In this document: one piece after another, positions 1-34,781 of the stretch
Layout of the letters: each line of letters opens with the position of its first letter
Position numbering within the stretch: position 1 is the stretch's first letter
DNA from: Bacillota bacterium
GTDB lineage: Bacteria > Bacillota > Sulfobacillia > JABLXB01
Length of the DNA stretch: 34,781 bases
Assembly (NCBI GenBank): GCA_018434225.1
Contig: JAHDPS010000015.1
Span: forward strand, 1 to 34,781
Reading direction: 5' to 3'
Notes under the pieces: model-generated
Told to the model about the DNA's origin: nothing
Seen by the model: the letters and a program-made list of their open reading frames with translations, nothing else
Databases searched by the model: none
Translations under genes and position numbers: made by a program

Positions 1-750
1 GTTAACGTCCTATTCGCCGTCACTCAGTTCGCCGACCTTGTCAAAACAGCCATCATGGAAAAGGTGGACTTCGTTGTATCCGGAGCGGGTTTTTCCAGGG
101 ATATGTACACCTGGGGCAGGGAAGGCGGGGTCCCGATCCTTCCCATAGTCTCCTCGGCGAGGCTCGCCAGGGCGGCGGAGAGGCTGGGGGCGAGCGCGAT
201 AGTCGTGGAAGGGGCTGAAGCAGGCGGCCACCTGGGCACCGACAGGCCCATCAGGGAGATCGTCCCGGAGGTCCGCGGCGTTACGGGCCTGCCGGTGATC
301 GCCGCCGGCGGCATAGCCGACGGTCGCGAGGCCGCTGACCTGTTCGAATTGGGGGCTGACGGGGTGCAGGTTGGGACCAGGTTCATCGCCAGCGAAGAGT
401 GCACGGCCCCTAGCGATTTCAAGATGATGCACGTGGCTACCAGGCCGGAAGACATGGTGCTGGTGAACAGCCCCGTGGGGTTGCCCGGGCGCGCCATCCG
501 CAACCCGTTCTGGGAGAGGGTTGTGAAGGGGGAGAACCTGGAACCGGACGGGTGCCGGGGGTGCTTGAAGCAATGCTCTCACCGGTTCTGCATCCTCGAC
601 GCCCTCAGGCGAGCCCAACAGGGAGACGTGGGCAACGGGCTCGTGTTTTCGGGATTGAGCGCGCTCAGGATCAAAAGCATTCTTCCCGTTGGGGAGATCA
701 TGCGCCTCCTGGCGGCGGGGGAGTCTGAGTCCTTCGCGTTGAGCACCTGA
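1..750 (+). CDS. Nitronate monooxygenase family protein (5' end outside window)
   Basis: FMN-dependent TIM-barrel enzyme of the nitronate monooxygenase / 2-nitropropane dioxygenase family, which oxidises alkyl nitronates; FabK-type enoyl-ACP reductases share the fold. The frame is open from base 1, so the N-terminus lies outside the window and the ATG at 55 is internal. Visible family features are VVSGAG near the start, VEGAEAGGHLG (the segment carrying the catalytic-region His), LPVIAAGGIADG (phosphate-binding glycine loop) and GADGVQVGTRF. The C-terminus carries a Cys-rich CRGCLKQC stretch, as in many clostridial members. It ends at TGA 748-750 and is followed by a terminator-like hairpin. 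The family is secure; the substrate is not, because FabK-like and nitronate enzymes cannot be separated from this part. Confidence 0.88.
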   Translation, partial: VNVLFAVTQFADLVKTAIMEKVDFVVSGAGFSRDMYTWGREGGVPILPIVSSARLARAAERLGASAIVVEGAEAGGHLGTDRPIREIVPEVRGVTGLPVIAAGGIADGREAADLFELGADGVQVGTRFIASEECTAPSDFKMMHVATRPEDMVLVNSPVGLPGRAIRNPFWERVVKGENLEPDGCRGCLKQCSHRFCILDALRRAQQGDVGNGLVFSGLSALRIKSILPVGEIMRLLAAGESESFALST

Positions 751-815
751 GCGATCGGAGGAAGTGAAAGCGGAGCCGTGGAACAAACGACCCATGTGGC
801 TTCGTCATAAGAGAT

Positions 816-847
816 AGCGCGTGGCGGCGCGCTGAGTTGTTTTTCCC
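816..847 (+). terminator. Rho-independent terminator candidate after the nitronate monooxygenase gene
   Basis: AGCGCG (816-821) pairs with CGCGCT (828-833) around a 6-nt loop, followed within a few bases by a run of five T. The stem is short but fully GC-paired. It lies between the stop at 750 and the next start at 874. Confidence 0.5.
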
Positions 848-873
848 GATTGTATTATGGAGGGGAGGGTCTT

Positions 874-1614
874 ATGAACAAGGGCACAGTAATCGTCTCA
901 ACAGTCATTGTATCGATAGCGCTGATAGTTTGCGCCGCGATACTCTCGAAGCCGCTCGACTCGTTCGTGAGCGCGAAGAAAAGCATTACCGTGACTGGCT
1001 CGGCGAAGAAGCAGATCAAGGCCGACCTGGCGGTTTGGAGGGGCAGTTTCTCCCGTCAGGCCGATGAACTGGCTGCCGCGTACCAGGGTATGAAGGACGA
1101 CCAGGCCAAGGTGAAGGCGTACCTGGTGAAGATGGGGATCGAAGAGAAGGACATCGTCATGCAGCCCCTGTCGACCGAGACGTTGTACATCTACGACCAG
1201 GAGCTATTGAGGAAGCTGGGCAAGAGCCAGCAGATATCCGGTTACAGGATGTTCCAGACCGTGGAGGTCAGGTCGAACGATGTCGAGAAGATCACCCAGA
1301 TTTCGCGCGAGGCATCAGTATTGATTGAGCAGGGTGTCGTCTTCCAGTCGCAGCAGCCGCAGTACATCTACACCAAGCTGAACGACTTGAAAGTCGACAT
1401 GTTGGCCGAGGCGGCCAAGGACGCGACGTCCAGGGCCTCCAAGATCGCCGCCGCCAGCGGCAGCAAGGTCGGCCACCTGCGTTCGGCCAAAATGGGCGTA
1501 TTCCAGATCACACCCGTGAACTCGACGGACGTCGCCGACTACGGCATCAACGACACCTCGACGGTGGATAAGGAGATCACCGCGGTGGTTAACTGCGAGT
1601 TCGCGCTTCAATAA
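874..1614 (+). CDS. SIMPL domain (DUF541) protein, membrane-anchored or secreted
   Basis: The 246-residue protein has an N-terminal hydrophobic segment (about residues 4-26) acting as signal peptide or anchor, then a SIMPL/DUF541 domain. The domain opens with the typical SITVTGSAKKQIKADLA segment and ends with a beta-strand TAVVNCEFAL. SIMPL proteins are periplasmic or extracytoplasmic and have no agreed biochemical role; the E. coli relative YggE is linked to oxidative stress. The start is set at ATG 874 because GGAGGGGAGGG lies directly upstream at proper spacing; a TTG at 850 is in frame but has no such site. It is a single-gene unit bounded by terminator-like hairpins on both sides. Confidence 0.85.
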   Translation: MNKGTVIVSTVIVSIALIVCAAILSKPLDSFVSAKKSITVTGSAKKQIKADLAVWRGSFSRQADELAAAYQGMKDDQAKVKAYLVKMGIEEKDIVMQPLSTETLYIYDQELLRKLGKSQQISGYRMFQTVEVRSNDVEKITQISREASVLIEQGVVFQSQQPQYIYTKLNDLKVDMLAEAAKDATSRASKIAAASGSKVGHLRSAKMGVFQITPVNSTDVADYGINDTSTVDKEITAVVNCEFALQ

Positions 1615-1675
1615 GCCCGCGGCAGGTGTACCACAGTGGACTGCACTACGATGTTGTGATGTAAGACCGAGTATG

Positions 1676-1703
1676 CGAGAGGGAGGCTCGGACCTCCCTC
1701 TCG
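1676..1703. terminator. Strong hairpin, terminator-like, after the SIMPL gene
   Basis: An 11-bp perfect stem, CGAGAGGGAGG (1676-1686) with CCTCCCTCTCG (1693-1703), closes a 6-nt loop. No T-run follows, so it could be a hairpin-only terminator or an mRNA-stabilising element. Confidence 0.45.
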
Positions 1704-1722
1704 TCGATCAAGCCGAATTCAC

Positions 1723-1734
1723 CTATTCGAATAG
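1723..1734. promoter_or_regulatory. 12-bp perfect palindrome upstream of the DUF4180 gene
   Basis: CTATTCGAATAG is a perfect palindrome, flanked by TTCA on the left and TGAA on the right, which extends the symmetry imperfectly. It lies 48 bases before the DUF4180 start and could be an operator; no regulator gene is adjacent. Confidence 0.3.
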
Positions 1735-1781
1735 GATGAACTCATCTACCCAAATATAGAGTGGACTAGGGGGGTCGTGAC

Positions 1782-2138
1782 ATGGAGTACCAGGTCGTCG
1801 AGACAGTAAATGGGAAGTATGTTGACTGTAAGGGCGTCATACGAAATGAACAGGATGCGCTTGACCTCGTGGCCGCTTGCGGCGAAAACGAAACCAACCG
1901 CCTGATGTTGTGCGCCGAGAACCTTACGGAGGATTTTTATAGACTATCTACCGGGTTGGCCGGTGCTGTGTTGCAGAAATTCGTAGACTACTTCGTAAAG
2001 GCGGCGGCAATACTTCCCTCTGAACTGGCCGGCCGGGGACGGTTCGGTGAAATGGTGCTGGAATCAAACCTGGGGAACCAATTCCGCGTATTCGCCAGTC
2101 GAGACGAGGCCGAGCGGTGGCTCACCGGTAGTCCGTAA
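1782..2138 (+). CDS. DUF4180 domain-containing protein
   Basis: A small (118 aa) soluble protein matching the DUF4180 pattern. It shows DALDLVAACGENETNRLML, then a FYRLSTGLAGAVLQKFVDY core, then a C-terminal FASRDEAERWL segment. This family often sits beside regulators or as a lone gene and has no established function; the alpha/beta outline recalls STAS-like folds, which is only an impression. GGGGGGTCGTGAC precedes ATG 1782. It converges with the MazF-type toxin gene, with 33 bases between the two stops. Confidence 0.75.
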   Translation: MEYQVVETVNGKYVDCKGVIRNEQDALDLVAACGENETNRLMLCAENLTEDFYRLSTGLAGAVLQKFVDYFVKAAAILPSELAGRGRFGEMVLESNLGNQFRVFASRDEAERWLTGSP

Positions 2139-2171
2139 TGTTTGTTTACAGCAGACGGGTCCCAGCGACTA

Positions 2172-2504
2172 CTACAGTCCGAGGCTGTGGCGGATGGCTT
2201 GATCCACCTTGAGCATCATAGGCGGGGAGAGATGCCCGATCTTGTTCAGCAGGCGCTCCTTGTCGACTGTGAGGATCTGGTCCAGTTTGATGGTGCTCCT
2301 TTGAGGCAGGCCGCTATCCTCCGGTTCAACGATCACCTGGAATGGGTAGGAACCCTTGATTGTGGTGGTCACCGCGGCGACTATTGTTGTTGAGGAATAA
2401 AGGTTGCCAATGTCATTCTGGATAATGAGCGCCGGCCTTGCGCCGGTTTGCTCGCGCCCCCTGCCCGGAGACCAATCGACCATGTATAGATCCCCTCTAT
2501 TCAT
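2172..2504 (-). CDS. mazF: MazF/PemK-type endoribonuclease toxin
   Basis: At 110 residues this is the usual MazF length. It begins MNRGDLYMVDWSP and carries the family marks GREQTGARPALIIQND (catalytic-loop Arg and the conserved RP-A-IIQ strand) and STIKLDQILTVDKERL (the conserved Thr/Asp segment). MazF toxins cleave mRNA at short sequence motifs in the cytoplasm and are neutralised by a cognate antitoxin. The ATG at 2504 is chosen because it gives the canonical N-terminus; a longer frame to 2639 overlaps the whole antitoxin and has no family similarity. It overlaps the antitoxin gene by 8 bases, so the two are very likely translationally coupled. Confidence 0.9.
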   Translation of the reverse strand: MNRGDLYMVDWSPGRGREQTGARPALIIQNDIGNLYSSTTIVAAVTTTIKGSYPFQVIVEPEDSGLPQRSTIKLDQILTVDKERLLNKIGHLSPPMMLKVDQAIRHSLGL

Positions 2505-2739
2505 CGCGGAGGACCACCTCCGATTGTGCGGGAAGACATGACTCGGCGTCCAGGCGGTTGTCCTCGGCGTACTGCCTATATCCCTCAGCCATCCGCGTCT
2601 CGATCTCAGCCCGCTCGGCTCCTTCGATGATGTCCGCAATCACCTTGCTGCGGCATGCCTTGCTCTTCTTGGCGCGGCGGTCCACAAAGGCGGCCAGATC
2701 CGATTCTAGCGTTATCGTGACCCTTACCTTCCTGCTCAT
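2497..2739 (-). CDS. Ribbon-helix-helix antitoxin paired with MazF
   Basis: An 80-residue protein whose N-terminal half reads as a ribbon-helix-helix DNA-binding domain. The beta-strand RKVRVTITLESDL is followed by helices containing VIADIIEGAERAE; the acidic C-terminal tail (ESCLPAQSEVVLRDE) would wrap the toxin. Such antitoxins repress their own operon and block MazF. ATG 2739 is preferred because AGGTG (minus strand, 2746-2750) is then about 6 bases upstream; ATG 2742 and GTG 2748 are in frame but too close to it. First gene of the two-gene minus-strand operon. The AT-rich stretch 2749-2800 upstream is the likely promoter and operator. Confidence 0.82.
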   Translation of the reverse strand: MSRKVRVTITLESDLAAFVDRRAKKSKACRSKVIADIIEGAERAEIETRMAEGYRQYAEDNRLDAESCLPAQSEVVLRDE

Positions 2740-2807
2740 CATAGTCACCTCATGTATATCATATCACACGAGATGTCATACGATCGATCATACTGTGCTC
2801 ACACCAT

Positions 2808-3110
2808 CTTTTTCCGAAGGGCTACCTCCGGACTCAGGGGATCACCGAAGTGAGAGACACGAACCAGGTAGCGAACTATACTTTGCTGGAGTGGGACGAC
2901 AACATGAGCATTGGCGATCTTCCTCCTGCGGAGTATGTTTCAATTTACTCTAACCGTTTCGACACTTGGCAACTCGACCGGATGATGGACTTGCATGCTC
3001 TTCCCGCTGGATGGGAGACCATGAGATATCCGGAGTTCCTGGCGAAAAGAAGAAGACTGATGGCCGGGGTCATCAGAAGGGGATTCGAAATGCTGCTCCC
3101 GGATGGGTAA
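2808..3110 (+). pseudogene. C-terminal remnant of a DUF262-type protein
   Basis: The frame reads a segment resembling the C-terminus of DUF262-family (GmrS/ParB-nuclease-like) defence proteins: YLRTQGITEVRDTNQVANY, then LLEWDDNMSI, then LHALPAGWETMRYPEFLAKRR. The similarity starts near 2811, upstream of the only plausible start (GTG 2850), so the piece is the tail of a once larger gene whose front is missing. The remaining frame has no ribosome binding site worth noting. The MazEF-type operon sits immediately upstream on the other strand and may mark the breakpoint. Family assignment rests on remembered C-terminal motifs, so it is moderate. Confidence 0.55.
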
Positions 3111-3161
3111 ACCCCCGCTTTGCAGTGAGCTGATTATGCACGAGGCTGGATAGTGCACTTC

Positions 3162-3440
3162 TCAACCGGTCTGGGACAGCCAATAATCCGCGGGGGCCAG
3201 CAGGAATTCATCGAGAGGGATGCCCTGCCCTCCGACCAATAGACATCGATAGTGACCCAAGGCTTGGGGTAACGCCTGTAGGCCGGGCAAGGAGTCCTTG
3301 CGCCGGCTGCTGGTCACCTCAATGGCGACCACTTCCGGCCCGCACGTACTTCTGAGGGCCGGGATAACCACCGAAGTACAGGTACTCATCCAGGGGCCAG
3401 CCAAACGCCTGTCGCATCTCGCTGTACGACCAGTGGGAGA
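3162..3440 (-). pseudogene. Decayed DUF4143-type AAA ATPase (internal and C-terminal pieces)
   Basis: Two pieces of one protein family lie in different minus-strand frames. Near 3330-3440 the translation reads HWSYSEMRQAFGWPLDEY followed by LYFGGYPG, a characteristic mid-protein segment of DUF4143 ATPases. Downstream, in another frame, follows VVAIEVTSSRR ... LPGLQALPQALGHYRCLLV, the C-terminal nuclease-like strand and helix of the same family. The ATPase domain is absent and the middle is deleted or frameshifted, so this is a non-functional remnant. Known intact members are about 400 residues long with an N-terminal Walker ATPase. Confidence 0.6.
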
Positions 3441-3441
3441 C

Positions 3442-3471
3442 ATTATACTCAATACATTGAGTAATTTTCAA
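3442..3471 (-). promoter_or_regulatory. Minus-strand promoter-like site overlapping a palindrome
   Basis: On the minus strand TTGAAA (3466-3471) and TATAAT (3442-3447) are separated by 18 bases. The spacer holds most of a palindrome, TACTCAAT-AC-ATTGAGTA (3446-3463, 8-bp arms). This looks like a regulated sigma-A type promoter, but it points only into the decayed ATPase piece, so it is probably a relic or has been left behind by rearrangement. Confidence 0.35.
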
Positions 3472-3746
3472 CAGGCAGATGAGAAGTTATACCTTCGCCC
3501 CATAATCATCACCATCCGCAGGCAGGGAACTCCATGCACTCGTGGAGTGTTGCTTTGCACTATGGATGGGCACAGTCGTTGTACCGTGTGAACAAAGGAC
3601 GGTGCTCGACGACGCAGAACCGGGTAGGGCAATCGGCGGAACCCGTCTACTGCCGGGACGCCGACGATGCCGATCGTGCGGGCTACGTGACCCCAGCGCC
3701 CGTTCGAGCGGGATCGCTGCACTTCATCAGGGGAGGGACAGGAATA
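3472..3746. other. Intergenic stretch upstream of the racemase gene
   Basis: No supported gene is seen here. A weak inverted repeat ACTCCA...TGGAGT lies near 3530-3550. Open frames crossing the region on both strands have no family features. The promoter for the racemase-permease operon should lie here, but no clear -35/-10 pair was found. Confidence 0.3.
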
Positions 3747-4505
3747 ATGGGTGGCGCGATCAGGATCCTGGATCTGTTCCCCGATGTTTACCTGGATGAG
3801 TTCAAGGAGGACCTGGCCGATCGGAGATCTCTCGCCGAATATCTCGAGCGTCAGACCAATGGGGCGGTTACGCTTGAGACGGTATTCGTTGACAAAGGCA
3901 ACGCATCGATTGAAGACATGTACGATGAGGCCCTGGCAGCCCCGTACGTATTGCAGAAGGTGAAATGGGCTGAGACGAACGGTTTTCATGCTGTGGTCGT
4001 GGACTGCTTCATCGACGTCGCGCTCGATGCCGCGAGGGAGCTTGTGGAAATCCCCGTTATGGGGGCGTGCCAGTCGTCTTGCAGCCTGGCGGCCAGGCTT
4101 GGCGGCAGGTTCTCCGTGTTATGTGTGCTACCGGATATGGACCGTCCGATCAGGGCGAACCTGGCGAAGTATGGGCTGATCGGCAATCTCGTGTCAATAC
4201 GCTCAGTCAACGTCCCTGTACTGGATCTGCGGAAAGACGCCGGGAGAAGAATCGCGGAGGAAGCCAAGAAAGCCGTGCTCAGCGACGGGGCCTGCACGCT
4301 GGTGTTGGGATGCACCGGCATGTCTCCGATAGCGAAGACGCTCAGGCAAGAACTGGTTGAGAATGGCCTGGACGTACCGGTCATCGAGCCGCTCAGGGCG
4401 GCCGTATACGACGCGCTCAACTGCGTGTTGCTGGGGGTCAGTCATAGCAAAGCCTCGTACTTACCCGTGAAACCGAAGCACCGGGTACTCGATTGGGAAC
4501 CCTAA
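3747..4505 (+). CDS. Asp/Glu/hydantoin racemase family protein
   Basis: A 252-residue cofactor-independent racemase-type enzyme with the two-cysteine acid/base pair of the family: Cys87 in VVVDCFIDVALDAARE and Cys189 in LVLGCTGMSP. The DVALDAARE stretch and LGCTGM are closest to the hydantoin/AroM-like branch, which racemises 5-substituted hydantoins or related compounds; decarboxylases of the arylmalonate type share the fold. The start is set at ATG 3747 because GGGAGGGACAGG sits just upstream; the open frame continues to 3534 without family similarity. A NCS1 permease starts 25 bases after the stop, so an operon for importing and epimerising a cyclic amide or purine-like compound is inferred. 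Confidence 0.82.
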   Translation: MGGAIRILDLFPDVYLDEFKEDLADRRSLAEYLERQTNGAVTLETVFVDKGNASIEDMYDEALAAPYVLQKVKWAETNGFHAVVVDCFIDVALDAARELVEIPVMGACQSSCSLAARLGGRFSVLCVLPDMDRPIRANLAKYGLIGNLVSIRSVNVPVLDLRKDAGRRIAEEAKKAVLSDGACTLVLGCTGMSPIAKTLRQELVENGLDVPVIEPLRAAVYDALNCVLLGVSHSKASYLPVKPKHRVLDWEP

Positions 4506-4530
4506 AGCATTCGTAGAGGGAGGGGTTGAG

Positions 4531-5886
4531 GTGACTCAGGTGAGTCAGGCGACTCAGGTAGCTCGGTCGAAGAGTAGCAGGGAAGCCGCTTTCGACGAAG
4601 ATGTCTACGAACCCATTCCCGAGGAACGGAAGGTGCACTGGGCGTCCATAATGATGGCTTTCGTGGGTGACTGGGTGTCATTGTATTCGGTGGCGATAGG
4701 CTACGATATCGGAACGAAACTGTCGTGTCTGCCGGCTGTGTGGTCGTGCGTTCTCGGATATGCGATCGCGGGGGTCATCGCGGCTATAATGGGCGCTGTC
4801 GGAGTGAAGAAGGGACTGGCGAGCTATGTGCTTGCGAAGGGACCTCTGGCATGGTACGGCCAGACCCTGCTGGCCCTGGTGATGTTCACCGTCATCGGCT
4901 TCGGCTCCATCGGGCTCCAGGCGGACGCCGTTGGGCGGTCAGTGTGCGTATTGTACCCGGGTTTGGGGTCCTCCAGGGCTCTCGTGTCCGGGATCATGTG
5001 CGCGATAATGATGATTACCGCCATCAAGGGGATCAAGTGGATGGCCAATCTCAGCTGGGTTGCCATGCCGTTCTACTTCGTGATATCGGTCATCGCTACA
5101 ATAATAGCCGTGAACTCATTTGGAGGATTGCAGGCCGCCCTCGCGGTTGAGAAGACGGGTATGAGTTTCTCCAGGGCGGTCTTTCTTAATGCGGGGGCCT
5201 GGGGTGGGTTCGTGATGTTGATCACCGATATCACCAGGTTCCTGAGGACTAAAGCCGAGGTCTACACCATAGTTCCCATCGCTTTCGTGTTGGGTTCGAT
5301 CCCCCCGATATGTGGAGTGCTCCTGGGAGCCACGATCGGGGTGCCGTTGGAGGCCCTGTTCCCACAATTGGGCATAGGGTTGCTCGGCCTGATCTCGATC
5401 ATAGGGATAGGCTGGACCACCAATGATAGCAACGCATATACGGCCGGCCTTGCTCTTGCTACGGCGGCATATCCGTGGAAGAGGATGGGCCGGACTATGG
5501 CGACGACGATAGTCGCCGTTCTCGGGGTCATCGGAGCGATGACCGGCATAGGCCAGTTGAAGTTCTTCGAATGGATAGCGGGTTTCCACGGTTCGTACAA
5601 CATGAGTTTTGTTGGTGTTATGCTGGCCCACTACCTTATCTTGTCCAGGGGTAGGGAGATTCAGACCAACGGTCTGGCCGGCATAGTATCGTGGCTCACA
5701 GTGGGATCGCTGTGCCATTTCAATGTGCTTCCCATCCCGGTGGTCACAGGGATCGTGCTGTCTTTCGCACTGTATCCCGTTCTCTACCTCGGCGTCGAGA
5801 AACCCATGTTCGGAGAGAAGGTCGTCAGCAGGATTACCCCGGAAACATTCTGGGCAAAGGCTCCACCATCCGCGTCTCAATTCTAG
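4531..5886 (+). CDS. NCS1 family nucleobase/hydantoin permease
   Basis: A 451-residue integral membrane protein of the NCS1 (nucleobase:cation symporter-1, CodB/Mhp1-like) family with about 12 hydrophobic segments from residue 35 to 430. Family marks include the N-terminal VGDWVSLYSVAIGYDIG segment, GVKKGLASYVLAKGPLAWYG, WGGFVMLITDITRF and the WTTNDSNAYTAGLALA helix with the substrate-site Asn. NCS1 proteins take up cytosine, allantoin, hydantoins or purines with Na+ or H+. GTG 4531 follows a GGGAGGGG site. The first codons are a 9-base repeat (4534-4560) giving TQV-SQA-TQV. Its partner racemase suggests a hydantoin-like substrate; this is inference from context. Confidence 0.87.
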   Translation: MTQVSQATQVARSKSSREAAFDEDVYEPIPEERKVHWASIMMAFVGDWVSLYSVAIGYDIGTKLSCLPAVWSCVLGYAIAGVIAAIMGAVGVKKGLASYVLAKGPLAWYGQTLLALVMFTVIGFGSIGLQADAVGRSVCVLYPGLGSSRALVSGIMCAIMMITAIKGIKWMANLSWVAMPFYFVISVIATIIAVNSFGGLQAALAVEKTGMSFSRAVFLNAGAWGGFVMLITDITRFLRTKAEVYTIVPIAFVLGSIPPICGVLLGATIGVPLEALFPQLGIGLLGLISIIGIGWTTNDSNAYTAGLALATAAYPWKRMGRTMATTIVAVLGVIGAMTGIGQLKFFEWIAGFHGSYNMSFVGVMLAHYLILSRGREIQTNGLAGIVSWLTVGSLCHFNVLPIPVVTGIVLSFALYPVLYLGVEKPMFGEKVVSRITPETFWAKAPPSASQF

Positions 5887-5903
5887 GCAACTTCGTGCCC
5901 AGT

Positions 5904-5940
5904 GGGCCGCGGACCGATGAGATTCGGGGGTCCGCGGCCC
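5904..5940 (+). terminator. Strong hairpin terminator after the permease gene
   Basis: A perfect 12-bp stem, GGGCCGCGGACC (5904-5915) with GGTCCGCGGCCC (5929-5940), encloses a 13-nt loop 17 bases after the permease stop. The tail is CCCCTT rather than a long T-run; the tail may have been split from its original downstream bases by the group II intron that begins at 5949. Confidence 0.8.
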
Positions 5941-5948
5941 GCCCCTTG

Positions 5949-6108
5949 GTGTGCCTGGCATGAGCGCTATCTTTAGGGTGAAAGTCCCGAACGGTGAAAG
6001 GTGGCGGTAGCCGTAGCTGAACGGCAAGAGTGTCAGTCGTGAGGCGGAATCTGAAGGAATCTGTAGGCAAACCTCGGGCCTGAAGGTCACGAACCCCAGT
6101 TGAGGCTG
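5949..6108 (+). mobile_element. Group IIC intron, 5' fragment of domain I
   Basis: The segment begins with GTGTGCC, the conserved 5' end of a group II intron. It keeps the ordered domain I landmarks of group IIC introns: TTTAGGGTGAAAGTCCCGAA, GGCAAGAGTGTC, GGAATCTGAAGGAA, GGCAAACCTCGGGCCTGA and CACGAACCCC...TTGAGGCT. These align well with the start of the Oceanobacillus iheyensis-type intron. Similarity stops near 6108; domains II-VI, the reverse transcriptase and the 3' end are absent here and nowhere else in the window. Group IIC introns typically insert just past terminator hairpins, and this one starts 8 bases after the 5904-5940 stem. It is a dead remnant. Confidence 0.85.
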
Positions 6109-6121
6109 TCGGCACTCCACA

Positions 6122-7825
6122 TTAGGACGATTTGCGACCTGCAAGCTGAGAGGGCTCTCCTAGATTTCTGTATCTTCTGCTGGTACGGCGTGTCCTCAAG
6201 AAATCGCACGCACTTCTGAGGTCAAGTAGTGCCTGTCTCGGCAGTCCCATCTTTTTCGAGAGCCACTCTTCGTCAACCATCTGGGTAGCGACGCGAATCC
6301 CTGATGTTCTTACAACTGAGTCAACCTCCGACACAAATCGCGGTTCAACGTTAACCAATCCTGGCAGCGGGATGCGCAGCCGATCAGCCTCACTGGGCTC
6401 TACCTTGAGTACCCCGCCCCCATAGCTCCTGGCGTTCAATTCCGCACTGAACTGGAACAGTGTAGTCAGAGATCCAAGGGCCAGGCGGGGTGGATCGAAC
6501 ACCTCGTTGCCATCCCTAGGGACCAGCTGATGTATAGCGTTAGTTGAGATGACCCGCGCAGAGTTGATGATGACACGTGGTGCATACCCGGACATGTAGG
6601 TAAGGAAGGCGTCCGGTGGATCAGAAATGCTCACCAAGTACCATGGCTTGCGATTGGCACATTTGTATCGCGTATGTAGGTGATTGTCTGTTCCTTCCTG
6701 AATGAATCTCTGCGCTTCAGAGGACAACTCACCTTCTTTCGGAAGACAGACAAGAAAGCACGGTTTGTCTGCAGTCATCAGGTCGTCCAGATCGCGTCTA
6801 GAAAACTCAATTCCTGCGAAGGAGGAGGAGCTGGTGACGATCATCTTGGTAAGCCGTGCGAGAGATTCACGGCTCCGGAAATACGACGGTCTGCGGATGA
6901 AGAATTTATTACACCCAGTGACAATGCCGATGCGCGTCTTTGCCAGGCTACCAAGGGAGACGACATCGGGATTTCGAAGTAATGAATCGTAAAGCCTTAG
7001 TATCTCCTGTCCCACGAGTGAAGCGAGAATGGCAGGACTTCCATCCTCCTTGGTTAGGACTGGGACAGCACCGATACTGTTTAGATCTCCTATGTTTCGT
7101 ATGCTGTCTAGTCGAGCGACCTGTAATACTCTGTTCTTGTTGCCCCATCCTCTCGCAAGAAGGAGTATAGCCTCCTCCTCTGCATCCCTGAAGATCCGTT
7201 CACCAATCAACACGACCCGAACCTCTTCGAAGTCTGCAAATACTCTCTCTCGTACTGGTCGTGCGTATTCGGCATGAAGAAAAGCACCAGGAAGTACCAT
7301 ACCTAAGCATCCGCTTTTCCTGAGCAGAGTCAGACTGTGCAGAACGAAATAGGCCCAGTAGCTCGCGGTGTTAGACACAGAGAATCCCTCTGACTGGATT
7401 CGATTTTGAGCCTTTTGTCTGAGGTCTTCACGAAGAACGTGGCTTCTCACGTAGGGGGGGTTCCCGACAACCGCCGAGAACCCCCCCTGAGGGGCCACCG
7501 TTAGGGAGAAATCGAAGAAATCACTCGTATGGAAGTGATGCCTCGGCGCTCCAGAGCTAATGAAAGGGGTCAAGTGAGTGACTGCATCGGGGTCGATATC
7601 TGTCCCATGCACGCGCGTTAAATAGTCCCCAAAGCCAAGGTTCCTCAGTGTCTTGAATGCCGACTCCACGAAAACGCATCCACCAAAACTTGGATCCAAG
7701 ACCTGAGGGTCATTACCGTCTACGGCCCATGTTACTATAGCCTCGGCAACAGGTTTCGGCGTAGCATACTGTCCCAAAATCAACTTGTTGCCGTTACTAG
7801 TGGTCACGACCACTTCACGTTCCAC
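6122..7825 (-). CDS. N6-adenine-specific DNA methyltransferase (gamma/Eco57I-PaeR7I-like)
   Basis: A 567-residue DNA methyltransferase. Motif order is that of gamma-class adenine enzymes: GQYATP (motif X, residues 18-23), DPSFGGCVF (motif I, SAM binding, from 44), an acidic D76 in GTDIDPD (motif II), and NPPYVRS (catalytic motif IV, from 122). IGIVTGCNKFFIRRP opens the C-terminal target-recognition half, which also carries YGGGVLKVEPSEADRLRIPLP. It should methylate adenine in a specific duplex site using SAM. No nuclease domain is seen in it. GTG 7825 overlaps the upstream gene by 22 bases. It is the last gene of a four-gene overlapping operon. Its stop lies only about 14 bases from the broken end of the group II intron, so the block's left edge is here. 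Confidence 0.88.
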   Translation of the reverse strand: MEREVVVTTSNGNKLILGQYATPKPVAEAIVTWAVDGNDPQVLDPSFGGCVFVESAFKTLRNLGFGDYLTRVHGTDIDPDAVTHLTPFISSGAPRHHFHTSDFFDFSLTVAPQGGFSAVVGNPPYVRSHVLREDLRQKAQNRIQSEGFSVSNTASYWAYFVLHSLTLLRKSGCLGMVLPGAFLHAEYARPVRERVFADFEEVRVVLIGERIFRDAEEEAILLLARGWGNKNRVLQVARLDSIRNIGDLNSIGAVPVLTKEDGSPAILASLVGQEILRLYDSLLRNPDVVSLGSLAKTRIGIVTGCNKFFIRRPSYFRSRESLARLTKMIVTSSSSFAGIEFSRRDLDDLMTADKPCFLVCLPKEGELSSEAQRFIQEGTDNHLHTRYKCANRKPWYLVSISDPPDAFLTYMSGYAPRVIINSARVISTNAIHQLVPRDGNEVFDPPRLALGSLTTLFQFSAELNARSYGGGVLKVEPSEADRLRIPLPGLVNVEPRFVSEVDSVVRTSGIRVATQMVDEEWLSKKMGLPRQALLDLRSACDFLRTRRTSRRYRNLGEPSQLAGRKSS

Positions 7826-8571
7826 AGGCCTCCCAATAGGCTCTGACCGGAATTCCTAAGAAGGGTCAGGCAATTGGAGTAATATGGGGTCAGGAAGTAG
7901 TCCTGGTTGTGGCGTATCATACCAAACCAATGCGGATCCCGAAGGACGTCCCTATCATGTTCATCAAGGAAATTGGCTGCAACTAGTTCAACCGCTAGAA
8001 CGAGATCCAGTGGTGGGAAGGGTATTCGCGGGACCGAAATACCCTCATGCAGCCAACACAGTTCATCTTTGCGTGGTTTGCCGCCAGCCTGGAGGTGATA
8101 GTGAGGTCCTTGCTGGTTAGTGGCTGCAAGGTCGAAATGATAGCGGAGCATAACTCGACGGTTAGGGCCAGCCGGTCTCTCAGCGAGCGCCTTCCTAACA
8201 CCCTCGGAATCCAAATGCTCGCGGTATGTGACTCTAGGTTCCAGGGACCACACTCGAAGTCCCACATTCTGACGAGAGGGGCAACTATCAACACTCGTCC
8301 ATTTCACAGTACAGTAGAGATCTGGTTGAAGCTTGCACTGACCGACTACAGTCGGTTTGAAGGCAAGGGGTTTGTCGGGGTGAATGGAATAGCCCCATTC
8401 AAGACCACTTGGAGGTTCTCTCCGGCCTCTCATCCGTGCTCGGAATGTGGCGTATGAGTCTAACGCACAAGCCTCCACTTCTTCAAGTACGTCCAAAGAG
8501 GACGGTTCCAGGAAGCGGCGGAACTTTTTCAAGATGACTCTTACGGAACGAGCGACGTCTTCACCGTTCAA
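7804..8571 (-). CDS. Uncharacterised protein in the kinase-methyltransferase operon
   Basis: A 255-residue soluble protein of no recognised family. An N-terminal helical part with acidic residues (residues 1-45) is followed by a central beta-rich region (CKLQPDLYCTVKWTS, then VMLRYHFDLA). Next comes HYHLQAGGKPRKDELCWLHEG and a helix with VPRIPFPPLDLVLAVELVAANF. The C-terminal part is rich in aromatic residues (HWFGMIRHNQDYFLTPYY). Clustered His/Asp residues in RYHFDLA and HYHLQ could form a metal or active site, but no known nuclease motif is clear. It overlaps its neighbours by 11 and 22 bases, so it belongs functionally with them. It is the most likely unknown effector or adaptor of the operon; this is inference. 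Confidence 0.6.
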   Translation of the reverse strand: MNGEDVARSVRVILKKFRRFLEPSSLDVLEEVEACALDSYATFRARMRGRREPPSGLEWGYSIHPDKPLAFKPTVVGQCKLQPDLYCTVKWTSVDSCPSRQNVGLRVWSLEPRVTYREHLDSEGVRKALAERPAGPNRRVMLRYHFDLAATNQQGPHYHLQAGGKPRKDELCWLHEGISVPRIPFPPLDLVLAVELVAANFLDEHDRDVLRDPHWFGMIRHNQDYFLTPYYSNCLTLLRNSGQSLLGGLWNVKWS

Positions 8572-9643
8572 GGGGGGATTCTCCTCCTCTAATCCTGCAG
8601 ACCATTGGCATTACGTCGGCGTCAAAGAGCTCGTCCATCACCTCATTGGATTCCCGGATGGCCTTGAAGGAGACTCTGGGCTCATCCATCACAGCTGGAC
8701 GGGTGTCCGGACGATAGGACAACGAATAACGGTACAAGACCGGCTGGTTAAGTACATAGCAGACGGTGTCGGCGGGGCTGTTGCCGCTGCTAACGCACTT
8801 CGAAGCACTGACATCAAGTGCACATCGAGACCGAAGAGTGTCCGCCAGTGCAGGTCTGACAGAATCCTGAACACCGTTTTCCAGAAGGAACTGCTTAGCT
8901 GCAGAAAGAAGGCGCCTCTTCCACCACCTTGGGGAGAGATCAGAAAAACATCCAGTGTAGATTGTTTCGCGGAACAGCTCTTGGACTTCTGGCGTGACGA
9001 ACGAAGCAATATCAAGGCCCACATAGGTAGCGGCGTGGACCTCGTCGTACAACACCCCAGGGTACCGCAGCAGGACGTTCTGGAGCCAACGCGCCAGGAC
9101 AGGCACCTGCCACTGACCATCACGAAGGGGCGGCCCTGCCTGTCTCACAAGATCCTCCTCCACTGGATTAGCTGTTCCGAGCAACCTCCGAAGGGACGGC
9201 CAGTCCTTTCCCTGGGTACCGCGAAGTCTCTTGAAGGCCGTGGAAATCGAGGTTAGGATACGGGCAGCAAGTGTTGGGTCATCGTCCTTGAACAACACCC
9301 AATCGAATACCTCCAGGGCCTCTAGTAGGTATCGGTTGGTTTTCCAGGACTCCAGTGATCGTCGGGTCAGGAGTACGATGGGGTGCTCAGGGAACACTTC
9401 TCGAATCCTTGCGGCAAGGGTACCCCCAAAGTAGTCAGCGTGCCTGCCCTGCTTATCGACTTGAGTAAGGTCGTAGTCAACTAGGAAGAGATCGGAAGTA
9501 GTCTGCACGAAAGGACGAAGGTCCATCTGCAATGGAGGAGGCGAACACTCGATTTCTAGTGAGCCTGCTTCCTGCAACTGGGCGGCGTAAGTACGAAGGA
9601 GTTCAGGCTCTGCATCATCAATGTATAGGACCCTACTTGTCAC
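8561..9643 (-). CDS. Receiver-domain (response-regulator-like) protein with unknown C-terminal region
   Basis: The N-terminal 125 residues form a CheY-like receiver: acidic pair Asp9-Asp10 (YIDDAEPE), phospho-acceptor Asp56 in LFLVDYDL, switch Thr93 in VLLTRRS and Lys119 in VLFKDD. All residues needed for phosphorylation are present. The remaining 235 residues match no DNA-binding output domain: no helix-turn-helix, HD or GGDEF is seen. This part has several Trp-rich helices (LARWLQNVLLRYPG, RWWKRRLLSAAKQFLLENG) and a Cys-containing stretch. It overlaps the kinase gene upstream by 11 bases and the unknown gene downstream by 11, making it the natural phospho-partner of the kinase. The output is inferred to act on proteins or DNA modification rather than transcription. 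Confidence 0.75.
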   Translation of the reverse strand: MTSRVLYIDDAEPELLRTYAAQLQEAGSLEIECSPPPLQMDLRPFVQTTSDLFLVDYDLTQVDKQGRHADYFGGTLAARIREVFPEHPIVLLTRRSLESWKTNRYLLEALEVFDWVLFKDDDPTLAARILTSISTAFKRLRGTQGKDWPSLRRLLGTANPVEEDLVRQAGPPLRDGQWQVPVLARWLQNVLLRYPGVLYDEVHAATYVGLDIASFVTPEVQELFRETIYTGCFSDLSPRWWKRRLLSAAKQFLLENGVQDSVRPALADTLRSRCALDVSASKCVSSGNSPADTVCYVLNQPVLYRYSLSYRPDTRPAVMDEPRVSFKAIRESNEVMDELFDADVMPMVCRIRGGESPLER

Positions 9644-11846
9644 CTTGGCAAGCCTCCATTCCCTTCGGCAATCGTATCTCGATGCAAGTCCTCCATCGAG
9701 AATCGGTATCGATAAACTGGACTGTTCCCCCGTTTTCGTCGATGATGTCCTTGACTATGGTTAGGCCCAAACCCGTCCCGATGCCAAGTACTGGGTCAGG
9801 CCGGCTAGTCGTATAGAACGGTTCAAACACCCGGTTCCTCTCTGAAACCGCGAGTCCCACGCCTGTGTCCCTAATCCACAAGCGGAATGAATTAGATTGC
9901 TGTTCGGCACCCACCTCGATAGCGCGTATAGGCTGGCCTCTAACGGCTTTGAGTGCATTGGTCAACAAGTTTATCAAGATCGAGTAGACTTCACCTTCGA
10001 ACATAGGTGGGGTCCGCGCATGAGATGGAACAGAATTGCTCAATTCGATGCCATTTGTCCTACAGTAATGGTCGAAGGCCGATAGTAGTCTGTCAACAAA
10101 GGGGCGCAACACCCATTGTCTACGCCTCTGACGAGCGTCCGGGCCGAGCAGGACTCCGATAAGGCTACCCTGAGCCTCCATGACCTGTACCCACGATTCG
10201 AGCCGCGACTGGACGCTCCCGATTTCTGTGGGAGTGCTTCCGCTCTTCAGTCGTTCCATGCTTCTTGCCGATTCTCTGAATCCATCGATGATGCCGCGTA
10301 TCTGATGGACAAACACGACCACCATAGTTCCTACTGAAGCCAGTACCCGGAGCATGTTTATCTTGCTCATTTGTTCCTCGGTGCTTGACTCCACAAATGA
10401 TTGCACTTCGTTAAGTACCTGATTGATGGTTTCGGTCGCTCTTGGAGAAGGGCATTCCTCCAGGGCTTTACGTACTTCAGTGACCGCCCGGTTCACAAAT
10501 GCCACGGGACTCTCTCTATCCATGTAATTTGCAGGCTCTTGGCCAGATTTCACTCGGCTTTCTAATCGATGCCGCTCCACCGTCATCCAGTCGATACCTA
10601 GGCGGACGAACTGCCGCAGCTGCTCCAGGGAAGCGTTTTCCAGCAGCCCTTCCCTATTCAGAGTTGGGATGATGCCTGGATGCTTATGCTTCGAAATGTG
10701 GACTCCACCGAATAGCTGGTTGTTGCCAGGTATGTTTAGCATCGGACGGCCACCGTTACCATTGGGCAGCAGATTCTTCAGCAAGGGAGGTACAAAAGTG
10801 ATTCTTCGTGCCCGGTCTCTGTCCAACGATAACCAGTCGAAGCTAGGTTCCCCGTACGGGAAGACTCGGAACCCGTCCTGATATATCGCTACCCCTCCAA
10901 ACCGTCTCCCCACTCTCTGCGCACTCCGAGTGTCTATTCCTGTATCGTCGGTGCCTTTGTACAAGTGGTAATAGACGTACAATCGTGCACCTGCCAGATC
11001 AGGGAAGACGGTTTCTGGGGGGCTGAAGGAAATCGGCTCTGACTGTGTGCGGACTCTTAGACTATAGGAGGGTCTTCCGTCGGGAGCGACGTCAGCGGTG
11101 AGCTGTCCCCAAGCAGCGCTCAGGAATTGTTCGGTAACCTCACCCTCAAACCTGGGGAAGTCGGGGGCGATTAGCAGAACCCTGAAGCCGGGGTCGGAGG
11201 CGGGTATCCCTTCGGTTTGTCGCAGAGCCAAAGGATAGGGAGGCTGGAGGTCCAACAACTCGTTTCGTACGTTGTTGAAATCGTCCACTGTCCAGGCGTC
11301 GCGGACTCTCGAGAGCGTGAGTCTGACTCCAGTCGGAAGGAGTTTATCGTAATTGCGCACTGACAACTCACATGATACTTCCGCAAGATCTTGTCCTGGC
11401 TTGAATTGATTCCAATCGAAGTGCACGTCCGTTTCCTGCCAGATTGTCTCGCTAACCTTGGCAACGCTGTGAACCCACAACTCTTCTGCGAGGCGACGAA
11501 CCGCAAACCGGCCCACTCCTTTTTCCCCAGTACGCGGCCGGTTGTGGATGGGGGACACAGGATTCTTGACTTTGTAGTCTGACGCAATCCTCATCCAGCT
11601 TCCCTTGAGAACCTCGAGAGACATACCTGAACCATTGTCCTCAATGGTAATTATCCCATTAGGCTCGTTAACCCGGTCGAAGGTCACTATCACTTCGGTG
11701 GCGTCTGCGTCGTAGGCATTCTTGATTAGCTCGCTCAATGCGACTGACCTCTTGGCAACTAGTCTTTCTCCAAGCTCAAGTAGTAACGCTGAATCGACAG
11801 TGAACCCAACCTTCTCCGAGACCGTTTTCTCTTCATCCGAGGCCAC
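9633..11846 (-). CDS. Tandem GHKL ATPase / sensor histidine kinase
   Basis: A protein of about 737 residues with two GHKL ATPase domains. The N-terminal one is MutL/Hsp90/MORC-like (HATPase_c_3): ELIKNAYDADA (Glu39, Asn43), IEDNGSGM (Asp70), and GEKGVGRFAVRRLAE. A middle segment contains IYQDGFRVFPYGEPSFDW and LNREGLLENASLEQLRQF, typical of such proteins. The C-terminal part is a histidine kinase: dimerisation helix with His514 (FVHQIRG), N-box LINLLTNALKA, DTGVGL, FEPFYTTSR and GIGTGLGLTIV. No membrane segment is seen, so it is cytosolic. GTG 11846 is chosen because AAGGAG lies 8 bases upstream; GTG 11855 is the longer alternative. First gene of the operon with receiver, unknown and methyltransferase genes. 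Confidence 0.85.
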   Translation of the reverse strand: MASDEEKTVSEKVGFTVDSALLLELGERLVAKRSVALSELIKNAYDADATEVIVTFDRVNEPNGIITIEDNGSGMSLEVLKGSWMRIASDYKVKNPVSPIHNRPRTGEKGVGRFAVRRLAEELWVHSVAKVSETIWQETDVHFDWNQFKPGQDLAEVSCELSVRNYDKLLPTGVRLTLSRVRDAWTVDDFNNVRNELLDLQPPYPLALRQTEGIPASDPGFRVLLIAPDFPRFEGEVTEQFLSAAWGQLTADVAPDGRPSYSLRVRTQSEPISFSPPETVFPDLAGARLYVYYHLYKGTDDTGIDTRSAQRVGRRFGGVAIYQDGFRVFPYGEPSFDWLSLDRDRARRITFVPPLLKNLLPNGNGGRPMLNIPGNNQLFGGVHISKHKHPGIIPTLNREGLLENASLEQLRQFVRLGIDWMTVERHRLESRVKSGQEPANYMDRESPVAFVNRAVTEVRKALEECPSPRATETINQVLNEVQSFVESSTEEQMSKINMLRVLASVGTMVVVFVHQIRGIIDGFRESARSMERLKSGSTPTEIGSVQSRLESWVQVMEAQGSLIGVLLGPDARQRRRQWVLRPFVDRLLSAFDHYCRTNGIELSNSVPSHARTPPMFEGEVYSILINLLTNALKAVRGQPIRAIEVGAEQQSNSFRLWIRDTGVGLAVSERNRVFEPFYTTSRPDPVLGIGTGLGLTIVKDIIDENGGTVQFIDTDSRWRTCIEIRLPKGMEACQGDK

Positions 11847-12168
11847 TACCCTCACTCCTTGGGCATTATCAGTATTCGAGTTCTACGGCACCCAACACAT
11901 TCCTCCGGAAGAGGCAAATCAGGACCTTGGAGACAGCCAATGGCACTGACATCCTTATTCCGAAGTCACCGCACCTGGCGTGACTAGGGCCAGGAGCGGA
12001 TGGTCTCGACCGCGTTCTTTCTGGGCCTATGCTGAGAATAGGAGGTAGTGGAATCAGAGACGTCCATGCGTCAGCAAAGGTAGATTGCCCTTCGGTCTTT
12101 GGTCAAAGGGAATTAGGTGCCTCTGCCGTATCATCCAAGTAGGCTTCACTCTCGTCAGAGGTGGTGCC
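11847..12168. other. Intergenic region between divergent defence-type genes
   Basis: About 320 bases separate the minus-strand kinase operon from the plus-strand methyltransferase-HNH gene. No gene, RNA or mobile-element end is recognised. Promoters for both directions should be here. A minus-strand ACCCAA/ATTATC pair (11890-11895, 11865-11870) is promoter-like but has a 19-base spacer and would leave almost no leader, so it is not called. Confidence 0.3.
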
Positions 12169-13851
12169 ATGGACGACCGAACCCTATACGTCTACCAAAC
12201 CAACGCCGAGGCATTCGGCAAACAGTACCGCTCCGTCGAACCGGTGGAGCTGCATGGCCTCATTACGGCCTTCTTCCACCGGGGGGAGCCGACGGTCGAC
12301 ATCGGTGCCGGCAGCGGCCGCGACGTCGCCTGGCTGAACGCGAACGGCTTTCCCGCCGTCGGTTACGACGCGCTCCCGAAAATGGTCGCCGAAGCGCGGG
12401 CTTAGTATCCCGGCATCGATGTCCGCCAGGACAGCCTGCCCGCTCTCAAGGCCATACCGGACGGGACGTACTCCAACGTGCTCTGCTCTGCCACCATCAT
12501 GCATCTTGCCAGGCAGGATCTCATCGCGGGGGCATTCAACCTCGCGCGGATACTGAAACCGGGCGGACGGCTGATCGTGACGTACAGGCCGGGCGAGGGC
12601 GGTAACGAGCGCGAGGCGGATGGCCGGCTCTATACCGGCATTCCGCCGGGGAAGCTCGTTCTGCTCCTCGAATCCACGGGGCTGAAGGGCCTTGCCGTCC
12701 TCAAGCAGGCGGATGCCTGGAGACCCAACGTAACCTGGCACGTCATCGTGTGTGAGAAGGGCACTGAATCGGCGGCACACGGGCTGAACCGCATACAGAG
12801 CGTCCTGGTCCAGGACCGGAAGGTGGCCACCTACAAGTTCGCCCTGATTCGGGCTCTCTGCGACGTGAGTCGTTACGAGCCCCACGTGGTCAGGTGGGGT
12901 CAAGACGAGGTATACGTTCCGCTCGCCTCTCTGGCCATGAGGTGGCTCATCTACTACTGGCCCGTTGTCAACGCTCCGGACTTCATCTCGCAAATGCACG
13001 GCGAGAAGCCGGGCGGCAAGAACCTCATCTCTTTCCGGCGGACGATACAGGGCTTGGCCGGTTCCTTCGGACTTGACGGACTCTACGCGCTGCTCAACCA
13101 CATAGACGAGGAACCCGGCACCTACCGGCCAAACCTGAAAGTGATTGCCGACGCCATTCGAAAAGGGCCGGTTTCCTTCGCCGGAACGAAGGGACCACGC
13201 CTGTTCGGCTTCTCGCCCAGACATGCGCCTCCGTGCAGTGAGGGCGACTCGGAAGGCCCGCATGACCCCTTCGGATGGGTGGTAGTCCCGCAGCCCATCT
13301 GGATGGACATCTGCCGCTTCGATCACTGGATCGAGGACAGCATCGTCGTCAGGTGGGCCCAGTTAACCGTCGAAATGAACCCCGACATGACCATGAGCGA
13401 GATACTGCCCCTGCTGCTTGAAAGCCCTGGAGCCGGGCGTGGCACCGATGAGGTCCGGGAAATCCTTGAGGAGACGCACGTGGGTCTTGAGTGCGTCTGG
13501 AGCGGACGAGCCCTGAAGGACGACTACAACGTCGACCACGTCATCCCGTATTCTGTCTGGGGTAACAGCGATTTGTGGAACATGCTTCCCTGTCTGCCTC
13601 GCTTGAACAATGAGAAGTGTGACTGCCTGCCGACGCAGAGGCTTCTCGATCAACGTGAAGACGCCATCGACTACTACTGGCGACTCTACCGCTCGCGATT
13701 GCCCAAACGGTTCGAGACTCAGATACGCCGCGCCTTGGGTTCCTCCGCATCGTCCGCAGCCTGGGAGAAGATAGCAATGTCGGGTCTCAAGGAGACGGTG
13801 GAAAAGCTCGCATCAACGCGGGGCCTGGCCCGCTGGGAACCGCACCCCTAG
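12169..13851 (+). pseudogene. SAM methyltransferase-HNH nuclease fusion broken by an in-frame TAG
   Basis: The frame encodes a class I SAM methyltransferase (VDIGAGSGRDVAW motif I; YDALPKMVAEARA; then LCSATIMHLARQDL and ILKPGGRLIVTYRPG). It runs into a long middle region and a C-terminal HNH domain: CVWSGRALKDDYNVDHVIPY, then LWNMLPCLPRLNNEKCD. A TAG at 12403-12405 follows residue 78, and the same frame continues without shift to 13851, so this is one nonsense codon in an otherwise intact gene of about 560 residues. ATG 12169 has AGAGGTGG just upstream. The methyltransferase is of the small-substrate type rather than a DNA adenine type. Restart at GTG 12478 would lose motif I but keep the HNH part. 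HNH-methyltransferase fusions of this kind occur in defence contexts. Confidence 0.75.
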
Positions 13852-13854
13852 ACG

Positions 13855-13990
13855 AGCCATTGCCTCTCTTAGTGCACAGTCCCAATTGCGATAGAGGCTC
13901 GGCAGATCCGTCACCAGATCGGTTTGAGGCAGTATCAGCCCGCTCACGAAACCAGCCAGGGTTTTGCCGCCACAGCCTTGTCGCGGAAGC
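13855..13990 (-). pseudogene. 3' fragment of an MNT-type nucleotidyltransferase gene
   Basis: On the minus strand one frame reads TLAGFVSGLILPQTDLVTDL followed by PSLYRNWDCALREAMA. This matches residue by residue the pattern of the intact MNT protein at 15648-16094 (LADFVAGVILRHADLAPDL, then AAFYRDWDSAIREE). The upstream part RFRDKAVAA is in a different frame from the rest, so a frameshift is also present. Only the C-terminal third survives. It is a divergent paralogue, not a recent copy, since many codons differ. Confidence 0.6.
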
Positions 13991-14004
13991 CTCCATCATG
14001 TATC

Positions 14005-14024
14005 ATGTTAATCAGAATTAACAT
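14005..14024. promoter_or_regulatory. Palindromic operator candidate before the Xre-ImmA/IrrE gene
   Basis: ATGTTAAT (14005-14012) and ATTAACAT (14017-14024) form perfect 8-bp arms around CAGA, 27 bases before the start of a gene whose product has an Xre helix-turn-helix. Site and position fit negative autoregulation typical of toxin-antitoxin loci. Confidence 0.55.
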
Positions 14025-14051
14025 ACTATCAGAGAGGAGGCGACACTATCT

Positions 14052-15122
14052 GTGAAGAATGTCAAGTTGCGCTTGCGTGCATACCGCGAACTGGCCGGAA
14101 TGACTCAACAGACCCTGGGCGAAAGGCTTGGTGTAACTAGACAGACAATCGCGGCATGGGAGAAAGGCCATTCCACACCTACCTTGGCCCAGATCTTCCG
14201 ATTGACGGAGGTCCTGGGAGTCCAAGCAGAGTTGCTGCTGAACGGTTCCCAGACCCCAGAGCCGGCTTTCCTGTTCCGGGCTGACAAACCCGAGGCCTTG
14301 TCGCCAGAGATGCGAGCGCTTCTTGCGCGGAAGGCGACGGATTATGCCGCAGTCGAACGGATAATGGGTTTGGCGCCACTGCTCCCTGAATCTCGCCCCC
14401 AGGACTCATATGTACCTGACGTAGTTGAGGCCGCCGCTGTAGAAACCCGCAGGTGGCTTGGCACAGAAGCCGGCCCACTGTGCTACGCCTTGTCCTTGCT
14501 AGAGGAGAAGGGTCTCAAGGTTATACTCCACCGGATGCCGCAGGAGGTGTCGGGCTTCTCGGCATTCGGTGAGGAATTGGGTGGAGTCCTGTTTGTCAAC
14601 GCGGGTCACCCGGTGGAACGCCGGTCCTTCACCGCGCTTCACGAAATGGCTCATCTGGTTTTCCACCGCCGGGAGTACCAGCACCCCGTCAGGAAGAAGA
14701 GGGGCGATCCCAAGGAAAAGGCAGCGAACCACTTTGCCGGCGCAGTCCTGCTACCACGGGAAGTCCTTGAGAGAGAACTCAGACCACTCCGTAGATCCTC
14801 GATTCCAGAATTGCTGCTTCAGGACATGAAGTGGCGCTACCACGTCAGCATGCGCACGATCCTGCTTAGGGCCGAACAGATTGGGCTGCTCCCGAGAGGG
14901 CAGGCAGGAAAGCAGATCGGTTATCTGAAGAAGAAGTATGGGACTGACTATGAACCACCAGATCTGCCCGAGCCCAAGGGATTGACTCGCCTCAAGCGGT
15001 TGGTTTTCGAAGCACTGGCGGGTGAAAAGATTACTGTGTCCAGGGCATCCGAAATCCTCGGGTCGCCGTTGGCCGAGGTCCAGGCGACCTTAACACAATG
15101 GACCGAGGGTGAACAACCATGA
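14052..15122 (+). CDS. Xre family regulator with ImmA/IrrE metallopeptidase domain
   Basis: A 356-residue two-domain protein. Residues 4-63 are an Xre/Cro helix-turn-helix (LGERLGVTRQTIAAWEKG). Residues 125-300 form an ImmA/IrrE (COG2856) zincin domain with HEMAH at 197-201 and a following region that keeps NHFAGAVLLP, the third-ligand helix. Family members cleave or control repressors; Xre-COG2856 fusions act as antitoxin-like regulators. The C-terminal 60 residues look like another small helical domain (RASEILGSPLAEVQATL). The GTG start has AGAGAGGAGG 11-12 bases upstream, a rather long gap. Its stop overlaps the start of the PIN-like gene in ATGA, so they form a coupled pair. The 14005-14024 palindrome is the expected operator. 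Confidence 0.87.
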   Translation: MKNVKLRLRAYRELAGMTQQTLGERLGVTRQTIAAWEKGHSTPTLAQIFRLTEVLGVQAELLLNGSQTPEPAFLFRADKPEALSPEMRALLARKATDYAAVERIMGLAPLLPESRPQDSYVPDVVEAAAVETRRWLGTEAGPLCYALSLLEEKGLKVILHRMPQEVSGFSAFGEELGGVLFVNAGHPVERRSFTALHEMAHLVFHRREYQHPVRKKRGDPKEKAANHFAGAVLLPREVLERELRPLRRSSIPELLLQDMKWRYHVSMRTILLRAEQIGLLPRGQAGKQIGYLKKKYGTDYEPPDLPEPKGLTRLKRLVFEALAGEKITVSRASEILGSPLAEVQATLTQWTEGEQP

Positions 15123-15604
15123 TCATGTTGGCCGACGCGATGGTGCTCATCGACCTTGAGTACGTCGGCGGAATGAGCCTCCTGCCGCAGATAGGCGCTA
15201 CGGAGGTGATTGATTTGGTGCTCGCGGAGTGTATTCACCCCAGCCAACCGCTCCTGGAATCCCACGTGCGATCTGCTGGCATCTCAGTCATCCGATCACA
15301 GACCGAATGGTTGTTCGATGCCCTTGCGCTGAAGACCGATGCTCTGAGTGCTCAGGATAGCCTAAACCTGTTCTATGCCAGGACATTTGGGCGCATTCTC
15401 CTTACCAACGAGAAGGCCCTGCGGCAGATGTGCGAAAGCCATTGCGTCCGCACCCATGGGACTCTGTGGCTCATCGAACAGGCATTCACTAGAAACCTTC
15501 TACCAGCAGCAGTACTGTGCCGATGGCTGAGGGCACTCCCCGAATTCGGGCGCCGCCTCCCTCAGACAGAGACTCATCGATTGTCCCGCTTATTGGGTTG
15601 CTGA
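15119..15604 (+). CDS. PIN-like domain protein, probable toxin partner
   Basis: A 161-residue protein with features of a PIN-type ribonuclease fold: an early acidic residue in MLADAMVLIDLEY, an acidic position in ALSAQDSLNLFYAR, and RILLTNEKALRQMCE, which corresponds to the LTxDxxLR segment of PIN domains (here Asn-Glu instead of the usual Asp-Asp). PIN toxins cleave RNA with a Mg2+ site of three or four acidic residues. It overlaps the Xre-ImmA/IrrE gene by 4 bases and would be the toxin of that pair. The C-terminal 40 residues are an extra helical part. The PIN call rests on fold-level pattern, so other divergent nuclease families are possible. Confidence 0.68.
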   Translation: MIMLADAMVLIDLEYVGGMSLLPQIGATEVIDLVLAECIHPSQPLLESHVRSAGISVIRSQTEWLFDALALKTDALSAQDSLNLFYARTFGRILLTNEKALRQMCESHCVRTHGTLWLIEQAFTRNLLPAAVLCRWLRALPEFGRRLPQTETHRLSRLLGC

Positions 15605-15651
15605 CTACCGCAGCGCGGCTGCCGTAGCACCTTGTCCAGGTCAATCGTCAT
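15574..15651 (-). pseudogene. Truncated start of a HEPN (DUF86)-type gene
   Basis: An ATG at 15651 overlaps the MNT stop in ATGA, the classical MNT-HEPN arrangement. The frame reads MTIDLDKVLRQ, which resembles the first residues of DUF86 HEPN proteins, and then runs into the antisense of the PIN gene, stopping at 15574 after 25 residues. The rest of the HEPN gene is missing, evidently cut at about 15610. The HEPN identity rests on a very short match plus gene order. Confidence 0.4.
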
Positions 15652-16094
15652 GAGTACTCCTCCCGGATTGCCGAGTCCCAGTCGCGGTAGAAGGCGGCCA
15701 GATCCGGCGCCAAATCAGCATGACGCAGTATTACCCCGGCTACGAAATCGGCCAGGGCCGCAGCGTCTCTGCTGAACAGCATCCTTCCTGTCTCAAGGAT
15801 GCGCATCTGAAGTATGACCGGAACGGCCCGGAGGTTCACCACATCGACATCGTCGGTCTCCGCGATTCTCGCAATCTCGGCGCCCACCGCGAGCTCACGG
15901 TTTAGGTCCCACTTGCGGCCCTCTGCGGGTAGGACCGCCATGTCCGCATCGGATAGAGGAGTCTGGTGTTTTGTGCCCAGTGACCCAAATAGATATAACG
16001 CGAGGATGTCGGCTTCGCCCTCGCAATAGCGCGCCATCTCTCGAACCTGCTTCTCGGTGATTCTGATGAGACTCGGCGTACGGGAGACTCTCAC
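15648..16094 (-). CDS. mntA: MNT-type minimal nucleotidyltransferase (antitoxin of a MNT-HEPN pair)
   Basis: A 148-residue nucleotidyltransferase of the MNT family. GSLGT at 37-41 (LFGSLGT) and the metal-binding pair SDADMAV (49-51) make up the GSx10DxD active site; TDDVDVVNL supplies the third carboxylate. Known MNT antitoxins add AMP to a HEPN toxin and so silence it. Here the HEPN partner survives only as a start of about 11 codons, so this antitoxin appears orphaned. The start is a GTG at 16094 with a weak binding site; ATG at residue 20 is an alternative, but the longer form keeps the usual N-terminal helix. Confidence 0.85.
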   Translation of the reverse strand: MRVSRTPSLIRITEKQVREMARYCEGEADILALYLFGSLGTKHQTPLSDADMAVLPAEGRKWDLNRELAVGAEIARIAETDDVDVVNLRAVPVILQMRILETGRMLFSRDAAALADFVAGVILRHADLAPDLAAFYRDWDSAIREEYS

Positions 16095-16217
16095 GAAGGC
16101 ATCCCTCTCGTGCGGCGACTATTCAGATTCTCTTGTCACCTACGTGGTATTCTATTCCAACACAGGCCCCTTGCCCAACTCCCCTCGCGCAGCCGCCCCG
16201 CGATCATTCTCTCTGGA

Positions 16218-17033
16218 TCACTTCGTCGGTATGCCCACCTCAAGCCCGGGTTGAATAGCCGCAATCTCGGCCAGGAACCTGTCGGCCTCCCTCCGGATGT
16301 GATCCCCGAGGACCGGAGTGGATATTACGCTGAGCACCTTGCATTGGAGCAGCAATTCAGTCCCTGCGGCCTTGAAATCCCTCAGCATAGTGGTGTTTGT
16401 AACGACATCCTCCGTGAAGCGCTGGACCGTCCTGAACGACGCGGGGCAGGATTCGGCCATCGATGAAAGCTCATTGGCTGTCTGCATCAGGGCCACGAAG
16501 GTTGAGCGGAAGCCCTCGGCTTTCCCGAGCAAGCCCCTTTCCGAGGGATCGAGTAGCCCGACGATGAACTCCGTGTGCTCCTTCATCAACCGCAGCCAGA
16601 AAGCCTCTACCGCAAGGATTGCATGGACGGGGCTGATGGGCTGGCTTGGGCACTGGAGCATCTCGAGGAGCCTGAAGAAATGCATTGCCTCACGCGTAAT
16701 GTGGTCGAGCAGCGACGGGTACAGTGAGCCGCCCAGACTACACTGCACCGCCATTCTGATGAGTCCGCGCTTGAACTCGATCAGCCTGGCTACTGCAAGC
16801 ATTGTCTCTTGAATGAACGGCATACTGACCGCAAACCCAGGGGCAAGGGCGCGGTTTTCGAGGGCCTCAAAAAGCTGCATGAAGGAATTCGCCTCGAAGA
16901 TCAGGGCGGCTTGATTAGGGGGGAGACCCAGGGCGATGAAAAGGGAGTGCTCCTTCATTATTCGGAGCCAAAACCGCAGATTTGAAACGGCGTCTCCGAC
17001 GGGAGGAAGCCAGGGTCTAACTGTCCGGTCCAT
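16218..17033 (-). CDS. DUF2935 protein (two helical-bundle repeats)
   Basis: A 271-residue all-helical protein with two copies of a DUF2935 unit. The first contains FWLRIMKEHSLFIALGL and REAMHFFRLL; the second FWLRLMKEHTEFIVGLL and RREADRFLAEI. Each repeat has KEH and RExxxF motifs arranged as in ferritin-like or hemerythrin-like bundles, so metal binding is plausible but unproven. DUF2935 is found mainly in spore-forming Bacillota and supports the host inference. Expressed alone from the region 17034-17100, which contains a 7-bp-arm inverted repeat. Confidence 0.85.
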   Translation of the reverse strand: MDRTVRPWLPPVGDAVSNLRFWLRIMKEHSLFIALGLPPNQAALIFEANSFMQLFEALENRALAPGFAVSMPFIQETMLAVARLIEFKRGLIRMAVQCSLGGSLYPSLLDHITREAMHFFRLLEMLQCPSQPISPVHAILAVEAFWLRLMKEHTEFIVGLLDPSERGLLGKAEGFRSTFVALMQTANELSSMAESCPASFRTVQRFTEDVVTNTTMLRDFKAAGTELLLQCKVLSVISTPVLGDHIRREADRFLAEIAAIQPGLEVGIPTK

Positions 17034-17046
17034 GCCACATAACCCC

Positions 17047-17071
17047 CGATCACGATGTTATGTTGTGATCG
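17047..17071. promoter_or_regulatory. Inverted repeat upstream of the DUF2935 gene
   Basis: CGATCAC (17047-17053) and GTGATCG (17065-17071) form 7-bp arms around an 11-base centre, 14 bases upstream of the DUF2935 start. The arm-centre-arm layout is that of a dimeric regulator site; it could also fold as an mRNA leader hairpin. Confidence 0.35.
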
Positions 17072-17214
17072 TATTCCCCGGGAAGCCCCTCTGTGATTAG
17101 AGCAATATATCTGTTGACCACAGCCGATAGCCCCGTATACTGGTATTGTGATCATCCAGCACTTCAGCGGAAGGCGGTCTGGACGATGTCCGCGGTTCGA
17201 ACGGGGGAATCGGT

Positions 17215-17961
17215 TTGACTGGGCAGGGCGGTAGCGGCGACTTCTGGACTGGGTTGAGGCAATTCACTCCCCTGGCGGTCAGCATCTTCGGCTACGGCCT
17301 CGCGTTTGGGGTCCTGGCGAGGCAAGCTGGGTTGTCCGTTCCGGAAATCGCCCTGATGTCGGCGCTCGTCTTCGCGGGATCGTCCCAGTTCGTGGCCATC
17401 GGGATGATCGGCGCGGGGGCGTCCGCGGGCCAGATCATCCTGGCGACACTCCTCTTGAACCTTCGCCACTTGCTGATGGGGGCATCCCTCGCGCCCTATC
17501 TCGCCGGTGTGCCCCTGTGCAAGCTCGCCGGCCTCGCGCATTTCATAGTCGACGAGGCGTACGCGCTGTCGATCGACCGGTTCCGCAAGTACGGCGGGAG
17601 CGCGGGCTACCTGCTAGGGGCGGGTATGGGGGCTTTTGTCGCCTGGTTATCGAGCACTGTCGTGTCCGGAACGGTTGGGAACCTGCTCGGCGACCCGTAC
17701 GCCCTGGGACTCGACTTCGCCTTCGTGGCGTGCTTCATCGGGCTCCTGGTCCCTCAATTGAACGGCGTCGAGGCATGGATATCGTTTTTGGTGGCCGCCG
17801 TCGTGTCCCTGGCGGCCGGCCGGGTGTTGCCGGGGAAGTGGTACATAGTCGTCGCCGCGGTAGCCGCGGCGGCGGCGGGAACGGTGGTGGAATCCTGTGC
17901 GGCCGGAAATCGTGTGCATCGTCCTGGGCATGGCCCTGGTGACGTACCTCACCAGGGTTAG
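17215..17961 (+). CDS. azlC: AzlC family branched-chain amino acid exporter, large subunit
   Basis: A 248-residue membrane protein matching AzlC: GLRQFTPLAVSIFGYGLAFG, the hallmark FAGSSQFVAIGMIGAG, then LLLNLRHLLMGASLAPY and FIVDEAYAL. About six or seven hydrophobic segments follow. With AzlD it forms an exporter of branched-chain or analogous amino acids. A TTG at 2-3 residues before the first family position is taken as the start; no ATG is nearby. Its 3' end overlaps azlD by 65 bases in another frame, so the last 20 residues (rich in Gly/His) are a coding consequence of that overlap. Confidence 0.88.
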   Translation: MTGQGGSGDFWTGLRQFTPLAVSIFGYGLAFGVLARQAGLSVPEIALMSALVFAGSSQFVAIGMIGAGASAGQIILATLLLNLRHLLMGASLAPYLAGVPLCKLAGLAHFIVDEAYALSIDRFRKYGGSAGYLLGAGMGAFVAWLSSTVVSGTVGNLLGDPYALGLDFAFVACFIGLLVPQLNGVEAWISFLVAAVVSLAAGRVLPGKWYIVVAAVAAAAAGTVVESCAAGNRVHRPGHGPGDVPHQG

Positions 17962-18217
17962 TCTCCTGGTCATTGTCGGGAGATCTCCTGTGCCCGGGGC
18001 CGTGATCAGGGGTTTGAAATACATCCCGATCGGGATCCTGGCCGCCGTAGTGATACCCGGGGTCCTGGTCGTCGACGGCAGGATAGACATATCGCCGTCC
18101 AACTTCGCGATCGCAGGCGGCATTGTGTCCGGGCTCATCGCGGCGAAATGGAAGAATGTGCTCCTCGCCATGTTGGGCGGGGTTTTAGTGGTTGTGTTCC
18201 TCAGATTCGCATTCTAG
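17897..18217 (+). CDS. azlD: AzlD family exporter small subunit
   Basis: A 106-residue membrane protein with the AzlD pattern: IVLGMALVTYLTRVSLLVI, a central RGLKYIPIGILAAVVIPGVLV and a C-terminal hydrophobic segment. It pairs with the upstream AzlC. GTG 17897 lies inside azlC, a usual overlap for this pair. The TAG stop is within the first copy of a 13-bp duplication (18210-18235), which also carries the stop of the convergent ABC permease. Confidence 0.87.
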   Translation: MRPEIVCIVLGMALVTYLTRVSLLVIVGRSPVPGAVIRGLKYIPIGILAAVVIPGVLVVDGRIDISPSNFAIAGGIVSGLIAAKWKNVLLAMLGGVLVVVFLRFAF

Positions 18218-18235
18218 GACCACATTCTAGGACCA
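18210..18235. repeat. 13-bp exact tandem duplication containing two opposing stop codons
   Basis: CATTCTAGGACCA occurs twice back to back (18210-18222 and 18223-18235). The first copy holds the azlD stop (TAG 18215-18217); the second holds the stop of the minus-strand ABC permease (CTA 18227-18229). Confidence 0.9.
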
Positions 18236-18904
18236 GATGAACTCGCGCCGCATGAAGCGCCACAGGCCCAGCAAGAGAACCACTCCGGCGTACACTAGAC
18301 ACCTGATCGTCTGCGGCTCACCCATTCCCGCCGCCGCCCTGGCGTTTTCCACCAGGGGAGGTAGCAGGATCGCCAGTCGCCGCCAGGGCTCCTGATCGAA
18401 GTTCCCCAGACTGAGTATTACAGCTGAAGCCGCCAGGTACGGCTCTATGGCCCTTCCGGTGAGGGTGGAGAACAAGGTGAAAAGCGCCACGGGCGCCAGC
18501 ACGTTGCCCCCAAGGCTCCAGAGCAACGGCCGCATTGCCCCGGCCGGAATACCCCCCGGTATCCGGACCGCAGCCCACAAGTACGCGCCTATGGTCGCTA
18601 TCCAGAAGACTGTGACCAGGATGGAGGCGAGAACTGTCGCCGCGTAGTAAGCCGGTCTCCCCGATTTCAACACCAGTATGTCCATCTTGCTGTCGGCGTT
18701 CTGCCAGATCATGAACCCGGTCGAGAGGGCGGCCAGCACGACTACCGCGAAGCTCAGCAGCAGGGCAACCTCATTCCAGTCGTGGGGGAAGCGTGGATCC
18801 AGCATCAGGCCCAGGAAAAGGGCCACGGCCAGAGATTGGAACGCGACCGCCTTGCCTCGGAAGTATTGTCGCCAGAATGCCATCACCAGAGCGGATACTT
18901 TCAT
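18227..18904 (-). CDS. ABC-2 type transporter permease
   Basis: A 225-residue protein with six hydrophobic segments: SLAVALFLGLMLD, LLLSFAVVVLAALSTGFMIW, ATVLASILVTVFWIATIGAY, NVLAPVALFTLFSTL, AASAVILSLG and LVYAGVVLLLGLW. It ends in a basic tail. This is the layout of an ABC-2 exporter permease subunit. Its ATG overlaps the stop of the ATPase gene by 4 bases, so the two form one transporter. The substrate cannot be told; drug, lipid or peptide export are the usual roles. Confidence 0.8.
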   Translation of the reverse strand: MKVSALVMAFWRQYFRGKAVAFQSLAVALFLGLMLDPRFPHDWNEVALLLSFAVVVLAALSTGFMIWQNADSKMDILVLKSGRPAYYAATVLASILVTVFWIATIGAYLWAAVRIPGGIPAGAMRPLLWSLGGNVLAPVALFTLFSTLTGRAIEPYLAASAVILSLGNFDQEPWRRLAILLPPLVENARAAAGMGEPQTIRCLVYAGVVLLLGLWRFMRREFIWS

Positions 18905-19803
18905 TCCTCTTTCCCCCTCGATCCCGTCGCCGCCAGGAAGGCCTCCTCCAGTAGAAACCCGGCGTGTCTAAGGCCGAACAGCCGTATTCCGCGCTGGTTC
19001 ATGAGTCGCATCAGGGCGAAGTAGCGCTCATCGTCGAGGTCGTCGAGGCGTATCTTCCGCCCATCGATCTCGAAACGCAGGCCGAGACTGGACAGGTCAC
19101 CCTCGAGAACAGCCGCTTCCACGTCCAATTCTATCTCCGTCTTCTCGCGATGCTGCCGGGCGAGTTCCTCGATGTTGCGGTCCAGCGCCAGCCGGCCCTT
19201 GTGGAGGATGCCAACGCGATGGCATACCCTCTCGATCTCCGCCAGGTAGTGCGAGCTGAACAGGATCGTCTTGCACTGCCTGTTGATGAACACGATGAGA
19301 TCCCTGATCCCCTTCTGTCCCAGTGGATCCAGGCCCGCCGCAGGCTCATCCATCACAATGAAGTCCGAGTCGCCGAGGATGGCCTGGGCGATCCCCAGGC
19401 GCTGCACCATGCCGCGGGATAGAGTGCCGATCTTCGCGCCGGCCTTGCCCGTAAGGTCGACCACACCCAGCACCTCGTCGACCTGGCCCTTCAGTTTCCT
19501 TCCTCCCAGCCCCACGGTTTGCCCCATGACGTTCAGGTATTCCCGAACACTGAAGGCCGTGTAGAAGGCCGGCCGTTCGGGGACATAGCCGATGCGCATC
19601 CCGCGCTGGAACTGGATCCGCCCCGAGGTAGGCCGGAGCAGCCCCAGGATGAGGCGGATGAGGGTGGTTTTCCCAGCCCCGTTCTCCCCCACGAGGCCGT
19701 AGACTTCGCCCCGCTGAAAGGACATGGAGACATCCTTCAACGCCCAGCCGGACGCTCCCGGATACCTCTTGCGGAGGTCCTCTATTTGCGCGAGCGTCTC
19801 CAT
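18901..19803 (-). CDS. ABC transporter ATP-binding protein
   Basis: A 300-residue ABC ATPase with Walker A GENGAGKTT (39-47), signature LSRGMVQRLGIAQA, Walker B FIVMDEPAAGLDP and a switch His in SSHYLAE. The C-terminal 90 residues form the extra beta domain seen in CcmA/BcrA-type ATPases of ABC-2 exporters. ATG 19801-19803 has a GGGGGGC site upstream. It is the first gene of a two-gene transporter operon, coupled to the permease by an ATGA overlap. A small membrane protein gene lies 109 bases upstream on the same strand. Confidence 0.9.
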   Translation of the reverse strand: METLAQIEDLRKRYPGASGWALKDVSMSFQRGEVYGLVGENGAGKTTLIRLILGLLRPTSGRIQFQRGMRIGYVPERPAFYTAFSVREYLNVMGQTVGLGGRKLKGQVDEVLGVVDLTGKAGAKIGTLSRGMVQRLGIAQAILGDSDFIVMDEPAAGLDPLGQKGIRDLIVFINRQCKTILFSSHYLAEIERVCHRVGILHKGRLALDRNIEELARQHREKTEIELDVEAAVLEGDLSSLGLRFEIDGRKIRLDDLDDERYFALMRLMNQRGIRLFGLRHAGFLLEEAFLAATGSRGKEE

Positions 19804-19912
19804 CCACAGCCCCCCGTCTTAGAACCTGAACATCTTCCTGCGCAACTGTTCGAATATCGTATGGCTTTTGACTGTTTGGTGTTCATGGTACGCCGGCGGC
19901 CGGCGATTCCCT

Positions 19913-20128
19913 TCAATTCTCGGATTCGCTCTCGGCGGATTCCTTGCCCGATTCGCGGTTCACGCGCAGCACCAGGCGAACGGTGAATCTAGCCACAGCG
20001 CAACGGACGCGCGGCAGCCTCTTGTACCTGCCTGTGACGGTCAGGGCGAGCTTTCCCGAGAGAAGAAGCGCCGGGATCGTGCCCAGCAATACTGCCACCA
20101 CGAGCTTGACGACTTCCCTCCAGGACAT
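19913..20128 (-). CDS. Small membrane protein, unknown function
   Basis: A 71-residue protein with one strong hydrophobic helix (VVKLVVAVLLGTIPALLLSG, residues 7-26), a very basic central region and an acidic tail (ESGKESAESESEN). GGGAGGG sits about 8 bases before the ATG, which supports real translation despite the short length. It could be a small subunit or regulator linked to the ABC transporter downstream; no family was recognised. Confidence 0.55.
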   Translation of the reverse strand: MSWREVVKLVVAVLLGTIPALLLSGKLALTVTGRYKRLPRVRCAVARFTVRLVLRVNRESGKESAESESEN

Positions 20129-20373
20129 AATGGACCCTCCCGTTGGATCCTTCCGGTAGACCCCTGAAGTGAGTCAGGCCGATCCAGGTTCGTGCGGCGG
20201 GGAGTTCGGTGACGTGGGGTGGGGGTGACGATGACGATTGTGCGGAGTGCGGTGGCTCTGTCACATCAGGGTTCCTTCCCCCTGTATGGGGATTGCCCGA
20301 TCGCTCCGCTTTCAAGAAGGCGTACGAATCCGTTTGTCGCCGTGATTCCAATTTCTAGACGATGGACAGACGA

Positions 20374-22116
20374 TTAGGTTCCGCTGGGTTCCATCGCGGG
20401 ATAGGCGGACGCGCGCTGCGCCTCCTCGAGGATCTCCAGGAGTGTCTCGACCACCCTGGGATCGAACTGCTTTCCGGCCTGGTCGCGGATGTGGCGGCAG
20501 ACCTTTTCCTTCGGCCAGGCCGCGCGGTAGGGCCTCTCCGAGCGGAGCGCGTCGTACACGTCGGCAACGGAGAACGCCCTTGCGGCTATCGGTATCTTTT
20601 CCCCCCGGATACCCTGGGGGTATCCCTCGCCGTCCCAGCGCTCGTGGTGACAGTACGGTATGTCGAGGGCCCTGTTCAGGTAGGAAATGGACGACAGGAG
20701 TTCGTACGCGTACACCGGATGTTGGCGCATGATTATCCATTCCTCGGCGGTCAACGGCCCCGGCTTCAAAAGGATACTGTCCGGTATGCCGATCTTGCCG
20801 ATATCGTGCAATAACGCGCCGCGTCGCAGGTGGACGAGGTCCAGGCCGCTCATGCCGAGTCTCCTGGCGATGCGCATCGTCATTTCCGTTACGCGCCGGG
20901 AATGGCCTTCGGTTTCGTGATCCCGCAGGTCCAATGCCCTGACGAGGCTCTCGAGAGTCTCTTCGTACGCCCTGGTCAGCTCGACGTGGGACTGCTGCAA
21001 ATCGCCGATGAGCGTTGCGTTAGCGGCGACCATCCTGTCGAACGCCCTCGCCAGCTGGCCGAACTCGCTGTTGTCTCTGAGATTAGTGCGGACTACGAGG
21101 TCCCCCTTGGCCAGGCGGTCGGTGGCGCTGAGCAACACGCGAAGGGCGCGATTGACGAACAGCTCGCCGCCCATCCAGACCACGCAAAGCGCCAGCGCAA
21201 ACACGAACGCCAGACCGAGGAGGTTCCGCGCGAACATCCGGTCCGCGCTCCTGTACAGCACCGCCGCTGGGATGCCGACGCTCACCCACAGGCCGTTGCC
21301 GGTCTCGCCGATGTAGACCCTGCTGTACGCATGCAACGTCGGAGTCGGTCCCAACGTCATGATGGTCCCTTCGTCCCGGCTGCCCCGGATCGCTTCGGCC
21401 ACCGCCGGATCGGGAACAGGCTTGCCCAACCACCCCTCGGTATCTGGACGCCTCGCGAGTACGGTGCCGTTGCGGTCCATTATCGTGAAGACTGAGCCCT
21501 CCGGGAACCTGACATCTTCCGCGAGACGGTCGAGCGAAGTGAGATCCAGGGCCGCGTACAGGACCGCGTGGACCCGACCGCAATCGTTTCTGACCGGATA
21601 CCCGAAACTAATAGTCGCCTTGCCGGTGCTCCGCCCGATCTGGTACTCGCCTACGGCGAAGTCGTTGTAATTGACGGCCTTCTGGAAGTAGCTGCGGTCG
21701 GTTATGTCGATAACATCCCCGGGCAAATTGGGCACGCTGCACACGATGCAGCCGTCGAGCGTTGCGAGGCCGAATACCAGGTACGGCGCCCGCTCCTTCA
21801 GCATGTTTTGGAAGAGCGCCCCACATGCGGCGGCGTTTCCATCTCGCACGTCGGGGAGCTGCGCCATGGTTTCGAGCAGTTGACGGGTCCCCTCGACGAT
21901 CTGTCGCTCGCTCACGGACGCGAAGCGAAGCAGCTGAAGGGCGTTCTCTTCCACGGAAGCGACAGTCAGCCTTCGTTGCTCCGCCGCTGTTGAGAAGAAC
22001 ATCAGGAGCGTAGGCAGCAGCGCGAGCAAGACGATTAATGACAGGCGCTCGCGAATACCCCAGAACACCGGTTTTGTCACCTCGTTTCCCTCTGCTTTAG
22101 TGGCAGTGGCTGCCAT
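20374..22116 (-). CDS. Membrane sensor with Cache, HAMP and HD-GYP c-di-GMP phosphodiesterase domains
   Basis: A 580-residue signalling protein. A first membrane helix (LSLIVLLALLPTLLMFF, about 25-41) leads to an extracellular double-Cache sensor domain with ITDRSYFQKAV and GRSTGKATISFGYPV. A second helix (LLGLAFVFALALCVVWMGG) and a HAMP segment (LLSATDRLAKGDL) follow. The C-terminal HD-GYP domain has LLHDIGKIGIPDSIL, the HHERWDGEGYPQG signature and ADVYDALRSERPY. HD-GYP enzymes hydrolyse c-di-GMP to GMP using a metal cluster; the key HD, HH and GYP positions are kept, so it should be active. It diverges from a PilT-like/diguanylate cyclase unit, with a repeat-palindrome element in the shared upstream region. 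Confidence 0.9.
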   Translation of the reverse strand: MAATATKAEGNEVTKPVFWGIRERLSLIVLLALLPTLLMFFSTAAEQRRLTVASVEENALQLLRFASVSERQIVEGTRQLLETMAQLPDVRDGNAAACGALFQNMLKERAPYLVFGLATLDGCIVCSVPNLPGDVIDITDRSYFQKAVNYNDFAVGEYQIGRSTGKATISFGYPVRNDCGRVHAVLYAALDLTSLDRLAEDVRFPEGSVFTIMDRNGTVLARRPDTEGWLGKPVPDPAVAEAIRGSRDEGTIMTLGPTPTLHAYSRVYIGETGNGLWVSVGIPAAVLYRSADRMFARNLLGLAFVFALALCVVWMGGELFVNRALRVLLSATDRLAKGDLVVRTNLRDNSEFGQLARAFDRMVAANATLIGDLQQSHVELTRAYEETLESLVRALDLRDHETEGHSRRVTEMTMRIARRLGMSGLDLVHLRRGALLHDIGKIGIPDSILLKPGPLTAEEWIIMRQHPVYAYELLSSISYLNRALDIPYCHHERWDGEGYPQGIRGEKIPIAARAFSVADVYDALRSERPYRAAWPKEKVCRHIRDQAGKQFDPRVVETLLEILEEAQRASAYPAMEPSGT

Positions 22117-22203
22117 CCGACACAGTATCCTATGCGCTTGGGGGACTTATGTTAACATTCGACGTTTTCCCAGTGACCGGCGGCGGGCTTTCAACGTAGT
22201 ATG

Positions 22204-22237
22204 GTTCAGGCTGAACAATTCAGGCTGAACGGTTCAG
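22204..22237. repeat. Overlapping palindromes in a 14-bp direct repeat between divergent genes
   Basis: GTTCAGGCTGAAC (22204-22216) is a perfect 13-bp palindrome and its core TTCAGGCTGAA recurs at 22219-22229. CTGAACGGTTCAG (22225-22237) is a third symmetric block. The unit repeats every 14 bases. It lies between the HD-GYP gene and the PilT-like gene and looks like a two- or three-site operator. Confidence 0.5.
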
Positions 22238-22299
22238 AAGGAGCGGCGCGCCTGATCGCCGAGGCGGGCGGTTCCGGCGTTGAGCCTGCGAATTAAATA

Positions 22300-23349
22300 G
22301 TGAGAGGAAGATACCAATTGGAGATGCGCGGGCTTCTCGAGACTGCGGTGGCCGGGCTTGCGTCCGACGTCCACATAACTGTTGAGTCGGCGCCCGCCTT
22401 GAGGATACACGGGGAACTGCAGAGGATGGATTGCGAAGCGATTACCCCTCGTGTCGCGGAGGGCCTGTTTCTGTCGATCTGCCCGCCGGACCTGGTGGAT
22501 AGATTCACGGGGTTGGGTCAGGTCGATTTCTCGTACAGTATCCCCGGTCTCAGTAGGTTCAGGGTGAACGCCTTCAGACAACGGGGATCGGTCGCGATGT
22601 GCGTGCGCCTTCTCTCTTCGCAGATGCCGACGATCGATGGCCTCCGCCTACCGGAGGTCGTTGGACACCTCGCGGGGATGGAGTACGGACTGGTGTTGGT
22701 CACCGGTCCGACGGGCTCCGGCAAGTCCTCGACTCTGGCCGCCATGATCAACCAGATAAACGAGTCAAGGGCGTCGCACGTGATCACCCTGGAGGATCCG
22801 ATCGAGTACCTGCACCGGCACAAGCGAAGCATCGTCAACCAGCGCGAGGTCGGGACGGACACCAGATCGTTCGCTGACGGCGCGCGGGCGGCGTTGAGGG
22901 AGGATCCGGACGTCATCGTCATCGGGGAACTTCGCGATTTGGAGACGACGAGGACGGCGCTGTCCGCCGCGGAAACGGGTCACCTTGTGTTGGCGACGCT
23001 TCACGCCACGAGCGCACCGCAGGCTGTGAACAGGGTGGTCGACATGTATCCGTTGGAGCACCAGCGACAAGCCCAGGCCAATCTCTCCGCGGTAATCGAG
23101 GGTGTGATCTCGCAGCAGCTCATACCCATGGCGGGGGCCCCGGGACGCGCCGTCGCGTGCGAGGTGCTGGTGGGGGAACCCCGCGTTCGGGATATCATCC
23201 GCGCCGGCCGCGCCCACGAACTCCATGCGGTCATGGAGCGCGGCGCCGCCCACGGTATGAGAACGATGGCCCAGTCGTTGGAGGAACTCCAGCGGGTCGG
23301 CGCGATCGAGAGTAGTGAGGTCCAGGCGAGAACGGGCCTAGCAATGTGA
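22300..23349 (+). CDS. PilT-like type IV pilus retraction ATPase
   Basis: A 349-residue secretion ATPase of the PilT/GspE family. An N-terminal PAS-like part (SDVHITVESAPALRIHGEL) is followed by Walker A GPTGSGKSS (from 136), the Asp box TLEDPIEYLH, Walker B DVIVIGELRD and the His box LATLHATSA. The C-terminus keeps AHGMRTMAQSLEELQ. Length and the SDVHITV start fit PilT/PilU rather than PilB. No other pilus gene is in the window. The start is either GTG 22300 or ATG 22324; neither has a convincing binding site. A diguanylate cyclase gene follows 39 bases later, suggesting motility tied to c-di-GMP. Confidence 0.88.
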   Translation: MRGRYQLEMRGLLETAVAGLASDVHITVESAPALRIHGELQRMDCEAITPRVAEGLFLSICPPDLVDRFTGLGQVDFSYSIPGLSRFRVNAFRQRGSVAMCVRLLSSQMPTIDGLRLPEVVGHLAGMEYGLVLVTGPTGSGKSSTLAAMINQINESRASHVITLEDPIEYLHRHKRSIVNQREVGTDTRSFADGARAALREDPDVIVIGELRDLETTRTALSAAETGHLVLATLHATSAPQAVNRVVDMYPLEHQRQAQANLSAVIEGVISQQLIPMAGAPGRAVACEVLVGEPRVRDIIRAGRAHELHAVMERGAAHGMRTMAQSLEELQRVGAIESSEVQARTGLAM

Positions 23350-23388
23350 ACCGTTGCGAATCAGGTCGAGGATCCCGGAGGTATTACA

Positions 23389-24231
23389 ATGTGGCTTGCC
23401 TGTGAGGGTGGGCGACTGGTGGTATTCGTGGCCGCGCTCGTGTGGATGCTGTGGTTCACTCACGAGTATTGTCCGCGAATGCGCGGGCTCGCCCTGGCGT
23501 TCTATGCGGGAGTGGCTGTTGAAGCGCTGGTGTTTTTCGTGCGCCTGAAAGATGCTCGGTATCTGGCGGCCGGATTCCGGGCGGCCGAGCCGCGATGGGA
23601 TGTGTTGTGCAAGGGGTTCGTTGCCAATGCGGTCATTGCGAATGCGGGGACGGCCCTCGCCATCGGCTCGGTGTTCATGATGATGCTCGACATTACTCGC
23701 TCTTCACAGCGCCATAAGCGGGAGGCCGAGGTGGACCACCTCACCGGGCTGTTCAATCGACGGGTGTTCTTCTCCAGGGCGGAGCGCGCCATGAAAGAGG
23801 CGCGCGAGGGCGTGTGCAGGCCGTCCGTGGCGGTGCTAGACGTCGACAACATGAAGGAGATCAATGATGTCTACGGGCATCAGTGCGGGGATGATGTGCT
23901 GAGACACGCCGCGAAGGCGATATCCCTGAGCGTCCGCCACGATGATGTGCCCGCGAGGCATGGCGGAGATGAGTTCGCTGTCTTATTCCTCCACACCGGC
24001 CCAAACCCTGACACGCTCAAGGCGCGGCTGGAGGAATACCTGGAGGGCGTTCGGGCTTGCGGGCGCGGAGTATACATCAGCCTATCCGTGGGCATCGCGC
24101 GCTATCCCCAGGATGGACAGGACATCGACACGCTGCTTTACGCGGCTGACGCGAGGATGTACTCCGACAAGGCGACAAAGAGGCATCGCGAGTGCGCCAG
24201 GGGGGAATGCGAACTCTTCGGTCGAACATGA
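23389..24231 (+). CDS. Membrane-anchored diguanylate cyclase (GGDEF)
   Basis: A 280-residue protein with three hydrophobic segments in residues 9-100 and a GGDEF domain in 110-275. Marks are DHLTGLFNRR, DVDNMKEINDVYGHQCGDD, the active-site HGGDEF (192-196) and SVGIARYPQDG. RHDD at 183-186 is the inhibitory I-site, five residues before GGDEF, so product feedback is expected. It makes c-di-GMP from two GTP. GGAGG before ATG 23389 gives a clear start. It is coupled in position with the PilT-like gene and opposite to an HD-GYP phosphodiesterase, giving synthesis and breakdown enzymes in one locus. Confidence 0.9.
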   Translation: MWLACEGGRLVVFVAALVWMLWFTHEYCPRMRGLALAFYAGVAVEALVFFVRLKDARYLAAGFRAAEPRWDVLCKGFVANAVIANAGTALAIGSVFMMMLDITRSSQRHKREAEVDHLTGLFNRRVFFSRAERAMKEAREGVCRPSVAVLDVDNMKEINDVYGHQCGDDVLRHAAKAISLSVRHDDVPARHGGDEFAVLFLHTGPNPDTLKARLEEYLEGVRACGRGVYISLSVGIARYPQDGQDIDTLLYAADARMYSDKATKRHRECARGECELFGRT

Positions 24232-24350
24232 TCATTATCTGATTGGCTCATTATCAGGTTGATAAGTATCTGGTTTGTTCAGTATCCGGTTGGATCAGTA
24301 CCTGGATTGATCAGTGGTTGGGCGCTTCGTCATTGATCAGGTTGGCTGGG
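24228..24350 (+). repeat. Degenerate tandem repeat region before the PhzF-family gene
   Basis: Five to seven units of about 16-18 bases share a core TCAGTATCCGGTTGG. Clear copies are at 24248-24265, 24279-24294 and 24295-24310, with weaker ones on both sides. The region lies between the diguanylate cyclase stop and the PhzF start and codes for nothing. Function unknown; it may be a minisatellite produced by strand slippage. Confidence 0.6.
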
Positions 24351-24360
24351 AGGGGTCGAG

Positions 24361-25329
24361 ATGAGCAGGAGATTCTACATAGTGGATGTCTTCGCCGAGG
24401 AGAAGTACGCCGGGAATCAGCTCGCGGTCATCAGGGACGCTGGAGACCTCCAGCCTACCGAGATGCAGAAGATCGCCCGGGAGACCAACTACTCCGAGAC
24501 AACTTTCATAATGGCGGATACCCCCAGGGACGGGGGATACGACGTCCGCATCTTCACTCCCGAGAGGGAGATCCCATTTGCGGGTCACCCGACGCTGGGC
24601 ACCGCCTTCGTCATTCGCCGCGAGATCGAAGGGCGCCGAGAAGCCGAAGGGCGCTGCGGATCGGCGAGTCGTGGTCGGGCAAGCGTTCCCCCCGACGACG
24701 CGAGCGGCATGACCCTCGGTGTGACCCTCAATCTGAAGGCCGGCCGCATTCCCGTCACTTTCGGTGCGGCTACCGGCGGGATGGCGGGCGCGTCAGAGGT
24801 CTTGTGGATGAAACAGCTGGCCCCCAGTTTTGGCGACCGCCTCGAGCCTGGTCCACTCCTGGAGGCCGTCGGCCTTTCGGATACGGATCTGGACGATAGA
24901 TTCCCCGTGCAGGAGGTTTCAACCGGCCTTCCCTTTATCATCGCGCCCCTCAATAGCCTCCGCGCGGTGAAGAAAGCCCGGGTCGAGAGGGAGAAGTTCC
25001 GGGAAGTGATCGACAGGACTGAGGCCAAGGACATCCTCCTGTTCTGCCCCGAGACCTACCGCCGGGAGAACCATCTCAACGTGCGGGTGTTCGCCGAGTA
25101 TCAGGGGGTCCCCGAGGATCCCGCGACGGGGAGCGCGAACGGTTGCCTGGCGGGATACCTGGTGAAACACAGGTACTTCGGGGGCGATCGCATCGATGTT
25201 CGCGTCGAACAGGGGTATGAGATAGGGCGGCCGTCGCTCTTGCTGCTCAAGGCGGAGGAGCGTGGCGGCGCGATAGACGTGTTCGTCGGCGGCAAGGTAT
25301 TGATGGTGGCGAGGGGCGAACTCGTCTGA
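24361..25329 (+). CDS. PhzF family isomerase/epimerase-like protein
   Basis: A 322-residue member of the PhzF family (diaminopimelate-epimerase-like fold). Family marks are VDVFAEEKYAGNQLAV, NYSETTFI (with the catalytic Glu), RIFTPEREIPFAGHPTLG and EDPATGSANGCLAGYL. PhzF isomerises a dihydro-anthranilate intermediate of phenazine synthesis; most bacterial homologues have unknown substrates, and no other phenazine genes are present. An unusual charged insertion (GRREAEGRCGSASRGRASVP) lies in the middle, about residues 97-116. GGGAGGGG before ATG 24361 supports the start. Confidence 0.88.
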   Translation: MSRRFYIVDVFAEEKYAGNQLAVIRDAGDLQPTEMQKIARETNYSETTFIMADTPRDGGYDVRIFTPEREIPFAGHPTLGTAFVIRREIEGRREAEGRCGSASRGRASVPPDDASGMTLGVTLNLKAGRIPVTFGAATGGMAGASEVLWMKQLAPSFGDRLEPGPLLEAVGLSDTDLDDRFPVQEVSTGLPFIIAPLNSLRAVKKARVEREKFREVIDRTEAKDILLFCPETYRRENHLNVRVFAEYQGVPEDPATGSANGCLAGYLVKHRYFGGDRIDVRVEQGYEIGRPSLLLLKAEERGGAIDVFVGGKVLMVARGELV

Positions 25330-25392
25330 GGAGCCTGCCCCTCGCGAATTCGGAGACCACCGCAATGTTGACAATGATGCCGAAGACGCCGA

Positions 25393-26160
25393 CTAGACCT
25401 GGATAATCCTCACGCCAAGCCTGCGGATCTCCTCCAGCATTTCCTGCGGGGCCTGTTGGTCCGTCACGATCAGAGAGGCCGCCGTGATGGGGGCGGTGCG
25501 GCTGGCGGCCACATGGCCGAACTTGGTGTGATCGGCCACGACGATAATGGTGTCGCTGATGGTCATTATGGCCCGGTCCGTCATCATCATCTGCAGGCTG
25601 TCGCTGGTCAATCCATAGGTTGGATGGATTCCGCGCATACCCGTGATTATCTTGTCGACCCGCAGGTCCCGCAGCGCGTACTCGGCCACGTGCCCTACCA
25701 TGGACAGGTTGCTGGTCTGCAGGAACCCGCCCACGACCAGGACCGTGATGCTCGGAGATGCCGCCAGGGAGTTGGCCACGGTGAGCGCGTTGGTGACGAC
25801 GGTTATCCCCTGGTGGTCTATCAAGGATTCGGCCACGGCGAGGGTAGTTGTGCCCGCGCCGACGAAGATCGTTTCGCCCGGAGAGACCATGTCCGCGACT
25901 GCGCGGCCGATATTCTGTTTCGCGGTGGGCTCTTCCCGCATCCGCTCCAATACGGGCAGTCCGCCCGGCGCCCGCTGTTGGTCTGGAGCGATAGCGCCCC
26001 CATGCACTCGTACGACGCGTCCTTGCGCCGCGAGATCGCAAAGGTCGCGTCGGATAGTCATCTCGCTGACGCCGAATTGAGCCGCAAGGTCGGAAACGGT
26101 CGCTTGCCCGTGACCCTCGATGAATCTGCGGATCTTATGATGTCGTTCTTCTTTCAACAT
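25393..26160 (-). CDS. DeoR family transcriptional regulator
   Basis: A 255-residue DeoR-type regulator. Residues 3-57 form the N-terminal winged helix (ERHHKIRRFIEGHGQATVSD, then FGVSEMTIRRDL, then VVRVHGGA). The C-terminal DeoRC sensor domain has FVGAGTTTLAVAESL (sugar-phosphate-binding loop) and VVADHTKFGHVA. Such proteins repress sugar or sugar-acid operons and are released by a phosphorylated intermediate. ATG 26160 gives the canonical start; an in-frame extension to 26208 adds unrelated residues. It lies last in the minus-strand arm of the carbohydrate-acid locus and is the natural regulator of it, perhaps through the 27868-27891 palindrome. Confidence 0.88.
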   Translation of the reverse strand: MLKEERHHKIRRFIEGHGQATVSDLAAQFGVSEMTIRRDLCDLAAQGRVVRVHGGAIAPDQQRAPGGLPVLERMREEPTAKQNIGRAVADMVSPGETIFVGAGTTTLAVAESLIDHQGITVVTNALTVANSLAASPSITVLVVGGFLQTSNLSMVGHVAEYALRDLRVDKIITGMRGIHPTYGLTSDSLQMMMTDRAIMTISDTIIVVADHTKFGHVAASRTAPITAASLIVTDQQAPQEMLEEIRRLGVRIIQV

Positions 26161-26209
26161 GTGTTCGTCGTTTGTTGATGGAATCGCCGCTATCGCCGAC
26201 CACCTCACT

Positions 26210-26956
26210 TCAGGAACCGCGAGTGTCTCTATACCGCTTGACGAGGTCGAGAGACTCGCGGAAGATGTGGTCCATGATCTTTCTGCCCGTTTCCGCCGTG
26301 GCGGCGGTGGCGTCGCCTATGACGCCGCTTTCGCAGAACTCGTCCCAGGTGATCGAGACGGCGCCGAACAGTGGGTCGTGCTCCGGATACTCGGAGACGG
26401 CCTTCTTCATGTCCACGAGATCGGGACGAATCGCCAGGACGGCCGATGTCTCGTATTCCTCGGCGTGCGCGAATGTCGCGTGCCATCGTTTCGATTTGCA
26501 GTACTTCTTGATAGCCTCGTTGTATCCAGGAAGAACCAGGTTGACGAAGCGGGCCCGGGAGGTGAGGAGCAGTTTCCGCTCAGCCGCTTTGCAGGCGGCC
26601 GCGGCGCCCAGGTGCGCGACGAATATGAATATTGTCTTCACGCCGTGCTCGAACAGCGACTCGGCGATCTCGACCAGCTCGGCCGCGAACGTCTCATCGG
26701 ACAGGGACACGGTCCCTGGAAAACGGCGGAGAGAGAACGAGGGCGTGTAAGCCAGGCCTGGCAACAACAATCCCCCCGTGGCTTCGGCCAATCGCTCGCA
26801 TACGTGCTCCGCGATGATGACATCGGTGCCCATAGGCAGGTGGGGACCATGTTGCTCGAGGGCGCCCACGGGAAGAAAGGCGAAGTCCCTCTCCTTCACC
26901 AGGTCCTCGAACTCAGTCCACGACATTTCAAAGTGCCTGGCTATTTCCTTGATCAA
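26210..26956 (-). CDS. Creatininase family amidohydrolase
   Basis: A 248-residue creatininase-fold protein. The metal-site marks are present: LPVGALEQHGPHLPMGTD (Glu, His, Asp) near residue 30-45, FIFVAHLGAA in place of the usual GNGGN-type loop, and HAEEYETSAVLA with the distal Glu/His. Known members hydrolyse cyclic amides or formamides (creatinine, FAPy, mycofactocin precursors). The loop change suggests an unusual substrate. A TTG at 26956 with AAAGGGCG upstream is taken as the start; an ATG 10 codons in is the alternative. It sits between the TrpA-like and DeoR genes. Confidence 0.85.
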   Translation of the reverse strand: MIKEIARHFEMSWTEFEDLVKERDFAFLPVGALEQHGPHLPMGTDVIIAEHVCERLAEATGGLLLPGLAYTPSFSLRRFPGTVSLSDETFAAELVEIAESLFEHGVKTIFIFVAHLGAAAACKAAERKLLLTSRARFVNLVLPGYNEAIKKYCKSKRWHATFAHAEEYETSAVLAIRPDLVDMKKAVSEYPEHDPLFGAVSITWDEFCESGVIGDATAATAETGRKIMDHIFRESLDLVKRYRDTRGS

Positions 26957-27014
26957 CGCCCTTTCACCTTCCCGATACGCGTTCGTTGGCCGGCACGCCG
27001 TGAGATGCGGCGGG

Positions 27015-27818
27015 TCATCGAGGCAGGGTCGCCGACTTGATCTCGCGGATGAGACCGCTCAAGCCGTCGTAGTCCCCGGCTCCAATCATATCCATCAGGA
27101 CGGTGCCGATGATGAGCCCATCCGGATTCATGGCAACCGCTTCCGCGGCCCGTTGGCCGTCGCGTATGCCGTATCCCAGCATGATGGAGGCGCGGGTCCC
27201 CGTCGCCCGCACGCGTTCGATCAGCGCCCGGTTCCTCTCATCCACTGTCGGCCTCTGCCCGTTCTTGTCCGCGACGGATTGAAGGATCATAAACCCCCGG
27301 CCGTTATCGGCGATGTCCGGCAGAAGGTCTTCGCGGAACGGATGCGGCATGAAGCGGATCCTGTATATCGACGCGCTCTCCAGGAGATTATCCATCTCAT
27401 CCAACATAGTGGGGGGGGAGACTATGGAATCCGCCAATAGGTGAGCTTCGACGCCGGCGGCCCTTAATCCCTCAACGAAGCGCCTTACCCCCAACTCCTG
27501 GACGACGTCGGAGTATGTCATGACCTCGAACGGTTCGTCGGGGTGTTCGCCGCGGATCTCCTTGATGAGGTCCAGGTAGGCCCCGAGGTTGGGCTGCGCG
27601 GTGAGGGCGCGCCGGCAAGCCGCGTGCATCCGCCGGCTGTCGAAGTGAGGGTTCTTGCTCGGGATCATCAGTTCTACGATGTCCACTCCCGACTCCAGGA
27701 AGTGGTTGACGAGCCGCTTCGTGGCGGCCATATTCGGATCGCCCAGGGGAAGAACACAACAGAGGAACTTCTCCCCGCGGCCCAGGACTTGCTGAATGCG
27801 CTGGTCGAGCCGGTTCAT
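27015..27818 (-). CDS. Tryptophan synthase alpha chain (TrpA)-like protein
   Basis: A 267-residue TIM barrel related to TrpA. The catalytic residues of TrpA appear conserved in place: Glu49 in DIVELMIP and Asp60 in NPHFDS, which match alpha-Glu49 and alpha-Asp60 of the enteric enzyme. The final barrel loops read IMLGYGIRDGQRAAE and DGLIIGTVLMD, with the phosphate-binding glycines of the family. No trpB or other trp gene is in the window. In this catabolic context it more likely cleaves or isomerises a phosphorylated intermediate by a retro-aldol reaction than makes indole; that is inference. ATG 27818 follows GGAGGG by 8 bases. Confidence 0.8.
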   Translation of the reverse strand: MNRLDQRIQQVLGRGEKFLCCVLPLGDPNMAATKRLVNHFLESGVDIVELMIPSKNPHFDSRRMHAACRRALTAQPNLGAYLDLIKEIRGEHPDEPFEVMTYSDVVQELGVRRFVEGLRAAGVEAHLLADSIVSPPTMLDEMDNLLESASIYRIRFMPHPFREDLLPDIADNGRGFMILQSVADKNGQRPTVDERNRALIERVRATGTRASIMLGYGIRDGQRAAEAVAMNPDGLIIGTVLMDMIGAGDYDGLSGLIREIKSATLPR

Positions 27819-27867
27819 CAAGGTTTCCCTCCTTAAAGATTCGGGACATCAAGATCGGGACTTTGAC

Positions 27868-27891
27868 CTGGGACGTTCTAGAACGTCCCAG
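27868..27891. promoter_or_regulatory. 24-bp perfect palindrome between the divergent catabolic arms
   Basis: CTGGGACGTTCT (27868-27879) is followed immediately by its exact reverse complement (27880-27891). It lies 50 bases upstream of the TrpA-like start on one side and 37 bases upstream of the -35 candidate on the other, so it can control both operons. A DeoR-type regulator is encoded in the locus. Confidence 0.7.
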
Positions 27892-27927
27892 TGTGTGCTA
27901 AATAGATTGTTTTTGGTAACTTGCTGC

Positions 27928-27957
27928 TTGACTTTGTGCTATGATGTGCAATAATAA
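27928..27957 (+). promoter_or_regulatory. Promoter candidate for the SDR-lyase-lactonase-PTS operon
   Basis: TTGACT (27928-27933) is followed after 18 bases by TAATAA (27952-27957); a 17-base spacer with ATAATA is equally possible. The next reading start is GTG 28035. Confidence 0.45.
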
Positions 27958-28034
27958 CTATAGCATGTTCTGTGCTGGCGTCAAGTATGAGCCCGCACCA
28001 CATTGGAGAAACCCTAAGTCTGGGGGAAAACGGC

Positions 28035-29903
28035 GTGATCTTGGTAACGGGAGGGAACGGCTTCCTCGGGCGGCCCTTTTGCGAGAGACTCTTCGAGGAA
28101 GGGGCGGAGGTCCTGAGCCTCGACATCTCCGCAGGGCGAGAAACAAGGTACCCCAGCATTGCTGGGGACATTTCCGATCGCGAGGGACTTGGAGCGATCT
28201 TCCGCCGCTACCCGATACACACGGTTGTCAATTTGGCCGCCATCCTGGCGACGGACTCTATGAGGGACCCGACGACCAGTTTCAGGGTCAATGTAGTGGG
28301 ATCGTTCAATCTCCTCTATTTCTGTCGAGGGAAGGGCGTCTCGCGATTCGTGTTCGCGAGTTCCTACAATGCACTGGGCGATCTCCCGGAGCGGAAGGAC
28401 CCAGTGGACGAGACGGCGCCCTGCCAGCCCACTGACTTCTACGGAGCGTCCAAGCTGTTCGTCGAGCAGATGGGGATCATGTTCTCCCACCAGTACGGAT
28501 TCGAGTTCGCCGCCGCTAGGATGCCAATGGTCGTGGGTCCCGGGAAACCCAGCACGACCTCCGCATGGAGAGCCGAGATGTTCAACCGCGTTCGATCGGG
28601 AGGCAACCTGTTGATCGAATTCGCCCCGGGGGAAGTGCTGCCCCTGGCCCACTACCAGGACGTCGTGGAAGCCCTCGTGAGGCTCACCTTGAGCGAACGC
28701 TTGAACCACGCGGTATATCACCTTCCCTACGAGGCGTGGCGAGTCGAGGACCTCGGGCGAACGTTGCGGGAAGTTGGGCACGATCTCAGGGTAACGTATG
28801 GGGAACGGCGATTCCACGGCGGTCCGGCGTCCGTCTCATGGGAACGGATACGCGAGGAGTTCAACACGGAAACGCCCTCATTGCGCGGAAGGCTGCTGGA
28901 GGCGGCCGATGCGAGCGAGGAAGGCAGCGGTGGTGACCGAACCCTACGCCGGGACCAGGCCGTAAATCGAGGCCAGGTCGTATATCGGGACCAGGTTGTC
29001 AATAAGGAGGAGATGTGCGGCATGAAGGCGAGTATCGTGGGAGTGATCCCGCCCGTCATAACGGCGTTCGATGCCCGGGGCGAGTTCGATGAAAAGGCCC
29101 AGAGAGAGATCATCAGTTTCCTTGCGCCAAAGGTGAATGGGTTTTATCCCGTTGGTACTTATGGGTCCGGCCCGCTTATGAGCCTGGCGGAGCGCAAGAG
29201 AGTGGCGGAGGTCGTCGTCGACGAGGTCAATAAGCGCGTGCCGGTCATCGTGCACGTGGGGGCGGCGTCCACCGCTGAGACAGTGGAGCTGGCCAGGCAC
29301 GCCGAATCGATCGGCGCCGACGCCGTGGGCGCGATCCCCCCTTACTATTACCGCTATACAGAGGACGACTTGTTGGGACACTTCAGGGCCATTCTCGAGG
29401 CCGTCCACATTCCGGTGTTCGCATACAATAATCCAGGGCTTTCGAACAACCCTTTGACCCCCGGGCTACTGTCGAAACTTGCTGCGGAGGGCCTCGCCGG
29501 CCTGAAGGACAGCTCGTTCGATCTGACGCAGTTCTACGAGTTCCTGAACGGCATCCAGCACCCGGGCTTCGCCTTCATCGTCGGCACGGAGGCAATCGCC
29601 GCGGCGGCGGTCCACGCGGGGGCGCAAGGGATCATCTCGGGATTGGCGAACGTCTGGCCCGAGATCATGGGAGAGTTCTGGCGGGAACTGAAATCGAACG
29701 ATGGAAGAAAGGCCGGAACACTGCAGCTGCGAGTGTTGAAAGCCCGTTCGATCCTCAAGTACGCGTCCACACTCGTGGTGTGTTACGAGGTCCTGAAAAT
29801 GCGGGGGGTGAACGCGGGTTTCCCGAGGAAGCCGTATTCCCCGGTGGATGAAGGAACCAGGAAGAGAATCAGGGAAGCGTTCGCGAATATGGGGCTGTTG
29901 TGA
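28035..29903 (+). CDS. Single frame joining an NAD-dependent epimerase/dehydratase (SDR) and a DHDPS-family lyase
   Basis: One uninterrupted frame covers two enzymes. Residues 1-300 are an extended SDR: Rossmann VILVTGGNGFLG, catalytic Tyr/Lys in YGASKLF, and a conserved RMPMVVGPG segment. Residues from about 330 on are a DHDPS/NanA-type lyase. The two are joined by three 18-base repeats (28950-29003) coding RDQAVN-RGQVVY-RDQVVN, then AAGGAGG and an internal start. GTG 28035 has GGGGGAAAA about 8 bases upstream; a GTG at 27972 would extend it without family similarity. It could be made as a fusion or as two proteins by internal initiation. Both functions fit the sugar-acid locus. Confidence 0.75.
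   Translation: MILVTGGNGFLGRPFCERLFEEGAEVLSLDISAGRETRYPSIAGDISDREGLGAIFRRYPIHTVVNLAAILATDSMRDPTTSFRVNVVGSFNLLYFCRGKGVSRFVFASSYNALGDLPERKDPVDETAPCQPTDFYGASKLFVEQMGIMFSHQYGFEFAAARMPMVVGPGKPSTTSAWRAEMFNRVRSGGNLLIEFAPGEVLPLAHYQDVVEALVRLTLSERLNHAVYHLPYEAWRVEDLGRTLREVGHDLRVTYGERRFHGGPASVSWERIREEFNTETPSLRGRLLEAADASEEGSGGDRTLRRDQAVNRGQVVYRDQVVNKEEMCGMKASIVGVIPPVITAFDARGEFDEKAQREIISFLAPKVNGFYPVGTYGSGPLMSLAERKRVAEVVVDEVNKRVPVIVHVGAASTAETVELARHAESIGADAVGAIPPYYYRYTEDDLLGHFRAILEAVHIPVFAYNNPGLSNNPLTPGLLSKLAAEGLAGLKDSSFDLTQFYEFLNGIQHPGFAFIVGTEAIAAAAVHAGAQGIISGLANVWPEIMGEFWRELKSNDGRKAGTLQLRVLKARSILKYASTLVVCYEVLKMRGVNAGFPRKPYSPVDEGTRKRIREAFANMGLL
28950..29003 (+). repeat. Three 18-bp tandem repeats joining two enzyme frames
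   Basis: Units 28950-28967, 28968-28985 and 28986-29003 are all variants of CGGGACCAGGTCGTAAAT. Because 18 is a multiple of three they stay in frame and encode three similar hexapeptides. The array ends just before an AAGGAGG ribosome binding site (29004-29010). Confidence 0.85.
29022..29903 (+). CDS. Internal start: DHDPS/NanA-family lyase read as a separate protein
   Basis: From ATG 29022 the protein has 293 residues, the normal length of a dihydrodipicolinate synthase-family lyase. It has SIVGVIPPVITAFD, PVGTYGSGPLMSLAERKRV, the catalytic Tyr135 in FAYNNPG and the Schiff-base Lys162 in GLKDSS. AAGGAGG at 29004-29010 is a strong ribosome binding site, about 11 bases upstream; a second ATG at 29013 is too close to it. 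Family members cleave or dehydrate 2-keto-3-deoxy sugar acids, N-acetylneuraminate and similar compounds. Downstream lie an SMP-30 lactonase and an ascorbate-type PTS. It is listed separately because its own start signal is good, although the upstream SDR frame never stops. Confidence 0.65.
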   Translation: MKASIVGVIPPVITAFDARGEFDEKAQREIISFLAPKVNGFYPVGTYGSGPLMSLAERKRVAEVVVDEVNKRVPVIVHVGAASTAETVELARHAESIGADAVGAIPPYYYRYTEDDLLGHFRAILEAVHIPVFAYNNPGLSNNPLTPGLLSKLAAEGLAGLKDSSFDLTQFYEFLNGIQHPGFAFIVGTEAIAAAAVHAGAQGIISGLANVWPEIMGEFWRELKSNDGRKAGTLQLRVLKARSILKYASTLVVCYEVLKMRGVNAGFPRKPYSPVDEGTRKRIREAFANMGLL

Positions 29904-29924
29904 ATCATACCGGGAGGGTGTCGC

Positions 29925-30824
29925 ATGGAGATGGATGTCTTTGACCGCGAAATGAGGGATCTCATCGCACCGGACGCCGAGATGGTCAAGATCGCGGGGG
30001 GGTTCCGTTTCACAGAGGGTCCCGTCTGGAACCAGAGCGACGGTTCGCTCTACTTCTCCGACATCCCCGGCGATACAATCCACCGCTTCTCCCCGGAGGG
30101 CGGCGTCGAAGTATTCAGGAAGCCCAGTCATTACGCCAACGGCCTCGCATTCGATAGAGATGGTTGCCTGGTCGCGTGCGAGCACCGGACGCGCAGGGTG
30201 ACGAGGACGTCCCCCACCGGGATCCAGGTGCTTGCCGACAGTTACCGCGGCAAGCGCCTGAACTCACCGAACGATGTGATCGTGGCGAAAGACGGCTCTG
30301 TGCTGTTCACGGACCCCTGTTACGGCCTGCGCGAGGGCCTGGGCGGACCCGGGGAGCGGGAACTCACCTTTCAGGGGGTCTACCGCATAGCGCCGGGTTC
30401 TTCCGAAATCACTCTGCTGGTGGATGATTTCGAGACGCCCAACGGCCTGGCGCTTACGCCCGATGAGCGCCACCTGTACATTATCGATTCGATCCCTAAA
30501 CACATTCGAAGGTTCGAGGTTCACGAGGGATGGAGATTGAGTGGAGGTGATGTGCTGGTCGAACTTAGTGGTGATGGCGAGGGCAAACCCGATGGCATGA
30601 AGCTGGATGGGGAAGGCAGGATATTTTCAACGGGCCCCGGTGGCGTCTGGATTTGCTCCTCCGACGGGGATATATTGGGGCGCATCCGGGTACCTGAGAA
30701 GACGTCCAACCTCGCGTGGGGCGAGTGCGGCGAGGGCTATGGGACTCTATTCATCACCGCTTCCACGAGCGTGTATAGCGTGCGGTGTCGTCTCAATCAT
30801 GTTACGACGAACGGAGGTCGATAG
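29925..30824 (+). CDS. SMP-30/gluconolactonase family protein
   Basis: A 299-residue six-bladed beta-propeller of the SMP-30/gluconolaconase/LRE family. Residues that bind the divalent metal are visible: Glu in FTEGPVW, Asn in LNSPNDVIV and Asp in KPDGMKLD; NGLAFDRDG and NGLALTPDE mark repeated blades. Family members open aldono-lactones (gluconolactone, xylonolactone and others) to the acid. It lies between the lyase gene and the PTS genes, one base from the next start, so it is part of one transcript. ATG 29925 has GGGAGGG upstream. Confidence 0.88.
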   Translation: MEMDVFDREMRDLIAPDAEMVKIAGGFRFTEGPVWNQSDGSLYFSDIPGDTIHRFSPEGGVEVFRKPSHYANGLAFDRDGCLVACEHRTRRVTRTSPTGIQVLADSYRGKRLNSPNDVIVAKDGSVLFTDPCYGLREGLGGPGERELTFQGVYRIAPGSSEITLLVDDFETPNGLALTPDERHLYIIDSIPKHIRRFEVHEGWRLSGGDVLVELSGDGEGKPDGMKLDGEGRIFSTGPGGVWICSSDGDILGRIRVPEKTSNLAWGECGEGYGTLFITASTSVYSVRCRLNHVTTNGGR

Positions 30825-30825
30825 C

Positions 30826-32238
30826 ATGCAGGTTTTACAAGACATCCTGGTCTTTGTGGCCAATAATGTCTTCAATGAAGTAGCCGTTCTCATCGGTCTC
30901 ATTGCGTTGGTCGGCCTGATTCTACAGAAGAAGCCAATCGAGGAGGTCGTGGCCGGTGCGTTGCGCGCCGCCGTGGGCATCTACATCCTGCTTATCGGCA
31001 CCGATATCTTCGTCGGCGGCCTTATCTCCTTCCAGACTATAGTCTCCAGCGCTGTGGGCCTCGCGCCACCTAAAGCCGCCAACACACTGGGCGATTTTCT
31101 GGGTTCTCACGGGGGCACCATCGCTCTCGTGATCACGGTGGCCTTCTTCCTGCACATCCTGGCGGTTCGCATCTTCAACACCCGCTATGTTTATCTCACG
31201 GGACATCTAATGTTCTGGATTTCCGTGCTGGTCACGGCCGCCCTTGTCGAGGTGTTCGGCAATCTCGGACAATGGACCCTTGTATTTGCGGGAGCCCTCA
31301 TTATCGCCGCTTACTGGACTGTCCAGCCTTTGCTGATCGCTCCTCTGACGCGGAAGGTCATCGGTTCCGATGACTGGGGCCTCGGGCATACTGCCTCGTC
31401 CATCTGCTACATCAGCGGTAAACTCGGCTCTCTCGTGGGCTCCAGGGAGAAGGACGACACCGAGAAGATGGTCCTGCCCAAGCAGCTCTCCTTCTTCAAG
31501 GACGTCACCGTTTCCACCGCGTTGATTATCCTGGTGATCATGCTCCTGGCGATGGCTTTCGCCGCCCCGAAGGTGCTGGCAGAGCAGGCATCGAACTACA
31601 AAGCCGGCCTCTACCCGTGGATCTGGGGAATCGTGGCGTCGCTTCGCTTCGCGGCGGGAGTCGCCATCCTGTTATACGGCGTGCGCATGTTCCTCGCGGA
31701 GATCGTGCCGGCGTTCAACGGAATCAGCGACCGGTTGATCCCCGGGTCTCGACCGGCGCTCGATATTCCGACTGTATACCCGTTTGCGCCTACAGCCGTG
31801 ATGCTGGGATTCGTCTCCTGCACCATTGTGTTCCTGATTCTAATGGCGGTGTTCGCCGCTATCGGATGGTTTGTGCTGGTGCCTCCCATGATCATGTTGT
31901 TCTTCGTCTCGGGAGGAGCGGCCGTCTTCGGTAATGCGGTTGGTGGCTGGCGCGGCGCCGTTCTGGCGGGCGCCCTCAACGGGCTCTTCCTCGGCTTCGG
32001 CCAGGCCCTAACTTGGCCGATGCTCTCGAACACCGCTCCGGAATTGGCCACTCTGGCGGATCCCGACTGGTACCTGTTTGTATGGGTTATCAGGCTGCTC
32101 GGAGCGCCTTTCTCGTCCCTCGATCCGGGAGTCGCTGTCTGGCTCGTCACGGGCCTTCTCGTTCTGATTTTCGGGATCGCGATGTTCTGGATGAAGCGCC
32201 GTGCTTTGGCTTCAGAAGGTGAGGGCGGCCGAAAATAG
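30826..32238 (+). CDS. PTS ascorbate-type transporter subunit IIC
   Basis: A 470-residue membrane protein of the ascorbate (SgaT/UlaA) PTS class with about 11 hydrophobic segments. Marks include GLILQKKPIEEVVAGALRAA, ILLIGTDIFVGGL, RIFNTRYVYLTGHLMFW and WTVQPLLIAPLTRK. This IIC moves the sugar or sugar lactone while IIB and IIA phosphorylate it. ATG 30826 has GGAGG 8 bases upstream and gives the usual N-terminus; a longer frame begins inside the lactonase gene. The subunit class suggests ascorbate or an ascorbate-like acid as substrate, but UlaC/UlaD-type catabolic genes are absent here, so another lactone or uronate is likely. Confidence 0.88.
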   Translation: MQVLQDILVFVANNVFNEVAVLIGLIALVGLILQKKPIEEVVAGALRAAVGIYILLIGTDIFVGGLISFQTIVSSAVGLAPPKAANTLGDFLGSHGGTIALVITVAFFLHILAVRIFNTRYVYLTGHLMFWISVLVTAALVEVFGNLGQWTLVFAGALIIAAYWTVQPLLIAPLTRKVIGSDDWGLGHTASSICYISGKLGSLVGSREKDDTEKMVLPKQLSFFKDVTVSTALIILVIMLLAMAFAAPKVLAEQASNYKAGLYPWIWGIVASLRFAAGVAILLYGVRMFLAEIVPAFNGISDRLIPGSRPALDIPTVYPFAPTAVMLGFVSCTIVFLILMAVFAAIGWFVLVPPMIMLFFVSGGAAVFGNAVGGWRGAVLAGALNGLFLGFGQALTWPMLSNTAPELATLADPDWYLFVWVIRLLGAPFSSLDPGVAVWLVTGLLVLIFGIAMFWMKRRALASEGEGGRK

Positions 32239-32250
32239 AAAGGACATCTG

Positions 32251-32565
32251 ATGATGATGAAAAAAGGGTTCCAGGAACCCATTCGAGTGCTGACCGTCTG
32301 CGGCGTGGGCATGGGAAGCAGCCTCATCCTGCGTATGACGGCGGAGAAGGCATTCAAGGAACTCGGGGTCAAGGCCAAGGTTGAGGCGACCGACCTCAGT
32401 TCCGCGAAGAGCATGAAGGCCGATGTGATCCTGGGCCAGGGCATGCACACGAGCGAATTCGAGGGCATGGCCCCCGTTGTCCTGGCGATATCGAACTTCG
32501 TGAACGTGGGGGCCCTCAAGGAAAAGCTCGTCGGCCCGCTCCGTGCCCAGGGATGGATGGCCTGA
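32251..32565 (+). CDS. PTS ascorbate-type subunit IIB
   Basis: A 104-residue cytosolic IIB protein. The phosphocysteine Cys17 lies in the IRVLTVCGVGMGSSLILR loop, as in SgaB/UlaB. The C-terminus has VLAISNFVNVGALKEKL. GAAAGGACATCTG precedes ATG 32251; several ATG codons in a row leave the exact start open. It accepts phosphate from IIA and passes it to the sugar. Confidence 0.88.
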   Translation: MMMKKGFQEPIRVLTVCGVGMGSSLILRMTAEKAFKELGVKAKVEATDLSSAKSMKADVILGQGMHTSEFEGMAPVVLAISNFVNVGALKEKLVGPLRAQGWMA

Positions 32566-32584
32566 CGAGAATGCGAGATAGGGC

Positions 32585-32652
32585 GGGGGCGCGTGGTCCC
32601 GTCGCGTGCGGGCGCAGCGCGCCCCCGTCGGTACCCCCTTTCCGGGGGGACC
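32585..32652 (+). other. Two stem-loops between the IIB and IIA genes
   Basis: GGGGGCGCG (32585-32593) pairs with CGCGCCCCC (32618-32626). Next, GGTACCCCC (32630-32638) nearly pairs with GGGGGGACC (32644-32652, one mismatch). No T-run follows. They could stabilise or process the operon mRNA or attenuate transcription before IIA, giving different amounts of the subunits. Confidence 0.5.
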
Positions 32653-32717
32653 TTCCAGGAGAAGGCGCCGCGTAGAGCGCAAGTCGCGATGGACTGCAAA
32701 GGCTGGGGGGAATCCGG

Positions 32718-33161
32718 GTGATAGGTCACCTTCTTGACGATAAGACCGCCGAGGTGGGCGGGGAGGCAGTGGATTGGGAGGAAGCCGTGCGCAAGTGCGG
32801 TCTTATCCTTGAAAGGCAGGGACTCGCCTCTTCGGGATACACGGACGCGATGGTGGAAGCGGTGAGGAAATTCGGTCCGTACATGGTCGTAGCCCCCGGC
32901 GTCGCGCTGGCGCACGCGCGGCCGGAGGATGGAGTGAAGAGCCGGGGGTTGTCACTCGCGAAGCTGAGCACTCCAGTCAATTTCGGCCACGAATCGAATG
33001 ACCCCGTGAGCCTTGTGTTCGGCCTGGCGGCGACCCGCTCCGACGACCACGTGAATCTGATCGCTGAATTGGCCTCCTTCCTGTCCGAACGGTTGGAGGA
33101 TCTTAAAGTGGCATCCACTGTGGATGAGATCCTGCACCTGGTCGAGGGACGGGCCGGTTAG
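32718..33161 (+). CDS. PTS IIA subunit (mannitol/fructose-ascorbate type)
   Basis: A 147-residue IIA protein with phospho-His66 in the GVALAHARPEDGV loop, typical of the fructose-mannitol-ascorbate IIA class. GTG 32718 has GGGGGG upstream at good spacing. It completes the PTS with IIC and IIB; HPr would phosphorylate it. The C-terminus abuts the truncated response-regulator start encoded on the other strand, so the locus edge is here. Confidence 0.87.
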   Translation: MIGHLLDDKTAEVGGEAVDWEEAVRKCGLILERQGLASSGYTDAMVEAVRKFGPYMVVAPGVALAHARPEDGVKSRGLSLAKLSTPVNFGHESNDPVSLVFGLAATRSDDHVNLIAELASFLSERLEDLKVASTVDEILHLVEGRAG

Positions 33162-33203
33162 CGACATCTTGTCGTCGTCTTCCACGACCATTACCCGGTG
33201 CAT
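33161..33203 (-). pseudogene. Truncated start of a response-regulator gene
   Basis: ATG 33203 has GGAGGTG 5 bases upstream on the minus strand and begins MHRVMVVEDDDKM, the standard first strand and acidic loop of a response regulator. After about 13 codons the sequence runs into the antisense of the PTS IIA 3' end and similarity stops. It is thus the cut-off front of a regulator gene that followed the ABC permease gene. Confidence 0.5.
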
Positions 33204-33224
33204 AGGGGCACCTCCTACGGGTTC

Positions 33225-33947
33225 CTACGGGATCAGGCGGGAGCGGCGGAATCCCCTGATGCCGCCGGCCAGCAGCGCGGCGTCCAGCGCCGCGAGGATC
33301 GCCATGAGCGCGCCCCCCACGGCCAGGGGGTTGGCCGACTCCAGGCCCCGGGACATGCTCGAACGCAGCCCCGCGGGCATGTGCCGGATGGCTGCGGGCA
33401 GCAGGAAGGTGAGCGAAAGGGGCGCCAGCACGAAGAGGAGGCTGAGCGTCTGCTGCGCTTCCCGCACGCTCTTCGCCCGGAGGGATATGTTCACCCCGAT
33501 GAGCGCCACCAGCGCCGAAACCAGGGCCGCCGCTACGAGGCGCGAGATGATGCCCGTGAATGACGGCACGTAGGGCTTCCCTCCCAGGTTGACCACGATG
33601 ATGCTGATCGTGCTGACCAGTGTGGTCATCAACCACGCGTAGACCACGGCCGCCAGCACCTTCCCCGCGTAGATGGATCTGTCGGGCAGGCGCGTGGCCA
33701 GCAGCGTTTCCAGGGTCTTGCGCTCTCTCTCGCCCGCGAAACTGTCGGCGACAACGCCGCCCGTCACCATGAGCGGCAGGAACACCGTCAGCCACGGGGT
33801 CTTCGCGAAATCCGGCTCCTGGAGGGGCATGAATATCCCCAGCCATCCCACGAAGATGAGGATCTGAACGGTGAGGCCCCGTTTGCTCTCGGCGAACGCG
33901 ACGAACTCCTTGAGCTCCTTCTTGGCGACTACCAGGGCGTCTCTCAT
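33225..33947 (-). CDS. ABC-2 type transporter permease (sodium-exporter-like)
   Basis: A 240-residue membrane protein. The central GGVVADSFAGERERKTLETL and LLATRLPDRSIYAGKVL segment is typical of ABC-2 permeases of the NatB/YhaP type: substrate-facing loop, then a coupling helix. About six hydrophobic segments are present. Its start overlaps the ATPase stop by 4 bases. A truncated response regulator follows, suggesting that this transporter was once under its own two-component control. Confidence 0.82.
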   Translation of the reverse strand: MRDALVVAKKELKEFVAFAESKRGLTVQILIFVGWLGIFMPLQEPDFAKTPWLTVFLPLMVTGGVVADSFAGERERKTLETLLATRLPDRSIYAGKVLAAVVYAWLMTTLVSTISIIVVNLGGKPYVPSFTGIISRLVAAALVSALVALIGVNISLRAKSVREAQQTLSLLFVLAPLSLTFLLPAAIRHMPAGLRSSMSRGLESANPLAVGGALMAILAALDAALLAGGIRGFRRSRLIP

Positions 33948-34780
33948 CGCTCTTCCTCCTTCAGCAGACTGACAAATGCTTCCTCCAGGTCCGCCCCGTG
34001 TTTACGCACCTCTTCTATTTCGGCGCCCCGGCCGACCAGAAGGGCCACGATGGGGGCTATGCTCCCCCCGCCCTTCAGGTCGATGGCGAGCCGTTCGCCA
34101 TCGAGTGTGGCGCTTTCCACCAGGGGGTTTCCTCTGATCGCCGACAACACGCCATCGTTGAATCCGCGGCCCTCGATCTCGACGCGCGGACGACTCGCCA
34201 TTGCCGAGATGTCGCCCGGCGAGCCCTCCGCCAGCAAGCGCCCGCGCCGGATCACGGCCGCCCTGTCGCAGACCTTCCCGGCCTCCGCCAGGTTATGGGT
34301 GGTAAGGAATACCGTCACCCCTTCGCTTCGGGCGAGGTTGAGCAGGTCCTCCCTGAGAGATACCGCGCTGAGGGCATCCAGCCCGGTCGTGGGTTCGTCC
34401 AGGATCAGGAGGGGAGGCCGGTGAAGCAGCGCCCTTGCCAGGGCCAGCTTCTGCCGCATCCCCTTGGAAAACACCCTCGCCTTCTCCTTCCGGTGCTCCC
34501 ACAATTCCAGATGTTCGAGCAGCCCTTGTATTCGCGTCCTCCGCTCGACCAGCGACAGGCGGTATATCTCGCCGTAGTAATCGAGGTTATCGTAGGCCGT
34601 AAGGCGGTCGTACAGGCCGTCGTTCTCGAGGAGCACCCCCACTCGTTCACGGACGCGTTCCGCCTGCGTACGCGCATCGAACCCGAGGACGTCGATGCCG
34701 CCCGCCGTGGGTTCCAGCAGGCCGAGCATCATCCTTATGGTGGTCGTCTTGCCCGCGCCGTTCGGGCCGAGGAATCCGAA
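33944..34780 (-). CDS. ABC transporter ATP-binding protein (N-terminus outside window)
   Basis: The frame runs off the right edge; the visible part starts FGFLGPNGAGKTTTIRMM (Walker A). It continues with the signature FSKGMRQKLALARAL, Walker B LLILDEPTTGLDALS and switch His in TTHNLAE. The C-terminal extra domain (VEIEGRGFNDGVLSAIRG) fits CcmA/NatA-type exporter ATPases. It is translated together with the permease downstream (ATGA overlap). An ATG at 34732 is internal to the domain, so the true start lies outside. Confidence 0.9.
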   Translation of the reverse strand, partial: FGFLGPNGAGKTTTIRMMLGLLEPTAGGIDVLGFDARTQAERVRERVGVLLENDGLYDRLTAYDNLDYYGEIYRLSLVERRTRIQGLLEHLELWEHRKEKARVFSKGMRQKLALARALLHRPPLLILDEPTTGLDALSAVSLREDLLNLARSEGVTVFLTTHNLAEAGKVCDRAAVIRRGRLLAEGSPGDISAMASRPRVEIEGRGFNDGVLSAIRGNPLVESATLDGERLAIDLKGGGSIAPIVALLVGRGAEIEEVRKHGADLEEAFVSLLKEEER

Positions 34781-34781
34781 A

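Follow-up and report, generated by a model that had tools for sequence, protein, structure and literature searches.

A methyltransferase-HNH gene interrupted by a single amber codon in a Bacillota draft genome, and its candidate defence family

The locus and its broken reading frame

The window, that is, the whole stretch of 34,781 nucleotides that we analysed, corresponds to contig C328 in a draft genome of 2.83 Mb from a Bacillota bacterium (381 contigs, 97% complete, 6.3% contamination). On its forward strand, the frame 12169-13851 runs from an ATG at 12169 to its own terminator, the TAG at 13849, and translation reveals one internal stop in its 561 codons, the TAG at 12403-12405 (codon 79). 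In 560 random codons at the base composition of the window we would expect about 16 stops, and the probability of finding at most one is about 1e-6; the frame is therefore protein-coding. The gene occurs as a single copy in this genome. An antisense frame of 380 residues at 12184-13326 was considered and dismissed as the shadow of this gene. The features of the locus are as follows.

6122..11855, minus strand: upstream four-gene operon, restriction-modification-like, coding for a GHKL-ATPase protein (9633-11855, minus strand), two proteins without a clear family and an Eco57I-type DNA methyltransferase (6122-7825, minus strand)
12157..12171, plus strand: Shine-Dalgarno sequence GAGGTG, spacing of 5 nt, and start codon ATG 12169; the start is the same in the orthologue L002
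12169..12768, plus strand: N-terminal class I SAM-dependent methyltransferase domain (residues 1-200), with the stop inside it; from Pfam, the AlphaFold2 model and Foldseek
12295..12324, plus strand: SAM-binding motif I, VDIGAGSGRD (residues 43-52); G46, G48, G50, R51 and D52 are invariant in 74 sequences
12403..12405, plus strand: premature TAG as codon 79; in the model it falls where the helix that follows beta-strand 2 ends, and its column is hypervariable
12478..12480, plus strand: GTG put forward as a restart, residue 104, inside the methyltransferase domain, without a Shine-Dalgarno sequence
12781..13488, plus strand: central region, mostly helical (residues 205-440), also found in stand-alone HNH proteins of cyanobacteria, Deinococcus and Hymenobacter
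13516..13632, plus strand: HNH_4 nuclease motif, VDHVIPYSVWGNSDLWNMLPCLPRLNNEK; D456 and N471 are invariant, H457, N480 and K483 nearly so
13849..13851, plus strand: own terminator, likewise TAG
14052..15604, plus strand: downstream overlapping pair of an XRE-ImmA/IrrE protein (RmrA-like, PADLOC E 9e-35) and a 161-residue protein

The window copy retains both motifs in intact form, SAM motif I as DIGAGSGRD and the HNH motif as VDHVIP...LWN...NNEK. An intact orthologue, L002, from a genome that belongs to a different genus of the same family, is co-linear with it over 560 residues and shares 83% amino-acid identity in a 456-residue match. The translation, the conserved motifs and the co-linear orthologue thus bear out the original prediction of a lone in-frame amber codon in an otherwise intact gene. 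As written, the window copy yields only a fragment of 78 residues. Note that the word "broken" concerns the sequence as written; the organism itself may lack this stop.

Three further observations were made in the window. The upstream operon (6122-11855, minus strand) encodes a protein of 740 residues with two separate GHKL-type ATPase domains, the N-terminal part of which is BbrUII/HgiDII-like. The downstream pair (14052-15604, plus strand) is of the toxin-antitoxin type, and its 161-residue member looks PIN-like, by eye only. Finally, at 27972-29903 (plus strand) an NAD-dependent epimerase domain and a DHDPS-family domain share a single frame.

Domains of the fused protein and its relatives

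The protein begins with a class I SAM methyltransferase domain of the small-substrate type, continues with a central region of helices and ends in an HNH nuclease. In the window copy, Pfam detects fragments of Methyltransf_11/25/23 on either side of the stop; in the intact L002 the same families match whole and above the Pfam cut-off. The C-terminal part scores 24.2 bits with HNH_4 (PF13395), for which the cut-off is 22. Among 74 aligned proteins, neither the GxGxGRD motif nor the HNH residues D456 and N471 vary, and H457, N480 and K483 hardly do. Judged by profiles and catalytic residues, the protein is thus both a class I SAM-dependent methyltransferase (Methyltransf_11/25 type), interrupted inside this domain in the window copy, and a member of the HNH nucleases (PF13395 HNH_4).

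The AlphaFold2 model is confident (pLDDT 91). Using the full model, the top Foldseek match is RPA2492 of Rhodopseudomonas palustris (PDB 3e23), a SAM-bound methyltransferase with a TM of 0.85 over the target which, unlike the fusion, has a single domain, at 23% identity. The fold matches of the C-terminal part are weak and mainly to Cas9 HNH domains; here the active site is of the same HNH_4 type and the profile match is significant (E 3.5e-5), whereas the overall fold match is weak and the fusion has no guide-RNA machinery. The stand-alone HNH_4 proteins of cyanobacteria, Deinococcus and Hymenobacter share the central helical region and the HNH motif over about 340 residues, but at about 385 residues they are without the methyltransferase domain. 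A second domain fused to HNH is also known from VcaM4I, an EVE-HNH modification-dependent endonuclease with a restriction role (PMC7897488). Its reader is a PUA-type binder of modified bases and not a methyltransferase, and the comparison with our fusion is one of domain layout.

A methyltransferase and a nuclease in a single chain, together with a conserved SAM site, could suggest a compact restriction-modification enzyme, in which the methyltransferase would mark self DNA and the HNH domain would cut unmarked DNA. However, the position of motif IV is occupied by ATIMH or SAVWMH, and we were not able to find any amino-methyltransferase (NPPY-like) or C5 (PC) motif there in the aligned sequences. 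Structure and profile searches give their best matches with methyltransferases that act on small molecules, proteins and tRNA, and the Pfam assignment is Methyltransf_11/25 and not a DNA methylase; no DNA-methylase family of Pfam matches L002, which does not place it with type II/IIG restriction-modification enzymes. Since the motifs of DNA methyltransferases are absent, this reading is less likely than that of a gated defence nuclease (see below), and we regard it as improbable.

A query of genome contigs with the single protein returned no relatives; the family was retrieved by an alignment query. This alignment-based scan covered 84,980 species genomes and yielded at least 496 candidate relatives, and almost all of the 80 that we kept have methyltransferase and HNH in one open frame; contrary to what had been supposed, the combination is not uncommon. 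The fused family is present in Pseudomonadota, Chloroflexota, Acidobacteriota, Cyanobacteriota, Nitrospirota, Bacillota and other phyla, and the window gene belongs to a smaller subfamily together with L002, L063-L066, L069 and L110. Copies on plasmids are annotated merely as "class I SAM-dependent methyltransferase" or "methyltransferase domain-containing protein".

We found no named or characterised system that corresponds to the fusion, and no paper on the family in the literature that we searched, from which subscription journals were mostly missing. In PADLOC-DB 2.0.0 no system-specific model covers the fused protein; the matches are generic, namely mad2 for the methyltransferase part and Cas9, PtuB and PDC-M01B for the HNH parts. 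We also considered PD-lambda-5, which is labelled "methyltransferase" in its paper with HNH unmentioned, and rejected it; no PADLOC model of that name matched. We would class the family as an uncharacterised variant among the domain-HNH nucleases, represented here by a broken copy.

Age and nature of the premature stop

In a codon comparison of the window copy with L002, dN/dS is 0.127 overall, 0.10 before the stop and 0.13 after it, at a dS of about 0.86, which is near saturation. We then looked at 130 columns that are invariant in six more distant relatives: both copies deviate at 16 of them, the window copy alone at two and L002 alone at one. There is no second stop or frameshift, though 144 codons are one substitution away from a stop. 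Since neutral drift after the split would have given many more departures, the break is either very recent or absent from the organism. As a rough estimate, the time without selection would make up no more than about 5% of the branch of this gene (95% Poisson upper bound, two events). The part upstream of the stop, which includes SAM motif I, is conserved equally well, and because of this the comparison indicates that selection acted on the fused protein up to the very recent past.

We hold it almost certain that the break is either a mutation of very recent date or an assembly or consensus error in one base, and not a new mode of decoding. Recent inactivation and sequencing error had been proposed side by side, and as a pair they stand, as both fit the present data. 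If the stop had arisen in assembly or consensus calling, or came from a minority allele, in this metagenome-assembled genome, the gene of the organism would be intact and functional. That the remainder of the gene looks fully constrained speaks for this, as does the state of the draft, with its many contigs and its contamination. On the other hand, single-base errors are rare in well-covered contigs, none of the 94 ABC-transporter domain matches of the same genome contains an internal stop, and related copies within the class are degraded too. We therefore consider such an error unlikely, if far from negligible.

Among these degraded copies, L063 (genome G028, same class) is without the N/K end of the HNH motif, and genome G046, also of this class, has only a frame-broken remnant (L004). 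In another phylum, Belnapia arida carries a second, frame-broken copy (L132:14241-16097) near an intact one. Loss of the gene appears to be common, and in this it may resemble the loss of defence genes in general.

At the position of 12403-12405 the relatives have sense codons, with 13 residue types among 73 of them. A Gln codon (CAG), as named in the original prediction, is not backed by these relatives: Gln occurs in three of the 73, and the closest relative, L002, has Ser.

Could the UAG be decoded as an amino acid, by a suppressor tRNA or by recoding, to give the full protein? Some room for this is left by the tRNA set, which is incomplete, as several expected isoacceptors are missing among the 40 tRNA genes found. 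However, none of these 40 has a CUA anticodon; ARAGORN read 39 of the anticodons, and the remaining one, of a low-scoring tRNA that it missed (C327:5506-5578), is TCC by eye. There are two release-factor genes, RF2 on contig C379 and, on C344, a fragment adjoining a PrmC-like gene, which we read as RF1, so that both factors are present. Furthermore, TAG terminates the methyltransferase-HNH gene itself and other genes of the window (e.g. the permease gene 4531-5886 and the GHKL gene 9633-11855), the 94 ABC domains are free of internal stops, and the codon-79 column is hypervariable. Recoding is thus very unlikely, to the point that we give it next to no weight.

It had also been suggested that the stop is tolerated, with a restart at GTG 12478 producing an HNH protein without a working methyltransferase domain. 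Stand-alone HNH relatives exist, the two parts are encoded separately in the pairs L150 and L163, and the HNH part is still conserved in the window copy. On the other hand, this start would fall within the methyltransferase domain, and we could not find a Shine-Dalgarno sequence at GTG 12478 or at any nearby in-frame ATG or GTG that would retain the whole HNH part. A weak AGGA precedes GTG 12823, a start which would lose the conserved K218. The equal conservation of the part upstream of the stop likewise speaks against a restart, and we find it highly improbable.

Genomic context and candidate function

We read the defence neighbours of the relatives case by case. The fused gene L063 follows a DruE-like gene and the fused L065 lies near DrmA/DrmB; copies on plasmids lie near McrBC and Qat genes, and one stand-alone HNH relative is found near type III CRISPR genes on a plasmid. 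The window gene itself is flanked by the restriction-modification-like operon on one side and the RmrA-like pair on the other. On the other hand, many copies of subfamily B are located among ordinary genes, which counts against a role in defence, and among the fused loci there is no recurring neighbour or constant operon partner. A component of Druantia or DISARM was considered and rejected, as the DruE-like gene occurs only beside L063 and DrmA/B only near L065.

The two parts are also found as separate genes. In L150 they are overlapping ORFs, and the alignment of the HNH protein covers most of the fused profile. In L163:3-4727 (MT836554.1, human gut) a DUF3427 helicase, a NUDIX hydrolase, a solo methyltransferase and an HNH_4 protein stand in a row, which is possibly a multi-gene defence cluster; its HNH protein is different from that of the fused family. 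Small ORFs upstream of stand-alone HNH genes might have been a conserved partner, but their sequences are unrelated and we dropped this idea.

Solo class I methyltransferases of the same family occur in lambdoid prophages (e.g. phi458) and in Bacillota; unlike the fusion, they are encoded by a separate gene paired with a gene for a membrane protein, a helicase/PLD protein or an HNH protein. In the lambdoid prophages the methyltransferase gene comes after one for a membrane-protein-like product of about 195 residues, and the pair lies between the integrase and recombination genes. The two genes overlap by 4 nt in Escherichia phage phi458 (L165:2336-3519) and in E. coli FORC_041 (L166:6073-7250). 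Matches to the pair are present in 43 of 5,426 complete E. coli genomes, in 29 of them over most of its length. The prophage clade forms a single well-supported group (100/100) nested within the tree of fused methyltransferases; a Vibrio phage methyltransferase sits on a very long branch and has no annotated HNH neighbour. Of the ten loci that we read in Bacillota, about six have the solo relative overlapping or next to helicase/PLD genes (ResIII helicase or PLD-nuclease genes in L168, L169, L170, L171, L175 and L176). The phylum-wide search was dominated by generic methyltransferases, and its hit count is not a family count.

These arrangements raise the possibility that the methyltransferase is a shared control module of undescribed anti-phage systems with interchangeable effectors, which would be the fused HNH, a separate HNH gene, the membrane protein of the lambdoid prophages or the helicase/PLD proteins, and that the window copy was freshly lost. 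We put this forward as a speculative extension that is rather unlikely to hold as a whole.

Our preferred reading is that the gene encodes an accessory methyltransferase-HNH protein of 560 residues and is freshly broken here, and that the intact members are most likely candidates for defence against mobile DNA; we consider this probable, with some reservation. The HNH domain would cut nucleic acid, and the SAM-dependent domain would gate it, through methylation or sensing of a small ligand or a nucleic-acid substrate. The sequences show the domains, the conservation of both active-site motifs, the wide spread, the recency of the break and the defence-type neighbours in several genomes, whereas nuclease activity, gating and defence are inferred. 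Taken on its own, the defence role of the intact members is plausible at slightly less than even chances, and gating specifically by methylation or ligand sensing is a tentative proposal.

The amber codon itself reflects either gene loss of an ordinary kind or an error of assembly, and it shows that an isolated in-frame stop, when met in a draft genome, calls for caution before it is read as recoding. The family itself is widespread and strongly conserved, goes in the databases only by the name of methyltransferase, and is linked to nuclease or membrane partners by several gene arrangements. If it is a defence family, SAM-dependent enzymes would gain a gating role in bacterial immunity.
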